A DNA stretch of 64,000 nt from Caldisericota bacterium (lineage in GTDB: Bacteria > Caldisericota > JANLFM01), in the NCBI GenBank assembly GCA_024655965.1, contig JANLFL010000004.1, positions 70,084 to 134,083 of the forward strand, written 5' to 3'. Position 1 is the stretch's first letter. Each line of letters opens with the position of its first letter. A program made the position numbers and the translations under genes. The notes beneath the pieces were generated by a model. The model made no database searches. It was not told the DNA's origin and worked only from the letters and a program-made list of their open reading frames with translations. Shown here one piece after another: positions 1 to 64,000 of the stretch.

Positions 1-1163
1 GCAAACAAGGGGAAAAAGTACTTCCCTGCCCTTCGCCCCACAACCTCCTGGATCAAGATGCCCATTTCCTCGTTAAAATCCAAAAGCCCCCTTTCCCTTC
101 GGTATTCGATGGGGTCAGGACTGAAAACGCTTGCATAAACCTCCTCAATGGCGTCGATCAAGGCTTCCAGCCTTTCCTGCTTGGTCCCTTTATTGGCCAA
201 AAAGAGGCTTTTGTACTTGCCTGCAAAGGCCGATCCAAGGGTATCTTCAAGTAAACTTGAAGAACGTACAACTAGGGGCCGATCCCCGAAGTCCTCCAGA
301 ACTAAATTCAACCCCGCAACAATCTCCGGGGGCATTGCGGAATTCTTGAAGATTTGCTCGAGGTAAGGGAATTCCTGCCTGATCTCACTCGGGTCCCGAT
401 ATTTAATGGTGGGGAGCTCTTCCAAAGCGTTAAAGTGCAGGAAATCGATTATCCCATCGGAGGTCAAAAACCAGGTTTTGGGAACGGAAAGGTTCCTTAA
501 GGAAATGTTATCCTTTTTGGAAGCCATTAAAATCTGCTGAGCACGGAAGAGCCCAGCCGCCTTCCCTCCCAGCTTCCCGTTTCCCTTCCCTGGACCAATA
601 GTATGAGAGAGGATTTGATAAAAATCCGGGATAGAACAGTACTTCTTGGTGACATTGATGTATTCCAGGTCATCGGAAAAGAATCTTCGGATTAAAGCGA
701 CCCTTATTCCAATGTTCTCTTCCGGGGTAAGGGAGTTCATTCCATCAGGCATGCGAGAGAATTTATCCAGAGCGTTTTTTATCTCCTCCAAGGGGATGTC
801 CCTCTTTTCCGCAGCCATGGTCAGGAAACGAGTCTGTTCGTTTTTGAGCCATTTTTCAACCAGTTTGGTAATGGTCTCCGGAGGAAGTTTCTCCGCAGCA
901 ACCTTGAAGACTCCATCGATAAATCTCTCGAGGTATTCAGGGCTCAATCTGGGTAAGGGCTCGTTTTCGCTCCGGAGAAGTGCGCCTTGCTCCTGCGAAG
1001 AAGTGATGCTCAATTGCTGCATCAAATCTTTAACTTCAAGGATGTTGCATTTAAAAAGGTAGTTCATCATCCTTCGCCCGATCCTTTCCAGAAGCGAAGG
1101 ATTAGAAGCCCTCAGGAGATCGATGAAGACCTGCCATTCAGGTTTAGGAGTTTGGGAATTCAT
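1..1163 (-). CDS. PEP/pyruvate-binding domain protein, 3' part beyond left edge
   Basis: The reverse strand is open from an ATG at 1163 to the left edge, about 387 codons, so the gene is cut by the window. The start overlaps the stop of the upstream paralogue as ATGA, so the two are translationally coupled. A glycine-rich GGKAAGLF motif near residues 199-206 and a VRSSSLLED segment near 294-303 are the nucleotide/pyruvate-binding signature of the N-terminal domain of PEP synthase and pyruvate phosphate dikinase. The last visible residues (LIQEVVG) continue this domain. Whether the phosphohistidine and PEP-binding barrel domains follow cannot be seen. The protein begins with about 190 residues lacking a domain I recognise. 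It is probably a relative of the 980-residue neighbour; the reaction is unknown. Confidence 0.75.
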   Translation of the reverse strand, partial: MNSQTPKPEWQVFIDLLRASNPSLLERIGRRMMNYLFKCNILEVKDLMQQLSITSSQEQGALLRSENEPLPRLSPEYLERFIDGVFKVAAEKLPPETITKLVEKWLKNEQTRFLTMAAEKRDIPLEEIKNALDKFSRMPDGMNSLTPEENIGIRVALIRRFFSDDLEYINVTKKYCSIPDFYQILSHTIGPGKGNGKLGGKAAGLFRAQQILMASKKDNISLRNLSVPKTWFLTSDGIIDFLHFNALEELPTIKYRDPSEIRQEFPYLEQIFKNSAMPPEIVAGLNLVLEDFGDRPLVVRSSSLLEDTLGSAFAGKYKSLFLANKGTKQERLEALIDAIEEVYASVFSPDPIEYRRERGLLDFNEEMGILIQEVVGRRAGKYFFPLF

Positions 1164-4102
1164 TCCATTCCTTCCGGTTTAAATATTACCCCCCAGCACT
1201 TTCTTCCGTCCATCTTGATTAAAAGGGGATGGTCAAACCGATAATGCTTCAGATATTTGGTCTCCTTCATTGATGAGGCCCTATCCAGGAATTGGAAGTC
1301 CATCCAGGATTCCTCCTTCTTTAAAGACACTGTGAAATAACCAATTTTCAAGGCGGACAGGTTATGGAAAAAATGAGACCCCTGGGAGGGCTCGACCTCA
1401 ATCCCGGAAAAAGGAGTCTCCACGATGGTTTTCACCCCGCTAATTTCCTCCCACCGGACAGGAATTCCCAGCCATGGATCAGCTGACCCCCACCTCCCCG
1501 GCCCAATAAGAACATAGGGCTTCCCCTCCCCTTCCAGCTCTCGGTTGATAATCCCGACCTCCCGGGCAATCTGGGGGGTCAAGGAAGGGTCAAAATTTTC
1601 CCTTTTCACCAAAACTAAATCCTTGATATCGTCCAGGATGCCGTTCCCCAGGACTTTTCGGGAAAAGCAGAGAACCCTCGAGGAGTTCAGGTTTTCGGGG
1701 TCGATCTCCACCATTTCCCCCCGCCCCATCATGGGCCTCAGCTGGAGAAATCCTAAATAGAGGGAAGTGGTTCCATCCCCGGTAATCTTGCAAGCGAACT
1801 CCATTTCCACGGGAGAGCCAAGGGAATCCTCGGCGAGTTGGAGAAGGGAGACGAGTGTTTCCGCAAAGGGGAAAATGGTCCCGGAAAGGATCAAGGGAAA
1901 ATTAAGAACCCTGGGCCCTTTACCTGAAACTCCCGGGGAAAGGCGGTCCTCTCCGGGGGAGTAAGTTGAGGCAAGGAATTTCAAAACCCCATCCTTCTCT
2001 GCTTCATCCAAACCGAGTTTCAGAAGATACTGGTCCTCTTCGGTGAAGGGTTTACTGACCATTGGATTGAGGTCAATCGCGTAAAAGGTCCTCTGTGATC
2101 GGGAGAGCAAATCCTCTATGCTGTTGTATGCGGGAGGAGTTTTGGGATAGCGGGGAACAAAGGAATAAGAAGCTTCCCCCTCGACAACGGTTTTCCCTAA
2201 CCCCAAAGCGATATTTACAATCCCATCTTCCGGCTTGGACCCCCCAAAGGGGTAATAATTGAATGATTTCGCCACGCCGGAAAAATCCGGGTAAAAGCGC
2301 TTATCCCTCTTTTCCCCGACAACTTCCTGGATAATCACCGCCATTTTTTCCTCCTGTATTTGGTTGTTCGTGGACTTCAAGTAAGTTTTTGCATTCTGAA
2401 AAAAGGTGGAAGCATAGACCAGTTTGATAGCGTTCACCAGGCTCAAAAAGCGGTAATCCAGCTCCGGAAAACTGTTGGGGATCATTTTTGTATAATAAAT
2501 CCCGGCAAAGGGGTGATAAAGGGCATCCTCCAGGAGGCTCGAGGAACGGATGGCGAGCGGGGTTTTAACCTCGCGAATGAAGTTTCTCAAGTCCCCGAGT
2601 ACTGTGGGAGGAAGGGAGGAGTTCAGGAAGGCTGTTGCCAGGCGAATATCGGAACTTTCCTCGTAAGCCAGGGGGATCAACTTGTTTGATTCCAGGAACT
2701 CCTCAAAAATATCGGTCCCTAAGACAAGGGTCCGAGGAATTTCAATCTTTACCTGGGGAAATTTGGAAAAATCGAAATTTGAGGCCAGGACCTTATCAAA
2801 GAAAACCAATCCCCTGGCTTTCCCCCCCAGGGACCCTCCGCCCATCCGGCAAAAATGCCACTGGTCGACTTTAAATCTCCTCGAATAGGGGACCACTTTC
2901 CCGATTTGCTTTTCCATCCTCTGAGAGTTCAGGAGGTGGGATAGTTTCCTCCGAAATTCATCCGGGGTTTGAACTTCTTGAAATGAAGGACCCTCGAGGG
3001 ATGAAGCAACGGAAAATTCAGCCCGAGCGAGGAACCACCTCTTAAGGTCTCCTCCCTTGAAGGAGGCATAAAGGGAATCGGAAGGTAAACTGTCCACAAT
3101 GTACAAAAGAGTTTCCACTGAGGGGATCCTGTGGAGCATCCTTTCCCCATTTTCTTTTAACACGAGTTCCCCGAAACCGAACCTTTCGGAGAGGGCTTTT
3201 TTGAGGTCAATCTCCAAGCGGGGAGAGTTCTTCAAAATCAAATCAACCCCCAGCCCGGCAGCCCAATCTGAAACGGAACTTTCCGAAGATTGAAGGATGA
3301 TGGGAAGGTTCGGGTCAACCGAGCGGATGTATTTCACTAATTCCCATCCGGCTGATTGATCATCTTTTTCTTTAAAAGGGAAACTTCCGTCGGTAATCAC
3401 CCCCAGAAAATGCCCCTGGAACTTCCGGAAGAGGTCAATAGCCTCATCAAAGGTGGTGGCGAGGTGGACTCTTGGCCTTGCCCTTTGTTTGATCATCCTT
3501 TCCTCAAAGGGAAGTTTCTCCTCCAACTGCCGGGAGGTTAGTTCCCAGAGCATGCGGTAAAGAAGGTTAATATACGAGGAATAGAAATCGGGAGAGTCTT
3601 CAACCAGGAGCACGTTGGGAATTCCGGCAATCATTGCATCATGCTCCCCGTTGATCATATCCTCCATTAATTGAACGATGCTGACCACAAGGCGGCCATC
3701 ACCTTGCCAAAGGAAAACCTGATCGAAAGGCCCTTTCCCTCTGTTCTTGAGATAGGAAAAAACCTCTTGGGAATTGAATCCCAGGGCGACAATTGGGGAC
3801 CGGGGATTGATTTTCCTGAATTCCCGAGAGGATTTTAAAGTTTCCTCGTCAAAGGACCGGAGGGCAAGTATGGCCATATCGAAGTCAGAGGCAGGGATTT
3901 CCCCGGCTTCCTCAAGTGAGTGAGCGTGGATTATTTTGGGGATGTATCCCAAATCTCGTTGTTTGTAGGCCTCATTAAATAAGTCAGAAAGCCTCCCGTC
4001 CTCCTCAAGGACAAAGAAATCGTAAGGGGTAGCAATTAGAAGCAGCCCCTTAACCTGGAAGGGCATTAACTTCCGGAATTGCGAATAATAAAAGCTTCCC
4101 AA
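1160..4102 (-). CDS. Two receiver-like domains fused to a PEP/pyruvate-binding domain (PEP synthase-like)
   Basis: This 980-residue protein has an N-terminal part resembling response-regulator receivers. A first, degenerate unit spans about 14-150. A second, about 160-310, has LLVEDSPD and VITDGSFP, which place aspartates where the acidic pocket and phosphoacceptor usually lie. Then comes a PEP-synthase/PPDK N-terminal ATP-grasp-like domain with GGKARGLVFF near 425-436 and IRSSSLLEDALYHPFAG near 515-531. The C-terminal part has a conserved-looking VLIGPGRWGSADPWLG segment. I see no swivelling phosphohistidine domain and no PEP-binding TIM barrel, so it is not a standard PEP synthase. The listed start is TTG at 4102; an ATG at 4066 (MPFQVKG) is also possible. 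It lies 77 bases downstream of glutamate dehydrogenase and overlaps the next paralogue by ATGA. Catalytic role is unproven; signal-controlled binding or phosphorylation of pyruvate is only a guess. Confidence 0.8.
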   Translation of the reverse strand: MGSFYYSQFRKLMPFQVKGLLLIATPYDFFVLEEDGRLSDLFNEAYKQRDLGYIPKIIHAHSLEEAGEIPASDFDMAILALRSFDEETLKSSREFRKINPRSPIVALGFNSQEVFSYLKNRGKGPFDQVFLWQGDGRLVVSIVQLMEDMINGEHDAMIAGIPNVLLVEDSPDFYSSYINLLYRMLWELTSRQLEEKLPFEERMIKQRARPRVHLATTFDEAIDLFRKFQGHFLGVITDGSFPFKEKDDQSAGWELVKYIRSVDPNLPIILQSSESSVSDWAAGLGVDLILKNSPRLEIDLKKALSERFGFGELVLKENGERMLHRIPSVETLLYIVDSLPSDSLYASFKGGDLKRWFLARAEFSVASSLEGPSFQEVQTPDEFRRKLSHLLNSQRMEKQIGKVVPYSRRFKVDQWHFCRMGGGSLGGKARGLVFFDKVLASNFDFSKFPQVKIEIPRTLVLGTDIFEEFLESNKLIPLAYEESSDIRLATAFLNSSLPPTVLGDLRNFIREVKTPLAIRSSSLLEDALYHPFAGIYYTKMIPNSFPELDYRFLSLVNAIKLVYASTFFQNAKTYLKSTNNQIQEEKMAVIIQEVVGEKRDKRFYPDFSGVAKSFNYYPFGGSKPEDGIVNIALGLGKTVVEGEASYSFVPRYPKTPPAYNSIEDLLSRSQRTFYAIDLNPMVSKPFTEEDQYLLKLGLDEAEKDGVLKFLASTYSPGEDRLSPGVSGKGPRVLNFPLILSGTIFPFAETLVSLLQLAEDSLGSPVEMEFACKITGDGTTSLYLGFLQLRPMMGRGEMVEIDPENLNSSRVLCFSRKVLGNGILDDIKDLVLVKRENFDPSLTPQIAREVGIINRELEGEGKPYVLIGPGRWGSADPWLGIPVRWEEISGVKTIVETPFSGIEVEPSQGSHFFHNLSALKIGYFTVSLKKEESWMDFQFLDRASSMKETKYLKHYRFDHPLLIKMDGRKCWGVIFKPEGME

Positions 4103-4179
4103 AATGAGGGAATTTCCTCACTCATTCCTGAAAATTGACCCTTCCACCTTCATGATCCTTCTTTTGGGGGCAGTTTATA

Positions 4180-5466
4180 TTAAATCCATCCCCGCCATTT
4201 GCAGGCTTCCACGACTCGTTGAATGGCAATCACGTAAGCTGCATCTCGCATATAAAGCTTGCGCTCTCGCGCTAAAGCTGAAACCTGGAGATATGCCTCG
4301 GTCATTTTGGTATCGAGCTTTGAGAGAACCTCGTCCTTGGTCCAGAAATAGTTCATGTTGCATTGAACCTGCTCAAAATAACTGCAAGTCACCCCCCCGG
4401 CATTTGCAAGGAAGTCAGGGATTACAAAAATTCCACGTTCCTGGAGGATAAGGTCTGCATCTGGCGTAGTCGGGCCATTTGCTCCTTCAACTACGATCTT
4501 TACCCGGGGGGAAATTCTTGAGGCATTTTCCCCGGTGATCTGGTGTTCCAGGGCTGCGGGGACGAGAATATCCACGTCCTGCTCGATCCAGGCATCCCCG
4601 GGAAGAACCTCGTATCCAAGCTTTCTTGCTTCATCCTTGTCGATCTCCCCGAAGCGGTTGGTGATTTTTAACAATTCTTGAAGATCAATCCCATCCTCCT
4701 TGAGGTAGGTGAAGGCTTTTTGCTCCTCCTGATCCCAGCAGGAAACACAGAGGGGCACACCTCCATACTGGGAATATAGTTCCACTGCGTGGCGGGAAAC
4801 GTTTCCAAAACCCTGAAACGCTGCCTTGGTCTTGCGGATATCGATGCCCATTTCGGATAAGGCTTCCCTCAAAACATAAACCACCCCGTATCCCGTGGCT
4901 TCGGTCCGCCCAAGGGATCCACCCATTCCCTGGGGTTTTCCGGTAATTACCCCTGGAAAGCGACCATTGTGGATTTTTTCGAATTCGTCCATCATCCAAA
5001 CCATATGCTGGCCGGAAGTCATCACATCGGGAGCGGGGACATCAAGATAGGGTCCAATATTGTAGGCCACTTGACGAACCCAACCGCGGCAAAGGTTTTC
5101 CTGTTCCCTTTCGGAGAGGTTATGAGGGTCGCAGACTACCCCCCCTTTACCACCGCCCAAAGGAATATCCACAACCGAACATTTCCAAGTCATCCACATG
5201 GCAAGGGCTTTAACCGTATCAATTGTTTCCTGAGGGTGAAACCTCACTCCTCCCTTGGCAGGTCCTCTTGCGTCGTTGTGCTGGACCCGGAACCCTTGAA
5301 AGACCTTGACGGAGCCATCGTCCATTCGCACGGGAATCAAGAAATGGTACTCACGAAGGGGGTTCCTTAATAGGTCTCGAGTAGCCTGATCAAGGCCCAG
5401 GTAATCGGCAACTTTATCGAATTGCTCCTGGGCAATCTTAAAAGCGTTAAATGATTTGTCCGGCAT
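4180..5466 (-). CDS. gdhA: Glutamate dehydrogenase
   Basis: The 428-residue cytosolic enzyme interconverts glutamate and 2-oxoglutarate plus ammonia with NAD(P). The substrate-binding block has ARGPAKGGVRFHP (lysine 71) and PLGGGKGGV (lysine 107), and the Rossmann domain has QGFGNVSRHA at 218-227. The C-terminal EGANGPTTPDAD and PDFLANAGGV segments are typical of the hexameric Glu/Leu/Phe/Val dehydrogenase family, and the length is normal. The start is an ATG with AAGGAG just upstream. It has its own sigma70-like promoter and a hairpin-plus-T-tract in the leader. Downstream are two PEP/pyruvate-binding proteins on the same strand. In an amino-acid fermenter it would regenerate 2-oxoglutarate for transaminases. 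I cannot tell NAD from NADP use by eye. Confidence 0.95.
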   Translation of the reverse strand: MPDKSFNAFKIAQEQFDKVADYLGLDQATRDLLRNPLREYHFLIPVRMDDGSVKVFQGFRVQHNDARGPAKGGVRFHPQETIDTVKALAMWMTWKCSVVDIPLGGGKGGVVCDPHNLSEREQENLCRGWVRQVAYNIGPYLDVPAPDVMTSGQHMVWMMDEFEKIHNGRFPGVITGKPQGMGGSLGRTEATGYGVVYVLREALSEMGIDIRKTKAAFQGFGNVSRHAVELYSQYGGVPLCVSCWDQEEQKAFTYLKEDGIDLQELLKITNRFGEIDKDEARKLGYEVLPGDAWIEQDVDILVPAALEHQITGENASRISPRVKIVVEGANGPTTPDADLILQERGIFVIPDFLANAGGVTCSYFEQVQCNMNYFWTKDEVLSKLDTKMTEAYLQVSALARERKLYMRDAAYVIAIQRVVEACKWRGWI

Positions 5467-5489
5467 TTCCAGCTCCTTAAGAGGTTGAT

Positions 5490-5515
5490 AAAAAAATTAA
5501 TCGGCTTGTGCCGAT
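5490..5515 (-). terminator. Attenuator-like hairpin in the gdh leader
   Basis: On the minus strand a 6-bp perfect stem ATCGGC/GCCGAT with loop ACAA is followed by TAA and seven T residues. It lies about 10 bases after the predicted transcription start and before the gdh ribosome site, so it could terminate or pause transcription in the leader. The stem is short, so full termination is uncertain. Confidence 0.5.
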
Positions 5516-5531
5516 AACTTTTCCGGGGAAA

Positions 5532-5560
5532 AATTTAGTCCTTTTCCTGGGTTTTGTCAA
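5532..5560 (-). promoter_or_regulatory. Sigma70-type promoter of gdh
   Basis: Minus strand: a perfect -35 TTGACA (5560-5555), a 17-base spacer and a -10 TAAATT (5537-5532). Predicted start of transcription is near 5525, giving a leader of about 58 bases to the gdh ATG. It is among the best promoter matches in the window. Confidence 0.8.
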
Positions 5561-5677
5561 GCAAGAAAAACCCTTCAAATTTGATTAAAAAAGCTTTGTA
5601 AGGAATTTAAATTAAATTTTTCCGCAATCTAAAATTTATTGAGGGCTGAAGAATAGAAATTTCCGGAAAAAACAAAT

Positions 5678-5753
5678 TGGTGGGCGGACCAGGGTTTGAA
5701 CCTGGGACCTCCTGCTTGTAAGGCAGGCGCTCTGACCGCTGAGCTATCCGCCC
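5678..5753 (-). tRNA. tRNA-Val (anticodon UAC)
   Basis: The reverse complement folds as a complete cloverleaf. The acceptor stem is GGGCGGA/TCCGCCC, the anticodon stem is CCTGC/GCAGG around loop CTTACAA (anticodon TAC), and there is a GGTTCAAACC T-arm. Discriminator A is followed by an encoded CCA (5680-5678). It reads GUA valine codons, and GUN by wobble. Confidence 0.97.
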
Positions 5754-5838
5754 GAAAAAGGGTAAGGCAGAAACTCCTTTTCCGATTTTGCTCCCTTCGG
5801 GGGCAAAACAACTAAAAAACCTGCCCCGGAACATTTAC

Positions 5839-5867
5839 ATTATATGATTTTCCCCGAAAGATGTACG
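5839..5867 (-). promoter_or_regulatory. Probable promoter of tRNA-Val
   Basis: A consensus -10 TATAAT (5844-5839, minus strand) lies 17 bases from a weak -35 CGTACA (5867-5862). The predicted start is about 80 bases upstream of the tRNA 5' end. Between them is a strong hairpin at 5786-5808 (TTTTGC...GCAAAA, loop at TTCG) of unknown role. Confidence 0.5.
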
Positions 5868-6170
5868 GTGATTTGAGGAAATTTCTCCAAACTTCAAGGG
5901 TTTTCAGGTTGGCTTTCCCTCCCTTCAATTTTAGACAGGCGAGATAACAGTTCAGAAAATTAAGAAAACCAAAGAAGTACTTCCTCAATTTTCCGGTTCC
6001 CTTTTCTTTCCCTTTTACCCCATTGTTTTGGGATTTACCGATTTTCATCCAAGGAGGAAATTTTTCTGTAAGCTCCTGCGGGGATCTTGTTCCAGGTGAT
6101 GATGGTTCAAAATTCAAGGGAAATGATCTCCTATGAATCTAGCCTGTTCAGAAAGGGGACCGGGGGATTT
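5868..6170. other. About 300 bases without a convincing gene
   Basis: This lies between the tRNA-Val promoter and the end of ispE. The minus strand has an open frame of about 100 codons across it (TTG start near 6117). Its composition is lysine- and phenylalanine-rich without recognisable motifs, and it runs through the tRNA promoter, so I do not call it. I see no clear terminator for the long upstream directon that ends with ispE. Confidence 0.5.
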
Positions 6171-7031
6171 TTACCTCAAAGGAGGGGTGCCCCAGGCATG
6201 CCTTGCCCAGAATCCGTGAGACTGGAAAAAATTGGTGGCCTTTTCCGCTTGCTTGGAATCCGGGAAAAGCCCAAACACCGCAGAACCGCTTCCGGAAACC
6301 ACCGCTCCCAAGGCTCCAGCCTGGAGCAAAAGATCCCGAATGGTCCAGACTTCAGGGACAAACCTTCCTGCCACAGCCTCCAGATCGTTCCTCAAGGAAC
6401 GACCAAGAAGACCAAGGTCTCGCTCCCGGAGGGCCTTTAAAACCTGGAGGGTGTTCTTTTCCAGAGATTTTCCCGGGGTAAGATTTTCATAAACAAAAGC
6501 GGTGGAGAGACTTTTGGAGGGCATGACCACGGTCAAATGAAAGGTAAGGTTGAAGGGGAGCGGATATACCTTCTCCCCCCTTCCCTTTACAAGGGCAGTT
6601 CCTTGCACAAGGAAAAATGGCACGTCCGACCCAAGGATTTCCCCGAGGTTTTCGAGTTCCTTGAAAGTAAGGGGGCTTCCGTAAGCCCGATTGAGAAGGA
6701 GCAGCACCGCAGCTGCATCGGAGCTTCCTCCCCCCAATCCCGACCCGGGAGGGATATTCTTTTTTAATTTGATCGAAGCCCCCCCTTCGATAGCGGTGGC
6801 TTCGAAAAAATTCTTGGCGGCTTTAAAAGCCAAGTTTTCCTCAAGAGAAACATCCAAAGGAGGCTCTACGAGAAGTTTGATGTTTTCAGGGGTTGGTTCA
6901 ATGGTGATCTCATCGAAAATATTAATCGTCTGCATGACGGATTCGATCTCATGATAACCGTCATTCCTTTTAAAGAGGACAAAAAGGCAGAGGTTCACTT
7001 TGGAAGGGGCAAGGGCTTTAAAGTTTGGCAT
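6171..7031 (-). CDS. ispE: 4-diphosphocytidyl-2-C-methyl-D-erythritol kinase
   Basis: This 286-residue GHMP kinase phosphorylates CDP-methylerythritol in the MEP isoprenoid pathway. The substrate-side lysine lies in APSKVNLCL (Lys11) with DGYHEI after it. The ATP loop PPGSGLGGGSSDAAA covers 94-108, and the catalytic aspartate is in LGSDVPFF (Asp136). A GSGSAVFGLF glycine-rich stretch closes the C-terminal half. The length is normal. It overlaps the end of rsmA by 14 bases and is the last gene of the long minus-strand directon. The same directon carries dxs and ispA, so three steps of isoprenoid synthesis are transcribed in one direction here. Confidence 0.97.
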   Translation of the reverse strand: MPNFKALAPSKVNLCLFVLFKRNDGYHEIESVMQTINIFDEITIEPTPENIKLLVEPPLDVSLEENLAFKAAKNFFEATAIEGGASIKLKKNIPPGSGLGGGSSDAAAVLLLLNRAYGSPLTFKELENLGEILGSDVPFFLVQGTALVKGRGEKVYPLPFNLTFHLTVVMPSKSLSTAFVYENLTPGKSLEKNTLQVLKALRERDLGLLGRSLRNDLEAVAGRFVPEVWTIRDLLLQAGALGAVVSGSGSAVFGLFPDSKQAEKATNFFQSHGFWARHAWGTPPLR

Positions 7032-7884
7032 CTTGCTTCCGGGAAGTCAGGATATTCGCCAATTTGGAGAATTCCTCAAGGGAAAGGGTCTCGCTTCTTC
7101 TTTTAAATGAAAAACCGACCTGGGATTGAAGCTCCTCGAGCTCAAACCGGGAGAGCGAGGGAAAAATCCGAAGGAGATTATTTGAGAGGGTCTTCCTTCT
7201 CTCCTGAAAAGTCCCTCTAATAAGTCCCAAGAGGAATCCCTCATCTATGACGGGGAAATCCGGTTCCAATTTCCTCTCCAAGAAAATAAAGGCGGAGTCA
7301 ACTTTGGGAACCGGGAAGAAACACTTCCTTGAAACCCTGGGACCTTTTTTTATCCTTGCCTTAAAACGGGCAAAAAGGGTTAAAGAGGAGTATTCTTTCT
7401 CCCCGGGAGGAGCGAGCAGCCTTCGGGAAACCTCCTCCTGCAAAAGCAGGACCCCCCTTTCCCATTTCTTTTCCCTAAGGAGCATCTTTTCAAGAAGGGG
7501 TCCGGTGATGTTATAAGGAATATTTCCAAATATGGAGTATGGTTCTCCATTGAAAAGGGCATCCCAGGAAAGGGACAGGGCATCCTTAATTTGAAAATCG
7601 AAGCCCGGGAATTCCTCTTTTAGTTGATTCAAGACGGGAATGAACCTATGGTCTACTTCTAGGGCGATCACCCTTGGCCCTTCCTTCAAAATTCGCCTGG
7701 TGACATTCCCAACCCCAGCTCCAATCTCAAGGATCGACTTTTGAGGGGAAAGTTCCAAAAACTCGAAAGGGGCCTTCAAAACGGAAAGTTCCTGCAAAAA
7801 TGATTGACCGAAAAATTTCAAGGGTTTTATGCCTAAGCCCTGAAGGATTTTCTTAGCGCTTGGTTCGTTCAGTCGAGGATCCAA
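7018..7884 (-). CDS. rsmA: 16S rRNA (adenine1518/1519-N6) dimethyltransferase
   Basis: The 288-residue KsgA-family enzyme dimethylates two adjacent adenines in the 3' hairpin of 16S rRNA during small-subunit assembly. The SAM-binding motif I is ILEIGAGVGNVTRRIL (51-66), followed by an acidic ALEVDHRF. The catalytic motif IV NIPYN sits at 121-125. The start has FGQSFL instead of the usual GQNFL. It overlaps the 3D-domain gene upstream by 16 bases and ispE downstream by 14. The order yabE-like, rsmA, ispE matches Bacillus, but the rnmV gene normally next to rsmA is absent. Confidence 0.96.
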   Translation of the reverse strand: MDPRLNEPSAKKILQGLGIKPLKFFGQSFLQELSVLKAPFEFLELSPQKSILEIGAGVGNVTRRILKEGPRVIALEVDHRFIPVLNQLKEEFPGFDFQIKDALSLSWDALFNGEPYSIFGNIPYNITGPLLEKMLLREKKWERGVLLLQEEVSRRLLAPPGEKEYSSLTLFARFKARIKKGPRVSRKCFFPVPKVDSAFIFLERKLEPDFPVIDEGFLLGLIRGTFQERRKTLSNNLLRIFPSLSRFELEELQSQVGFSFKRRSETLSLEEFSKLANILTSRKQDAKL

Positions 7885-8738
7885 ACTTTTACCATCCGAC
7901 GACCAAAGCGTCTGGTCTCCTCGGCGGTGTAGAAAAATAGGTCGATCCGGTTCCCTTTTATTGCCCCTCCGGTGTCCCCGGCGATTGCGTAACCGTAACC
8001 TTCAATATAAAGGGGGGTGTAATAGGGAATTACCGTGGGATCCACAGCCACAATTCCGTAGGAGGAGGTTAAGCCAATGGAGGTCCTCCAGGGATTCCCG
8101 TCCGTTTCGCTTACCAGAGGGCAGTAAGCGGTGGCTTCCATGACCAGAAAATCGTCGCTATTTGGAGGGGGGTATGAGAGGGAAACGGCAACCGTGTCCT
8201 CAGGGGACCCGAAAAGGATACCCACGGCCTCGATCTGCCCAAGCGGCTCCTGGACAACCTTTTCTTCCACTTTCTCCCTTTCCACAACCTGGCCGTCCTC
8301 CACCTTTTCCCGGAAATATATTTCCTTGATTCCAGGAAGTCCCGGTTGAAGGACCTCTCTCTTTCCGAAGGGAAGGTAAGAAGCAGGAACGAAAGTCTTG
8401 GAAAAAGGAATTTCCACCCTTTCCACGGTTACTTTTTCTTCAATCTTTTTCAAAACCACCGTGGTGTCTTCCTCTATGGGGGTGGTCGGCGAAAGACTCA
8501 AAAAGTCCGAGGGAGAGAGCCCCACTTTTCCCTCCAGGGCCTTCCTCAGGGAAATCCCTTTGGGGACTTCAAAGGAAAGAACCTTGTTGTGCATTTTCAC
8601 CGTGAGGGAAGTTTTGGGATAATTCCCGGATTCCACCTCCGGGCCTTTTTCCCAGTAGGACTGAAGGGAAAGAAGGTAGAAGGCTAAAAGGAAACCGACA
8701 ATTCCCACTTTAAGAAATTTTTTCCCCAGGTCTCTCAT
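7869..8738 (-). CDS. G5 and 3D domain cell-wall protein (YabE-like)
   Basis: This 289-residue exported protein has a single hydrophobic segment at about 11-27, acting as signal or anchor. A DUF348-like unit follows at about 45-95, then a G5 domain at about 95-170 with the repeated Glu/Val/Lys-rich pattern. A C-terminal 3D domain starts at MEATAYCPL and contains the three aspartates that name it (VAVDPTVIP, AGDTGGAIKG, RIDLFF). 3D domains form a small double-psi barrel related to lytic transglycosylases, so the likely role is peptidoglycan turnover at the cell surface. YabE and resuscitation-promoting-factor-like proteins share this layout. Its place beside rsmA is conserved in Gram-positives. 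Confidence 0.88.
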   Translation of the reverse strand: MRDLGKKFLKVGIVGFLLAFYLLSLQSYWEKGPEVESGNYPKTSLTVKMHNKVLSFEVPKGISLRKALEGKVGLSPSDFLSLSPTTPIEEDTTVVLKKIEEKVTVERVEIPFSKTFVPASYLPFGKREVLQPGLPGIKEIYFREKVEDGQVVEREKVEEKVVQEPLGQIEAVGILFGSPEDTVAVSLSYPPPNSDDFLVMEATAYCPLVSETDGNPWRTSIGLTSSYGIVAVDPTVIPYYTPLYIEGYGYAIAGDTGGAIKGNRIDLFFYTAEETRRFGRRMVKVWILD

Positions 8739-8774
8739 TGGCGAAAAAATATTACCCCATTTCCGGGAAGGCTG

Positions 8775-9947
8775 TCAAAAAGGAACTAGGTTTTCCCCGG
8801 GAAATTGGCTTTGAATGCCAAAAAGGTTTAAGACGGTCTTGCCAATATCAGAAAAGGTCTTCCTCTCCCCCAGGGGTCCCCCGGTTTTCCCCTTCAAATA
8901 TAAAAGAAGGGGGACTCTTTCCCTGGTATGATCGGTGTGTTTCCGAAAAGTAGGATCGTTTCCGTGGTCGGCGGTGATGATCATCAAATCATCCTCCTGG
9001 AGTTCCCGATAAAAGCCTTCCAGGAACTTGTCCACCTCCTCTAACCCACGGACGAATTTTTCAGGCAATCTCCGGTGCCCCCAAAGAGTATCGAAGTCCC
9101 CCAAATTTGCGAAAGCAAAACCTGGTTGTTCGTTTTCCAGCCATTTACTTAAAGCGCCCATCGTATCCTGGTTATTGCCCGTGTGAAAAGAAACGGTAAT
9201 TCCCCTTCCCCCAAAGACGTCGTCCACCTTTCCAAAGGAAAAGACCCGGATCCCCCTTTCTGAAAGAAGATCCAAAACTGTAGGGTAAGGAGGGGGAAGA
9301 GGAAAATCTTTCCGATTTGCGGTGCGAGCGAAGTTTCCCGGTTCTCCAACAAAAGGCCGGGCGATGACCCTCAATACCGCATGCTCCCCCTTAAGCATGG
9401 AGCGGGCAATTTGACAAAAAGAATAGAGAGTTTGAATGGGGACTATCTCCTCGTGGCAGGCAATCTGAAAAACAGAATCAGCGGAGGTGTACACGATCGG
9501 ATAACCAGTCCTCATATGCTCCTCGCCCAGTTGCTTGATAATCTCTGTCCCCGAGGCAGCGATATTTCCCAGGGTCTTCCTTCCTATTCTTTGCTCGAAT
9601 TCCGCGATAATTTCCCGGGGAAATCCTTGGGGGTAGGTGGGAAACGGTTTTTCCGTGATGATCCCCATCATCTCCCAGTGACCGATGATCGTATCCTTCC
9701 CCCAAGAGGCTTCCCTCATGGTACCCCAATAGGCTATTGGGGAAGGATTGGATTCCAGAAACCCATTTCCTAAAATATTCCCCAAGCCACTTTTTTGAAA
9801 GAAGGGAAGGTCAAAAATGGGGACTTCCTTCAGGGAGTTGAGCAGGGTGTTTGAACCCTCATCGCCATAAAGGATTGCGTCCGGAAGGGCCCCAACTCCT
9901 ACTCCGTCAAGGACTATCAGGATTATTCTTTGAAAGGTTTCTTTCAT
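8775..9947 (-). CDS. deoB: Phosphopentomutase
   Basis: The 390-residue cytosolic enzyme interconverts ribose-1-phosphate (or deoxyribose-1-phosphate) and the 5-phosphate, linking nucleoside salvage to the pentose phosphate pathway. It belongs to the alkaline phosphatase superfamily. The metal aspartate is in IVLDGVGVGALPDA (Asp14), the phosphorylated threonine in GKDTIIGHWEMMG (Thr86), and the second metal site in TADHGNDPT with HTDHTRE after it. The length fits the family. Its N-terminal coding sequence overlaps the Nudix gene's 3' end by 41 bases, an unusually long overlap that suggests strong coupling. Confidence 0.96.
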   Translation of the reverse strand: MKETFQRIILIVLDGVGVGALPDAILYGDEGSNTLLNSLKEVPIFDLPFFQKSGLGNILGNGFLESNPSPIAYWGTMREASWGKDTIIGHWEMMGIITEKPFPTYPQGFPREIIAEFEQRIGRKTLGNIAASGTEIIKQLGEEHMRTGYPIVYTSADSVFQIACHEEIVPIQTLYSFCQIARSMLKGEHAVLRVIARPFVGEPGNFARTANRKDFPLPPPYPTVLDLLSERGIRVFSFGKVDDVFGGRGITVSFHTGNNQDTMGALSKWLENEQPGFAFANLGDFDTLWGHRRLPEKFVRGLEEVDKFLEGFYRELQEDDLMIITADHGNDPTFRKHTDHTRERVPLLLYLKGKTGGPLGERKTFSDIGKTVLNLFGIQSQFPGENLVPF

Positions 9948-10455
9948 TGAGGTACATCAGGGCCAAAAGGGTCTTCCCATCGAAAGGCTGGGAAGGCTTT
10001 ATCATCCTGTTCAATTCCTCGAGAGAGAAAAATGAAAAGGTGATTTCCTCGTCAGCTTCAAGTTTTGGCTGTTTCTCCACCAGACCCTGGGCCAGAAATA
10101 GATGGATAACTTCGTTAGAGTATCCCGGGGAAGGAAAAAAGGAAAATAAAAATTGCCAAATTTTGGCCTCATAACCAGTCTCTTCAAGAAGCTCCCTTTG
10201 GGCGCATTTCAAAGGGTTCTCCCCCTTCTCCAATTTTCCGGCAGGGATTTCCCAAGTGAAATCCCGCAAGGCCGTGCGATATTGCCTGACCAGCAAGACC
10301 TGATTTTGAGAATTAAGGGCGATTACAGCCACCGCACCGGGATGGTAAATGACTTCCCTCGTGGTGCGAAAACCAGAAGGCATTAGAACTTCGAGAACCT
10401 CAAGGGAAAGCAATTTGCCTTTGTATACCAGGTTTTGTTTGATCCTTTTTTCCAT
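9907..10455 (-). CDS. Nudix hydrolase, ADP-ribose pyrophosphatase type
   Basis: The 182-residue protein has a full Nudix box from Gly73 to about Ala97 (GKLEKGEN...RELLEETGYEA), the site that binds magnesium and cleaves nucleoside diphosphates linked to another group. The preceding WEIPAGK and QYR segments are typical of the NudF/ADP-ribose pyrophosphatase group, which releases AMP and ribose-5-phosphate. It sits one base from the peptidase stop upstream and overlaps deoB. ADP-ribose hydrolysis feeding ribose-5-phosphate to the phosphopentomutase side is plausible but not shown. Substrate cannot be fixed from sequence alone. Confidence 0.88.
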   Translation of the reverse strand: MEKRIKQNLVYKGKLLSLEVLEVLMPSGFRTTREVIYHPGAVAVIALNSQNQVLLVRQYRTALRDFTWEIPAGKLEKGENPLKCAQRELLEETGYEAKIWQFLFSFFPSPGYSNEVIHLFLAQGLVEKQPKLEADEEITFSFFSLEELNRMIKPSQPFDGKTLLALMYLNERNLSKNNPDSP

Positions 10456-10456
10456 C

Positions 10457-11539
10457 CTAAGCTTTCAAGACGATCTCTTTTAAAAGACGGGATAAATCAA
10501 CCATCTGGGAAATTGAGACCTCTTCCTCCCGGGTATGGGGGTATTCATAACCGCAGCTCAAAACCAGGGACTTCCGACCTTTGAAATTAAAAACGTTGGC
10601 ATCCGAAGCTCCACCGGCGGCAACGAGCTTCAAACTGGAACCAATTGAGGAGAGGGCTTCCTTTAGAATGAGGATAATATCATCGTCCTCTTTTAGGGTG
10701 TACCCTTCGTATTCCCTCCGGCAATCGATCTCTACCCTGGCTCCCACGCTAATCGCCGCTTCCTCTGCTGCTTGGAGCATCAATTGAGTTTGCTTTTCAA
10801 GCTTCTGGGGATTCCGGGACCGTGCTTCTCCTTTCATCTCCGCAAAGTCGGCCACGATGTTCGTGGCCCTCCCTCCGGAAATAATCCCGATGTTCGCCGT
10901 GGTCTCGGAATCGATTCGACCCAAGGGCATGTTAGAGATGGCCATTGCCAGAGCCTGAATTGCGGAAATCCCTTTTTCCGGTTCGCTTCCAGCATGAGCG
11001 GCTTTCCCGAAAAAGCGGAAATGGAACTCGTTAGCAAAAGGAGCGGAATAAACCGCCAAACCAATGGGTCCTGAATAGTCAAGGACGAAAAAAAATTGGG
11101 ATCTGGCTTTGCCAAGGTCGAAATTCTTTGCCCCGATCAGCCCGATCTCCTCCTGAACCGTGAGCAAGACCTCCACATCCCCATGGCTAACCCCCTCCTC
11201 TTTCAACGAGTGGAGCATCTCCAGTAGGGCTGTGGTTGCAGCTTTGTCATCCGCACCCAGAATCTGACTTCCGTTGGCCTTGATTTTGTCCCCATCAATG
11301 TAATATTTCACCGGGTCGGTGGGGACTGTATCCATGTGAGCGCAAAAGAGGACAGGCTTCTTTCCCGTTGTATTTCCCGGGAGAATGGCAAAAATGTTCC
11401 CGAATGAGTCCTTTTCCACGGACAGCCCGAGATCTTTTAAACGAGTTTCCAGGTATTGGGAAAATTCTTCCTCATTTCCTGAAACCGATGGAATATTTAT
11501 TTGCTTGACGAATTCCTCAATGATTCGTTCCCGGTTCAT
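10457..11539 (-). CDS. M20 family peptidase (PepT-like)
   Basis: The 360-residue zinc metallopeptidase of clan MH has the metal-binding AHMDTVP (His/Asp), the bridging aspartate in ILGADDKAA, and the catalytic glutamate pair in TVQEEIGL. The lid/dimerisation domain is inserted at about 170-280. Overall it resembles tripeptidase T and the YqjE/PepT-like group, which cleave amino-terminal residues from short peptides in the cytoplasm. It starts 16 bases after the oxidoreductase gamma gene. Because the window also encodes a peptide importer and 2-oxoacid oxidation, a role in peptide catabolism is reasonable. An acylase or dipeptidase activity is the alternative. Confidence 0.85.
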   Translation of the reverse strand: MNRERIIEEFVKQINIPSVSGNEEEFSQYLETRLKDLGLSVEKDSFGNIFAILPGNTTGKKPVLFCAHMDTVPTDPVKYYIDGDKIKANGSQILGADDKAATTALLEMLHSLKEEGVSHGDVEVLLTVQEEIGLIGAKNFDLGKARSQFFFVLDYSGPIGLAVYSAPFANEFHFRFFGKAAHAGSEPEKGISAIQALAMAISNMPLGRIDSETTANIGIISGGRATNIVADFAEMKGEARSRNPQKLEKQTQLMLQAAEEAAISVGARVEIDCRREYEGYTLKEDDDIILILKEALSSIGSSLKLVAAGGASDANVFNFKGRKSLVLSCGYEYPHTREEEVSISQMVDLSRLLKEIVLKA

Positions 11540-11554
11540 CCCTTGCCTCCTTGT

Positions 11555-12097
11555 CTAATTTCTTTTTACCAGTTCCCTTCCTCTTTTCAAAGCCTCCTTA
11601 TTCAGGGGTAAAAATTTGGCTTTTGCCCCGGTCATAAATTTTTCCAGGATTTTCTCAATTGAAGAGAAATCCACTGGTTTTAACTTTTCCACGTATGCCC
11701 CCAGGAGGACTAAATTCGCCACCTGGGTGGAACCTATTTCCTGGGCGATTTCGGTTGCCGGGATCAAAAGGATATCGATATCCCCTCTTTGGGAAGGTAT
11801 ATCGACCAGGGAGGTGTTCACGAAAAGAAATCCTCCCGGAGCGACCAGAGGTTCAAACTTGAAAAAAGAGGGCTTGTTTAAAACGATGGCGGTTTGAGGC
11901 CGGGAAAGAATGGGAGAAGTAATGGGCTCATCAGAAATGACCACCTGGCAATTGGCGGTCCCTCCCCTCATTTCGGGACCATATGAAGGAAACCAGGTAG
12001 CCTCCTTCCCTTCCAAAGCCGCAGCGTAAGCCAATAACTGCCCCATCAACATCACGCCTTGCCCACCGAATCCAGCGCAAACAAGTTCAAAAACCAT
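11555..12097 (-). CDS. 2-oxoacid:ferredoxin oxidoreductase, gamma subunit
   Basis: About 180 residues starting MVFELVCAGFGGQGVML, the conserved N-terminus of the gamma (catalytic-domain) subunit. I chose the ATG at 12097 because it overlaps the beta stop as TAATG and has GGAGG nearby; a longer frame reaches upstream into beta. Segments such as PSYGPEMRGGTANCQVVIS are family hallmarks. With alpha, beta and the ferredoxin-like delta it forms the four-subunit enzyme that oxidises 2-oxoacids to acyl-CoA and reduces ferredoxin. It is the last subunit gene of the cluster. Confidence 0.93.
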   Translation of the reverse strand: MVFELVCAGFGGQGVMLMGQLLAYAAALEGKEATWFPSYGPEMRGGTANCQVVISDEPITSPILSRPQTAIVLNKPSFFKFEPLVAPGGFLFVNTSLVDIPSQRGDIDILLIPATEIAQEIGSTQVANLVLLGAYVEKLKPVDFSSIEKILEKFMTGAKAKFLPLNKEALKRGRELVKRN

Positions 12098-12852
12098 TAT
12101 TTGCTTCCTCCGACAAATTCTCCCAGGGGGTATACGGGAATCATGTTCTCTTCCAGCCATTTTATCGCCTCAAGGGGCTTTAGCCCCCAGTTGGTGGGAC
12201 AGGCTGAGAGTACTTCCACGAAACCAAACCCCTTTCCCTCAATCTGAACTTGGATTGCTTTTTTAATGGCATTTCTCGCCCTCAAGACCTGGGTTGGGTT
12301 GAAGACCGCCACCCTGGCTATGTAAGCGGGACCGGTGAGGGTTGCCAGCATTTCGGAAACCTTGATCGGATAACCGTTTCTTTCCGGGGATCGCCCGAAA
12401 GGGGTGGTTTCAGTTTTCTGCCCGATCAAAGTAGTGGGGGCCATCTGGCCTCCGGTCATCCCGAAATTGGCATTGTTGATGAAAATGGTGGTGATCCTTT
12501 CTCCCCTTGTGGCGGCATGGACAATTTCAGCGGTGCCAATCGCTGCCAGATCACCATCCCCCTGATATGTTATTACCACGCTTTCAGGTTTTGCCCTTTT
12601 GATGCCTGTGGCAACTGCTGGAGCCCTTCCGTGGGCACACTCCACCGCGTCCACTTCAAAATAATTGTAAATCAGGACGGAGCAACCTACCGGTGCCATG
12701 ATCACCGTTTTCTTTTGAATCCCAAATTCATCGATCACTTCAGCCAATAACCTGTGAACGATGCCGTGATGGCATCCGGGGCAGTAGTGCGTGGGGACAT
12801 CGGCGAGCGATTTGGGCCTTTGATAAAGGGGCTTGTATTCAATCGCACTCAT
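12097..12852 (-). CDS. 2-oxoacid:ferredoxin oxidoreductase, beta subunit (TPP-binding)
   Basis: About 251 residues, starting MSAIEYKPLYQ at an ATG that overlaps the alpha stop (ATGA); a longer upstream extension is just alpha read in another frame. A CPGCHHG motif near the N-terminus resembles the cysteine motif of this subunit family. The thiamine pyrophosphate/magnesium motif runs from YQGDGDLAAIG to NNANFGMTGGQ, as in the beta chains of 2-oxoglutarate and 2-ketoisovalerate oxidoreductases. Together with Ptb/Buk just upstream in the directon, branched-chain or similar 2-oxoacids are the likeliest substrates. 2-oxoglutarate remains possible. Confidence 0.94.
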   Translation of the reverse strand: MSAIEYKPLYQRPKSLADVPTHYCPGCHHGIVHRLLAEVIDEFGIQKKTVIMAPVGCSVLIYNYFEVDAVECAHGRAPAVATGIKRAKPESVVITYQGDGDLAAIGTAEIVHAATRGERITTIFINNANFGMTGGQMAPTTLIGQKTETTPFGRSPERNGYPIKVSEMLATLTGPAYIARVAVFNPTQVLRARNAIKKAIQVQIEGKGFGFVEVLSACPTNWGLKPLEAIKWLEENMIPVYPLGEFVGGSK

Positions 12853-13910
12853 TGGTTTTCCTCCAGGGATAAAATAAACTCCAGGATTTCGGAGGGAGTA
12901 AAAACCGTTCCCCCCGGTTTCCCCTTGAAGATAATTGGTCGGGAATTGCAAACCTGAAGTTTAACGTCTTCAACCATCTGTCCGGCATTCATTTCCAGGA
13001 CGAGGAACCTTCGGGCCTGAGGAATGACCTTCTTAAACGGCTCCTGGGGAAAAGGCCACAAAGTTATGGGGCGGATGAGACCGGCTTTGATTCCCCTCTT
13101 GCGGGCTTCCTCAATTGATTTCTTCGCCACCCTGGCAACTGTTCCAAAACAAACCAGGACAGTTTCAGCCCCTTCCAGCATGTACTCCTCGAATCGGACC
13201 TCGTTTTCCCTCGCTTTTTTAAACTTCTCCTGGAGGGCCCAGTTGTACTTTTCTAGGTTTTCCGGGATCAAATCCAGGGACTTGATAATGTTTTTGGGTC
13301 TCCCCTCTGCTATTCCCACAGCCCAGGGCTTGGGAGGAAGGTCTCGAGGGTCTACCTGGTACTTGAATTCCACAGCTTCCATCATTTGGGCGATAATCCC
13401 GTCAGCGAGAACCATCACGGGATTTCGGTATCGATCTGCGACTTCGAAAGCCTCCTTCATCAAATCGACAAGTTCCTGAATGGTGGATGGCGCGAAGGCC
13501 ACAAGGTTGTAATCCCCATGCCCTCCTCCCTTGGTGGCTTGAAAATAATCCGATTGCGCAGGCCCGATCCCCCCCAAACCTGGACCTCCCCGCATGAAGT
13601 TGACGATCACAGCGGGAAGCTGACAGCCTACCATGTAGGAGATCCCCTCTTGCATTAACGAAATACCCGGGGAGGAGGAGGATGTCATGGCCCTCACCCC
13701 ACTGGCGGATGCCCCTAAAACCATATTAATCGAAGCAACTTCGCTTTCACCCTGGAGATAGACACCTCCAACCTCCGGGAGCCTCCGGGACATGTAACCC
13801 GCCACTTCGTTTTGGGGGGTGATGGGGTATCCAAAGAAAAAGCGGCACCCAGCCCTTATTGCCCCTTCCGCACAGGCTTCTGCCCCTTTCATCAGAATTC
13901 TTTCGCCCAT
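12849..13910 (-). CDS. vorB: 2-oxoacid:ferredoxin oxidoreductase, alpha subunit (VorB-like)
   Basis: The 353-residue alpha chain contains the pyrimidine-binding domain (FFFGYPITPQNEVAGYM, then QGESEVASINMVLGAS with the activating glutamate) and the TSSSSPGISLMQEG segment, followed by a transketolase C-terminal-like domain. Length and motifs match the VorB/KorA group rather than the single-chain pyruvate enzymes. It overlaps beta by ATGA and lies three bases from delta. Symbol usage for these subunits differs between databases; here VorB means the ~350-residue alpha chain. Substrate is inferred from context, not from a diagnostic residue. Confidence 0.93.
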   Translation of the reverse strand: MGERILMKGAEACAEGAIRAGCRFFFGYPITPQNEVAGYMSRRLPEVGGVYLQGESEVASINMVLGASASGVRAMTSSSSPGISLMQEGISYMVGCQLPAVIVNFMRGGPGLGGIGPAQSDYFQATKGGGHGDYNLVAFAPSTIQELVDLMKEAFEVADRYRNPVMVLADGIIAQMMEAVEFKYQVDPRDLPPKPWAVGIAEGRPKNIIKSLDLIPENLEKYNWALQEKFKKARENEVRFEEYMLEGAETVLVCFGTVARVAKKSIEEARKRGIKAGLIRPITLWPFPQEPFKKVIPQARRFLVLEMNAGQMVEDVKLQVCNSRPIIFKGKPGGTVFTPSEILEFILSLEENQ

Positions 13911-13913
13911 GAT

Positions 13914-14150
13914 CTACTCCTTCTGGGAAATTTCGGTTTTGACCGGGCGGAATACTTCAATCGCCGCCTCCGGACACATCCTTGCACAGGCCGTACAGGA
14001 TGTACATTTCTCCTCGTCCACCAATTCCACTGGATGATAACCCGAGGAATTTAAACGGTTGGAAAGGGCAAGGACATGAACCGGACAAATGGAAACGCAA
14101 AGTTCACAACTTTTGCAGAGATCTTCTCTGATTAAAACCTTACTCGGCAT
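13914..14150 (-). CDS. 2-oxoacid:ferredoxin oxidoreductase, delta subunit (2[4Fe-4S] ferredoxin)
   Basis: The 78-residue protein has two ferredoxin cysteine motifs, CKSCELCVSICP and CTSCTACARMCP, each binding a [4Fe-4S] cluster. It starts at an ATG preceded by a strong AAAGGAGG site. It is the first of four subunit genes transcribed delta, alpha, beta, gamma, and carries electrons from the thiamine site to free ferredoxin. Confidence 0.95.
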   Translation of the reverse strand: MPSKVLIREDLCKSCELCVSICPVHVLALSNRLNSSGYHPVELVDEEKCTSCTACARMCPEAAIEVFRPVKTEISQKE

Positions 14151-14165
14151 TTTCCTCCTTTCACC

Positions 14166-14870
14166 TCAGGGATGGTAATCCCATGGTGGGCGAATAAAAA
14201 CCTTTAGCGGAAGGAGAGGAAGGTCAAAATTGCCCAGGAAAGGAACAAGGTCCTCTCTCACCGCAAGAAAGAAAATTGGAAGGCAAACCTCTCTGGAGAA
14301 CTCTTCCACGATAGCATGCCCGGAGATTATTATCTTCTCATCGGTTTGTTCTTTCAAGTGAGGATTGGAAACTATCCCCTTAACCTTAATCCCCGTTTGA
14401 AATTCAAGGCTTTGAAGCTGCCCTTTTAAATCCCCGACCTTTCGGGAAAAGGGGCGGTACGGGTTGGCAACAAAGAGAATCAGGGAGGTGGCATCAGGGA
14501 GGAAATCGGTGAACTGGTTTAGGATTTTTGTCCCTTGCCCATCTCCCCCAACATCGATTATCAAACGGCTACCGGAGTTCAGAAAACGGTGAATCTCAGC
14601 AGGAAAGATGGGCAAGTCCGATGTATCCCACTCACCACCCGGGGAAATAAAATTTATCCTCAACCTGCGGATTTCACTTCGGGCATTTCTCAGGCGAAAA
14701 AGGGGCTTAATTATATCAAGGTCGATCAGAGCAACATCCCCATCAAGGCTTAATTTTAAAGCAAGGTTCGCGCTTATCTCGCTTTTTCCGGCTCCAGAAG
14801 GTCCGGCCAGGACAATCACTTTGGGGAAAATTTCAGGGTCAATGCCTGCGTTCATTTCCTTGGGAAACAA
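14166..14870 (-). CDS. P-loop ATPase of unknown function (MinD/ParA-like fold)
   Basis: The 234-residue protein starts MFPKEMNAGIDPEIFPK and has a Walker A GPSGAGKSE near residues 22-30. A switch-like LIDLDIIKP follows near 50-58, and a second acidic strand LIIDVGGDGQGTKIL lies near 100-114. This is the arrangement of SIMIBI-class NTPases such as MinD, ParA and CobQ-type proteins, but the deviant KGGxGK signature of true MinD/ParA is missing. No membrane segment or DNA-binding domain is visible. It sits between ptb and the oxidoreductase delta subunit with 15- and 21-base gaps, so it belongs to the fermentation operon. A maturation or cofactor-insertion role is a guess. Confidence 0.7.
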   Translation of the reverse strand: MFPKEMNAGIDPEIFPKVIVLAGPSGAGKSEISANLALKLSLDGDVALIDLDIIKPLFRLRNARSEIRRLRINFISPGGEWDTSDLPIFPAEIHRFLNSGSRLIIDVGGDGQGTKILNQFTDFLPDATSLILFVANPYRPFSRKVGDLKGQLQSLEFQTGIKVKGIVSNPHLKEQTDEKIIISGHAIVEEFSREVCLPIFFLAVREDLVPFLGNFDLPLLPLKVFIRPPWDYHP

Positions 14871-14891
14871 CCATCGGTGATTTCTGGGTAT

Positions 14892-15806
14892 TCAATTTGA
14901 TTTCTTTCCCTTCTGGATAAGTAAAGCGACCGCAATTGAGAAGAGTTTTGACTCCGGAGGGTCAACGCGGGAAACGAGGACGATGGGCACAGAAGCTCCC
15001 TGGACTACACCAGCCATCACCCCCCCGGCGATGTGGACCAGGGACTTACCCAGCAGGTTTCCGGCTTCAATATTGGGAACAAGGAGAATATCAGCCTGAC
15101 CTTCAACCGGGCTCTCGATTCCCTTTTCCTTCAAAGCCTGGGGAGAGAGGGCGTTATCCAGAGCAAGGGGGCCATCGACAATGCAGCCGGAGACTTGCTT
15201 CCTCCTCCACATTCCGGAGATAATGGCTGCATCAGTGGTCGAGGGAATTTCCTGGTTGATTGTCTCCAGAGAGGCAAGGAGGGCAACTTTTGGCAAGGAA
15301 ATGCCCAGGGCATGGCAAACGCTCACGGCGTTTTTAAGTATTTCAAGTTTCTGAGAGAGGTTCGGAAGGACAACCATCCCCCCATCAGTCAAGAATAGCA
15401 GGCGATCAAACCCTGGAACCTGAAAAATGGCTACGTGAGAAAGGAACTGACCGGATACCAAGCCTTTTTCCTTGTGGAGGACCGCCTTCAGGAAAACAGG
15501 GGTAGGAAGAAACCCTTTAATCAAGATCCCCTGATTGGCTTCCCGGCAGAACTCAACTGCTTTCAAGGCGCTTTGTTCTGGGGTTGGACAATCCTCAATT
15601 GAATACCCCTCAAGATCGATGTTCAGGTTTCGAGCAATAGATATAATTTTCTCCTTATTTCCAAAAAGATGAGGGGCAATCAAGCCCATTTCCCGTGCCT
15701 CTTCAATCCCCTTTAAGGTATCCTCCTCTTCAGGACACACCACAACCGCAACGGACCTTTCCAATTCCTTCGCCCTCGAAAGGGCTTGAGCAAAATTTCT
15801 AATCAT
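14892..15806 (-). CDS. ptb: Phosphate butyryltransferase
   Basis: The 304-residue cytosolic enzyme transfers the acyl group from butyryl-CoA or branched acyl-CoA to phosphate, giving the acyl-phosphate used by butyrate kinase. It belongs to the phosphate acetyl/butyryltransferase fold. Visible family segments are IIKGFLPTPVFLKAVL-like, an FLTDGGMVVLPN strand, and the C-terminal VPNIEAGNLLGKSL and GVVQGASVPIVLVSRVD. The length is typical of Ptb and shorter than Pta. Its ATG overlaps the end of buk by 8 bases. The pair is the standard substrate-level phosphorylation module. Confidence 0.93.
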   Translation of the reverse strand: MIRNFAQALSRAKELERSVAVVVCPEEEDTLKGIEEAREMGLIAPHLFGNKEKIISIARNLNIDLEGYSIEDCPTPEQSALKAVEFCREANQGILIKGFLPTPVFLKAVLHKEKGLVSGQFLSHVAIFQVPGFDRLLFLTDGGMVVLPNLSQKLEILKNAVSVCHALGISLPKVALLASLETINQEIPSTTDAAIISGMWRRKQVSGCIVDGPLALDNALSPQALKEKGIESPVEGQADILLVPNIEAGNLLGKSLVHIAGGVMAGVVQGASVPIVLVSRVDPPESKLFSIAVALLIQKGKKSN

Positions 15807-16848
15807 AATCTTTCGGTTGCTCCTCTCCTTTCAATACCCTCAAGGCTCCCAAAGCCAAAGCCCTCATTTCACCTTCTCCCGGTTTTATGACAGCCGGGGC
15901 AATGAAAGAAATCCTTTCTACAATCCAGGGAACGAGGACCGTGGAATAAGCCAGCCCCCCGGTGATGATCACCCGATCAACTTTCCCCTTCAAGACGGTG
16001 GCCATCGCACCAATCTCCTTAGAAATCTGATAAGCCATCGCCTGGTAGACCTCTAAGGCGTAGGAGTCCCCCTGAGAAATCCTCCTCTCAACCTCACGGG
16101 CATCGTTAGTCCCCAGATATGCCGAAAGGCCTCCTTTTTTGGTCATCCGGGTGATTAATTCCTTCTCAGTAAACTTCCCGGAGAAAGCGAGCCGGACGAG
16201 GTCAACTGTGGGTAGAGCTCCCGCCCTCTCGGGGGAGAATGGCCCCCCCTGGTTTGCGTCGTTGGCATCCACAATTCTCCCGCTCTCAAGAGGGACAACG
16301 GAAATCCCGCCCCCAAGGTGGGCGACAACAAAATTGCACTCCTCAATCTTTTTTCCCATTTCCTTTGCCACGTCCCTGGCCACGGCTTTGATGTTCAAAG
16401 CATGGGAAAGAGCCCTCCGGGGAATCTCTGGAAGCCCGGAATACCTGGCAAGAGGGCTGAATTCGTCAACAGATACGGGATCGACTATGAAAGCTGGAAT
16501 TCCAAATTGACGGGAGATGGCATCTGCAATAAAGGCCCCAAGGTTGGAGGCATGGTGAGCCTGGGGTCGAAGCCTCAAATCCTCGAGCATCCGGGGGTTC
16601 ACCTTAAAGGTCCCGGAGGGCAGGGGCTTCAATAACCCTCCCCTGGCGACAACCGCGTCAAAATCCTCGAGCCCTTCCTGGGACATCCAGGAACGAAGGT
16701 CAGAAAGCCTTTCTGGAAGTTCTTCCAAGATTTCGAGTTTGCTCTCCCGGTGGTAAAGGGTCTTCTCCTTGAGGCAATTTTCATCCTCATAATAGGCGAT
16801 CTTGGTGGAGGTGGACCCCGGGTTTATGACCAAAATTTTCCACCCCAT
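15799..16848 (-). CDS. buk: Butyrate kinase (branched-chain acyl kinase)
   Basis: The 349-residue ASKHA-fold kinase converts acyl-phosphate plus ADP to the free acid plus ATP. The phosphate-1 motif is ILVINPGSTSTKIAYYE at the N-terminus. AHLGGGISV (near 175-183) forms the central nucleotide-binding loop, and the C-terminal VIITGGLAYS completes the adenosine site. Length and order (recN stop overlapping its ATG by one base, then ptb) are clear. With the ferredoxin oxidoreductase downstream it would conserve energy from valine, leucine, isoleucine or butyrate-type acyl-CoA. Acetate kinase is unlikely because family-specific length and partner gene are those of Buk. Confidence 0.95.
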   Translation of the reverse strand: MGWKILVINPGSTSTKIAYYEDENCLKEKTLYHRESKLEILEELPERLSDLRSWMSQEGLEDFDAVVARGGLLKPLPSGTFKVNPRMLEDLRLRPQAHHASNLGAFIADAISRQFGIPAFIVDPVSVDEFSPLARYSGLPEIPRRALSHALNIKAVARDVAKEMGKKIEECNFVVAHLGGGISVVPLESGRIVDANDANQGGPFSPERAGALPTVDLVRLAFSGKFTEKELITRMTKKGGLSAYLGTNDAREVERRISQGDSYALEVYQAMAYQISKEIGAMATVLKGKVDRVIITGGLAYSTVLVPWIVERISFIAPAVIKPGEGEMRALALGALRVLKGEEQPKDYD

Positions 16849-18518
16849 CAGGAATTACCTCCCAGAATCTCCCTGGCATGGGCAAGGACAGCAGGGGTCA
16901 CTTTTGTTCCCGCAAGCATTCTGGCAATTTCCCTCACTCTCTCTTCACCCTCCAATTTCTTCAAAGAAACTTCAAACTTGCCTTCAAATGTTTTTTCGAG
17001 GACATAATGATTGTCAGCCGCCCCGGCAATTTGAGGGAGGTGAGTGATGCAGATCACTTGGCGGCCCACGGAAATCTCCTTCAGCTTTCTGGCCACCGCC
17101 TGACCCACTTTCCCCCCAATCCCCGCATCGACCTCATCAAAGATCAAAGAGGGGACATGGTCTACATCGGCGAGAACCGATTTCATTACGAGCATGATCC
17201 TCGAAAGTTCTCCCCCGGAGGCAACTTTCCCCAAGGGCTTTTCTGGTTCACCGGGGTTAGCACTAAACAAGAATTCAATTCTGTCCAATCCCCAACTTCG
17301 GAGGTTCTCCAGATCGAACTCCTGAAAATCTACCTTGAAATTCGCTCCCTGAATCCCAAGTTCATTTAGGCCTTCCATGACTTTAAATTCCAACTCCTTT
17401 GCTCTTTTTTTCCTCAGAAGGCGGAGCTCTTTCAGGGTATCATGGAGCTGAACTTCCATTTTCTCCTTTTTGGAAACCAGTTCCTCGATCTCAATATCAA
17501 CCCTCTCCAGGGACTGGAGCGATTCCCGGGCTCTGGCCAAATAATTGAGGATCTCGGGAATCGTGCTCCCATACTTCCTCTTTAAGCGGGAAATTAAATC
17601 AAGTCTTTCCTCAAGGGTTTCCAATTTCCCGGGGTCGAGGTCTAAATCTTCTGAAAAGGACTTCAATTCCCAGGATAAATCATCGAGTTCCAGAATGAGG
17701 CCGCTTAATCGGGAGCAGATCTCCTTTAATTTAGGGGACAAATTTTGAAACTGTCCCAGCTCCTTGAGACGGACTTCCAGGAGGTTCAGAAATCCCCTTC
17801 CGTGCCCCTCTCCCCTTAATATTTCTTGCATTGCTTCCAGGTTCTCTTTTATTTGAAGTCCGGAAAGGAGGAGGTTCTTTTCTTCCAGCAGAGACTTTTC
17901 TTCAACTTCCGATAACCGGGCTGACTCGATTTCGTTTATCTCGAATTTCAAGAGGTCTTTCTTCCTCTCCCTTTCCCGAAGCTGATCCTCAAGTTCCCCG
18001 ATTTTCAAAATGGCCTCTTTCCTCTCCCTCAAAAGCGATTCTCCCTTTTCTCTGAGGAGAACGGCCCTTTCACCTGCGAAACGATCTAGGTAATCGAGCT
18101 GGTAGGAGGGGGTGACAAGGGCCTCGTGCTCCTGCTGCCCGTGAAGATGGACCAAGCTGGAAAGGGCTTCCCTGAGGAAACCAACCGGGACCGCCCTTCC
18201 GTTTACCCGGGCTTTACTTTTTCCATCCTTAGAAAGGGTTCGGGTAATAAAAAGACAGGGCTCATCGAGCCCTAGTTCCCCGTGAATCCTGTTTAATTCT
18301 TTCTCCTCAAGGACAATGCTCGCTTCCACAAGAAGCTCCTCGCCGTAGTTTCCCACCAACTCGGTCTGGGATCTTCCCCCGAGGAGTAGGGAAAAAGCAT
18401 CGACCACCAGTGATTTTCCAGCCCCAGTTTCACCGGTAAAAACGTTCAAGCCTCCCCCGAGTTCGCAGCTTAGTTCCCTAACGATGGCCAGATTCTTGAT
18501 CCTGATGCTCTGAATCAA
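16848..18518 (-). CDS. recN: DNA repair protein RecN
   Basis: This 556-residue SMC-like ATPase acts in double-strand break repair. Walker A GETGAGKS lies at 29-36. A long coiled coil covers roughly 160-370, with its Glu/Lys/Leu-rich composition, and the C-terminal head has GGELSRIMLVMK and the Walker B LIFDEVDAGIGGKVG. The start is TTG at 18518, overlapping the NAD kinase stop by four bases; MIQSIRIKNLAIV fits the family start. RecN next to NAD kinase is a conserved Gram-positive arrangement; the argR gene often found between them is missing. Confidence 0.96.
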   Translation of the reverse strand: MIQSIRIKNLAIVRELSCELGGGLNVFTGETGAGKSLVVDAFSLLLGGRSQTELVGNYGEELLVEASIVLEEKELNRIHGELGLDEPCLFITRTLSKDGKSKARVNGRAVPVGFLREALSSLVHLHGQQEHEALVTPSYQLDYLDRFAGERAVLLREKGESLLRERKEAILKIGELEDQLRERERKKDLLKFEINEIESARLSEVEEKSLLEEKNLLLSGLQIKENLEAMQEILRGEGHGRGFLNLLEVRLKELGQFQNLSPKLKEICSRLSGLILELDDLSWELKSFSEDLDLDPGKLETLEERLDLISRLKRKYGSTIPEILNYLARARESLQSLERVDIEIEELVSKKEKMEVQLHDTLKELRLLRKKRAKELEFKVMEGLNELGIQGANFKVDFQEFDLENLRSWGLDRIEFLFSANPGEPEKPLGKVASGGELSRIMLVMKSVLADVDHVPSLIFDEVDAGIGGKVGQAVARKLKEISVGRQVICITHLPQIAGAADNHYVLEKTFEGKFEVSLKKLEGEERVREIARMLAGTKVTPAVLAHAREILGGNS

Positions 18519-19342
18519 GGATGACCCCAGAGAAGCTTTTTGGGAATCACGCGAAGGAAAAAATCCTCCTCAAAAAAAACCAGCTTGGCCTTTCTTGAGG
18601 AAAGGGTGACTTTGACCTCGTCCCCTGCCGAAAGAGGAAGCCTATCCTGTCCGTCGATTACAAGATATCCCAGCTCCCCTTCGGGAAGGAAAATTTGAAC
18701 CTCATCCTCGGGCAATAAAACCAGAGGCCGGGTGGACAAACTGTGAGGAGAGATCACGCAAAGGAGAAGCACGTGAAGAAAAGGAGAGATGAGAGGGCCG
18801 TTGCAGGCAAGAGCATATGCTGTGGAACCAGTTGCCGTGGAGACGAGGACCCCGTCTCCCCTTAATTCCCCCATATCAACTCCATTGATCTTCAAAAGAA
18901 GAGTGAAGATCTTCCCCACATTTACCTGGGCGATGGAGCATTCATTAAGCCCCAAAAGCTCTTTTCCTTTGAATTCAACCTGAATTAAATCCCGCTCCTG
19001 AACAAGATATTCCCCCTCAAGGACTCTCTCCAGATCCTCATAAAGCCTGTTCCGGTCGGAAGCAGTCAGAAAGCCAAGGTTTCCAAGGTTCACGCCGAGA
19101 ATTGGGCAATGATCCCAAACCCGATGGACGCATTGAAGTAGGGTGCCGTCTCCCCCCAGGCTCAACACGAAATCGGGTTCCCCGGGAGGGAAGGTCTTTG
19201 CCCCCTGGGGAAGGGAACCCTGAAGTTCCTCGCGGAATAATGGTTCTAACCCCCTATTCTTTAAAAATTCAAAGAGGGAGAGGGAAAATTCGATTGCTTC
19301 AGCCTTTTTCAAACTGGGGAATATTCCAATTCTTTTAAGCAT
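18515..19342 (-). CDS. nadK: NAD kinase
   Basis: The 275-residue enzyme phosphorylates NAD to NADP. The nucleotide site has SLGGDGTLLQ, the NAD site has NLGNLGFLTA and LNECSI, and TGSTAYALACNGP is the second conserved block. The N-terminus MLKRIGIFPSLKK starts at an ATG overlapping the dxs end by 8 bases. The length is normal. It is coupled to recN downstream. Confidence 0.96.
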   Translation of the reverse strand: MLKRIGIFPSLKKAEAIEFSLSLFEFLKNRGLEPLFREELQGSLPQGAKTFPPGEPDFVLSLGGDGTLLQCVHRVWDHCPILGVNLGNLGFLTASDRNRLYEDLERVLEGEYLVQERDLIQVEFKGKELLGLNECSIAQVNVGKIFTLLLKINGVDMGELRGDGVLVSTATGSTAYALACNGPLISPFLHVLLLCVISPHSLSTRPLVLLPEDEVQIFLPEGELGYLVIDGQDRLPLSAGDEVKVTLSSRKAKLVFFEEDFFLRVIPKKLLWGHP

Positions 19343-21236
19343 ACCTCTGGCTCCCCGCCTTTATTTTTTCCAGCATCTCCTTGATTTCAGAAGCGAGAGA
19401 CTTGGAATCAAGACCGGCTCGAGAAAGCAACTGCTCCCTGGTTCCAATCCGGGGAACCCCCCTCAAACCTTTGAGAATGACTTTCCCGGTATCCAGCCCT
19501 CTCTGAGAAAGGAATTCTAAGATTGAGGATCCCGCTCCTCCGAAAATTAGGTTCTCCTCAAGGGTAAAAAGGAGCCTTGATTCTTTATACGCTTTAAGGA
19601 CCAGCGCCTCATCAAGGGGTTTGAGGAATCGAAGGTTATAAATTCCCACAGATAGCCCTTCTTTTTCCAAAATATCGGAAGCCGACCTGGCTTCCTGCAA
19701 AATCGGGCCCCAGACAAGAATAGAGGCATCCTTCCCTTCCTTTATACAAACCCCCCTGCCCCAGGGAATTTCCGAAAACCCGGAAAGAGGAAGATTCCCT
19801 TCGGGGATGCTGGCTTTGGGATATCTAATGGCCACGGGACTGGAATGAAGAAAAGCCGTAAAAATCATGTCCTTTAATTCCTCACCAGATGAGGGGGTAA
19901 GAATGGAAAGGTTGGGAATCACCCGCAAAAAGGAAAGGTCGAAAACCCCTTGATGCGTTGGCCCGTCCCCGGGGACTACCCCCGCTCGGTCGATCAAAAA
20001 TATGACCGGGAGGTCCTGCAAGCAAACATCGTGAATCAGTTGATCGAAGCCCCTCTGGAGAAAAGTGGAGTAAAGGGCGACGACCGGTCTCAAACCCCCT
20101 AGAGCAAGGCCAGCGGCAAAGCTTATCGCGTGTTGTTCCGCGATCCCTACATCGAAAAACCTTTCCGGAAACAACCTTCCAAACTCTTTGAGGCCTGTCC
20201 CGTCGGCCATGGCCGCCGTAATGCAGGCAAAATCCTTATTCTGGAAACCGAGGAGGGATAGGGTTCCACTCACCACGTCGGTAAACGACCTTTGGGAAGG
20301 GTTCTTGGGTTTTCCGGTTTCCACTTCAAAAGGCGGGGCGGAATGAAAAAAAACGGGGTCCTTTTCCGCTGGGGGGTATCCCTTTCCCTTAACTGTTGCC
20401 ACATGGACAACAACAGGGGTGGAAAGGTTTTTTGCCTGCCTCAGGACCTCGATCAAAGCCTTCAAGTCATGGCCGTCAATTGGACCCAGATATGAGAATC
20501 CCAGGCTCTCGAAAAGAAGGCTGGGAAGAAGGACGGCTTTGATAATTACCTTTAGCCTTTCGATGTTCCGAATTGCCCAGGTCCCAAATCGGGGAAACCT
20601 CCTGAAGAACTTCTTGGTCAAAAGTTTGATCCTTTGATACTTTCTGGAAGCCCGGAGCTTGGCAAGGTGTTTGGCCATCGCGCCAACGTTCTTGGAGATC
20701 GAATGTTCATTGTCGTTCAGAATCACAATCAGGTCCTTTTTCAATTGACCGGCGTTGTTCAATCCCTCAAAAGCCACTCCCCCCGTGAAGGAACCGTCCC
20801 CCATTACCGCAATAATTTTATGGTTCTGGCCTTTTATGTCTCGTGCAGCCCGCAACCCCAGGGCTTGAGAGAGAGCAACGGAGGAATGTCCCATGGAGGA
20901 GACGTCATACACCGATTCTTCGCGGGATGTAAACCCGGAAAGGCCATCTGCTTCTCTTAACTTATCGAACTGCGAGGCCCTGCCGGTTATTAACTTGTGG
21001 GCATAACTTTGATGACTGACATCCCAGAGGATCAAGTCCTGAGGAGCCTGAAAAACGTAATGTAGGGCTAAAGTCAGTTCCACCACCCCCAAATTTGAGG
21101 AAAGGTGTCCCCCTGATGAGCTGACCTGCCTGATGATCCTCTCCCTGATCTCCCTGGCCAATTCTTCAAGTTGTGAGATGTTCAATCCCTTCAAATCCTC
21201 AGGGGATCTAATTTGGAAAAGGAGTTTCTCATTCAT
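19335..21236 (-). CDS. dxs: 1-deoxy-D-xylulose-5-phosphate synthase
   Basis: This thiamine pyrophosphate enzyme of about 633 residues makes DXP from pyruvate and glyceraldehyde-3-phosphate, the entry step of the MEP pathway. GDGSFTGGVAFEGLNNAG is the TPP/magnesium motif. The LSSNLGVVELTLALHY block precedes it, and DVGIAEQHAISFAAGLA carries the catalytic glutamate. A transketolase C-terminal domain closes the protein. I prefer the ATG at 21236; an in-frame TTG four codons earlier (21248) is the alternative. It follows ispA with a short overlap. Thiamine supply for this and the oxidoreductase may come from the ThiT/ThiN pair elsewhere in the window. Confidence 0.96.
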   Translation of the reverse strand: MNEKLLFQIRSPEDLKGLNISQLEELAREIRERIIRQVSSSGGHLSSNLGVVELTLALHYVFQAPQDLILWDVSHQSYAHKLITGRASQFDKLREADGLSGFTSREESVYDVSSMGHSSVALSQALGLRAARDIKGQNHKIIAVMGDGSFTGGVAFEGLNNAGQLKKDLIVILNDNEHSISKNVGAMAKHLAKLRASRKYQRIKLLTKKFFRRFPRFGTWAIRNIERLKVIIKAVLLPSLLFESLGFSYLGPIDGHDLKALIEVLRQAKNLSTPVVVHVATVKGKGYPPAEKDPVFFHSAPPFEVETGKPKNPSQRSFTDVVSGTLSLLGFQNKDFACITAAMADGTGLKEFGRLFPERFFDVGIAEQHAISFAAGLALGGLRPVVALYSTFLQRGFDQLIHDVCLQDLPVIFLIDRAGVVPGDGPTHQGVFDLSFLRVIPNLSILTPSSGEELKDMIFTAFLHSSPVAIRYPKASIPEGNLPLSGFSEIPWGRGVCIKEGKDASILVWGPILQEARSASDILEKEGLSVGIYNLRFLKPLDEALVLKAYKESRLLFTLEENLIFGGAGSSILEFLSQRGLDTGKVILKGLRGVPRIGTREQLLSRAGLDSKSLASEIKEMLEKIKAGSQRYA

Positions 21237-22056
21237 TTCTTTGCCCAATGTATTCCGCGAAGGAAATGAGTTTTTCCCTCGCCCCTGAAAAATCGCTCAT
21301 TGCGGAAACGGCCTTCTCAATGTATCCTTTTTCCAATTTCTTTGCCACTTCGACTCCGAATTCCCGGGGAATTGATGGTTCCTCCTTGGAGAGGTCCAAG
21401 AGGTCATCACCAAGTTGAAAGGCGATCCCGAGGTACTTTCCGAACTCCTTCAAAATATTTAACTCTTTCTCCCCTCCCCCGCCAATTGTCCCTCCAAGAA
21501 GAAGGGAGAATTGAAATAGGCGGGATGTCTTTCGCTCATAGATATTTAACCAGTCATCGAGGGTCCTTGCTCCACCGGAGATGTCGTCAAATTGACCCCC
21601 GACAAGCCCCGCTGGTCCCACCATCTGGGCCAATTCGCAAAGAATGCTCAAACTATCAACAACCCCGGAATTTTTCAAACCTTCGGAGATCCATTTTATC
21701 CCCAAAAGGAGCAGGGCATCGCCAATCAGGACAGCCTTCCCCTCTCCAAAAACCTTGTGGGCCGTGGGCTTCCCCCACCTTATGTCGGAGTTGTCCATCC
21801 CGGGCAGGTCATCGTGAACCAGGGAGAAAACATGAAGGCATTCCACACCGCAGGCGGGTTTAAGGGCTTCCTCCCTTTTCCCTCCCAGGGATTCACAACC
21901 CCAGAGAACGAGAATTGGCCTCAACCTCTTTCCCGGGCTCAGGAGGGGATAACTGAGCATTTCATGAAGAGGGGGCTTAAAATTTTCCTGAAGGAGAAAA
22001 TCCCCAAGGGCCTTGTCGATCTGAGCTTTTTCTCTTTTCAAAAGATCGTTAATCAT
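21229..22056 (-). CDS. ispA: Farnesyl/geranylgeranyl diphosphate synthase family prenyltransferase
   Basis: About 275 residues beginning MINDLLKREKAQ. I chose the ATG at 22056, which overlaps the acylphosphatase stop by 8 bases; a longer frame to 22119 gives an N-terminus with no family match. The first aspartate-rich motif is VHDDLPGMDN with LRPILVLWGCE before it. The second is QLGDDLLDL. These bind the diphosphate-magnesium groups during chain elongation from IPP. Product length (C15 or C20) cannot be read from sequence by eye. ispA followed by dxs is a conserved isoprenoid pair; the exonuclease VII genes xseA/xseB that often precede them are absent. Confidence 0.94.
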   Translation of the reverse strand: MINDLLKREKAQIDKALGDFLLQENFKPPLHEMLSYPLLSPGKRLRPILVLWGCESLGGKREEALKPACGVECLHVFSLVHDDLPGMDNSDIRWGKPTAHKVFGEGKAVLIGDALLLLGIKWISEGLKNSGVVDSLSILCELAQMVGPAGLVGGQFDDISGGARTLDDWLNIYERKTSRLFQFSLLLGGTIGGGGEKELNILKEFGKYLGIAFQLGDDLLDLSKEEPSIPREFGVEVAKKLEKGYIEKAVSAMSDFSGAREKLISFAEYIGQRNE

Positions 22057-22327
22057 ATCGGATGCGAAAGGAATCCAGGGATGGCGATGAGGGAAGTTCC
22101 TCAATTTCCACTCCCTCAACGAAGGCGCCGGAGGGCCCCCTCTCCAGAAGGTTGAGAAACATATTCAGGTTTTCCGGGTCCCCGGAGGCGAGAACCTCGA
22201 CGCTCCCATCTGGGCAGTTCCGGACATACCCTCTTATCCCAAGGGAAATAGCCTTTCTATATGCCCAATAGCGAAAACCGACCCCCTGGACATAACCTTT
22301 AATTTTCACCCTGAAGGTTCTCTCCAC
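22049..22327 (-). CDS. acyP: Acylphosphatase
   Basis: A small enzyme of about 92 residues that hydrolyses acyl-phosphates. The active-site loop is KGYVQGVGFRYW with the catalytic arginine in GFR, and the catalytic asparagine is in GYVRNCPDGSVE. The frame is open to an ATG at 22351, but a GTG at 22327 has a GGGAG site just before it and gives the usual family N-terminus. Either way the start lies inside the end of nusB (28 or 52 bases of overlap). Since the directon also makes acyl-phosphates through Ptb, a link is possible but untested. Confidence 0.9.
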   Translation of the reverse strand: MERTFRVKIKGYVQGVGFRYWAYRKAISLGIRGYVRNCPDGSVEVLASGDPENLNMFLNLLERGPSGAFVEGVEIEELPSSPSLDSFRIRYD

Positions 22328-22718
22328 TTCTCTCCCTGAGGATGGCACCAAGGATCCCGTTGATAAATTTCGCCGAGGTTGGTGTCCCGAACTTGTTCGC
22401 GAGTTTTAAAGCCTGGTCGGTGATTACCGCCGGAGGAACATCTTTTCCATGAAGCAGTTCAAAAACGGCAAGTCGAAGAATATTCCGATCGGTGGAAAAC
22501 ATCCGATCTAACTCCCAATCAGGAGAATGGCTTGAAATAATTCCATCAATTTCTGAAAGATTTTCTTGCGTCCCCTTTGCTAACCAAAGGGCGTATTCCC
22601 AGATATCAGGATCGGGCTTTTTCTCCACGAATTCCTTGGCCTCCTCCAGCGTTAACCTTCCCATGTCCATGCGAAAAAAAAGGAGAAAAGCGGTCTCCCT
22701 AGCTTTTTGCCTTCTCAT
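22299..22718 (-). CDS. nusB: Transcription antitermination factor NusB
   Basis: About 139 residues starting [17 protein letters not shown], the usual NusB N-terminal helix. An in-frame TTG five codons upstream (22733) is possible but its GGAGG is only three bases away. Helices with NILRLAVFELLHG and PPAVITDQALKLANKFGT followed by AKFINGILG are the C-terminal family signature. NusB with NusE binds boxA RNA in rRNA operons. It overlaps the Asp23-like gene upstream by 20 bases and acyP downstream. Confidence 0.93.
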   Translation of the reverse strand: MRRQKARETAFLLFFRMDMGRLTLEEAKEFVEKKPDPDIWEYALWLAKGTQENLSEIDGIISSHSPDWELDRMFSTDRNILRLAVFELLHGKDVPPAVITDQALKLANKFGTPTSAKFINGILGAILRERSGENLQGEN

Positions 22719-23022
22719 CCTGGACCATATCAATGTCCTCCACGATTATGTCCACGGAGGAAACTTCAATTCCGACCAGGTTTTCCACCGCCCTTTTCAC
22801 CACCCGCTGGACTTCCCGGCACACGGCCATGATATCCACCCCATAGCGCAGAGCAAGGTGAAGCGTGAGGTCGATCTTTTCCCCCTCCATCTTGAGGCCA
22901 ATTGCGCTTTTCAGTCCAAAAGACCAGGGAGCTTTGGCGATCACCCGGGTAACTCCTTCAACCTCCATGGCGGTTTTTCGGACGATTAACCTGATGACAT
23001 CAGGAGAAATGTGAATCTTCAT
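22699..23022 (-). CDS. Asp23/Gls24 family envelope protein
   Basis: The 107-residue Asp23 (DUF322) protein has the family core [33 protein letters not shown] and [19 protein letters not shown]. Members are small alpha/beta proteins linked to the cell envelope and stress in Gram-positives; no membrane segment is present here. It lies between efp and nusB, where many Clostridia carry the same gene, and overlaps both neighbours. A second paralogue sits with fakA at 46.5-46.9 kb. Confidence 0.88.
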
Positions 23023-23582
23023 TTTCCCACCCTTTCTACGTACTCTCCGGTACGCGTATCAATTTTTATAACATCCCCAACTTCCACAAAAAAGGGGACT
23101 TGGACAATTGCTCCAGTTTCAAGTTTCGCGGGTTTTGAACTCCCCTGAGCGGTGTCGCCCTTAAAGGAGGGCTCCGTTTCCACAACTTCCAGCTCCACGA
23201 AAACAGGAGGTTCGACCCCGATGTGCTTACCCTTGTAGTAAAGGACATCGATCATCATTCCCTCTTTCAAATAAAGGGCGGCATCCTCAATCTCTTCTTT
23301 TTTTAAAGAGACCTGCTCGTAGGTGTCCATATCCATGAAAAGGTATTCATCTTTAACCGCATAAAGGAATTGCATCTGCTTGTGATCGAGAAAAGCCCGA
23401 GTTAAGCGTTCCCCGGCCCGGAAAGTTTTTTCTATCACGTTCCCGGTTTCCACGTTCTTTATTTTGGTCCGGACGAAAGCGGATCCTTTTCCCGGTTTTA
23501 CATGTTGAAATTGGACGACCACCCAGACTTCCCCATCTATTTCGATTGTGGTCCCTGGACGCAAATCGTTTGAAGAAATCAT
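23019..23582 (-). CDS. efp: Elongation factor P
   Basis: The 187-residue factor rescues ribosomes stalled at polyproline. It shows three beta-barrel domains: [17 protein letters not shown] at the N-terminus, the loop [18 protein letters not shown] whose tip lysine contacts the peptidyl-tRNA, and the C-terminal [19 protein letters not shown]. The length is exactly that of the family. No EpmA/EpmB genes are in the window. It is preceded by pepQ with a 16-base gap and AAGGAG site, and overlaps the Asp23-like gene by 4. Confidence 0.97.
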
Positions 23583-23598
23583 CTCTCTTATCTCCTTT

Positions 23599-24684
23599 TC
23601 ATATTACACTTATTTCTCTCGGGAATGAAGTTAAGACCTCAACCCTGTTTTTTGCAACCATAACCATCTCCTCGATCCTTACCCCACCCCAACCGGGAAT
23701 GTAAATCCCGGGTTCAATGGTAAAAACCATCCCCGGTTGAAAAGTTCCCTCGGATCTGGGACCGATAAAAGGCCACTCGTGAACTTCCAGCCCCACTCCG
23801 TGTCCTAGGCCATGGCCAAAGGCAAAATCCTTAAACGGGGAATTTTTTATTTTGGAAAGGGCAAACTGGAAAACTTCCAGGATGCTTCTCCCCGGGGTGA
23901 TTTGAAGGATGGTTTCTTCAATGGCCTCCTTAACGGTCAGGTAAACTTCCCTTTGTTTCTTACTTGGACTTCCGGTAAAAAAAGTCCTGGTGATGTCCGA
24001 ATGGTAATAATCTTTTAAAGCCCCCCAATCGAAAAGGAGGAACTCCTTTTTCCCGATGGCCTTCGGAGAAGCGACCCCATGAGGAAGAGCGCTCCTTTTA
24101 CCGGAAGCCACAACCAAATCGAAACCAGCCTTTTGAGCTCCCTTCAAGCGCATCTTCCATTCCAGTTCCAGGGAGACTTCCTCCTCCCTATTCCCTATAA
24201 GTCCACCCTTTAAAACTTCTCCAAGGGATTCTTCCGCGATCCTGATCGCTTCCCTGATTTTTAAAATCTCCCCGGGTTCTTTGATCCCCCTGATCTCTTC
24301 AAGGAGATGGGGGAAGGGAACAAAATGTACCCCGGGAGAATTCCTCTCCAATTCTTTAAAATCAAAAAAGGATAGCTTCTGGCTTTCAAAGCCCAGGAAC
24401 CTGACCCTGATCTCAGAAAGGAGGGAGGAAAAGTCCTGATGAAAGCGTTGGAATTGGATGACCTCCCATCCGCGGCATTCCTCCTTTGCTTGTTCGAGAA
24501 AGCGAGAATCCAAGAAAAGAATGTTTCTGGTCTCGGTCACCAGCAGAAATCCATAATCCCCGGTGAACCCGGAAAAGTAATAGCGGTTTTGGGGTGAAGA
24601 AACCAGGAATCCATCCAGCTTTTCCCTTTCCATTTGCCTTCTTAAAATGTCCAACCTTTTCGGGGTTATTTCTTTACCTTTCAT
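23599..24684 (-). CDS. M24 family Xaa-Pro aminopeptidase/dipeptidase
   Basis: A 361-residue metallopeptidase with a creatinase-like N-terminal domain (to about 130) and a pita-bread catalytic domain. The two-metal site is visible as LLFDWGAL and [11 protein letters not shown] (aspartates), [14 protein letters not shown] (histidine), [10 protein letters not shown] and VRIEEMV (glutamates). It removes or splits residues next to proline in the cytoplasm. It is the first gene of the long minus directon and starts at an ATG with AAAGGAGC. The pairing with efp is common in Gram-positives. Confidence 0.93.
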
Positions 24685-24700
24685 GGGCGCTCCTTTTCAC

Positions 24701-24729
24701 TTGCCCTCCGTTCGAGCTGGCTATACAAT
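24701..24729 (+). promoter_or_regulatory. Promoter of the yebC-ruv operon
   Basis: TTGCCC (24701-24706), 17 bases, TACAAT (24724-24729). The start would fall near 24736, 23 bases before the yebC ATG, leaving room for the AGGAGGTG ribosome site. It lies in the 74-base divergent gap to the pepQ gene. Confidence 0.7.
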
Positions 24730-24758
24730 TTTAAAAGATATAACCCAGGAGGTGAAGA

Positions 24759-25514
24759 ATGTCCGGCCACTCAAAATGGCATAATATAAGGGCAAAAAAA
24801 TCTGCCGCAGATGCTGAACGGGGACGGATTTTCACCAAACTTACCCGGGAAATTACCGCTGCCGCCCGGGAAGGAGGAGGGAACCCGGAGACCAACGTTC
24901 GCTTGAGGGTGGCAATTGAGAAAGCCCGGGAAAACAACGTTCCTCAGGATACAATAAAAAGGGCCATCCAGAAAGGGACCGGTGAATTACCGGGCCAGGT
25001 GTTAGAACAGGTTTTTTACGAAGGATATGGTCCTGGAGGGGTGGCTGTCCTGGTAGAAGCCTCCACCGATAACCGGAACAGGACCTCTGCTTCAATTCGA
25101 CACCTGTTCTCCCGCTACGGGGGAAACCTCGGGGAAGTTGGATGCGTGAACTGGCTATTCCACCGCAAGGGATTAATTCAGATCGAGCGAAACAAAGCCG
25201 GGGATGAGGAGGAGTTAATGCTTGCGGCAATCGATGCAGGAGCAGAGGACTTCCGGGAGGAAGCAGACTATTTCGAAGTAATTTGCCCCCCGGAGAACCT
25301 CTTTCAAGTTAAGGAAGCCCTGGAGAAATTGGGAGCCAAACTTACCGCTGCCGAAATATCAATGGTTCCCAATACTTACGTAAAACTCACGGGGGAAGAA
25401 GCCCAGAAAATGCTCGCCCTCACAACCGCCCTCGAGGACCACGAGGACGTCGTTCAGGTTTACGCCAACTTTGACATCTCGGAAGAGGAGATGGCCAAGT
25501 TCACGGCAGCTTGA
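24759..25514 (+). CDS. yebC: YebC/PmpR family protein
   Basis: The 251-residue protein starts SGHSKWHNI, the invariant YebC N-terminus, then RAKKSAADAERGRIFTKL and the GYGPGGVAVLVE block. YebC-family proteins were described as transcriptional regulators. More recent work assigns YebC/TACO1 members a role in relieving ribosome pausing, notably at proline stretches. It is first in the operon with ruvCAB, a widely conserved order. An excellent ribosome site AGGAGGTG precedes the ATG. Confidence 0.96.
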   Translation: MSGHSKWHNIRAKKSAADAERGRIFTKLTREITAAAREGGGNPETNVRLRVAIEKARENNVPQDTIKRAIQKGTGELPGQVLEQVFYEGYGPGGVAVLVEASTDNRNRTSASIRHLFSRYGGNLGEVGCVNWLFHRKGLIQIERNKAGDEEELMLAAIDAGAEDFREEADYFEVICPPENLFQVKEALEKLGAKLTAAEISMVPNTYVKLTGEEAQKMLALTTALEDHEDVVQVYANFDISEEEMAKFTAA

Positions 25515-25515
25515 T

Positions 25516-26025
25516 GTGAAAAAGCCTGGTTCTCCCCAGAGGATAGCAGGGTTTGATCCCGGAACTGCTTCCCTGGGTTTTGCAATCCTCGAAAAAAATC
25601 AGGGTGAGTTGAAGATCCTCATCTGCGATTCTCTCCACACGGGCAAAGATACTCCTTTCGAAAAAAGGCTCCTTTTCCTTTATGAAGGTCTCAAAAAATT
25701 GGTTAAGAGTTACCGCCCGGACGTGGTCGCATGCGAGGAGGTTTACTTCAACAAGAATGCTCGAACCGCCTTTGCGGTGGGTTCGGTGATCGGGGTAATC
25801 CTTCTTCTTGCAGGCCAGAAAGGTCTTCCCGTTTTCATGTATTCACCAATTCAGGTTAAAATGTCCGTGACGGGATACGGGAGGGCGTCCAAGGGCCAGG
25901 TCCAAGAAATGCTATCCAGGCTTTTCAAACTCACCCAAATCCCCAAGCCTGATGACGCTGCGGATGCCTTAGCCATTGCCTTCTGTCACGCCAATTCCAT
26001 TCGATGGAGGGAAACTGAGGGGTAA
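25516..26025 (+). CDS. ruvC: Holliday junction resolvase RuvC
   Basis: About 169 residues from a GTG at 25516, just after the yebC stop; an ATG-initiated frame 15 codons upstream lies inside yebC and would give an unusual N-terminus. The RNase H-like active site is IAGFDPGTASLGFA (first Asp), VACEEVYFNKNARTAF (Glu) and the C-terminal DDAADALAIAFCHA (two Asp). RuvC cuts Holliday junctions symmetrically with RuvAB. The ruvA ATG follows at 26028. Confidence 0.94.
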   Translation: MKKPGSPQRIAGFDPGTASLGFAILEKNQGELKILICDSLHTGKDTPFEKRLLFLYEGLKKLVKSYRPDVVACEEVYFNKNARTAFAVGSVIGVILLLAGQKGLPVFMYSPIQVKMSVTGYGRASKGQVQEMLSRLFKLTQIPKPDDAADALAIAFCHANSIRWRETEG

Positions 26026-26027
26026 AA

Positions 26028-26579
26028 ATGATCGAACGCCTAACAGGAACAGTCGTCGAACAGGGGGAGAACTTCCTTCTGCTTCAGGTGGGTCCCCTGG
26101 GTCTGAAAATCCACTTCCTCAAAGTGCAAGGAGCCTTTTCCCCGGGAGAGGAAGTGACAATACACACCCATTTGATCTTGAGAGATGACCAGCTGTCCCT
26201 CTTCGGCTTTTTGAGCCGGGGTGATCTGGAAGTTTTCAAGGAGCTCCTCAAAGTAAACGGGGTTGGCCCGAGGCTCGCTCAAAATATTGTCTCCCGGGTT
26301 CTTCCAGGGGAGTTAAATCAAGCCGTGGAAAGGAATAATCCCGCCCCCTTGATGAAGGTCCCTGGGGTGGGAAAAAAGACCGCGTTAAAAATCCTCATTG
26401 CCCTTCAAGAAAAAACCATATCCCCCTCCCTTCCCACCAGGGAGTGGCAGGAGGCTTTTCAGGCCCTGATTTCTCTGGGTTTTGATCGAAGCGAAGCCCT
26501 GGAAAGGCTAAACCGTTTAAATCTAAAGGGGGAAAATTTGACCTTTACCCAGATCATCAAGGAGGCTTTGAAGAGTTGA
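26028..26579 (+). CDS. ruvA: Holliday junction branch migration protein RuvA
   Basis: The 183-residue RuvA has an N-terminal OB-fold (MIERLTGTVV... to about 65) and two helix-hairpin-helix motifs, VNGVGPRLAQNIVS and VPGVGKKTALKILI. The C-terminal UBA-like domain (QEAFQALISLGFDRSEALERLN) contacts RuvB. The length is slightly short. Its stop overlaps the TTG start of ruvB. Confidence 0.96.
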   Translation: MIERLTGTVVEQGENFLLLQVGPLGLKIHFLKVQGAFSPGEEVTIHTHLILRDDQLSLFGFLSRGDLEVFKELLKVNGVGPRLAQNIVSRVLPGELNQAVERNNPAPLMKVPGVGKKTALKILIALQEKTISPSLPTREWQEAFQALISLGFDRSEALERLNRLNLKGENLTFTQIIKEALKS

Positions 26580-27574
26580 GGAAAACGGTCGCCCAGTTGA
26601 TTCAAGAGGAGGAGGATACAAACCTCCGGCCAAAGTCCCTATCGGAATACATCGGCCAGAACGAGGTCAAAGAAGCCCTGAGCATCGCCATCGAAGCCTC
26701 CAAAATCAGAAAGAAACCCGTTGACCACATCCTTTTGTACGGACCCCCGGGAATGGGAAAAACTACGATTGCCAATATCCTGGCAAATGAAATGGGAAGT
26801 CGATTGTTGAAATCAAGCGGTCCCGCGATCACCTCTCCCCGGGATCTGGCGACAATTGTAGCAAAACTCGAGGAAGGGGACGTCCTCTTCATCGACGAAA
26901 TCCATCGTTTAAGCCACCAAGCTGAGGAAATGCTTTACCCGGCAATGGAGGATTTCGTCTTGCATCTTACCCTGGGGAAGGGGCCTTCCGCAGACGCCCG
27001 AGAAATCCCTCTGTCCCCATTCACCCTCGTGGGCGCAACAACCAGGGCTGGCCTTCTCACCGGTCCCCTTAGAGACCGGTTCGGAATTGTTTTCCGATTG
27101 AGTTATTACACGCTGGAAGAAATTTGCCAGATAGTGAAGCGCTCCGCGAAAATATACGGTTTCGAGATTGATGAGGAAGTAGCTCTGTCGATTGCAAAGC
27201 GCTCCCGGGGGACACCAAGGATTGCAAACCGTCTCCTGAAAAGAGCGATTGATTACGCCCTTGCCCGAAACAAGGGTATACTGAGCATGAGTACGGTGAA
27301 GAAAACCTTCCAGATGTTAAAAATTGATAGCCTCGGCTTAGATGAGATGGACCGGAGGCTTCTCAAAACCCTTGCCCTAAAATATCACGGAGGACCTCTG
27401 GGGCTGGAAACCATCTGCGCGGTTTTGGGGGAGGACAGGGGAACGGTCGAGGATATTTACGAACCCTTCCTTTTGCAATCCGGGTTGCTGGAGAGGACAC
27501 CAAGGGGAAGGGTTTTAACCCAGAAAGCATTAAAATTTCTTAAATTGAACGAACAGGAGGAACTCTTTGAATAA
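26576..27574 (+). CDS. ruvB: Holliday junction branch migration ATPase RuvB
   Basis: The 332-residue AAA+ motor starts at TTG, overlapping the ruvA TGA by two bases. Walker A is LLYGPPGMGKTT and Walker B is LFIDEIHRL. Sensor 1 lies in LVGATTRAG with the LRDRFG arginine finger region after it. The C-terminal winged helix has GGPLGLETICAVLGEDRGTVEDIYEP. Length and domains are standard. It overlaps the SpoIID gene by 8 bases. Confidence 0.97.
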   Translation: MRKTVAQLIQEEEDTNLRPKSLSEYIGQNEVKEALSIAIEASKIRKKPVDHILLYGPPGMGKTTIANILANEMGSRLLKSSGPAITSPRDLATIVAKLEEGDVLFIDEIHRLSHQAEEMLYPAMEDFVLHLTLGKGPSADAREIPLSPFTLVGATTRAGLLTGPLRDRFGIVFRLSYYTLEEICQIVKRSAKIYGFEIDEEVALSIAKRSRGTPRIANRLLKRAIDYALARNKGILSMSTVKKTFQMLKIDSLGLDEMDRRLLKTLALKYHGGPLGLETICAVLGEDRGTVEDIYEPFLLQSGLLERTPRGRVLTQKALKFLKLNEQEELFE

Positions 27575-29116
27575 TCGAAAGGCCCTAATCCTTCTTTTGG
27601 TCATTTCCCTCATTCTCTCAATCCCCCTTGCTTCAGCCCAGGAAGCACCGGAAATCAGGGTCCTCCTTTCCAAAAACCCCTCCCCTTGCGAGATTTCCTC
27701 TGAAGAAACCTTCCGGGTCAATTTTTTGGCCTCAGGATCTTCCCTTTCATTCCTTGCCCAGGAATCAATTACCATTTCCCCAGCCCCTTCCTCCCATCTC
27801 GTTTTCCTCAAGGAGACTTCTCTGGATGATGCCTCCTCCATCGCTGGGGACCATCCGGAGTTTTTCCAGGCAACTGGAAAACCACTTGCTGGTGAAATCA
27901 ACGGAAGGACCGGCCTTTTCCTCGGGCCATTTGCTTCCCTGGGGGAAGCCCAGAATGCCATGAATGCTTCTCAAGGGAATTTTCCCCAGGCAACCATCAT
28001 TTATTCCCAATTCGTTTTGAAAGGGCAGACCCCTGACCCTTACGACATCATCTGGGGAGGTGAGTCCTCGGGAAAAGCTCTCCAATTCTCCAGCCAGGGG
28101 ACGGTGAAATTTAATGGCAGGAGATACAGAGGCTCGATTTCCCTCTTTGCCAATTCAGGGGAGAACGCATGGGAGCTGTGGGCATTGAACGAGCTCGATC
28201 TCGAAAGTTACCTCTGCGGAGTTGTTCCTGCAGAAATGCCCTTTGAATGGCCCCTCGAAGCCCTCAAAGCTCAAGCGGTTGCCTCTCGAACTTACGCCTT
28301 AAAAAGAATCTTTGAGGGACAAACGAGCGTTCTCCCATACGATGTAAACGCAACGGTCTCCGACCAGGTATACAAAGGATTTGAAGCGGAAAAGGATTCC
28401 GCGAACCAGGCTGTCTGGGAAACATCGGGGGAAGTTTTGAAATACGAGGGGGACTTGATCACCCCCGCCTTCCATTCTTGCTCCGGGGGACACACGGAGA
28501 ATAACGAAAATGTTTGGAAAGGACCAGCGGTTCCCTATCTTCGAGGAGTCCCAAGCCCCGGAGAAGAGGGCTCCAAGTTCTTTTCCTGGACAAGGACTGT
28601 TACTTTAAATTTCATGGCTCAAAAAATTGAGGAACTAAAGAAGGAAACTGTGGGGGAAATCGTGAGCCTGGAAGTTGTGGAAAGGGGGGTTTCAGGTAGG
28701 ATCAAAATTCTTAAAGTCACGGGCTCAACCGGGACCTGTACCCTCTCCGGAGAGGAGCTTCGCAAGGTGGCAGATCTCCCCTCCGCCCTTGTAAACTGGG
28801 AAGGCCAGGAGGAGAGGACTTTTTCGCTTCTTTCTTTCAGCGGAATTGAGGAATCTTCCATCGATCAATCCTTTGCTCTTTCCTCCTGGGGAACTTCCCA
28901 ACTCCCCTCAAAAGTAGCCATCCTTTCAAAGGGAGGTTTGGTGGAGGAGGAAATAATTCCCCAGGTTGTTAGTTTCATCACCTTTCATGGAAATGGATGG
29001 GGGCATGGGGTGGGTATGTCTCAATGGGGGGCGAAAGCCAGGGCTGATGAAGGAAAAAGCTACCGGGAGATCCTGGCTTTTTATTACCAGGGAATAACTA
29101 TTGAGAAAGAATACTG

Positions 29117-29117
<1 letters not shown>
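27567..29117 (+). CDS. spoIID: SpoIID/LytB-type lytic transglycosylase
   Basis: This 516-residue secreted protein has a signal peptide at about 5-25 (KALILLLVISLILSIPLASA). A long unassigned region follows to about 190, then a SpoIID domain. The catalytic glutamate sits in CGVVPAEMPFEW, followed by LKAQAVASRTYALKR, SCSGGHTENNENVW, and the C-terminal GWGHGVGMSQWGAKARADEG. SpoIID cleaves peptidoglycan to free strands during engulfment in spore formers, but non-sporulating bacteria also carry such amidase enhancers, so this alone does not prove sporulation. The start is TTG, overlapping ruvB. Its place after ruvCAB and before queA is common in Clostridia. Confidence 0.92.
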
Positions 29118-31921
<2,804 letters not shown>

Positions 31922-31928
31922 TCAATTC

Positions 31929-31957
31929 TTGCTTTAATTAAATCCTGAACTTATACT
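31929..31957 (+). promoter_or_regulatory. Promoter of secDF
   Basis: TTGCTT (31929-31934), 17 bases, TATACT (31952-31957), in the 78-base gap after the HD gene. The start near 31964 leaves a leader of about 36 bases holding AAAGGAG before the TTG start. A direct repeat TTCATTCGA occurs at about 31957-31965 and 31975-31983. Confidence 0.6.
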
Positions 31958-31999
31958 TCATTCGATAATCTATTTCATTCGACTAAAGGAGTAAGAGCT

Positions 32000-34393
32000 T
32001 TGAACAGAATTGGACTCAGGTTAGCCTTAATTATCCTTGTGATCCTCGGAGGGATCGCTTCTTTTTATTTTCTCCCTATCAAGTTTGGTCTGGACCTCGC
32101 AGGAGGAGTCCATTTCACCCTTGAAGCAGTGGACACCCCTGGAGCTCCCTTAACCAAAGAGGGAGTCCAGGCGGCTCAGAGGGTAATCTCCCAACGTGTG
32201 AACGCCATGGGTCTGGCTGAGCCCATCATTCAGGGGCAAAGCGGGGACAAATGGAACCGCATCATTGTTGACCTTCCAGGATACCAGGACCCCGCAAGGG
32301 CCAGGGAAATCCTCCAGAGAACCGCCGTCCTGGAATTCATTGTTGCCAGGGAGAAAGTAACAATTACCGCTTCTGATCTCACCTCCACCACCACCCAAGG
32401 CGAGACCTTAACCCCGACAATCATCGTCGAGCCCAGATCTCAGATCCCGATGATTCTCGTTTATTACGGACCCGATGGACAAAAGAAGTACGCGATTGTG
32501 GGAACCAATTCTGGAAATGAACCGGGTTTCGAAACTCTGGAAAAGGCTCAACAGACAATCACTCCTACCCCGGGTTTAAAGCTCGAACTCCCGAGGGGTG
32601 AAGTTGCCCTCACGGGGAAATACCTGGTGGATGCCCGCGCCCGGTACGGCCAAAGCGGGGAGGCGGAGGTGGCCATCAAGTTCAATGACGAGGGGACAAG
32701 ACTCTTCGCTCAGTTGACGAAGGAAATGGTGAGAAAAATGATCTACACCGTCCTGGATAACGACATCGTATTCGCCGGGACTGTCCAGGAAGAGATCCCC
32801 TCCGGGGAAGCACGATTGACGGGTAGGTTTTCCATTGACGAAGCTTCGAACATCGCCACTCTCCTTCGAGGGGGCGCTCTGCCTGTTAAGCTGGTGATCG
32901 CCGAAGAAAGGACCGTTGCCCCAACATTGGGGAAAGCGGCAATTGACGCCTCATTGATTGCAGGAATCATCGCGGTGATCCTGATCGCCCTCTTCATGAT
33001 CCTCAATTACCGGTTTTTAGGGTTTCTTGCCGACATCACCCTGGCAATTTACGTTCTTCTGGTAATTGCCTTGATGAAAGCCCTGGGGGCGGTTCTCACG
33101 CTTCCAGGGATAGCGGGTATCATACTTTCCATCGGCATGGCAGTTGACGCCAATGTGCTCATCTTCGAACGCATCCGGGAAGAAATCCGGAGCGGTAAAA
33201 CATTCCGGGGCGCTTTAAGCGTTGGATTTTCAAGGGCTTTCCGCACGGTGGTCGATTCCAATGCCACAACGTTGATCGCTGCTTTTGCCCTTTACTGGTT
33301 TGGAACCGGTTCCATTCGTGGATTTGCAATCACCCTCTCCCTGGGTATCCTTGTGAGCCTTTTCACGGCAGTCTTTGTCACCAAGGTATTCCTCGACCTT
33401 CTCTCTGGCACCAAACTCTCTCACAACTATCCCCTTTTAAACATCCACGAGAGAGCATTCTCTTTGATCAGGGTTGGAAACTGGAACATAATCGGGAAAA
33501 CAAAGCTCTGGTTTACCATCTCCCTGGTTTTAATCATCATCGGCGTGGCGGTGGCCTTCGTAAATGTGGGGGTCAGGGAGCAGAAGCTCCCCTTGAATTT
33601 GGGAGTTGACTTTACCGGCGGAAGCAGGCTGGAATTGACCACCGAAGGGGATGACCAGCTCGTTCCCTCCACCCTTAAATCCGCTCTGGCAACCCAAGGG
33701 TTGCCAGACAGCCAGATTCAGCCAATAAATGAGCACGATGTGGTGGTACGCACCAAGGAACTAACCTCTGAGGACACGAACCGGATCATGGAAGGATTAA
33801 AGGAGACCTTCCCTTCGATAAAACTTGTCGCTGCGGATTATGTCGGTCCCGTTGTGGGCAAGGACCTCCAGCTCAATGCCCTCTATGCGGTCTTGGTGGC
33901 CCTGCTGGGGATCGTCATCTATATTTCAATCAGGTTTCAATTCCGCTATGCTGTGGCCACGATCATCGCTTTGGTTCACGACGTTTTGATAGTACTTGGG
34001 TTCTTCGCAGTTTCATTTCTAGAAGCGAATAGCCCTCTTGTGGCGGTACTTTTAACCGTGGTTGGCTATTCCGTCATGGACACCGTTGTAACCCTTGACC
34101 GGATCCGAGAGAACATGCGCTTCCGGAAGAGGGAACCCATATCAGAGGTGATAAATCGTTCGATTCTCCAAACCTTCACCCGTTCAATGAACACTACCTT
34201 AACCACCCTCCTTGCAGTCCTGTCACTAGTGATTTTTGGAGGTCGTTCAATTCTGGACTTTTCCGCAGGCCTCTTTGTGGGCCTGGCAACCGGAGCTTAC
34301 TCCTCATTTTTCATTGCCACCCCCATCTTAAATATCTGGCTGAACAGAGCGGAATTAAAGGAGAGAGCCCGAATTAAGTCCAAGAAAAAATAA
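32000..34393 (+). CDS. secDF: SecDF, fused preprotein translocase subunits
   Basis: This 797-residue membrane protein carries both SecD and SecF. The SecD half has an N-terminal helix (8-28), a large extracytoplasmic region to about 310 and five helices with GMAVDANVLIFERIREE, a key SecD helix motif. The SecF half starts with a helix near 500, has LNLGVDFTGGSRLEL and ends with VGYSVMDTVVTLDRIREN plus several helices. SecDF uses the proton gradient to pull proteins through SecYEG. A fused form is known in Bacillus, but most bacteria keep two genes. The start is TTG with AAAGGAG upstream. No yajC is adjacent. Confidence 0.95.
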   Translation: MNRIGLRLALIILVILGGIASFYFLPIKFGLDLAGGVHFTLEAVDTPGAPLTKEGVQAAQRVISQRVNAMGLAEPIIQGQSGDKWNRIIVDLPGYQDPARAREILQRTAVLEFIVAREKVTITASDLTSTTTQGETLTPTIIVEPRSQIPMILVYYGPDGQKKYAIVGTNSGNEPGFETLEKAQQTITPTPGLKLELPRGEVALTGKYLVDARARYGQSGEAEVAIKFNDEGTRLFAQLTKEMVRKMIYTVLDNDIVFAGTVQEEIPSGEARLTGRFSIDEASNIATLLRGGALPVKLVIAEERTVAPTLGKAAIDASLIAGIIAVILIALFMILNYRFLGFLADITLAIYVLLVIALMKALGAVLTLPGIAGIILSIGMAVDANVLIFERIREEIRSGKTFRGALSVGFSRAFRTVVDSNATTLIAAFALYWFGTGSIRGFAITLSLGILVSLFTAVFVTKVFLDLLSGTKLSHNYPLLNIHERAFSLIRVGNWNIIGKTKLWFTISLVLIIIGVAVAFVNVGVREQKLPLNLGVDFTGGSRLELTTEGDDQLVPSTLKSALATQGLPDSQIQPINEHDVVVRTKELTSEDTNRIMEGLKETFPSIKLVAADYVGPVVGKDLQLNALYAVLVALLGIVIYISIRFQFRYAVATIIALVHDVLIVLGFFAVSFLEANSPLVAVLLTVVGYSVMDTVVTLDRIRENMRFRKREPISEVINRSILQTFTRSMNTTLTTLLAVLSLVIFGGRSILDFSAGLFVGLATGAYSSFFIATPILNIWLNRAELKERARIKSKKK

Positions 34394-34414
34394 AAAACTT
34401 TAAAAAAGGGTTTT

Positions 34415-35812
34415 ATGGAAACGGTTCCCCGGAACCAGAAAATTAGCGTAGCCTTTTACTCGGTTCTTGTAGGCCTTTTCCTTACAGGAATGAAAGCGAT
34501 TGTGGGAATCTCCACTGGAAGCCTGGGAATTATTTCTGAGGCCCTTCATTCCCTTTTAGACCTTGGGGCAGCTTTGATGACCTTCTTTTCAGTCAGGATC
34601 TCCTCCCGTCCTGCAGACTTAAGGCACCAATTCGGACACGGAAAAGTAGAGAACATCTCCGCCTTATTCGAGAGCTTGCTTCTTTTATTAACCTGTCTCT
34701 GGATCGTCTATGAGGCAATGCAGAGGCTATTTTTAAAGACCGTTTCCATTGAAGTTGGCTTTTGGTCATACTTTGTAATGGGAGTCGCTTTAATCCTCGA
34801 CCTGATAATTTCAAGGGTCCTTTATGCCGGGGCAAAACAATATGGCTCTCAGGCTTTAGAGGCTGACGCCCTGCATTATTCCTCGGACATTTTTTCCTCC
34901 CTGGTGGTCATTGCAGGTTTAATCGGCGTAAATCTGGGAATTCCGATCCTTGATCCGATCGCTGCCTTATCAGTGGCGGTTCTGGTGGTCCGGGCTTCAA
35001 TTAAACTTGGGATCAGGGCCGTGAACGAACTTCTGGATCAGGCGCCCGCTGGTTTAACCGAAAAGGTGGAAAAGCTTGTCCGCTCGATCCCCGGAGTAGA
35101 AGGAGTAAGCCAGGTCCGATTAAGGAAATCGGGAAATTCAATCTTTGTGGACATCGTGATCACCACCGCTCGATTGATCCCCCTCAACCAGGCAGATAAA
35201 TTAACCGACCTGATTGAAAGGGAAATAAAAAACCTGATTCCTGACTCGGATATAATGATCCATGTCAATCCCTCCCCCGAAGGGGAAATCTTGCCCGACC
35301 AAATCCGAAAAATTGTCCAGAGGTTTCCCGAAATCAAGGACATACACAATATTTCCTATTACCGGAATGCTGATGATCAGAAAATTTTCTTGAGCTTCCA
35401 TATTAAGCTTTCTCCCTCCTTTTCGCTCACCAAAGCCCACGACCTTTCGGAAAAAATTGAAAAAGCGTTAAAAGAGGAACTTCCAATGGTTGCGGAAATC
35501 GCAACCCATCTTGAGACTGATTACCCGGAATTTCAAGGGGAAGCACGGGACCTGACCGGGGAAAACCTGGAAACCCTCCAGGAGAAAATTCTCCAAAACA
35601 AAACGGTCAAAGGAATACACAATGTCCAGCTCCACACAGATTCCGGAGGGAAATCATTGAGTTGCCACATCCTCCTCGAGGAAAACCTTTCCCTGGAAGA
35701 AGCCCACAGGGTCTCCATGGAAGTTGAAGAAGAAATCCGGGGGTTATTTCCAGATTTAACGAAGGTCATCGTTCATCCCGAACCATTTGAGCTCTCCCCG
35801 AAAGAGCAATAA
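34415..35812 (+). CDS. Cation diffusion facilitator transporter with three C-terminal domains
   Basis: The 465-residue CDF protein has six predicted helices in residues 10-210. Metal-site segments are SEALHSLLDLGAA in helix 2 and EADALHYSSDIFSS in helix 5, with the histidine and aspartate spacing of zinc, manganese or iron exporters. After the membrane part come three similar units of about 75 residues at about 215-290, 298-375 and 388-465, each with the alpha/beta pattern of the cytosolic CDF dimerisation domain (for example GVEGVSQVRL, IKDIHNISYY, VKGIHNVQLH). One such unit is usual. It is 22 bases after secDF and shares its direction. Metal specificity is unknown. Confidence 0.9.
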   Translation: METVPRNQKISVAFYSVLVGLFLTGMKAIVGISTGSLGIISEALHSLLDLGAALMTFFSVRISSRPADLRHQFGHGKVENISALFESLLLLLTCLWIVYEAMQRLFLKTVSIEVGFWSYFVMGVALILDLIISRVLYAGAKQYGSQALEADALHYSSDIFSSLVVIAGLIGVNLGIPILDPIAALSVAVLVVRASIKLGIRAVNELLDQAPAGLTEKVEKLVRSIPGVEGVSQVRLRKSGNSIFVDIVITTARLIPLNQADKLTDLIEREIKNLIPDSDIMIHVNPSPEGEILPDQIRKIVQRFPEIKDIHNISYYRNADDQKIFLSFHIKLSPSFSLTKAHDLSEKIEKALKEELPMVAEIATHLETDYPEFQGEARDLTGENLETLQEKILQNKTVKGIHNVQLHTDSGGKSLSCHILLEENLSLEEAHRVSMEVEEEIRGLFPDLTKVIVHPEPFELSPKEQ

Positions 35813-35814
35813 AG

Positions 35815-37893
35815 TTGGAAATTAGTTTTTTTGAGGAAAAACTCACCCGGGAAGGGCGCGATCCAAAGAGGATAAGGGAAGCCTACGAATTTGCCCTGAA
35901 AGCACACGCCCTTCAGAGGAGGGAATCAGGAGAACCATTCATTAACCACCCCCTTCAAGTAGCAAGCGTCCTTCTCGAGCTTGAAGCCGATGAACCAACG
36001 ATCATAGCGGCTCTCCTTCACGATGTGGTCGAGGACACCGAATTGACGCTCGAAGACATCCAGTCAAAGTTCGGTGAAGAAGTTGCCCTTCTTGTTGACG
36101 GCTTGACTAAAATTTCGGGTTTGAGCTACGCCTCAAAAGAGGAAAGGAGGGTGGAAAATCTCCGGAAGATCCTTTTAGCGATGGCCCGGGATGTCCGGGT
36201 AGTCTTGATTAAGCTTGCCGACAGGCTTCACAACATGAGGACCCTGAGCCATCTCTCCCAGGAAAAGCAAAAAGAGATCGCCAAAGAGACGCTGGAAATT
36301 TATGCTCCCCTTGCCTCAAGGCTGGGAATTTATAAATTGAAATGGGAACTGGAGGATTTATCTTTTCGTTACCTTGAACCCCACACCTATTTTGAGCTGG
36401 CAAAAAAAATCCAGAAAAAAAGGAGCGAAAGGGAGAGGATCTTAAATGAAATTAAGGAGGTTCTCCAGGTAGCTTTAAAAGAACAGGGGATCAAAGCAGA
36501 GATCCAATACAGGGCAAAGCACCTTTATTCCGTTCACCAGAAAATGGAAAGGGAAAGGATCCCCTTCGAGGAAATTTACGACCTCCTGGCGATGAGGATT
36601 ATTGTCGATGAAACCCATACTTGTTATGAGGTCCTGGGGTTAGTTCATTCCCTTTTTACCCCCATCCCGGGGAGGTTGAAGGACTACATTGCCATGCCCA
36701 AACCAAACATGTATCAATCCCTTCATACGGTGGTTATTGGACCCCAAGGCGATCCCGTGGAATTCCAGATCAGGACTTGGGAAATGCACAAAACTGCTGA
36801 ACTGGGGATTGCGGCCCACTGGCGTTACAAGGAAGGAACGAAGCGGGACGTCGAATTAGAGCAGAAACTCGCCTGGTTAAGGGAACTTTTAGAGTGGCAG
36901 AAAGAACTCACCGATTCGCGCCAATTCATGGAAAGGGTGAAGGTGGACCTCTTCTCGGATGAGGTCCTGGTATTCACCCCGAAGGGCGAGGTAATAAACC
37001 TTCCCCAGGGTGCCACCCCCATCGATTTTGCCTATAAAATCCACACCCAGATTGGAAACCACTGTGCGGGGGCACGGGTAAATGGAAAGTTAGTTCCCCT
37101 AGATTTTAAGCTTCGGACCGGGGACCGGGTGGAGATCATCACAAAACAAAATGCTTCCCCAAGCCTGGACTGGCTCCAGTTCGTAAGAGCTACCTCTACC
37201 AAGGAAAAGATTAAAGCCTACTTCAGACAGCGCCGAAGGGAAGAAAGCATTCAAACGGGTAAGCAATTATTCGAAAAATATCTAAAAAAATTCATCAACC
37301 AAGAAAACATTGCTCAGGTTTTTCAGGCTTTCAACCTGGAAAACGAGGATGATCTCTACCTGTTTTTGGGCCAGGGACAGATCACCCCCCAACAGGTTTT
37401 GAATTCCTTAAAAAGGGCCGAGGAAAAGCCTGAGGTACAGATTTCCCAGGAATTTAAGCCCTCAGTTTCGGAAGCGGTAAGCACTGAAGGATTGATAATG
37501 CGCATCGCCAGGTGCTGTCATCCCCTTCCGGGGGATGAAATCGTGGGCTACATTTCCCAGGGAAAAGGGGTATCGATCCACAGGAAGGGTTGCCGAAACC
37601 TCAAAAATTTCCCCAAAGAAAGGTTGATTCCGGTCACCTGGCCTTTCAAAAAGGATGCGGTCCATCCCGTCCAGATCAGCATTTTGACAATTAATCAACC
37701 TGGCGCTCTAAAGGAAGTCAGCGGGGCGATCGCTGAGGAGAGCATCAATATAAGAGAGATAAACGCATTTCCCATTTCCCAGGCATTCACAAAAATAAAA
37801 ATTACCCTTGAGTTGAACGAAGCCCGGCAGCTTAACTTTTTAATCAAAAAATTAAACTCCTTGAAAGTTGTCAAAGAGGTTCAGAGGGTCTGA
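35815..37893 (+). CDS. relA: Bifunctional (p)ppGpp synthetase/hydrolase Rel
   Basis: This 692-residue stringent-response enzyme shows the full domain order. The HD hydrolase comes first (HPLQVAS, LLHDVVEDTELT, ADRLHNMRTL). The synthetase domain follows at about 210-330 with GRLKDYIAMPKPNMYQSLHT; the R-x-K-D type loop is that of bifunctional Rel rather than RelA. TGS is at about 380-445, then a conserved-cysteine region (RIARCCHPLPGDEIVGY) and a C-terminal ACT domain. Both catalytic halves look intact. The start is TTG, two bases after the CDF stop. It overlaps dtd by one base, the usual Gram-positive pair. Confidence 0.96.
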   Translation: MEISFFEEKLTREGRDPKRIREAYEFALKAHALQRRESGEPFINHPLQVASVLLELEADEPTIIAALLHDVVEDTELTLEDIQSKFGEEVALLVDGLTKISGLSYASKEERRVENLRKILLAMARDVRVVLIKLADRLHNMRTLSHLSQEKQKEIAKETLEIYAPLASRLGIYKLKWELEDLSFRYLEPHTYFELAKKIQKKRSERERILNEIKEVLQVALKEQGIKAEIQYRAKHLYSVHQKMERERIPFEEIYDLLAMRIIVDETHTCYEVLGLVHSLFTPIPGRLKDYIAMPKPNMYQSLHTVVIGPQGDPVEFQIRTWEMHKTAELGIAAHWRYKEGTKRDVELEQKLAWLRELLEWQKELTDSRQFMERVKVDLFSDEVLVFTPKGEVINLPQGATPIDFAYKIHTQIGNHCAGARVNGKLVPLDFKLRTGDRVEIITKQNASPSLDWLQFVRATSTKEKIKAYFRQRRREESIQTGKQLFEKYLKKFINQENIAQVFQAFNLENEDDLYLFLGQGQITPQQVLNSLKRAEEKPEVQISQEFKPSVSEAVSTEGLIMRIARCCHPLPGDEIVGYISQGKGVSIHRKGCRNLKNFPKERLIPVTWPFKKDAVHPVQISILTINQPGALKEVSGAIAEESINIREINAFPISQAFTKIKITLELNEARQLNFLIKKLNSLKVVKEVQRV

Positions 37894-38345
37894 TGAGAGC
37901 GGTAATTCAAAGGGTTAACAGGGCTAAAGTGGAAGTTAACGGGGATACTTTTTCTCAAATTGATAAGGGGCTATGCATACTACTCGGGGTACACCGAGAG
38001 GATAGTCAGGAGGACGCCAAATACATCTCAGAAAAAATTTCCAATTTGAGGATTTTCAGCGATTCCTCAGGAAAGTTCAACCTTTCGGTAAAGGACATCA
38101 AGGGAGAGATCCTGCTGGTTTCCCAATTTACTCTCCTTGCCAACTGCTCCCGGGGAAGAAGGCCCGATTTCCTTGATGCCGCACCCCCGGAAACTGCAAA
38201 AGAGATGTTCGACCTGGTCTCCTCCCTGATTCAGAAAGAGGGGATTAAAGTTTCTACGGGGGTTTTTCAAGCCCACATGATGGTCTCGATTGAAAACGAT
38301 GGGCCGGTGACCATAATTTTAGACAGCAGGGAAAAGAAAAGGTAA
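37893..38345 (+). CDS. dtd: D-aminoacyl-tRNA deacylase
   Basis: The 150-residue DTD removes D-amino acids and glycine mischarged on tRNA. The active site is SQFTLLAN plus the NDGPVTI cross-subunit motif at the C-terminus, with MRAVIQRVNRAKV at the start. The length is normal. The ATG overlaps the rel stop as TGATG. Its TAA stop forms the first half of the predicted tRNA-Ala -10 element. Confidence 0.97.
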   Translation: MRAVIQRVNRAKVEVNGDTFSQIDKGLCILLGVHREDSQEDAKYISEKISNLRIFSDSSGKFNLSVKDIKGEILLVSQFTLLANCSRGRRPDFLDAAPPETAKEMFDLVSSLIQKEGIKVSTGVFQAHMMVSIENDGPVTIILDSREKKR

Positions 38346-38348
38346 AAT
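38320..38348 (+). promoter_or_regulatory. Promoter of tRNA-Ala inside the end of dtd
   Basis: TAGACA (38320-38325), 17 bases, TAAAAT (38343-38348). The -10 hexamer begins exactly at the dtd stop codon. The predicted start near 38355 is about five bases before the tRNA. Confidence 0.65.
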
Positions 38349-38359
38349 ACGGCATTGTC

Positions 38360-38431
38360 GGGGACATAGCTCAAAGGGAGAGCGCTTCCCTCGCACGGAA
38401 GAGGTTGCGGGTTCGACTCCCGCTGTCTCCA
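38360..38431 (+). tRNA. tRNA-Ala (anticodon CGC)
   Basis: Complete cloverleaf: acceptor GGGGACA/TGTCTCC with a G3-U70 wobble, the classic alanine identity pair, then discriminator A. The anticodon stem is CTTCC/GGAAG around loop CTCGCAC (anticodon CGC). The D-loop is short and the T-arm is GCGGG/CCCGC. CCA is not encoded. It reads GCG codons. Confidence 0.96.
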
Positions 38432-38463
38432 CTTCGTTTATTTTCTCCCAAAAAATTTGGGCT

Positions 38464-38491
38464 CTCCGGGAATCTTTTCCCGGAGTATAAT
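38464..38491 (+). promoter_or_regulatory. Inverted repeat abutting a TATAAT, upstream of asnS
   Basis: A perfect 9-bp inverted repeat CTCCGGGAA/TTCCCGGAG (loop 38473-38476) ends directly against a consensus -10 TATAAT (38486-38491). No good -35 is found at 16-18 bases. It could be an operator occluding a promoter, or a hairpin ending the tRNA-Ala transcript followed by an unusual promoter. A second small hairpin CCCAAA/TTTGGG lies at 38447-38461. Confidence 0.45.
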
Positions 38492-38541
38492 AACACCATG
38501 TATTCTGGCCCGCTCGGGAGATTTTTTATTGAAAGGGGGTC

Positions 38542-39852
38542 ATGGAAATTAAACCGAATATTCCGGTAGTTTACGTGGAGAATTTGAAGGATTTCTCAGG
38601 AAAGCGGGTTCAAATAAGAGGTTGGGTTTACAATTCCCGCTCCTCAGGATCAATTCTCTTTATCCTCGTTCGAGATGGCACGGGAATAGTCCAGACCGTG
38701 TCCACCAAAAATTCCCTCGATCCCGAAAAGTTCGAGCTGGCAAAAAGGCTTACTCAGGAATCCTCGATAGTCATCTGGGGGTTGGTCAGGGATGATCCCC
38801 GGGCACCGGGGGGATACGAAATTGAGCTCGAGGACCTGGAACTGGTTCACATGGCCCAGGATTATCCCATCACCCCCAAGGAGCACGGGGTGGCATTCTT
38901 GATGGAACACCGACACCTCTGGCTGAGATCATCCAGGCAGAACGCAATTTTAAGAATCAGGGCAACGGTGATCAAAGCCTGCAGGGATTTTCTCGACGAG
39001 CAGGGATTTCTTCTGGTTGATGCCCCAATTTTAACCCCTGCCGCTGTGGAAGGAACCACAACCCTCTTTCCCGTGGACTATTTCGGGGAACAGGCTTACC
39101 TTTCCCAGAGTGGGCAATTGTACAATGAAGCAGCCTGCATGGCGTTCGGAAGGGTTTACTGTTTTGGGCCTGCATTCAGGGCCGAGAAATCAGCCACCAG
39201 AAGACACCTTGCGGAGCTGTGGATGCTGGAACCAGAAGCAGCCTTCTACACTTTCGAGGACAATTTAAAACTTCAGGAGGAACTGGTTAGTTACGTCGTG
39301 CAAACCGTCCTGGAGAAAAGACAAAGGGAACTCCAGACCCTAAAAAGGGACATCGCATTGCTTAAAAGGGTAACCCCTCCCTTTCCCCGAATTACTTACG
39401 ACCAGGCTTTAGAGCTGCTAAGAGAAAAAGGGATTCCACTGGATTGGGGTGAGGATTTCGGAGCTCCCCATGAAAACGCTATCTGCACTTCATTTGAAAA
39501 GCCGGTTTTCGTAACCCATTTTCCCGCAAAATGCAAGGCATTTTACATGAAACCGGACCCCGATCGACCCGAAGTCACCCTCTCCGCAGATCTTCTCGCC
39601 CCAGAGGGTTACGGAGAAATCATCGGTGGGTCAGAGAGGATTGATTCGCTGGAGCTCCTGGAGCAAAAACTTAAGGAGAACAACCTTCCTAAAGCCCCCT
39701 ACCGCTGGTACCTAGACTTAAGGAGGTACGGAAGCGTTCCTCACAGCGGTTTCGGCATGGGAATTGAACGAACAGTTTCCTGGATTTGCGGGCTGGAACA
39801 CATCCGGGAATCAATTCCCTTCCCAAGGCTTTTGGAGAAAATGTACCCATGA
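38542..39852 (+). CDS. asnS: Asparaginyl-tRNA synthetase
   Basis: The 436-residue class IIb synthetase has an N-terminal OB anticodon-binding domain ([15 protein letters not shown], 20-100). Motif 2 lies in [24 protein letters not shown], and motif 3 in [27 protein letters not shown]; the IPFPR ending and HLAE-MLEPE pattern favour AsnRS over Asp[30 protein letters not shown] is also the AsnRS block. It starts at an ATG with AAAGGGGG and overlaps hisS by ATGA. An archaeal-type AspRS is the alternative and is less likely. Confidence 0.88.
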
Positions 39853-41102
39853 GCGGCATTTCCACCCCAAGGGGGACTCAGGATATCCTTCCCCCGGAAA
39901 CGGAAGCCTGGCAATATCTCGAGGGAATAATCAGGGAGATTGCCAGAAAGTTTTGTTATGAAGAAATCCGCACCCCGATTATTGAGCACTCGGAACTATT
40001 CCAAAGGGGGGTGGGGAAGGAAACGGACATCGTTTCCAAGGAAATGTATACCTTTGAGGATAAAGGGGGTAGAAGCCTCACGCTCAGGCCTGAGGGTACG
40101 GCTCCCGTGGCCCGAGCATTCCTCCAGCATAACCTTCAAGAAAGAGGTCTTCCCCAAAAGTTGTTTTATATAGGGCCAATGTTCCGGTACGAAAGACCTC
40201 AGGCGGGTCGTTATCGCCAACACCATCAGTTTGGCTTCGAGGCTTTAGGCGGAAGCGAACCGGGCCTTGATGTGGAAGTGATTTCCATCGCGATTACGAT
40301 CTTTAAAAGCCTGGGAATTTCCACTTTTAAAATCCTGTTGAACTCAATTGGTTGTTCAAAATGCCGACCGAAATTCCTTCTTGCTTTGAAGGATCATCTG
40401 AGACCCTCTCTACCCGATCTATGCCCCGATTGCCAAAGAAGGCTTGAAATTAATCCCATGCGGGCCCTTGACTGCAAAAATCCCACCTGTCAACCATTTC
40501 TGGACGCGGCCCCCTCCCCTTCCCAAATGCTTTGCGCAGAATGCAAGGAGCACTTTGAGGAAGTCCAGTCTCTTCTCCGTTTTTATAATTTCGACTTTGA
40601 AATCTCCCCCAGGCTGGTCCGGGGATTGGACTATTATACCCGGACTGTTTTTGAAGTCGTTTCTCCCGAGCTTGGAGCCCAGAATTCCCTTTGCGGGGGA
40701 GGCAGGTATGATGGTTTAATCGAAGCAATTGGGGGCCCTCCTACTCCGGGAGTTGGTTTTGCAGGAGGAATCGAAAGAGCATTTCTGATATTAAAATCCG
40801 CTGGGATTTCCATGCCTCCCTTGAAAAAATTCTTTATCGTTTACCAGGAAAGATTATTCGAGGAAGCTTTAAAAATAATGAAAGATTTAAGGCAAGCCGG
40901 AATCCCAACCGAGATGTCCTTCGAGAGAAAAAGCCTTTCCTGGCAGTTGAAAACCGCAGACAAGAAGGGCTTTTATGGTGCTTTGATCCTCGGGGAAGAG
41001 GAAGCAAAAAGTGGAACTCTCATCCTAAAACTTTTATCCACGGGCGAGCAAAAGACCTTAAGGGTCCCCGACTTGCTTGAAACTTTGAAACATATAGCCT
41101 AA
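39849..41102 (+). CDS. hisS: Histidyl-tRNA synthetase
   Basis: About 417 residues from the ATG at 39849 ([17 protein letters not shown]), which overlaps the asnS stop; a longer upstream frame lies in asnS. Class II motif 2 is [20 protein letters not shown]. The histidine A loop is [15 protein letters not shown], and motif 3 is [13 protein letters not shown] zinc-like cysteine cluster (CSKC, CPDC, CKNPTC, CAEC) fills the inserted region at about 180-255. The anticodon-binding domain is C-terminal (from about 325). The stop TAA begins the -10 of the 6S RNA promoter. Confidence 0.95.
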
Positions 41103-41105
41103 GAT
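41077..41105 (+). promoter_or_regulatory. Promoter of the 6S RNA inside the end of hisS
   Basis: TTGAAA (41077-41082), 17 bases, TAAGAT (41100-41105). The -10 begins exactly at the hisS TAA. The predicted start at about 41111-41112 coincides with the 5' end of the 6S closing stem. Confidence 0.7.
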
Positions 41106-41110
41106 GAAGG

Positions 41111-41280
41111 TAGCCCTGCCATGTTGGTGCAAAAAAGGGAGTAGCGGTTAGAGCCAACACTTAAGAAACGGGATTCCAATCCGGAGAATGCGGGAATATG
41201 ACCCTCCCCTACTCCGGTCAGGAAACCCACCTGCGAGGAGCAGGTTCTTAACCACCCCTTTTCACCGCACGGCGGGGTTA
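41111..41280 (+). ncRNA. ssrS: 6S RNA
   Basis: About 170 bases fold as one long interrupted hairpin, the form with which 6S RNA mimics an open promoter and captures housekeeping RNA polymerase. 41111-41129 pairs with 41263-41280 over about 16 base pairs with wobbles and a bulge. AAAAGGG (41133-41139) pairs with CCCTTTT (41256-41262), and GGTTA (41146-41150) with TAACC (41249-41253). A central bubble carries a small 3'-side hairpin CCTGC/GCAGG (41230-41244), and a terminal arm closes with CCGGAG/CTCCGG (41181-41217). The 5' CCCTGCCATGTTGG and 3' GCACGGCGG resemble the E. coli ends. 6S beside aspS/hisS is the Bacillus location. SRP RNA is rejected because the GGAA tetraloop motif is absent. Confidence 0.82.
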
Positions 41281-41283
41281 AAA

Positions 41284-41793
41284 TTAAGGATTGGAATTGG
41301 TTTTGGGGAGAGGTGCTCCGGTTTGCGGGGAGCTCTGAGCAATTGATGACCTGAGCTGACTCCGGGAAGCTTTTACGGTTCCGAGCATCTTTTCAATGTT
41401 GGCTTCAAGCTTTGCCAGGATCGCCTCCGCATAAGCTTCGGCATCCCTCTTTAAGGTTCGAGCCTCTTCAACTGCTCTCTGATAAACCTCCCTGGCTTTT
41501 TCCTCGGCCCGCCGCATGATCTCGCTTTCCTGCAACATTGCTTGGGCTTTGGCATTTGCGGATTGAATGATCTTATCCGCTTCCTGTTGGGCTTCGTCCA
41601 AAAGCCGCCTTTTCTCCTGAAGCACCCATTTGGCTTGAGATAACTCCTGAGGGAAATTTTCCCGGATTTGTTCTAACAATTCCAGCATCCGGTCCATGTT
41701 TATTGTCACGTTATGGGTAAAGGGGATTTTCTTTCCTTGGTCAATCAAAGCTTCAATTTCATCAAGAATTTCTAAAGTTCCTATTTTCTTCAA
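41284..41793 (-). CDS. Coiled-coil protein of unknown function
   Basis: The 169-residue cytosolic protein, from a TTG start coupled to coaD by TTGA, has an N-terminal LEILDEIEALIDQGKKIPF segment. A long Glu/Ala/Lys/Arg-rich helix of about 110 residues (about 45-140) follows, like the stalk of ATP-synthase subunit b or DivIVA, and then a Ser/Pro/Gln tail. The same small protein is often annotated as 'ATPase' next to coaD in Clostridia, without a Walker motif, and none is present here. A scaffold or division role is only a guess. It is the last gene of its operon, convergent with the 6S RNA. Confidence 0.75.
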   Translation of the reverse strand: MKKIGTLEILDEIEALIDQGKKIPFTHNVTINMDRMLELLEQIRENFPQELSQAKWVLQEKRRLLDEAQQEADKIIQSANAKAQAMLQESEIMRRAEEKAREVYQRAVEEARTLKRDAEAYAEAILAKLEANIEKMLGTVKASRSQLRSSIAQSSPQTGAPLPKTNSNP

Positions 41794-42275
41794 CCCCTTT
41801 CCTTAAACTTATTCCTTAATTTTTCTTCCACAAAAGGGGGGACGAAGTCGGAAATCCTTCCCCCCATGGAAGCAACCTCCTTGACCATTCTGGAACTCAA
41901 GAAAGAGTAACGAGCGGAAGAAGCAAGAAATATTGTTTCCACTTCTTCATCGAGCTCATGGTTGGTAAGGGCCATCTGAAGCTCATACTCGTAATCGGAA
42001 AGCGCCCTTAAGCCCCGCACAATTACTCTGGCATTCACCTTTTTCATATAAGTTACAAGCAACCCGGAAAAAAAGTCAACTGAAACCCCGGGCAAATCCT
42101 TGGTAACCTCCCTGAGCATTTCCACCCTCTCCTCGAGGGAAAACAGAAAAGTTTTTGATTGGTTTTCCAGGACGGCAACTATTACCTGGTCAAAAAGCCT
42201 CTTTGCTCGCTGAATGATATCGAGGTGGCCGAAAGTGACAGGGTCAAAACTGCCCGGGACAATGGCTTTGGTCAT
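41790..42275 (-). CDS. coaD: Phosphopantetheine adenylyltransferase
   Basis: About 161 residues from the ATG at 42275 (MTKAIVPGSFDPVTFGHLD), which overlaps the rsmD stop; a longer frame exists upstream. GSFDPVTFGH is the nucleotidyltransferase T/HxGH signature, and FLSSRMVKEVA corresponds to the second ISST-type motif. CoaD makes dephospho-CoA from phosphopantetheine and ATP. The rsmD-coaD pairing is nearly universal. Confidence 0.97.
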   Translation of the reverse strand: MTKAIVPGSFDPVTFGHLDIIQRAKRLFDQVIVAVLENQSKTFLFSLEERVEMLREVTKDLPGVSVDFFSGLLVTYMKKVNARVIVRGLRALSDYEYELQMALTNHELDEEVETIFLASSARYSFLSSRMVKEVASMGGRISDFVPPFVEEKLRNKFKERG

Positions 42276-42823
42276 TCTTCCCCTTTCCATTTTAGAAGGC
42301 TCAAAATAGTGTCTCCGTAACGATATTCCCTGATTAATTCAAAAGAGGGAGGAAGGGATATTCCCTCTCTCCGGGAACGTTCAGCAAGGATTATAGCACC
42401 TTTTACCAGACAACCTCCATCCGATAAGAGACTTAAGGTGGAGTTCACCAATCCTTTTTCATAGGGAGGGTCAAGGAAGACGATATCGAATGCCTTCCCT
42501 GCTTTTTTTAGGTAGTCAATGCCCTTTAAAACATCCATTGAAAGTACCAGCCCATTAAGTTGGCTCTCTTCAAGGTTTCTTCTGATTATTGAGGCCTCAC
42601 GGGCGGATTTTTCCACAAAGGCGGAGAATATTGCTCCCCGACTGAGGGCTTCAAGCCCCACGCTTCCCGTTCCCGCAAAAAGGTCCAGAAAGTAAGATCC
42701 GGGAATTTTGGCTTTCAGGATGTTGAAGATTGCCCCCTTGACCTTTGAGGTGGTAGGCCTTAAGCCCTTCTTGGGACGAAAGGACAACTTCTTTCCCTTA
42801 AATTCTCCCCCCTGAATTCTCAT
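42272..42823 (-). CDS. rsmD: 16S rRNA (guanine966-N2) methyltransferase
   Basis: The 183-residue Rossmann-fold methyltransferase has RPTTSKVKGAIFNIL at the N-terminus. The SAM motif is FLDLFAGTGSVGLEALSRGA, and the catalytic motif IV is IVFLDPPYEKGL. It methylates G966 of 16S rRNA. It abuts recG upstream (stop followed by ATG) and overlaps coaD downstream. Confidence 0.96.
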   Translation of the reverse strand: MRIQGGEFKGKKLSFRPKKGLRPTTSKVKGAIFNILKAKIPGSYFLDLFAGTGSVGLEALSRGAIFSAFVEKSAREASIIRRNLEESQLNGLVLSMDVLKGIDYLKKAGKAFDIVFLDPPYEKGLVNSTLSLLSDGGCLVKGAIILAERSRREGISLPPSFELIREYRYGDTILSLLKWKGEE

Positions 42824-44923
42824 TTATCCCACTTCCCCCAAACCGGAGCTGAATGGGAAACGGGCCTCCATCATCTCTTTTAACAAAGGAAACTTCTTGA
42901 ACAGCCCCTTTCCTTCGTTGGAAAAGAGAAAGGCCTGCTCCCGGCAGTCCTCAAGGAACTTCTGAGTTTCCGGCAAGAAGAGGTCCGCCACTTTTAACTC
43001 CGGAGTACCATGCTGTTCCAAACCAAAAAATTCCCCCGGACCCCTGATCTTGAGATCTTCCGCGGAAATCAAGAAGCCGTCGTTGGTTCGAACCATTACA
43101 TCGAGCCTCTTTAGGGCGTCCTCATTTTTAGGGTCGGCGAGCAAAATACAATAAGATTTATATGGACCCCTCCCCACTCTCCCCCTCAACTGGTGCAGTT
43201 GGGCAAGACCAAAACGATCAGCATTCCAGATGACCATCACAGAGGCATTGGGAACGTCGATCCCAACTTCGATGACCGAGGTTGAAACCAGAATTTGAAT
43301 CTCATTTTGCTTAAACAACCTCATTACTTCTTCCTTTTCCGAGGTGGGCATCCTCCCATGGAGAAGCCCGAGCTGAAAATCAGGGAAAACCTCCTTTTGA
43401 AGATAATCCCTAAGCTTCAATGCGGCCTGGGCAGCAAGGCTTTCATCCTCCTTGCCCTCCTCGCCAATCCGGGGACAGACGATGTAGGCCTGCCGTCCCT
43501 TGATGATCTCCTTTTTGAGGAAGTCATACACATCCTTCTCCCGGGAAGTATTCACAAGATAGGTGGTTATGGGCTGCCTACCTGAGGGGAGCCCCTTAAT
43601 GGTGGAAATGTCGAAATCCCCGTAAATGGTTAACGCCAAGCTCCGGGGAATTGGGGTGGCAGTAAGGACCAGCATATCGGGATTCTCACCTTTCTCCTTC
43701 AAAATTTTCCTCTGCATCACCCCGAACCTGTGCTGCTCGTCAATTACTACGAGCCCCAATTTCCGAAAGGAGACCTCCTCCTGGATGAGGGCGTGGGTCC
43801 CTACAGCAATGTCAATTTTGCCTTCTTTTAAGGCTTCACGGATTTCCTCTTTCTGGTTCTTTTGGGTCCCGGAGGTGATCAAGGCCACTTTTAAGGGGAA
43901 ATCCCGGAGAAACTCCTGGAGTACCAGAAAATGTTGCCCGGCGAGGATCTCAGTTGGCGCCATGAAAGCAGCTTGATAGCCATTCTGAACAGCAACAAGC
44001 ATGGCATAGCAGGCCAAAACTGTTTTACCTGACCCAACTTCTCCCTGAAGGAGGCGGTTCATGGGTCGGGTAGACCGCATATCCTTTCGAATGTCTTCCA
44101 GGGCCTGGGACTGGCCTTCAGTAAGTGGGAAGGGAAGGGAGCTCAAAAATTTTTGTGTCAGTGAACCCTCGGTTTTAAATGAAATTCCCCCCCGGGCTTT
44201 CCTCTCCTTCCACCTTAAAGCGAACCCCAGTTGGAGGAGGAGGAGTTCCTCGTAAATGAATCTCCTTTTAGCTTCCTGGAGTTGCTTTAAGCTTTCTGGA
44301 AAATGAATCTGGGAAAGAGCAAGGTTCAAGGGCATCAAACCGAATTTTGCCAGAAAGGAAGGGGGGAGGAACTCTGGAACCATTGGGGCATAGGAATCAA
44401 TTATATCCTTCATCTTCCTCCGAAAAGCCCTCTGGGTAAGGTTTCCGGTTAAAGGGTAGACGGGAACGATCCTCCCGGTGTGAAGGGGGTCTTTGTCTTC
44501 ATCAAGGATTTCCCAGTCCGGGTTAGAAAACTGGATTGGCCCGAAACGGCGGGAAACCCTTCCGGAAAAGATCACTTCCTTGCCAGAGGAGAATTGCTTT
44601 TTCAGGAATGGTTGATTGAACCAGACTCCCTCTGCCCTACCCCGGCCATCGGAAATGATAACCTTTAAAAGGTGCAAACCGGGTTTTGGCCGGGTCTCCT
44701 GTACTGAAATGACCCTTCCTTTGACTGTGGCAATTTCCCCGTCCTTGAGAAAAGGAATGAGAGAAAATTTTGTCCGGTCCTGATAAGTGCGGGGAAAGTA
44801 ATAGAGAAGGTCGAGGCAAGTCTGAACCCCCGCTTTGGCCAGGGTCTTCGCCCGGGATGGTCCAATCCCCTTTACATATTGAACAGGGGACTTTAACTCA
44901 GCAAGGGTGAGAGATTTTTCCAC
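42824..44923 (-). CDS. recG: ATP-dependent DNA helicase RecG
   Basis: The 699-residue helicase remodels stalled forks and Holliday junctions. The N-terminal wedge/OB domain (about 60-150, VKGRVISVQET) precedes the motor. Walker A is LLQGEVGSGKTVLA, motif II is VVIDEQHRFGV, and motif III is LTATPIPRSLALTIYGD. Motif VI is HQLRGRVGRG. All catalytic motifs look intact, unlike PriA in this window. The start is GTG, overlapping the fakA stop by one base. Confidence 0.97.
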   Translation of the reverse strand: MEKSLTLAELKSPVQYVKGIGPSRAKTLAKAGVQTCLDLLYYFPRTYQDRTKFSLIPFLKDGEIATVKGRVISVQETRPKPGLHLLKVIISDGRGRAEGVWFNQPFLKKQFSSGKEVIFSGRVSRRFGPIQFSNPDWEILDEDKDPLHTGRIVPVYPLTGNLTQRAFRRKMKDIIDSYAPMVPEFLPPSFLAKFGLMPLNLALSQIHFPESLKQLQEAKRRFIYEELLLLQLGFALRWKERKARGGISFKTEGSLTQKFLSSLPFPLTEGQSQALEDIRKDMRSTRPMNRLLQGEVGSGKTVLACYAMLVAVQNGYQAAFMAPTEILAGQHFLVLQEFLRDFPLKVALITSGTQKNQKEEIREALKEGKIDIAVGTHALIQEEVSFRKLGLVVIDEQHRFGVMQRKILKEKGENPDMLVLTATPIPRSLALTIYGDFDISTIKGLPSGRQPITTYLVNTSREKDVYDFLKKEIIKGRQAYIVCPRIGEEGKEDESLAAQAALKLRDYLQKEVFPDFQLGLLHGRMPTSEKEEVMRLFKQNEIQILVSTSVIEVGIDVPNASVMVIWNADRFGLAQLHQLRGRVGRGPYKSYCILLADPKNEDALKRLDVMVRTNDGFLISAEDLKIRGPGEFFGLEQHGTPELKVADLFLPETQKFLEDCREQAFLFSNEGKGLFKKFPLLKEMMEARFPFSSGLGEVG

Positions 44924-46515
44924 TACTCCAGGGAAATTACGTAATAGTAATAGGGTTGGCCCCCATAGAGGAGGTCCACCTCCAGGCCGGGGTGCTTTTC
45001 CAAGATCTGATCAACAACTTCCTGGGCATCATCCTCAAGGACCTCTTCTCCCCGGTATATGGTTAGAACGCTCGCCTGAGGAAACCTCTCCAGCATTTTC
45101 TCAATTAAATCGAGACAGACCCCACCAATTTCCTGGCCAGCGGAAACCAATTCCTCGTTCAAAAGGCCGATCACCTCCCCGCTTTGAAAGGAAACCCCGT
45201 TAAGGCTTCCTTCCCTGACAGCGTATGTGACCTCTCCGCAGGAGACCTTTTCCATTGCCCTCTCCATTGCTTGAAGGTTTTCCTGAAATGATTTTCTCGG
45301 TTGAAAAGCCACGCAGGCGGAAATCCCCTGCGGAAGGTTTCGGGAAGGGACAACCCCAACCTTCTTTTTGGCCAGGGCTTTGGCTTGAAGGGCAGTCCCA
45401 ATGACATTGGGGTTATTGGGAAGGAGGATGACCTCGGTATTAGGGCAAGCGCTTATGGCGTCGAGGATTTCCCCACAGGACGGATTCATGGATTGCCCTC
45501 CCTTCACGATTTCCGAGACTCCCAAACTGGAAAAGATCTCTTCGAAACCTTGCCCGTAAGAAACCGCAACGAGTCCTGGCCCCACAACCTGTGTCTGGGG
45601 GGTGGAACGCTTAAACTCTTCATATTGCTGCTGCATGTCCTCGAGGGTCAGCTTATCCAAAAAACCTCTCTGGGCAACCTTCTCCAAAACTTTAAAAGGG
45701 TCGTTGACGTGAATGTGGACTTTTAAAAGATCCTCGGATCCAACAACTAATAACGAGTCCCCCAGGGGTGCGAGGTCAGCTTCGATCTCTTCCCTTTTTA
45801 AATTCTGACCACGAATAAGAAATTGAAGATCGTATCTGTAATCAAGGGATTCCTCTTCCTGGGTTGAAGCTTCGGTGGCTTTTGCTCGCTTTTCGAGAGT
45901 TTCGCCGGTGAGGTAGGCCCTCGCCCCTTCAAGAAGGAAAAGGAGCCCTTGACCTCCAGCATCCACCACGCCCGCTTCCTTTAACACAGGAAGGAGATTT
46001 GGGGTATTGGCCAGGGAAACCCTTGCGGCTTCCTCAACCTGTTTGAAAAAATCCCCCCAGTCGAGAGCTTTGGCTTGAGAGGCTGCAAGGCTGGCATCTT
46101 TTGCCACGGTCAAAATTGTACCCTCAACCGGTTTCATCACCGCTTGATAAGCCGCTTTTACGGCTTCCTGAAAGGCCAGGGCAAGATCAGGGGGAAAAAT
46201 CAGGTCTTTGCTGTCCAGAGAACGGCACAGGCCCCGGAAAAGCTGTGAAAGGATCACCCCTGAGTTCCCCCTGGCCCCTAAAAGGGAACCCTTCACCACT
46301 GCTTCCGTAAACTCCTTCATCGAGGAGGGTTTTCTTTCCTCCAGTTCCTCAAAAGTAGCTTTCAAAGTAAGTTGCATGTTGGTCCCCGTGTCTCCATCCG
46401 GGACGGGGAATACATTCAAGGAGTTCACGATTTCCACGTTATTTTCAAGGTTCTGGGACGCGGCTTCCAAAAGCAAATATAAATCTCGAAAATCGAGGCC
46501 TCTAATGTCAGACAT
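44923..46515 (-). CDS. fakA: FakA-type fatty-acid kinase (DAK2 domain)
   Basis: This 530-residue protein has an N-terminal DAK2 kinase domain: FPVPDGDTGTNMQLTL (the Asp cluster that binds ATP-magnesium), KGSLLGARGNSGVILSQL and EAGVVDAGGQGLLFLLEG. The C-terminal DegV-like/EDD-like part (from about 320) includes GQSMNPSCGEILDAI. In Gram-positives FakA phosphorylates fatty acids bound to a DegV-family FakB, feeding phospholipid synthesis. No fakB is in the window. The asp23-fakA-recG order is classic. Its ATG overlaps the stop of the Asp23-like gene. Confidence 0.92.
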   Translation of the reverse strand: MSDIRGLDFRDLYLLLEAASQNLENNVEIVNSLNVFPVPDGDTGTNMQLTLKATFEELEERKPSSMKEFTEAVVKGSLLGARGNSGVILSQLFRGLCRSLDSKDLIFPPDLALAFQEAVKAAYQAVMKPVEGTILTVAKDASLAASQAKALDWGDFFKQVEEAARVSLANTPNLLPVLKEAGVVDAGGQGLLFLLEGARAYLTGETLEKRAKATEASTQEEESLDYRYDLQFLIRGQNLKREEIEADLAPLGDSLLVVGSEDLLKVHIHVNDPFKVLEKVAQRGFLDKLTLEDMQQQYEEFKRSTPQTQVVGPGLVAVSYGQGFEEIFSSLGVSEIVKGGQSMNPSCGEILDAISACPNTEVILLPNNPNVIGTALQAKALAKKKVGVVPSRNLPQGISACVAFQPRKSFQENLQAMERAMEKVSCGEVTYAVREGSLNGVSFQSGEVIGLLNEELVSAGQEIGGVCLDLIEKMLERFPQASVLTIYRGEEVLEDDAQEVVDQILEKHPGLEVDLLYGGQPYYYYVISLE

Positions 46516-46868
46516 TATTCCTGGCTATTACTTTCCTTTACCTGGCAGACAACCACATCGAGGGAGAAGTTCTCCAGATGGGTCATCGAGGAAATTCGGT
46601 ACTTAACCTGCTCCCGGATATTTTCGATCACCTCAGAGATTCGAAGGCCATAAAGAAGGATCACGAAGAGAGTAAGATGAACACCATCCGGATTGATTTT
46701 CACCTGGACCCCCTGGGAAACGTTTTCCTTCCCAAATATTGCGGTTATTAGCTCCCCTGGGGTCTTCTTAGCCATCCCAACGACACCATAGCATTCTGTG
46801 CAGGCAATCCCGGCGATCTTTGCCAGGGCTTCTCGGGTAATCAAAATTTTTCCAATTTCCTGTGCCAT
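46515..46868 (-). CDS. Asp23/Gls24 family protein (YloU-like)
   Basis: The 117-residue Asp23-family protein starts MAQEIGKILITREALAKIAG. The core ACTECYGVVGMA and LFVILLYGLRISEVIENIREQVKYRI match the family that sits before fakA. It is cytosolic, with no membrane segment. A role as partner of FakA or of envelope homeostasis is inferred from conserved adjacency. Its ATG has no ribosome site and lies only about three bases after the predicted transcription start, so the mRNA may be leaderless. Confidence 0.88.
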   Translation of the reverse strand: MAQEIGKILITREALAKIAGIACTECYGVVGMAKKTPGELITAIFGKENVSQGVQVKINPDGVHLTLFVILLYGLRISEVIENIREQVKYRISSMTHLENFSLDVVVCQVKESNSQE

Positions 46869-46877
46869 AACAGGATG

Positions 46878-46907
46878 ATTCTAACAAACCCCCTTTTGTT
46901 TTGCCAA
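46878..46907 (-). promoter_or_regulatory. Promoter of the asp23-fakA-recG operon, probably leaderless
   Basis: Minus strand: TTGGCA (46907-46902), 18 bases, TAGAAT (46883-46878). The start falls near 46871 and the ATG is at 46868. The -35 is the reverse complement of the rpmB -35. Confidence 0.65.
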
Positions 46908-46929
46908 TGCCTGTCCTTTGTGGTATGCT
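46901..46929 (+). promoter_or_regulatory. Promoter of rpmB
   Basis: TTGCCA (46901-46906), 17 bases, TATGCT (46924-46929), start near 46936. The palindromic TTGCCAA puts its -35 on top of the divergent asp23 -35. A GAGGAG ribosome site precedes the ATG at 46960. Confidence 0.7.
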
Positions 46930-46959
46930 TCAAGAAAATTTTGGACGAGGAGATTTTCT

Positions 46960-47148
46960 ATGGCGAAGTGCGCTGTCTGTGGAAAATCCAGGACCACGGG
47001 ATACAACGTGAGCCACTCTCACGTTCGCACGAAAAGGACCTGGAAACCCAATCTTCAAAAGGTCAAAACGGTTTGGGAAGGCAAGGTGCAGGTGATCTCT
47101 GTTTGCACCAAGTGCCTAAAAGCGGGAAAAGTCCAGAGAGTCATTTAA
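46960..47148 (+). CDS. rpmB: Ribosomal protein L28
   Basis: The 62-residue L28 starts [21 protein letters not shown] chose the ATG at 46960, since the longer upstream frame crosses the promoter. The two cysteine pairs CAVC and CTKC make it the zinc-binding (C+) form. [11 protein letters not shown] is the central family block. It is a single-gene transcript with its own promoter and terminator. Confidence 0.97.
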
Positions 47149-47789
47149 CAAGCATCAAGGAGGACCAAAAATAAGGGCCCTCCTTGTTTTTTTACCCTCA
47201 GAATACCCCCCTCAATAATATTGGAAATCCCCAGAGTGCTTCCGGGAACCATTTCCCCATCCTCTAAAGGAAAACGGGCCCCTAAAATATTTATGGAAAC
47301 AACCCTCCCCAAAGGAATCAAGGAAAAAAGGGATCCTGGTGGCGCTTCCAGTTCAAAAAGGTCCGGAAGAAGGAATATCCTTTCCTTGGCACCGATGATC
47401 TGGCCCTTGACCCCCGCCTGGTGGATCTTTAAAAGAAGAAGAATATTGGAAAGAGTGTGGTCCAGTCTCTCCCCCAAACCTCCAATGATTATTATCTCCT
47501 CGGCATTTTCCTTTAAAGCAAGATCTACCCCCAGTTCTGAGTCCGTTTTATCCTTGGGGATCGGGAATTGAAAAAAACCTTTGATTTTACCTTTAAATTG
47601 CAGAACTACATCGGGGTTAACGGAGTCCAGGTCTCCCAGGAAAAAATCCGGGCTTAAACCATTTCGAAGAAGGGTGCTTATCCCACTATCGCAGGCCACG
47701 AGGATGGAATGGGGAACCAGCCCCTCAAACCGGGAAAGGGGGACTGGTTCCCCTCCGACAAAAATCAGGAAGCGGTTTGTTGCACCCAC
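47145..47789 (-). CDS. thiN: Thiamine pyrophosphokinase
   Basis: The 214-residue enzyme transfers pyrophosphate from ATP to thiamine, giving TPP. Hallmarks are [11 protein letters not shown], the [11 protein letters not shown] strand and [18 protein letters not shown], followed by [19 protein letters not shown]; the C-terminal lid domain follows at about 150-210. It overlaps thiT by 25 bases, so both lie under the TPP riboswitch. Its last four bases overlap the convergent rpmB stop region, and the rpmB terminator is inside its 3' end. Confidence 0.94.
47156..47193 (+). terminator. Rho-independent terminator of rpmB, inside thiN
   Basis: A perfect 8-bp stem CAAGGAGG (47156-47163) / CCTCCTTG (47179-47186) is followed by seven T residues (47187-47193). 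It starts 7 bases after the rpmB stop codon and lies in the antisense C-terminal codons of thiN. Confidence 0.8.
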
Positions 47790-48376
47790 TTTAACCTAGG
47801 CCAAAGAAGGGACATAACATAGACCGAAATCATGATTTCCGGGACCATGTAGCTGCTGTTGTAGGCGAGGGAGTAAACCCACGGATTCCAGCCCTCGGGA
47901 GCGTAGCTTGAAAAAAAGATTACTCCAGATAAAAAGTGGGCGAAGAGCCTTCCCAGACCTCCGATGGTGATAGAAAGGGCGTAATTTTTCCTGAAAAGGC
48001 CAGCCAATCCCAGGAGTCCGAAAGCAATGGGGTAATCGAGGAAAAACTGGGCGGGATGATAGAAATATGGAGAAAGGAGAAAGTCATAGAGGCTGTAAAT
48101 AATCCCGGCGAAAGCCCCCACCGCCCAACCCCTCTTTAAGGCAAGGTAAAAAATGGGGACCATGGAAGCAAGAGTAATTGATCCACCCTGGGCCCAAATC
48201 CGAAAAGAGGGGATGAGTTGACGAGAGAGAAACTTGAGGGCGAAACAAAGGGCAAGCATGATACCGATTTCCACCCAATCTGGGGTTTTGAGCCGTCTTA
48301 CCTGGGAAAGGATCAGGGAAAGACCCAAAAGAAAAGCGATCCCGAAAGAGATCCAGCCTACCGTGCCAATGTCCAT
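47765..48376 (-). CDS. thiT: Thiamine ECF transporter substrate-binding protein ThiT
   Basis: The 203-residue membrane protein with about six helices matches ThiT, the S-component that binds thiamine and works with the shared EcfAA'T module (not in the window). Family segments: WAQGGSITLASMVPIF near 65-80, YDFLLSPYFYHPAQFFLDYP around 95-115, the GRLFAHFLSGVIFFSSYAPEG stretch around 140-160 and YSLAYNSSYMVPE. An N-terminal extra helix is present. The ATG has GGAGG upstream. It is controlled by the TPP riboswitch together with thiN, a salvage pair. Confidence 0.93.
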   Translation of the reverse strand: MDIGTVGWISFGIAFLLGLSLILSQVRRLKTPDWVEIGIMLALCFALKFLSRQLIPSFRIWAQGGSITLASMVPIFYLALKRGWAVGAFAGIIYSLYDFLLSPYFYHPAQFFLDYPIAFGLLGLAGLFRKNYALSITIGGLGRLFAHFLSGVIFFSSYAPEGWNPWVYSLAYNSSYMVPEIMISVYVMSLLWPRLKWVQQTAS

Positions 48377-48393
48377 GCTGATACCTCCTTTAA

Positions 48394-48418
48394 CGAAAAA
48401 GCCCCCAGCATAGGAGCT
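48394..48418 (-). terminator. TPP riboswitch expression platform: intrinsic terminator
   Basis: Minus strand: a stem AGCTCC (48418-48413) / GGGGCT (48405-48400) around a seven-base loop, then TTTTT (48400-48396). The competing antiterminator pairs 48405-48414 with the aptamer segment at 48434-48443. Confidence 0.75.
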
Positions 48419-48426
48419 TCTCGTTC

Positions 48427-48516
48427 GTATTTCCCTACGCTGGTATTACCCAGTTCAGGTTCGATGGGTTGGAGCCGGCACAAGCTCCTCTCAGCCAAAA
48501 AGGCACCCCATTGTCA
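48427..48516 (-). promoter_or_regulatory. TPP riboswitch (THI element) upstream of thiT
   Basis: Minus strand shows the conserved core of the thiamine pyrophosphate aptamer: GGGGTGCC near 48509-48502, GGCTGAGA near 48496-48489, then CGAACCTGAACTGGGTAATA and CCAGCGTAGGGAA down to 48431. The order and spacing fit the family. TPP binding should favour the terminator and lower thiT-thiN expression. Confidence 0.97.
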
Positions 48517-48523
48517 TTCTCTA

Positions 48524-48552
48524 TTATTAAGAAGAGGAATCTTCCCCGTCAA
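48524..48552 (-). promoter_or_regulatory. Promoter of the TPP riboswitch-thiT-thiN transcript
   Basis: Minus strand: TTGACG (48552-48547), 17 bases, TAATAA (48529-48524). It lies in the last codons of rlmN, and the -10 begins exactly at the rlmN TAA stop. The start near 48517 coincides with the 5' edge of the aptamer. Confidence 0.75.
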
Positions 48553-49570
48553 GGGTTTGGGCTCTCAATTGTCCGCAGGCCGCCTGGATATCCGAACCCC
48601 TGGGCTTTCGAATTGTAACATTCAATCCCGATTTCCTGAGGAAATTTTTAAAAGCGAGGATGTAACCCCGAGGAGAAGGGGAGAAAGATGATGGGGATAC
48701 GGGATTAAAAGGCAGCAGGTTCACATGAAAGGGTTTTCCTCTTAACAAAGAGGAAAGCTTGGAGGCGGAATCAAGGGAATCGTTGATTCCCTTGATCATC
48801 AGGTACTCAATGGAAACCACCCTCCCCGAGGCGGAATGGTATTCCTCGAGAAGTTCGAGGGCTCTGGAAATTGGAAGAACATGAGGATGGGGAATAAACC
48901 TCTTCCTTTGGTTTTCCTCGGGAAAATGAAGGGAGTAAGCGATCTCCACTCGGGGACCGTTCCTCAGAAACTCTTCCAGCTCCCTCATCCCCACGGTTGA
49001 CAGGGTAATCCTCCTTTCTCCGAATTCCCCTCCTTCTTTCCTAGTTAAAACTTCAACGGCGCCTATGGTTTCCCTCAAATTCAGCAGAGGTTCGCCCATT
49101 CCCATGAAGAGGATTCTTGAGGCTTTCGTACCGCCGAATTTTTCCATCCCCACAACCTGGAAGAGGATTTCTCCCCGGGATAAGTTTCTGCGAAATCCAC
49201 CGATCCCCGTCTGGCAGAAAAGACACCTTACCGGACATCCAGCTTGAGTTGACAGGCACAGGGAAATCCATTTCTTCCTCGAGGTAAAATATGGAAGAAG
49301 AACACTTTCAATCAGCTCCCCATCTTCCAGGGCCCAGAGGAATTTTATTGTCCCATCGGAGGAGCGAGAACACCTTTTAAGGGTGGGGAAGGAGAAGCTA
49401 TCTCTCAAGACCGCGCGAAATTTTTCAGGAAGGTTGGACATGCTTTGGAAATCAAAGGTTCGTTTTTTAAAAATCCACTCCCAGATTTGCCTGGCGCGAA
49501 AAGATGGTTCTCCCGATTCCAGGACAAATTCCTGCAAATGCTCGAAATCCAAATCGAGGATCAACCCCAT
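48527..49570 (-). CDS. rlmN: 23S rRNA/tRNA adenine-C2 methyltransferase RlmN
   Basis: The 347-residue radical SAM enzyme methylates C2 of A2503 in 23S rRNA and A37 in tRNA. The [4Fe-4S] motif is CLSTQAGCPVRCLFCQTG (C-x7-C-x3-C-x2-C region). FMGMGEPLLNL and RRITLSTVGM are SAM-binding strands, and a C-terminal cysteine lies in IQAACGQLRAQ, the methyl-carrying site. The length is normal. It overlaps fmt by 10 bases and its 3' end carries the thiT promoter. Confidence 0.96.
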   Translation of the reverse strand: MGLILDLDFEHLQEFVLESGEPSFRARQIWEWIFKKRTFDFQSMSNLPEKFRAVLRDSFSFPTLKRCSRSSDGTIKFLWALEDGELIESVLLPYFTSRKKWISLCLSTQAGCPVRCLFCQTGIGGFRRNLSRGEILFQVVGMEKFGGTKASRILFMGMGEPLLNLRETIGAVEVLTRKEGGEFGERRITLSTVGMRELEEFLRNGPRVEIAYSLHFPEENQRKRFIPHPHVLPISRALELLEEYHSASGRVVSIEYLMIKGINDSLDSASKLSSLLRGKPFHVNLLPFNPVSPSSFSPSPRGYILAFKNFLRKSGLNVTIRKPRGSDIQAACGQLRAQTLDGEDSSS

Positions 49571-50490
49571 GTCTCCCCTTCTTCAATCCTATTTCCCTGG
49601 AGGAAATCCCGGGCGGACGATGGTTTTCTTCCTTCAACTTGGATGGTCTCCACTTTGAGGGACCCAATTCCGCATCCCACCAACAACTCTCCTTGAATAA
49701 CTTCCACTTTCCCGGGAGGAATTTCTTTTGAGGATACGCTCACCTTCAAAATTTTTATCCGGACCCTCCTCCCCTTATAATTCCTGAACGTGAAGGCCCC
49801 AGGGTTAGGAGTTAAAGCCCGAATCAGATTTTTAATTCTTTCTGCCGGCTCCCTCCAGTTTATCTCACACTCAGATTCTTTAATCTTTGGTGCCCAGGAA
49901 GCTTCCCCGGGGGGCTGCTCCAGAGGGTTGATTTCCCCTCTTTCAATTTTCGGGAGCAGTTCAAGGAGAAGTTCCGATCCAATTAGTGAAAGGCGGGATT
50001 TTAACTCCCCTGCGTTTTCCTCATCCCCGATTGTAACTTTCTTTTGCGCAATAATTGGTCCCTGGTCCACCTTTTCGGTAAGAAAGAAGATGGATACCCC
50101 GGTCTCCTTCTCCCCGTTCATAATTGCCCTTTCCACTGGAGCTGCCCCACGATACTTAGGAAGAAGAGAAAAATGAAGGTTTAAAGAGCCAATGAGGGGG
50201 ATGGAGAGGATTTCTTTTGGGAGGATGGGGAATGCAATCACCACGAAGAGATGGGGAGACAAATCCTTAAGCTGATTGAGGAACAGGGGATCGTTTAAGG
50301 AAAAAGGAGTAAGCACTGGAATCCCCAGTTCAAGTGCTTTCTCCTTCACCGGCGATGGCGAAAGCTTCAAACCCCTACCCCTTGGGGCGTCAGGTCGAGT
50401 TATTACCAATACGGGCTTGTATTCCGTGGAAGCAAGCCTCTCAAGGGGAGGAACGGAAACAGCCGGGGTGCCAAAAAACACAATTTTCAT
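49561..50490 (-). CDS. fmt: Methionyl-tRNA formyltransferase
   Basis: About 309 residues from the ATG at 50490 (MKIVFFGTPAVSVPPLERL), overlapping the priA stop by one base; a longer frame runs into priA. The catalytic block is NLHFSLLPKYRGAAPVERAI with GVSIFFLTEKVDQGPII after it, and the C-terminal tRNA-binding domain starts near 205. It formylates initiator Met-tRNA. The usual neighbour def (peptide deformylase) is missing here. Confidence 0.96.
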   Translation of the reverse strand: MKIVFFGTPAVSVPPLERLASTEYKPVLVITRPDAPRGRGLKLSPSPVKEKALELGIPVLTPFSLNDPLFLNQLKDLSPHLFVVIAFPILPKEILSIPLIGSLNLHFSLLPKYRGAAPVERAIMNGEKETGVSIFFLTEKVDQGPIIAQKKVTIGDEENAGELKSRLSLIGSELLLELLPKIERGEINPLEQPPGEASWAPKIKESECEINWREPAERIKNLIRALTPNPGAFTFRNYKGRRVRIKILKVSVSSKEIPPGKVEVIQGELLVGCGIGSLKVETIQVEGRKPSSARDFLQGNRIEEGETWG

Positions 50491-52475
50491 CAATCCAGCT
50501 CCTCGGGGTCGCATTCTATTTTCATGTTAGCCTTCCGCAAAAAAGGGAGAAAAGTCAACCCCTTTATTTTCCCCGGAATTTTCCCCCAGGGGAAACGGAC
50601 CAATACTTCCATTCTCCATCTTCCCTTTATTCGGGGCCGGAAGCAAGGCAGAGGTCCGGTAACCAAAAGGGATTCATCCTCCCGGAGAAAGTTGGCGCAT
50701 TTCTGCGAGAAACTTTGCGCAGATTCCCGGTCGGGATCTTCAAAAAGCACCCTGACGATCCTCTGATAAGGAGGAAACCCTCCCTGTTTCCTGGATTTTA
50801 ATTCTTCCAGATAAAACTCCCCATCGAGCCAATCTAAGTCTATCTTCCGAGAAACCTGAAGGATAACCTTTTCCGAAGCGATGGATTTGAGGTTTTTGTA
50901 TAGCTGGAAAGCTTTCTCAGAGGCGGAATAAAATGGCAAACCTATCAGGAAGTCCAAATTAACAATCACCACAAGGGAAACTGGGGGGATGGCATGCCCA
51001 CGGATAATGCTTGTCCCCAGAAGAATAGAGGAACGATCCTTTTTAAATTCTTCGATCCTCAATCGGACTGCTTCCTTGTTTCGGGCAACCTCCGAATTAA
51101 CAAGGATTATTTTTCCTCCTTGGAAATCCCTCAATTGAGCCTCAACCCTTTCAAGCCCGATTCCCCGGGTTTTAAGGTTAAATCCTTTGCATTTGGGACA
51201 AATGGAAGGAGTCTCCATTCGAAAACCGCAATAGTGGCAGAGCATTTCCTCTCGGTGAGGAGTGAGGGGAATTTCACAGGATGGGCATTCGAAGTTCTCT
51301 CCGCAGTCTCCGCAGAAAAGCACGTTGGCCATCCCTTTCCGGTTCAGAAAAATTAAGGTTCTTTTTCCCAGAGCGGAGTTTCGCTTTACCTGGTAAGAAA
51401 TTTCCGGAGATAGCCCCTGATCCCCCTTGTAATAAAAAATCTCCCTCCTCAAGGGGGGATCTTCTTTTTTGATCATGCTCCTTTCCTTATAGGCTTCGAG
51501 GAAAGTTTCAGAGGAGGGTGATCGGGAGAAGAAGTACAATGAAGCCCCTGATTTGCCTGCAAGAATCTTTGAGAGGCGAACGGCAGAAAAATGAGGAGGG
51601 GTCAAAACCCTATAGGATGGGTTTTCCTCCTGAAGGATGCAGATCAATTTTAGATTGAAAAAGGGCAAAAATAGGGAGAGCCAGGTTCCCAGGATCAAAA
51701 GGGGAGTACTTTTCTGAGCGGAATAAAAAACCTTCGCCCTTCTCATTTTGTTCTCTCCCCCAAAATAAGAATGGGCTTCAATTCCATTCTTTTCAAAAAG
51801 ATTCCTGAGAGGGGGGATCAAGGAGCTTTCTGGGACAAGAACCAGGGCTTGAGATCCCTGATTGAATGATTGTTTTAGCAATCGTACCAAAAAATTGGAC
51901 TGTTCCTTCCACGGTGCCCAGAAAAGAAAGGGCTTGATATTATCATCCCTGGGCTCTTGTTCCCTGAGGTCCTCCCTCCTCATTTCAAAAAAATTGGATT
52001 CAAAAAGGGACCTGGTTTGGGGAATTTCAAGGACGGAAGCCTCGCCTCCTGAATCTTGGAGGAATTGTACCGTTTTCATCAACCCACTTTTTCTCTTCAA
52101 ACCCTTCCCGGGGAAATTGAGGGGAGCGGAAAGCACGACTCGGGTCAAAGAACGATCCAGAGTCTCAGGAGAAAGAAATCCGATGACTTGTTTCGGGGAA
52201 GGAAGGTAGTTCTCGAAGAGCCACTTGATTAATTCCCCTCGAATGGAGTCGAAATACACCCATCCGGTGTGACTGATGATCTCCTTCGCCCCGTCCTTTG
52301 CTGGAGAAGGGCAAACTACATATCCCTCAACAATCCGGTTCCTTCGCCCAAACGGAACCAGAACCTTCTCCCCGGTTTTGAGTACCTCCCCGCTTTTATA
52401 AGTATAAAGTCCCTCTCCTCCGAGGAGAGGGACGTCAACTAAAACAAGATAATAATGGAGTGCGATCTCTTCCAC
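50490..52475 (-). CDS. priA: PriA-like replication restart protein lacking helicase motifs
   Basis: A 661-residue PriA homologue. The N-terminal 3'-DNA-binding domain (YYLVLVDVPLLGGEGLYTY) and the central zinc region with eight cysteines (CGDCGENFECPSC, CHYCGF, CPKC) are present. The motor is degenerate. The Walker A position reads FLFWAPWKEQSNF instead of a GxxGxGKT loop, the DEEH position reads CILQEENPSYR, the SATPS position FSRSPS, and the QxxGRAGR motif is replaced by a NLKSIASEK stretch. It is shorter than usual PriA. Actinobacterial PriA is known to lack helicase motifs in the same way. It probably acts as a structural loader. Start GTG, two bases after rpoZ. Confidence 0.88.
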   Translation of the reverse strand: MEEIALHYYLVLVDVPLLGGEGLYTYKSGEVLKTGEKVLVPFGRRNRIVEGYVVCPSPAKDGAKEIISHTGWVYFDSIRGELIKWLFENYLPSPKQVIGFLSPETLDRSLTRVVLSAPLNFPGKGLKRKSGLMKTVQFLQDSGGEASVLEIPQTRSLFESNFFEMRREDLREQEPRDDNIKPFLFWAPWKEQSNFLVRLLKQSFNQGSQALVLVPESSLIPPLRNLFEKNGIEAHSYFGGENKMRRAKVFYSAQKSTPLLILGTWLSLFLPFFNLKLICILQEENPSYRVLTPPHFSAVRLSKILAGKSGASLYFFSRSPSSETFLEAYKERSMIKKEDPPLRREIFYYKGDQGLSPEISYQVKRNSALGKRTLIFLNRKGMANVLFCGDCGENFECPSCEIPLTPHREEMLCHYCGFRMETPSICPKCKGFNLKTRGIGLERVEAQLRDFQGGKIILVNSEVARNKEAVRLRIEEFKKDRSSILLGTSIIRGHAIPPVSLVVIVNLDFLIGLPFYSASEKAFQLYKNLKSIASEKVILQVSRKIDLDWLDGEFYLEELKSRKQGGFPPYQRIVRVLFEDPDRESAQSFSQKCANFLREDESLLVTGPLPCFRPRIKGRWRMEVLVRFPWGKIPGKIKGLTFLPFLRKANMKIECDPEELD

Positions 52476-52477
52476 GC

Positions 52478-52657
52478 TTATTGCGTGCTTTCACTCTCCA
52501 TGTCGCGGATTTTTTCCAAAGCGGCGCTTAGGGGTTTTTGATTTCCCCCTTGGCCTTCTTGTTCAATTTGGTGAGCAATCCTGGCTGCGACAACCACAAG
52601 CCGATATTTGTTCTTCCCAACTTTTTCCAGCAACTTTTCAATCTCAGGGTATAGCAA
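52478..52657 (-). CDS. rpoZ: RNA polymerase omega subunit
   Basis: A short gene of 59 codons not obvious as an ATG frame: it starts TTG at 52657 with GGAGG five bases before, inside the last 14 bases of gmk. The protein MLYPEIEKLLEKVGKNKYRL, then VVVAARIAHQIEQ and KPLSAALEKI, is the omega fold (the YPSI..LL and ALEEI blocks). Omega helps assemble beta-prime. The order gmk, rpoZ, priA is conserved, although the coaBC gene normally between rpoZ and priA is absent. Confidence 0.9.
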   Translation of the reverse strand: MLYPEIEKLLEKVGKNKYRLVVVAARIAHQIEQEGQGGNQKPLSAALEKIRDMESESTQ

Positions 52658-53264
52658 AGGGGCCTCCTCCTTCTTTAAAAAATTGTTCCATCCTCGAAAC
52701 TCGGTGCTTTTCGGAGAAAATTATCCTTTCAAGGTCGGAAACTGCCACCTCCAGGAGATCATTTATAAGGAAAAAATCATAATACTTCAAGTACTGGAAT
52801 TCCACCTTTGCTACCTCCAGCCTCCTTTGAAGTGTTTCCTGATCCTCCGTTCCCCTTTTTGTTAATCTTCGACGAAGCTCCTCCTGTGAGGGAGGTAATA
52901 CAAAAATCAGGACTGATTCCGGAAAACAAGTCTTCACCCTCACCCCGCCCTGAACATCAATTTCCAGGATCGCGTCCCTTCCGCTTCTTAAAGCATCAAT
53001 TACAGGTTGGCGAGGGGTGCCATAAAGATCTCCAAATACTTGGGCCCATTCAAGGAGGTTGTCGTTTTCAATCTCCTTCCGGAATTCCTCCGGGGTGACA
53101 AAAAAGTAATCCTTTCCAAAAACTTCGTTGGGCCTTGGTTTCCTGGTAGTCAGAGAGATGGAGAGGTAGGACTCGGGGTGCCTTTCCATATACCGAGAAA
53201 CAAGGGTCCCCTTCCCTACTCCGGAGGGGCCGGAAATCACCAGTAAAAGGTTAGGTAGCTTCAT
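52644..53264 (-). CDS. gmk: Guanylate kinase
   Basis: The 206-residue enzyme phosphorylates GMP to GDP. Walker A is VISGPSGVGKGTL at 9-21, the GMP site is SISLTTRKPRPNE, and the lid has DYFFVTPEEFRKEI. The C-terminus runs over the rpoZ start. The length is normal. It is three bases downstream of remA. Confidence 0.97.
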   Translation of the reverse strand: MKLPNLLLVISGPSGVGKGTLVSRYMERHPESYLSISLTTRKPRPNEVFGKDYFFVTPEEFRKEIENDNLLEWAQVFGDLYGTPRQPVIDALRSGRDAILEIDVQGGVRVKTCFPESVLIFVLPPSQEELRRRLTKRGTEDQETLQRRLEVAKVEFQYLKYYDFFLINDLLEVAVSDLERIIFSEKHRVSRMEQFFKEGGGPFAIP

Positions 53265-53267
53265 TAT

Positions 53268-53525
53268 TCAGGGAGCGTTCTCTTCCTCAGGCTCGAACCG
53301 GGAAGCAACAGTCTCAGGTTGGACAGGGGACAAAATAACATATCCACAATCAGTGATGATTACTGCCCTTGTCCTCCGCCCGTAAGTCGCATCAATTAAT
53401 TTCTTTTCGGCGCGTGCTTCCGAGACAATTCTTTTCACAGGGGCAGAGTCTGGGGAAAGAATAGCAATCACCCTGTTTGCAGTGACAATATTTCCGAAAC
53501 CAATATTTATAAGCTTTATATCCAA
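53268..53525 (-). CDS. remA: RemA-like DUF370 protein
   Basis: The 85-residue protein with [29 protein letters not shown] and [23 protein letters not shown] is a clear DUF370 member. RemA in Bacillus is a DNA-binding activator of biofilm and osmoregulatory genes, and the family always sits before gmk. The start is TTG (MDIKLIN). A consensus -35 TTGACA lies 47-52 bases upstream. Confidence 0.92.
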
Positions 53526-53548
53526 GTTTTATCCTCTTAAGTTATTTA

Positions 53549-53577
53549 ATTTTTGATAATTGGCTTATTTTTGTCAA
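53549..53577 (-). promoter_or_regulatory. Candidate promoter of the remA-gmk-rpoZ-priA operon
   Basis: A perfect -35 TTGACA (53577-53572, minus) contains the rluD TGA stop. At 17 bases the -10 position reads AAAAAT in an A/T-rich stretch, a weak match. Confidence 0.4.
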
Positions 53578-54464
53578 TTTTTAAGGCATTCCAGAATCCG
53601 GAGAAAATTATCGGGGAGAGGGGCCTCAAAATAAAGCCTTTTTCCCGAAATCGGGTGAAAAAATTCGAGGGAAAAGGCATGGAGCAGTTGTCCCTTTATT
53701 CCCCAGGGATTTGGTTTCCCGTAAACCGGGTCTCCCACAACCGGATGTCCGATAAAAGAAAGATGAACCCTTATCTGATGCGTCCTTCCGGTGTGAGGCC
53801 TTAATTCAAGAAAAGTATACTCGGAAAACCTCTTTTTGACTATGAACTCGGTTATCGCTTCCCTTCCGGAAATCCAGGGGGCGACCATTTTCCTATCCTT
53901 GGGACTTCTTCCCAGTGGAACTTCGATCCTTCCTTCCTCGGGGCCCACAACCCCGTGAACCAAAGCAAGGTATACTTTTTTTATTTTCCTTTCTTTGAAT
54001 TGAAGGGAGAGGTTGCTCAGGGCAATTTCATCCTTGGCGACGATGATCAAACCCGAAGTGTCCTTGTCAAGACGATGCACGATCCCTGGACGGTTGTCGG
54101 ATCCTGGAAGGTGGAGTTGAAACCTGAAAAGGAGGGCATTGACCAAGGTATTTGAAAGCCTCCCTGCTCCAGGGTGAACCACTAGCCCAGGGGGTTTATT
54201 GATAACCGCAAGATATTGGTCCTCAAATATTACATCCAGGGGAATGTCTGCCGGTTTTAACTCCCCATTTTCACCCGCGGGAAAAGAAAAAGAAATTTCC
54301 TCGCCCCCTTTAAGGATTAAAGAGGGTTTAGCCCCCTTTCCGTTGATTAGGACTTTCCCCTTCTTGAATATCCCCTGGGCTTTGGCCCGGCTCAAGCCAA
54401 GAAAAATGGAAAGGGCAAGATCGAGCCTTTTTCCTTTAAATTCTGGAGGGACTTTTATTTCCAC
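53574..54464 (-). CDS. rluD: 23S rRNA pseudouridine synthase RluD
   Basis: About 296 residues from a GTG at 54464 that gives the family N-terminus VEIKVPPEFKGKRLDLAL; a longer open frame enters lspA. An S4 RNA-binding domain (RAKAQGIFKKGKVLING) is followed by the catalytic domain. The catalytic aspartate is in GIVHRLDKDTSGLIIVAKD, and HTGRTHQIRVHLSFIGHPVVGDPVYG is the second signature. It modifies helix 69 of 23S rRNA. lspA-rluD is a conserved pair. Confidence 0.95.
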   Translation of the reverse strand: MEIKVPPEFKGKRLDLALSIFLGLSRAKAQGIFKKGKVLINGKGAKPSLILKGGEEISFSFPAGENGELKPADIPLDVIFEDQYLAVINKPPGLVVHPGAGRLSNTLVNALLFRFQLHLPGSDNRPGIVHRLDKDTSGLIIVAKDEIALSNLSLQFKERKIKKVYLALVHGVVGPEEGRIEVPLGRSPKDRKMVAPWISGREAITEFIVKKRFSEYTFLELRPHTGRTHQIRVHLSFIGHPVVGDPVYGKPNPWGIKGQLLHAFSLEFFHPISGKRLYFEAPLPDNFLRILECLKN

Positions 54465-54894
54465 TTCTGGAAAATAGAAGCAACAAAAAAAGAAGGATCC
54501 CCCCAATAACGATGGAGGCGTCCGCAAGGTTGAAAACTGGCCAAACCCGAAAATCGATAAAATCAACAACCCTTCCAAAGTTCAGACGGTCGAGAAGGTT
54601 TCCAGCAGCCCCCCCTAAAACCAGACCAATTGCCACCTGAAAAGAAGGGGGTAACTGGGAGAGAGTTTTAAAGAAAAGAAAGGAAAAAACAAGCGCCCCG
54701 CTTGCAAAAATCAAAAAGAAAAAATAAGCCCAGGGGAGGATCCCAAAGGCCGCCCCGGTATTTGAATTAAGGGTCAAAAAAAGAAAATTTCCAATTAAAG
54801 GTATGGGCTTCAAATAGGAAAGGGAAGAAAGGGCAAGCCCCTTTGAGAGCTGGTCCAGAAAAACAACGAGAAAAAATACCCCAAGAATGTTCAT
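54436..54894 (-). CDS. lspA: Lipoprotein signal peptidase
   Basis: The 152-residue membrane aspartyl peptidase has four helices. Family motifs are LDQLSKGLAL, NTGAAFGILP, GGAAGNLLDRL and the catalytic-aspartate block VVDFIDFRVWPVFNLADASI. It cleaves prolipoproteins before the lipidated cysteine; the lipoprotein two genes upstream is a likely substrate. It overlaps surE by 4 bases and rluD by 29. Confidence 0.96.
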   Translation of the reverse strand: MNILGVFFLVVFLDQLSKGLALSSLSYLKPIPLIGNFLFLTLNSNTGAAFGILPWAYFFFLIFASGALVFSFLFFKTLSQLPPSFQVAIGLVLGGAAGNLLDRLNFGRVVDFIDFRVWPVFNLADASIVIGGILLFLLLLFSRSGNKSPSRI

Positions 54895-55670
54895 CGGGGA
54901 AGAAAGTTTGCCTCCAGCTTATTTACCAAAGGCTTCAAGGACTCAAGCATCCGGTAATCAGTAAGGTCCAGAGTGAGGGGGGAAATTGAAACCATTTGGT
55001 TTTCCACAGCCCAGACATCCGTTCCTTCTTGGGGGGGAATTTCCTCCAGGACACCACCAATCCAGTAATAAGGCCTCCCAAAAGGATCTGTTCGCTTGCT
55101 GAGCCGGCTAATATACCGCCTTTTTCCCAAACTGGTTAAGGAAAAACCTTTAATCCGGAAAAGGGGACAATTGGGCACGTTTACATTCAGGAGGACCAAG
55201 AAATCGAGCTCCACTGCTGACTTAACCACTTCTTCAGCAACGATTGAGGCGGTTTCCCAATCAGGGTCAACAAAAGTGTTGAGGGAAATGGCTAGGGAGG
55301 AAATATCGCAGAGGTATCCCTCCATTGCTCCAGAAACGGTCCCAGAATAAGTCAAATCCTCCCCTAAGTTAGGACCGAGGTTAATTCCGGAAACAACAAG
55401 ATCGGGTTTTCGAGGTAGAAGATCAAAAATCCCCACGACCACACAATCAGCCGGAGAACCACTCGTTTCCCAAACTTTTACCCGGTTTACAGGTTCCCCC
55501 TTATACCTTGCCCTGATGGGCTTGTGCATTGTGATTGAGTGTCCTGCTGCACTCCTTTCCCTTTCAGGCGCAACAACGTAGACTTCGCCATGCTGGGAAA
55601 GACGAAATGCAAGGCGCTCTATTCCTGGGGAATCGACTCCGTCGTCGTTAGTTAATAAAAACAGCATCAA
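54891..55670 (-). CDS. surE: 5'/3'-nucleotidase SurE
   Basis: The 259-residue metal-dependent phosphatase starts MMLFLLTNDDGVDSPGI, with the two adjacent aspartates that bind the metal. VVAPERERSAAGHSITMHKP and VSGINLGPNLGEDLTYSGTVSGAMEG complete the site. It dephosphorylates nucleoside monophosphates. The length is normal. It is coupled to the lipoprotein gene upstream by 4 bases. Confidence 0.96.
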   Translation of the reverse strand: MMLFLLTNDDGVDSPGIERLAFRLSQHGEVYVVAPERERSAAGHSITMHKPIRARYKGEPVNRVKVWETSGSPADCVVVGIFDLLPRKPDLVVSGINLGPNLGEDLTYSGTVSGAMEGYLCDISSLAISLNTFVDPDWETASIVAEEVVKSAVELDFLVLLNVNVPNCPLFRIKGFSLTSLGKRRYISRLSKRTDPFGRPYYWIGGVLEEIPPQEGTDVWAVENQMVSISPLTLDLTDYRMLESLKPLVNKLEANFLPR

Positions 55671-56122
55671 GTCCCTGGTTCACGAAGAATGGACTTCAGA
55701 AGCCACTTGTCGTTTTCCCGCACAAGTTTGTAGGTGTGCTTCACGGAACTTTTTGTTACCATCGAGGGCCCCCCGAAGATTGGGTTGCTTCCGGATTCAA
55801 GAATTGCGAGAAAAGTCGCCTGGACGGTGGCCTCCTGAGGTGTTTGATTAAGGACTTGGGTTTTTAAGTCCTGGTAATCAACCTTGGCATAGGAAATGAA
55901 TTCTCTTCCATAGAAGCGCTGGACTTCGTCCTTGTAAGAGTCCGCAGTCAGGGATAGCATTTTATCGATATCCATTGATTTCCAGGCTTCAAGCCAGGTT
56001 TTAACGAAAGCCTCCGGGCTGGAAATTGATTCCGATGACCTGCAGGATGAGAGGAAACAAAAAGTAATGATGAGGACGAGCATTGCGGTAAAGGCCCCTT
56101 TCAGAAATCCCAAATTTCTCAT
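55667..56122 (-). CDS. Lipoprotein with an NTF2-like domain
   Basis: About 151 residues from the ATG at 56122, overlapping the DUF167 stop (ATGA); another ATG lies five codons upstream. A signal peptide ends in a lipobox FLSSC near residues 24-28. The mature part has the SnoaL/NTF2-like or DUF4878-type pattern (AFVKTWLEAWKSMDIDKMLSL... KLVRENDKWLLKSIL). It would be anchored on the outer face of the membrane. Function unknown; the domain often binds small ligands or partner proteins. Confidence 0.75.
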   Translation of the reverse strand: MRNLGFLKGAFTAMLVLIITFCFLSSCRSSESISSPEAFVKTWLEAWKSMDIDKMLSLTADSYKDEVQRFYGREFISYAKVDYQDLKTQVLNQTPQEATVQATFLAILESGSNPIFGGPSMVTKSSVKHTYKLVRENDKWLLKSILREPGT

Positions 56123-56358
56123 CTTTCCACGATCCATTCTATTATTTTATTGGGCAAATGCCCTCCCCGTAAAATCCTCAAATCCTTTTCCTTGACTTTT
56201 AAGAAAGCGGAGAGCAGTTCAAGGCATTCCCTGTTGGCTTTTCCCCCAGAGGGAGGCGACTTCACCCTGACTGTGAAAGAATCTTCCCCCGTCGGGGTTA
56301 CCAGTTGTTGGGAGGAGGAGGGAATGACTTTTACTTTAAATAGTATCCGCTGAGCCAC
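56119..56358 (-). CDS. DUF167 (YggU) family protein
   Basis: The 79-residue protein has the DUF167 core: [28 protein letters not shown] and LLSAFLKVKEKDLRILRG. Members are small alpha/beta proteins of unknown role, usually near yggT or division genes. It starts at GTG, overlaps divIVA by 23 bases and the lipoprotein by 4. Confidence 0.9.
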   Translation of the reverse strand: MAQRILFKVKVIPSSSQQLVTPTGEDSFTVRVKSPPSGGKANRECLELLSAFLKVKEKDLRILRGGHLPNKIIEWIVER

Positions 56359-56809
56359 CCTGAGTTTCAGTGCGGTCGAGGATTTCCAGGAAGGAAGTTA
56401 AAAGTGCTTTTATCTCAGCCCGTAAGCGGTGGTATAAAATGCGCATTTCCTCAATCTTGCGGTTGGTCTCTTGGAGTTTCTTCTCCGCCTCCATCTGAGC
56501 CCCGCTTTTGATTAATTCCGCTTCTTTCTGGGCGTTACTTTTTACTTCCTCCGCAACCTTTTGAGCAAGAAGGAGAGAGTTTCTCAGGTTTTCCTCCATG
56601 GTCCGGTAATCTTCCAGTTTTTGAGCCAAGGCGCTCAATTCCTCTTTTAGAGAGGAGTTTTCCCGGACCAGGGACTCATAATCGGAGGAAAGAGTGCTTA
56701 AAAACTCATCAACCTCCTGCCGATTATACCCCCGAAAAGAGAGGGAGAACTCCTTCCGCGAGAGGTCTAAAGGGGTAATTTTTAAGTTTGCCGAGCTATT
56801 AGATGGCAC
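56336..56809 (-). CDS. divIVA: DivIVA domain protein
   Basis: The 157-residue cytosolic protein has the DivIVA N-terminal membrane-binding module ([27 protein letters not shown]) followed by a long coiled coil to about 150. DivIVA marks curved membrane at poles and septa. The start is GTG at 56809, 28 bases inside oppF, with no good ribosome site, so translation is coupled. The neighbouring DUF167 gene is also typical of the division cluster. Confidence 0.9.
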
Positions 56810-57780
56810 CAGACTAAATGGTTATTCCCAACATCAACAGCTTCAGGTATTTCCTTGTCGCAAGGTTCAAAGCGGTAACGGCAACGGGTGTGGAAGACGC
56901 ATCCCTTTGGCGGATTGATCGGGCTGGGAATATCTCCCTGAAGGATTATCCTTTGCTTTTTCACATCCGGGTCGGGAACCGGGACCGCCGAGAGGAGTGC
57001 CTGAGTGTAGGGGTGAAGAGGATTGCCAAAAAGGTCTTCGTTATCAGCGGTTTCCATCAGTTTTCCAAGATACATCACCGCAACCCGATCGGACATGTGC
57101 TTCACCACTGCCAGGTCGTGGGCGATGAAAAGGTAGGTCAGATTAAACTTTTCCTGGAGCTCAATCAAAAGGTTGATGATTTGAGATTGAATGGAAACAT
57201 CCAGAGCGGAGACAGGTTCATCAGCCACGATGAATTTGGGATTCATGGCCAGAGCCCGAGCAATACCGATCCTCTGCCTTTGCCCACCTGAGAATTCGTG
57301 GGGGTACCTCCTCAGGTACTCCGGGCGGAGCCCCACGATCTCCATTAACTCCTTAACCCTCTCCTCGCGCTCCTTTTTTGTCCCGATCCCGTGAACAAGC
57401 AGAGGTTCGCCGATGATGTCTCCCACCGGGAACCTGGGGTTTAAAGAGCCAAAGGGGTCCTGAAAAATTATTTGCATGTCCCTCCTAAGCATCCTAAGTT
57501 CCTGGGGTTTCATCTTGAAGACGTTCTTCCCCTGGAACCATACCTCCCCTTTGGTGGGTTCCATCAATCTCAAGATGGTCCGGCCAACGGTTGTCTTTCC
57601 GCTTCCGCTCTCCCCAACAAGTCCTAAGGTTTTTCCCTGGGGGATTTCGAAGCTTACTCCGTCAACCGCTTTAACATCTCCAACGTGCCGACCAATTACT
57701 CCCCGGATGATGGGGAAGTATTTCACCAAATTATTGACTTTGATAAAGACGGAATCCTGGTTCATTTTGGTCTCTTCCAT
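56782..57780 (-). CDS. oppF: Oligopeptide ABC transporter ATPase (OppF/DppF)
   Basis: The 332-residue ATPase has Walker [13 protein letters not shown]-loop [13 protein letters not shown], signature [15 protein letters not shown] and Walker [14 protein letters not shown]. The C-terminal oligopeptide extension has four cysteines (CVFHTRC, CDKE, WCHL) like those that bind a [4Fe-4S] cluster in dipeptide ATPases. It follows oppD by two bases with a GGAGG site. Confidence 0.95.
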
Positions 57781-57782
57781 GG

Positions 57783-58775
57783 TTAATCTCCTCCGGGTTT
57801 AAGGGGGTAGAAGCACCTAACCCAGTGATTGGGGGTAATTTCCTCAAGCTCTGGCTTCTCTTCCCGGCACCTATCCTGCGCAAAAGAGCACCGTGGATGG
57901 AAAGCGCATCCTTTGGGCATGTTATAGGGGCTAGGAACCACTCCGGGAATGGTGGGGAGGGGTTCCTTCGTTTTTTTCCGGTCAAGCCTGGGAATGGAAA
58001 TCAGAAGTCCTCCAGTATAAGGGTGCCTGGGGGCTTTGAAGATCTCCCGAGCAACCGCGTATTCCACAATTTTCCCGGCATACATTACCGCAATGTGTTC
58101 TGCCATCTCCGCTACCACTGCCAGGTTATGGGTAATCAAGAGGATGGCCATCCCCAGCTTTTCTTTCAAGGATTTCATCAATTCCAGAATTTGAGCCTGA
58201 ATGGTTACATCTAAAGCGGTGGTTGGCTCGTCAGCGATCAAAAGGTCGGGATTGCAGGAAAGAGCCATGGCAATCATCACCCTCTGTCTCATCCCGCCGC
58301 TCATCTGGTGAGGATACTCTCGAGCCCTCCGCTCCGGAGATGGGATCCCAACGAGCTCCAGCATTTCAATGGTCTTCTTCCAGGCTTCGTTCCGGGAAAC
58401 TCCCTGATGAAGCATCACCGCTTCCGCAATTTGATCGCCAATAGTGTAAACCGGGTTCAGGGAAGTCATGGGTTCCTGGAAGATCATGGAGATTTCCGAA
58501 CCCCGGATTTTGCGCATCTCATTCGGACCCTTCTTCAAAAGATCCTCTCCCTTGAACCAGATTTCTCCTCCCACGATTTTCCCAGGAGGGCTTTGGACAA
58601 GCTGCATGATCGAGAGGGAGGTCACACTCTTGCCACATGCGGATTCCCCTACCAGGCCCATGGTCTCTCCGGCAAAAATCTGAAAACTGACGTCATCAAC
58701 GGCGGGGACCACACCTTCGTCGGTATAGAAATAAGTCTTGAGGTTTTTTACATCCAGAAGCACTTGGTCTTTCAA
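57783..58775 (-). CDS. oppD: Oligopeptide ABC transporter ATPase (OppD/DppD)
   Basis: The 330-residue partner ATPase. Walker A reads GESACGKS, and the signature is [15 protein letters not shown] with Walker [14 protein letters not shown]. The C-terminal extension repeats the cysteine pattern CAFHPRC, CREE and RCFYP. It forms the heterodimeric motor with OppF. It lies 24 bases after oppC. Confidence 0.95.
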
Positions 58776-58799
58776 TTTTTCACCTCATTTAAGTGGAAA

Positions 58800-59708
58800 T
58801 CAGATCTTAAGGCGAGGATCAAGGGCATCCCTTAAACCGTCACCCATGAAATTAAAGGAAAGAACAGTAATGAACAGGAAAAATCCCGGGTAGAAAATCA
58901 ACCAGGGCCCGTTTCCGGGGGCAAAAATGTACTCAGCCGCGGTCTGAAGGATATTTCCCCAGGAAGGCAGTGGTGGTTGAATCCCTAACCCAAGGTAGCT
59001 TAAGGCAGCTTCTCCAACGATATTCCCTCCCATCGCCAGGGTGGTTGAGACGATGATAGGAGCCATGGAATTTAAAAGGAGGTGTCGGACCATTATTCGC
59101 CAGTTGGAAGCGCCAACTGCTTTAGCTGCTTCCACAAATTCCATATTTTTTAGGGAAAGAACCACACCCCGGACCAAACGAGCGTCTCCCATCCAACCAA
59201 AGGCCACAAATATCCCGACCAAAGTCCAGAATCCTGGTCCAAAAGCCATAGCAAGAACCAAATAAAGAGGAATGTAAGGAAGGGACATCATTACGTCAGT
59301 GAAACGCATCAGGGCTTCGTCGATCCAGCCTCCAAAGAAAGCGGATACAACTCCGATTAATGACCCGATCAGTACGGAGGCGATCGCTGAAATGAACCCT
59401 ACCGCAATAGAAACCCTCCCGCCATAAAGAATCCTGGCAACCACATCCCTTCCCAGGTCATCCGTTCCGAACCAGTGTTGGGAGGAGGGAAGAGCGTAAC
59501 GACCGGTCAAATCCTGGGTAACGTAGTCGTTCCCTGTGAAATAAACATAAAGCGGGTACCCGGCATAACAGGCAAAAATCATGAACAGGATTACAATACC
59601 GCCAAACATTGCCAGTTTGTGCTTCCGGAACCTGGTCCAGACCATCTGCCAATAGGAGAAGGACGGAGCTAATTCAATTGTTACATCACCTGGTAAAGCG
59701 GTAGCCAT
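58800..59708 (-). CDS. oppC: Oligopeptide ABC transporter permease (OppC)
   Basis: The 302-residue membrane permease has a first helix near 35-55, an extracytoplasmic segment with HWFGTDDLGRDV and five more helices. The ATPase-contacting EAA loop is VEAAKAVGASNWRIMVRHLL. It pairs with OppB. The start ATG lies 10 bases after the oppB stop. Confidence 0.95.
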   Translation of the reverse strand: MATALPGDVTIELAPSFSYWQMVWTRFRKHKLAMFGGIVILFMIFACYAGYPLYVYFTGNDYVTQDLTGRYALPSSQHWFGTDDLGRDVVARILYGGRVSIAVGFISAIASVLIGSLIGVVSAFFGGWIDEALMRFTDVMMSLPYIPLYLVLAMAFGPGFWTLVGIFVAFGWMGDARLVRGVVLSLKNMEFVEAAKAVGASNWRIMVRHLLLNSMAPIIVSTTLAMGGNIVGEAALSYLGLGIQPPLPSWGNILQTAAEYIFAPGNGPWLIFYPGFFLFITVLSFNFMGDGLRDALDPRLKI

Positions 59709-59718
59709 TTTTGTCCTC

Positions 59719-60720
59719 CTAAGAGTAACGGATTCTTGGGTCTACGACCGCATACAGGATATCCGCCACAAGGTTAAAAAATATGGTGATCACAGCAAGG
59801 AAGAGGATATCGGTCATTGCCACGGCGTAGTCCTTTCCGAGGACTGCTTGATAGAGCATCCTTCCCACTCCTGGGTAGGCGAATACGGTCTCGGTGATCA
59901 CAGCGCCGGCAAAAAGCCCGGGGATGGATAACGTCAGGATAGTAACCATGGGAATTAAAGCGTTTCTTAAGGCGTGTTTGTAAATAACCCGGTTTTCCGG
60001 AAGGCCTTTTGCCCGAGCCGTCCTCACATAATCTGCCCGAATTACCTCGAGCAAGGAGGAGCGCATGTACCTGGTCCAGTGCGCCATGTTGTAAATCGCA
60101 AGGACCATGGTCGGGAGGAAAAGATGCCACAATCTATCGTAAAAGGTCCCCTGGTAAGACTTTCCGAAGGACATGATATCCCCCGCGGGGAAGAGCGGGA
60201 AGCCGAATAACCTCGAGGGGATTAAATGGAAAATGATGATAGACATCAGGCCAAGCCAGAAGGTGGGGAGGGACATTCCAAGAAAGGAAAGGGTAGTGAA
60301 AGTGTAATCAAAGGTTGAGTACTGCTTTAGAGCTGAATAAATCCCAATGGGGATAGCAATGATCAAAGAAATGATCAAGGAAGCTCCCATAAGGATCAGG
60401 GAATTGGGCAAAAAGAGCATTATCGCCCCAAAAGCAGTCTGATTCGGCCAGATTCGAGACCATCCCCACTCCCCTTGCATAATCTGCTTTAACCAGTGAA
60501 AGTACTGGGTATAAAGGGGGAGAGGCCTCCCTTCGGCATCAACCAACCCCAATCTCATCTTCTCCCTCAGGATATCTTCAGGGTGCACCCGGGGGTTCAA
60601 CATAATCATGTATTCCGCAGGGTCAGGGCCTGATAAACGGAGGAGCAGGAAGGTGAGGATGGAGATGAGAATCAAAATGGGGATCATTTGTAGGAACCTG
60701 CGAACTATATAGGTAAACAC
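59719..60720 (-). CDS. oppB: Oligopeptide ABC transporter permease (OppB)
   Basis: The 333-residue permease begins MFTYIVRRFLQMIPILILIS, the invariant OppB N-terminal helix, and has the EAA loop TARAKGLPENRVIYKHALRN. The start is GTG with GGAG upstream. It is separated from the binding-protein gene by a 159-base gap with a strong hairpin and a candidate promoter, so its level may be set independently. Confidence 0.95.
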   Translation of the reverse strand: MFTYIVRRFLQMIPILILISILTFLLLRLSGPDPAEYMIMLNPRVHPEDILREKMRLGLVDAEGRPLPLYTQYFHWLKQIMQGEWGWSRIWPNQTAFGAIMLFLPNSLILMGASLIISLIIAIPIGIYSALKQYSTFDYTFTTLSFLGMSLPTFWLGLMSIIIFHLIPSRLFGFPLFPAGDIMSFGKSYQGTFYDRLWHLFLPTMVLAIYNMAHWTRYMRSSLLEVIRADYVRTARAKGLPENRVIYKHALRNALIPMVTILTLSIPGLFAGAVITETVFAYPGVGRMLYQAVLGKDYAVAMTDILFLAVITIFFNLVADILYAVVDPRIRYS

Positions 60721-60778
60721 TTTCGATTCTCTCCTTTATGAGGTTCTTTTTTTAACATCTAAAATTGAAATCTTTAAA

Positions 60779-60807
60779 TTTGTACTAAATTTAAAAAAAA
60801 ATATCAA
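60779..60807 (-). promoter_or_regulatory. Candidate internal promoter of oppBCDF
   Basis: Minus strand: TTGATA (60807-60802), 17 bases made of nine T then AAATTTAG, and TACAAA (60784-60779). It lies just after the hairpin at 60821-60850. Confidence 0.5.
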
Positions 60808-60820
60808 CTATTCCTTTTAA

Positions 60821-60850
60821 GTGTGGTAGCCCCTTTCGGGGCTACCACAC
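60821..60850 (-). terminator. Strong hairpin between the binding protein and oppB
   Basis: A perfect 13-bp stem GTGTGGTAGCCCC/GGGGCTACCACAC with a four-base loop lies 29 bases after the binding-protein stop. No T-run follows directly, although T9 begins 19 bases later. It may stabilise or partly terminate the upstream mRNA, giving more binding protein than permease. Confidence 0.6.
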
Positions 60851-60879
60851 CTCTTAATTTAAATCTTCAGGGAGAAGTA

Positions 60880-63153
60880 TTACTCCCAGTACCAGTAAGC
60901 GACATTCCAGGTGATCGAGGACCAGTTAGGGTCATCAATTCCCTGGAGGCGAGCTTTATAGAGCGCGGCGTCCGCGGTAAACAGAAGAGGAACTACCGGC
61001 ATATCCTGAAGGAGAATCTGCTGGGCCTTGAGGTTGGCTTCCTTTGCCTTGGCGATGTCGAAGGTATCCTGAATTACCTGAGCCCACTTATCATACTCGG
61101 GGTTGGAGTAGCCGCAGTAATTCTGGCCCTGAGGGTTCTCTGGCCAAGCGATGCGGTCGCCACGGAAGACGTCGGTAACAGGATAACGAGGATCGGTGGA
61201 ACCCCAAGCGAACTCGACCATGTCAGGGTAACCCCTCTTGTATCCGGCCCAACTGTCGGTGAAGAACACGCCACCGGGTTTGAAGTCAAGGTTAACCTTG
61301 ATGCCCACGTCGGCCAGGTTCTTTTGCCAGATTGTGGCCATCTGCTGGCGGTCAGTCCTGTTGGTGGTGGAAAGTTGAACCTCTAACTTCTTTCCACCCT
61401 TATCGCGAATTCCGTCCCCATCCGTGTCCTTCCAGCCGGCTTCGTCAAGGAGTTGCTTGGCTTTTTCAGGATTGTATGTGGGAACCAGATCTAAGCCAAT
61501 CTCTTCGGCTGTGACAAAGACAATGGCCACAGCGGGCGGGCACATTGAGAAGGCAGGGGGTTCATAGCCCTTGTAAAGGACCTGGGATGCCTCTTCACGG
61601 TTTACAGCATTTGCGATGGCCAAGCGGACTTTGCGTCCGGACTCGGGATCGTCAGGAGGGTTAAAGATGGGGTGCTTCACGCCATCGTAGTTCCAGAGGT
61701 TGAACTCGATGTGTTCGGTGTAAGTGGAGGGGTGAAGTTCATAAACCACTCCGGGAATCCGGTTCAGGTTGTCGATGGCGGTTGCGGTGGTTACACCAAT
61801 TCCTGGGATGGTGAGGTCCAAATCGCCAGAGGCGATTCGGGCGTAAATGGTGGAAGCATCGGGGATGAAGAGCCAGATGAGTTTCTTGATGTTGGGTTTG
61901 CCGAAGTGGTAGTCATCGCGGGCAGAGAGGGTCATAGAGGAGCCTACGGTCCAGGAGTCAATCTTGTAGGCGCCATGGCCAAGGGGATAGGTGTTGACAT
62001 CGGAGCGGAAGAAGCCCTCGGGGTTGGTGGCTACGAGATCAGCGTATTTGTGCTTGGCAAGAGAGAAGGCGGGACCATAAACGGCACCGGATTTCTCCGA
62101 AGAATAGACAACCTTTAAAGTGTAGTCGTCAAGCTTCTCAATGCTCACAACTGCATCCTCAGGATCACGGGAGTCAGCGGGAATGGCTTCATTAATTAAA
62201 ACCTCGTGCCCAAAAATGGCATCGTCAAGGGTCACTTGAACGCCGTCGGACCAGTATACTGGAGTCTTGCGCAGGTGCCAGGTGACCTCCATGGTACCAT
62301 CCTCGTTGAGTTTAACAAGCCCGTTCTCCAGGGAGGGAACCTCCTGAGCGAAGATGGGATAGTAAACGCCCTTCTGAGTAGTCCCTTTCCCTTCGGGAGC
62401 GATCCCGATCCAGCCATCAAGGGTGCAGTTCAGGATCTGGCTCTTGGCCGCCATGTTGTTGTGGTAGGGATACATTTTGGCTGGCTCTTGAGCCATACCG
62501 ATTACCACCTGTCCGCCCTGTGTCGGGGGTTTCATGGCATGATAGACAGCGTAAGCGGTCTCACCACGGGTAGCGGCCTTCTGAGGCTCGATTGTCCTTC
62601 CGGGATGGTAGGTGAGGATCTGAACATCAGCATGGTAAGCGATGGTCACTGCGCCCCATGCCCACTCGGAGACGGCAGCGCAGTCGTTCGCCTGGACGAA
62701 GGCTTCCTGATACTTCTTGGCATCCTCCTCGCGTCCCAGCACCCTGATCATCAAGGTGGCCATCTGCTCGCGGGTGATGTTCTCCTCGGGGTGGAAACCG
62801 CCATCCGGGAACCCCTTGACCCATCCCTTGTCAGCCACGGCCTCAATGAAACCTAAGGCCCAGTGGTCAGCGGGGACATCGTTGAAGGTAGAGGTGGTGA
62901 ACCCGGTAGTGTTGAGACCGAAAGCCACAGCCACAAGCTTGGCGAATTGGGCCCTGGTAACTTCCTGATCGGGCTTGAAGGTACCATCCGGGAATCCGGA
63001 AACTACGCCGGCCTCCACCAGTTTGGTGATCTCCTTCTCAAAGGGATGGCCGGAAATGTCGGAGAGGGTCACCGCGCCAACCTTTGGGGTGTAGGCCAGG
63101 GTGAGCACCATCAACGCAGCAATTGCCAGTACTAAAAGTTTCTTCATTCTCAC
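60880..63153 (-). CDS. oppA: SLH-anchored oligopeptide-binding protein
   Basis: This 757-residue exported protein has a classical signal peptide (KKLLVLAIAALMVLTLAYT, 4-22) without a lipobox cysteine. Three S-layer homology repeats follow at about 30-70, 90-135 and 150-205 (FPDGTFKPDQEVTRAQFAKL, FPDGGFHPEENITREQMATL). A family 5 solute-binding domain covers about 215-757 (VVIGMAQEPAKMYPY, GHGAYKIDSWTVG, then RLAIANAVNRE). A calcium-loop-like DTDGDGIRDKGG sits near 585. The SLH repeats would hold it on a cell-wall polymer instead of a lipid anchor. It precedes oppBCDF. The ligand is likely peptides. The ATG has an AGGAGGAG site. Confidence 0.93.
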   Translation of the reverse strand: MRMKKLLVLAIAALMVLTLAYTPKVGAVTLSDISGHPFEKEITKLVEAGVVSGFPDGTFKPDQEVTRAQFAKLVAVAFGLNTTGFTTSTFNDVPADHWALGFIEAVADKGWVKGFPDGGFHPEENITREQMATLMIRVLGREEDAKKYQEAFVQANDCAAVSEWAWGAVTIAYHADVQILTYHPGRTIEPQKAATRGETAYAVYHAMKPPTQGGQVVIGMAQEPAKMYPYHNNMAAKSQILNCTLDGWIGIAPEGKGTTQKGVYYPIFAQEVPSLENGLVKLNEDGTMEVTWHLRKTPVYWSDGVQVTLDDAIFGHEVLINEAIPADSRDPEDAVVSIEKLDDYTLKVVYSSEKSGAVYGPAFSLAKHKYADLVATNPEGFFRSDVNTYPLGHGAYKIDSWTVGSSMTLSARDDYHFGKPNIKKLIWLFIPDASTIYARIASGDLDLTIPGIGVTTATAIDNLNRIPGVVYELHPSTYTEHIEFNLWNYDGVKHPIFNPPDDPESGRKVRLAIANAVNREEASQVLYKGYEPPAFSMCPPAVAIVFVTAEEIGLDLVPTYNPEKAKQLLDEAGWKDTDGDGIRDKGGKKLEVQLSTTNRTDRQQMATIWQKNLADVGIKVNLDFKPGGVFFTDSWAGYKRGYPDMVEFAWGSTDPRYPVTDVFRGDRIAWPENPQGQNYCGYSNPEYDKWAQVIQDTFDIAKAKEANLKAQQILLQDMPVVPLLFTADAALYKARLQGIDDPNWSSITWNVAYWYWE

Positions 63154-63225
63154 TCCTCCTTGTTAAGAATTCCCTTACTCAAAAACAAACCCTCTTTTTC
63201 TCCCTTCAATCACCTCCTTGATGAA
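63154..63225 (-). promoter_or_regulatory. oppA leader with two Shine-Dalgarno-like sequences
   Basis: The 72-base gap holds AAGGAGGAG just before the oppA ATG and, farther upstream at 63219-63208 (minus), AAGGAGGTGATT, a near-perfect complement of the 16S 3' end. A TTG three bases later opens an 18-codon frame that stops in the oppA ribosome site. I see no convincing promoter. Confidence 0.4.
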
Positions 63226-63669
63226 TTAATAAAATGCAATCCGGTAATTCAACCCTTCCTGGCTGGGAGGGTTATGCGGAAAACCGGAATCCTTCCAGGC
63301 AATTTCTGTCGATTTACCTTCATAATTTCCGGGATTAATTCCCCTGATTAAATCAAGAGAAAGAGGGGAAAGCAAGAGCAGGACCCCTATGCAAAAGACC
63401 ACGAGAAGAGCATAGGAGGGGGCGAACCTCTTTCTGCCTTTTTTCTCCTCAAAAGCCTTCACCTGTTCCCAATTAAGGTTGGGAGCCAATTGAGGGGATC
63501 CGAGGAAAAGTTCTTTCCTAAGGTTTACAAGAAAAGACTTCTCTTTATTGAGAGCTCTTTGACAGTTGGGGCAGTCTTGAAGGTGTGATTTCAACCATTC
63601 AGCTAAATCGCCGTCAAGATCATTGGAAATGAAAGCTTCGAATAGACTTCGAGCCTTTTTACAGCTCAT
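63226..63669 (-). CDS. Zinc-finger anti-sigma factor
   Basis: The 147-residue membrane protein has an N-terminal anti-sigma zinc finger (CKKARSLFEAFISNDLDGDL and HLQDCPNCQRAL, with the H-x3-C-x2-C set). A linker and one helix follow at about 86-104 (YALLVVFCIGVLLLLS), then a short extracytoplasmic tail. It would hold its cognate ECF sigma factor until a signal arrives. Its ATG overlaps the sigma gene by 11 bases. Confidence 0.9.
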   Translation of the reverse strand: MSCKKARSLFEAFISNDLDGDLAEWLKSHLQDCPNCQRALNKEKSFLVNLRKELFLGSPQLAPNLNWEQVKAFEEKKGRKRFAPSYALLVVFCIGVLLLLSPLSLDLIRGINPGNYEGKSTEIAWKDSGFPHNPPSQEGLNYRIAFY

Positions 63670-64000
63670 AAGCTTCCTCCTCGGAAGGGTTCCAGAGTCC
63701 TTGACCCTCGAGATCCGCTTTTAATTTTTTCAAAGCGGCATTTAAGCGGGACTTAACGGTACCGAGGGGGCATTTTAAAATCCTGGCAATTTCCTTCTGG
63801 CTATAGCCCTCAAGGTACCTCAATACAATAACGGCCCGGTATGGAAAACTTAACCTGCTTACCGCTTCCATAACCCCGATGGAGAAGGGGCTATTCTCCC
63901 GCAGGTTGACCTGCACCATGCTCATGTCGCCAAAAAGGCTCAATTTCTTCCTTTCTCTTAAAATTGCACAACATTTGTTAATTAGAATCCGCGTAATCCA
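63659..64000 (-). CDS. ECF sigma factor, 5' part beyond right edge
   Basis: The minus frame is open to the window edge, so the visible 113 residues are the C-terminal part. It begins WITRILINKCCAILRERKK, matching the end of region 2/linker (W-x-x-R-I-x-I-N). Region 4 is complete: LSFPYRAVIVLRYLEGYSQKEIARIL then CPLGTVKSRLNAALKKLK, a helix-turn-helix that reads the -35. An internal TTG at 63943 is not the true start. It is the partner of the anti-sigma factor downstream. Confidence 0.92.
   Translation of the reverse strand, partial: WITRILINKCCAILRERKKLSLFGDMSMVQVNLRENSPFSIGVMEAVSRLSFPYRAVIVLRYLEGYSQKEIARILKCPLGTVKSRLNAALKKLKADLEGQGLWNPSEEEAYEL

Follow-up and report, generated by a model that had tools for sequence, protein, structure and literature searches.

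Here we describe a pair of adjacent genes from a Caldisericota bacterium whose products are each built on the ATP-grasp half of PEP synthase (PPDK_N), and propose, with a probability of roughly 0.45, that the two proteins form an ATP-driven, receiver-gated control system dedicated to glutamate dehydrogenase (GDH). This reading is supported by the linkage of these genes to gdh in three genome samples, by a single GDH clade that accompanies one of the two partners, and by invariant residues in the receiver pocket and the ATP-grasp domain; the regulator probably acts by phosphotransfer. Literature searches returned no published description of the system. We hold more tentatively the wider view that it represents an undescribed form of post-translational control, in which a receiver-gated ATP-grasp enzyme derived from PEP synthase would phosphorylate GDH, or switch it with ATP, in most Bacteroides and many phyla, its new C-terminal domain serving catalysis or docking.

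The window, the whole stretch of 64,000 nucleotides that was analysed, holds the first of these genes complete and the second in part (Table 1). The first, REC-PPDK_N, encodes a protein with the layout REC1-REC2-linker-PPDK_N-C-terminal domain, the last without known family. As a preliminary description made from the sequence had stated, it adjoins a glutamate dehydrogenase gene, gdh1 (Pfam ELFV dehydrogenase, E 7.6e-69; best NCBIfam match GdhA_Arch, under that model's own cut-off), which lies 77 bases upstream, and the tie holds far beyond this genome. The same description's coupled paralogue is also borne out: the stop codon of REC-PPDK_N and the ATG of the second gene, PPDK2, share four bases (ATGA at 1163-1160), so that the two are probably translationally coupled. 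PPDK2 had been taken for a truncated gene and is indeed incomplete in the window, but the break is the edge of the window; at the same point the assembly has a gap of 8 Ns, bordered by identical sequences of ~55 bases on either side. Because the ~770-aa product read across the gap still carries neither PEP nor known phosphohistidine domains, PPDK2 is no full PEP synthase; its intact homologues in relatives measure 767-801 aa. An NADP-type gdh (gdh2) lies just past PPDK2, outside the window, which gives the full order gdh1 - REC-PPDK_N - PPDK_N - gdh2. The architecture of REC-PPDK_N, which databases carry under the generic name 'PEP/pyruvate-binding domain-containing protein', is not a product of chance, since it is kept at 35-66% identity over its full length in many phyla.

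Table 1. Features of the locus, in window coordinates unless another contig is named.
Feature	Position	Strand	Basis or remark
gdh1, glutamate dehydrogenase, 428 aa, of the clade travelling with PPDK2	4180..5466	-	Pfam ELFV dehydrogenase, tree
REC-REC-PPDK_N gene, 980 aa, TTG start	1160..4102	-	ORF, Pfam, AlphaFold model
REC1, pseudo-receiver, residues ~17-147	3662..4054	-	profile matches at profile positions 32-123; alternating strand/helix in model
REC2, receiver with complete pocket, residues ~161-308, insertion after helix 1	3179..3622	-	57-row alignment, Pfam in orthologue
D238 codon, predicted phospho-acceptor Asp	3389..3391	-	invariant 57/57
Helical linker, residues 309-420	2843..3178	-	model helices; weakly DUF5752-like in relatives
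PPDK_N ATP-grasp, residues 424-796	1715..2833	-	PF01326 E 8.5e-34
C-terminal domain, residues 797-980	1163..1714	-	GPGRWGS 867-873, E895, SQGSHFF 906-912
PPDK2 (second PPDK_N gene), 5' part, 387 aa	3..1163	-	continues past window, across the 8-N gap
PPDK2, rest beyond window, 401 aa	L008:8869-10074		joined with window part, ~770 aa

The 980-residue protein had been described as two receiver-like modules joined to the ATP half of PEP synthase. Both elements stand, but the modules are not equals. The receiver fold is indicated by the AlphaFold model (pLDDT 87.4), whose fold matches are PleD- and CheY-type receivers, by a profile built from 57 relatives that matches solved response regulators, and by PF00072, which is weak on the window's protein (E 0.13) and passes the Pfam cut-off in L144, an orthologue from Bacteroides (E 5.3e-9). 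The full pocket of acidic pair, acceptor Asp, Thr/Ser and Lys is found in REC2 only, where it is intact in an alignment of 57 rows (E168 57/57, D169 54/57, D238 57/57, S/T272 57/57, K291 57/57), so that phosphoacceptor residues are retained; in the same alignment REC1 lacks a conserved Asp where the acceptor would be and has lost the acidic pocket. Among the cross-phylum loci no kinase family was found to adjoin REC-PPDK_N as a rule, and the sole histidine kinase identified beside the gene is at locus L042.

Downstream of the receivers, the linker matches PF19027 in relatives (E 3.5e-5 in L042, 1.4e-5 in L107), and PF01326 scores above cut-off in both REC-PPDK_N and PPDK2. Within PPDK_N, K428, R519, E766, E768 and Q787 are each present in 57/57 aligned relatives, and in an alignment with the PPDK of the same genome the K and R positions correspond, the E/Q stretch being unreliable. 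Pfam detects neither a PEP-utilizers domain (PF00391) nor a PEP/pyruvate TIM barrel in REC-PPDK_N or in the joined PPDK2, in which the chains stop after the C-terminal domain; the earlier remark that the 980-residue protein has no phosphohistidine or PEP domain therefore holds. The C-terminal domains of both subfamilies share invariant GxGRWG and SxGxHFF motifs, with H910 conserved in 56/56 aligned relatives, and have no credible match among Pfam or PDB profiles. Their interpretation as a hidden phosphohistidine swivel domain was set aside as speculation: H910 opens a helix in the model, and SxGSHFF...GYFTV looks similar to TSHAA...GIPAVVG on inspection, but hhalign comparison with 22 true domains scored Probab 0.3, no better than shuffled columns. 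PPDK2 homologues vary in architecture: two in gdh clusters are fused to a nucleotidyltransferase domain, and others have sensor-like N-terminal variants, e.g. GAF-like by inspection in L108 and L040. An apparent GDH-PPDK2 fusion (G077) contains long overlapping ORFs and is read as no fusion, and an AlphaFold model of PPDK2 from 12 rows (pLDDT 62.6) was set aside.

Linkage to gdh is conserved beyond close relatives, across many bacterial phyla that include gut Bacteroides. Within a random sample of Acidobacteriota, gdh lies no more than 5 kb from 21/24 REC-PPDK_N genes, directly upstream on the same strand in 18 of the 21; a rough uniform model, which takes no account of common ancestry, puts the chance of this association at ~1e-40. 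REC-PPDK_N is present in 58/61 sampled Bacteroides genomes, mostly adjoining gdh, with gdh within 5 kb for 36/58 genes (36/41 where the contig also carries gdh) and the nearest gdh almost always upstream and divergent. Across phyla, gdh occurs at 43/80 loci, compared with 6/80 for the next neighbour cluster. The complete order gdh1-REC-PPDK_N-PPDK2-gdh2 is found in four genomes, with partial versions in others and alternating gdh/REC-PPDK_N arrays at three loci (L042, L082, L088); in family f6 PPDK2 is accompanied by GDH1 only, REC-PPDK_N being absent, and not every REC-PPDK_N gene is close to a gdh (exceptions include L063, L067 and G209). PPDK2-linked GDH1 sequences, those of Bacteroidota included, form one clade (SH-aLRT 100), while phylum-mates without the PPDK_N module carry gdh from another clade; linked and unlinked GDHs are clearly distinct for PPDK2-linked GDH1 and less so for GDH2. 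Comparison of their alignment columns, which is confounded by phylogeny, yielded several clade-specific residues and no telling modification site. Further neighbours are a 2-oxoacid:ferredoxin oxidoreductase, in some Bacteroidales, and a GltA-type glutamate synthase subunit; GDH and the oxidoreductase point to 2-oxoglutarate and glutamate.

In the control system that we propose, the PEP-synthase-type ATP-grasp domain of each protein would bind ATP and cleave it. The GxGRWG/SxGxHFF domain, which occupies the position of the phosphohistidine domain of PEP synthase, would either bind the target or carry a phosphoryl group, for which H910 is a candidate by position and invariance; the hhalign comparison, within its shuffles, lends such a phosphocarrier no support. 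The acceptor would most likely be the cognate GDH protein, PPDK2 pairing with the GDH1 clade and REC-PPDK_N with GDH2, and GDH would be switched through reversible modification, the direction of control likewise being presumed. Phosphorylation of D238 in REC2 would gate the activity of REC-PPDK_N, and REC1 would be a structural pseudo-receiver. The nucleotidyltransferase fusions of PPDK2 homologues suit a modifying role. Against GDH as the target, a regulator of a metabolite pool would give the same linkage, some REC-PPDK_N genes stand apart from gdh, and the comparison of linked with unlinked GDHs, confounded as it is by phylogeny, singles out no obvious site of modification.

It is possible, though we think it doubtful, that both proteins are instead metabolic enzymes. 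They would then be ATP-dependent phosphotransferases or ligases whose small-molecule substrate belongs to the 2-oxoglutarate/glutamate node or is made from it; the receiver would serve as an allosteric switch, and gdh would be nearby through shared substrates. To our knowledge, every characterised PPDK_N protein has a small molecule as its substrate (pyruvate, rifampicin, phenols, prodiginine precursors), which favours such a role, as do the best Foldseek match (HpeI, 9goj), the oxidoreductase and glutamate synthase neighbours, and a new C-terminal domain that could be the substrate site. However, an enzyme of this kind would need a phosphohistidine domain, and none is detectable by Pfam or hhalign, while a protein target accounts better than a shared metabolite for the alternating arrays and for the specific match between one type of partner and one GDH clade. 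The lack of phosphohistidine homology also weighs on a self-contained relay, which we consider unlikely, in which the ATP-grasp/C-terminal half would form a phosphohistidine that passes its phosphoryl group to Asp238 of REC2, either in cis or, when it comes from PPDK2, in trans. The relay would thus take the place of a histidine kinase, and the output would be a conformational change binding GDH. Receiver and ATP-grasp are intact in one chain, a recurrent adjoining kinase is generally missing and PPDK2 has sensor-like N-terminal variants, all of which would suit this relay, but in family f6 PPDK2 occurs without the receiver protein.

A split enzyme resembling PEP synthase or phenylphosphate synthase, with these proteins as ATP-binding subunits and a phosphohistidine subunit encoded elsewhere, appears very improbable. 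HpeI is such an ATP-binding subunit, as part of HpeH/HpeI, but no separate phosphohistidine subunit was found in this genome, in which PF00391 was detected only in a complete PPDK (C11) and a DhaM-like PTS fusion; gdh linkage would also go unexplained, and HpeI-type proteins are not known to have the C-terminal domain. Least probable of all is the role given in the preliminary description, a phosphorelay at the pyruvate node that either senses something there or phosphorylates it. The name of the PPDK_N family and the presence of a receiver speak for it, but PPDK_N binds ATP, neither pyruvate nor PEP, and a pyruvate- or PEP-binding domain is absent; moreover, the genome has its complete PPDK elsewhere, and among the cross-phylum loci the recurrent neighbours are enzymes of 2-oxoglutarate and glutamate, with none specific to pyruvate.

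Several known systems share parts of this architecture. PEP synthase and PPDK (PpsA, PpdK) have the same PPDK_N ATP-grasp with its conserved Lys, Arg, Glu-x-Glu and Gln-x-Arg set, whereas here no phosphohistidine domain or TIM barrel is detectable and receivers and a new C-terminal domain have been added. HpeI and the ATP subunits of phenylphosphate-synthase type are likewise stand-alone PPDK_N halves, but are without receivers, have a catabolic context and pair with a phosphohistidine subunit. Rifampicin phosphotransferase and PigC/RedH, to which NCBIfam matches are weak and far under cut-off, put PPDK_N to other uses, with a phosphohistidine domain, no receivers and no known gdh link. Response regulators with enzymatic output such as PleD and PorX, both among the fold matches, also place N-terminal receivers before an effector, which here is an ATP-grasp rather than a cyclase or phosphatase. 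The nucleotidyl switches of glutamine synthetase, GlnE and GlnD, offer by analogy only a dedicated modifier of a nitrogen enzyme, as proposed here; a nucleotidyltransferase domain is shared with the two PPDK2 fusions, while catalytic fold and target differ.

The control of GDH has a history in Bacteroides, in which the enzyme is a main entry point for ammonia. Classic work reportedly described reversible inactivation of GDH in Bacteroides fragilis, and Baggio and Morrison (cited in PMC4539542) are said to have reported in 1996 that a trans-acting gene near gdhA of B. thetaiotaomicron affects GDH activity. REC-PPDK_N likewise adjoins gdh in most Bacteroides sampled and is a candidate for this factor, although in the L144 order, which fits B. 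thetaiotaomicron, neither gdh is directly followed by it. Identity with BT_1971 is ruled out, two papers naming BT_1971 a catalase; with the catalase so placed, the L144 order suggests that REC-PPDK_N may be BT_1972. If REC-PPDK_N controls GDH, it would supply a gene for an old question and would represent a new wiring of a receiver to nitrogen metabolism.

The window opens on a gene unit in which a glutamate dehydrogenase (GDH) gene, gdh1, precedes those for REC-PPDK_N, a protein of two receivers (REC1 and REC2), a linker, a PPDK_N domain and a C-terminal domain, and for a second PPDK_N protein, PPDK2, whose ATG overlaps the REC-PPDK_N stop by four bases. PPDK2, truncated in the preliminary description, continues past the window across an 8-N scaffold gap; the same ~55 bases flank both sides of this gap, which is an assembly artefact in an intact gene, and the joined parts encode ~770 aa with PF01326 alone over the Pfam cut-off. 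A second gdh follows (446 aa, NADP type), so that with the DNA beyond the window the unit reads gdh1 - REC-PPDK_N - PPDK2 - gdh2.

Features of the window (contig C42) and of related loci
Feature	Position	Strand	Details
Window within C42	70084-134083		genome of 1.73 Mb
PPDK2 gene, start	3-1163	-	third in transcription order
REC-PPDK_N gene	1160-4102	-	980 aa; second in transcription order
gdh1	4180-5466	-	428 aa; first in transcription order
Bases flanking 8-N gap	1-60 / L008:10021-10139
tRNA	5681-5753	-
tRNA	38360-38431	+
TPP riboswitch	48415-48520	-	66.7 bits
PPDK2 homologue, Bacteroidota gdh cluster	L040:5098-8673	-	C-terminal NTP_transf_2 (GSTKNG...SDIDL)
PPDK2 homologue, Bacteroidota gdh cluster	L108:1335-4523	-	C-terminal NTP_transf_2 (GSTKNG...SDIDL)
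PAS histidine kinase	L042:12918-15667
DhaM-like fusion	G000:C11:114885 (L133)		856 aa

The PEP synthase ATP-grasp domain (PF01326) was identified in both PPDK_N proteins, and no other domain was found over the Pfam cut-off in REC-PPDK_N. The two receiver-like modules noticed earlier, which lie N-terminal to PPDK_N and are weak in a single-sequence search, are real: they are firm by profile, a Bacteroides orthologue matches PF00072 (E 5.3e-9), and the structure model (pLDDT 87.4) resembles PleD, PorX and CheY-type receivers. Phosphoacceptor residues, which remained to be checked, are present in REC2, whose pocket is kept whole in an alignment of 57 relatives (D169 in 54; E168, D238, Ser/Thr272 and K291 in all 57); the acceptor position of REC1 is without a conserved Asp in the same alignment. 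Invariance extends to the ATP-site residues K428, R519, E766, E768 and Q787. The pyruvate-binding role implied in the preliminary description is not supported, the pyruvate site being missing, which also makes misleading the NCBI name of the Parabacteroides protein encoded beside gdhA, only 'PEP/pyruvate-binding domain-containing protein'. The C-terminal ~185 residues have no credible relative among Pfam or PDB profiles, and an attempt to show that they form a diverged phosphohistidine domain failed; GxGRWG, LG, E and SxGxHFF are invariant in both subfamilies. Besides PPDK, the only phosphohistidine-domain protein found in the window's own genome (G000) is a DhaM-like fusion with, by inspection, DHA phosphotransferase, HPr and EI regions.

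REC-PPDK_N recurs in relatives and in other phyla with 35-66% identity, and the top 80 loci from a scan across genomes belong to records named Bacteroidetes, Ignavibacteria, Calditrichaceae, Acidobacteria, Gemmatimonadota, Krumholzibacteriia, Zixiibacteriota, Planctomycetota and others. The co-occurrence with gdh proposed earlier is borne out: gdh is present in 43 of the 80 loci (next neighbour family, 6) and lies within 5 kb of 47 of their 91 REC-PPDK_N genes, despite many short contigs. Because these loci were chosen by similarity to the query, two further samples were drawn without that choice. Among 60 genomes from the phylum of an Acidobacteria genome, 23 carry the gene in 24 full copies, 21 of them within 5 kb of gdh; in 18 cases gdh is the gene immediately upstream, in the same orientation. 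Among 61 Bacteroides genomes it is present in 58: gdh lies no more than 5 kb away in 36 of these, and in just 5 does the contig carry a more distant gdh instead. A rough uniform model puts the chance of such proximity below 1e-39 in both samples, a figure not to be taken literally since the model ignores shared descent; the recurrence of the linkage in several phyla stands independently of it. Full-length genes also occur in two 'Bacteriophage sp.' records of a phage collection from human faeces (MT835811.1, MT835667.1), probably bacterial DNA within that collection.

Four genomes from the phylum to which the window belongs (G000, G009, G015 and G021) share the full gene order, and family f6 has PPDK2 and gdh1 without REC-PPDK_N. 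REC-PPDK_N adjoins a gdh of GDH2 type in Acidobacteria and Bacteroides, and Ignavibacteria carry arrays of gdh2-REC-gdh2-REC-gdh1. In a quick tree of 88 GDHs, the GDH1s from PPDK2 clusters, Bacteroidota included, form one clade (14 rows, SH-aLRT 100), whose sole 'unlinked' row comes from a genome (G002) with its module on another contig; phylum-mates without the module have a different GDH1 (~45% identity). This pattern suggests a pairing in which GDH1 would be served by PPDK2, and GDH2 by REC-PPDK_N.

We place at roughly 45% the probability that REC-PPDK_N and PPDK2 regulate GDH in an ATP-dependent, receiver-gated manner, probably by phosphotransfer: the PPDK_N proteins would use ATP, H910 would be the candidate phosphoryl carrier, D238 may act as the switch, and GDH would be the target. 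It is rather unlikely that they are instead an enzyme acting on a small molecule at the 2-oxoglutarate/glutamate node. Certain neighbours and variants fit a role at 2-oxoglutarate/glutamate. Several Bacteroidales encode a ~1150-aa PPDK_N protein with receiver-like matches and a 990-aa protein downstream of 2-oxoacid:ferredoxin oxidoreductase. Such tandem genes (about 1150-1215 and 990 aa) lie directly 3' of the oxidoreductase subunits in L050, L091 and L114, with gdh after both in L114, and L107 has the pair and gdh without the oxidoreductase. PPDK2 homologues bearing a nucleotidyltransferase domain likewise fit such a role; by eye, they have a GAF-like N-terminus.

A possible cognate kinase is the PAS histidine kinase whose gene overlaps the REC-PPDK_N end by 14 bases inside a gdh/REC-PPDK_N array (L042) that also holds a LuxR-type response regulator. 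By inspection, class V aminotransferase-like and SerA-like genes come after the gdh/PPDK_N unit in L125, L126 and L127, and after gdh2 in L131.

In older work on Bacteroides GDH by Baggio and Morrison, activity in E. coli reportedly depended on a ~3-kb segment. A gdh is immediately followed by a convergent REC-PPDK_N gene (2.99 kb) in G167 (L148) and, judging by the spacing, also in G146 and in G162. The title of Baggio and Morrison 1996, as listed in the references of PMC4539542, describes GDH activity as influenced by a trans-acting gene near Bacteroides gdhA. The order fitting B. thetaiotaomicron, whose BT_1971 is a catalase, runs malic enzyme, gdh, catalase, REC-PPDK_N, gdh (L144), and since the catalase separates gdh from REC-PPDK_N, identity with the trans-acting gene is a lead, not a result. 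Full-text literature searches, with subscription journals largely outside their scope, found no description of REC-PPDK_N. There is a fair chance that this PPDK_N protein represents a new kind of control.
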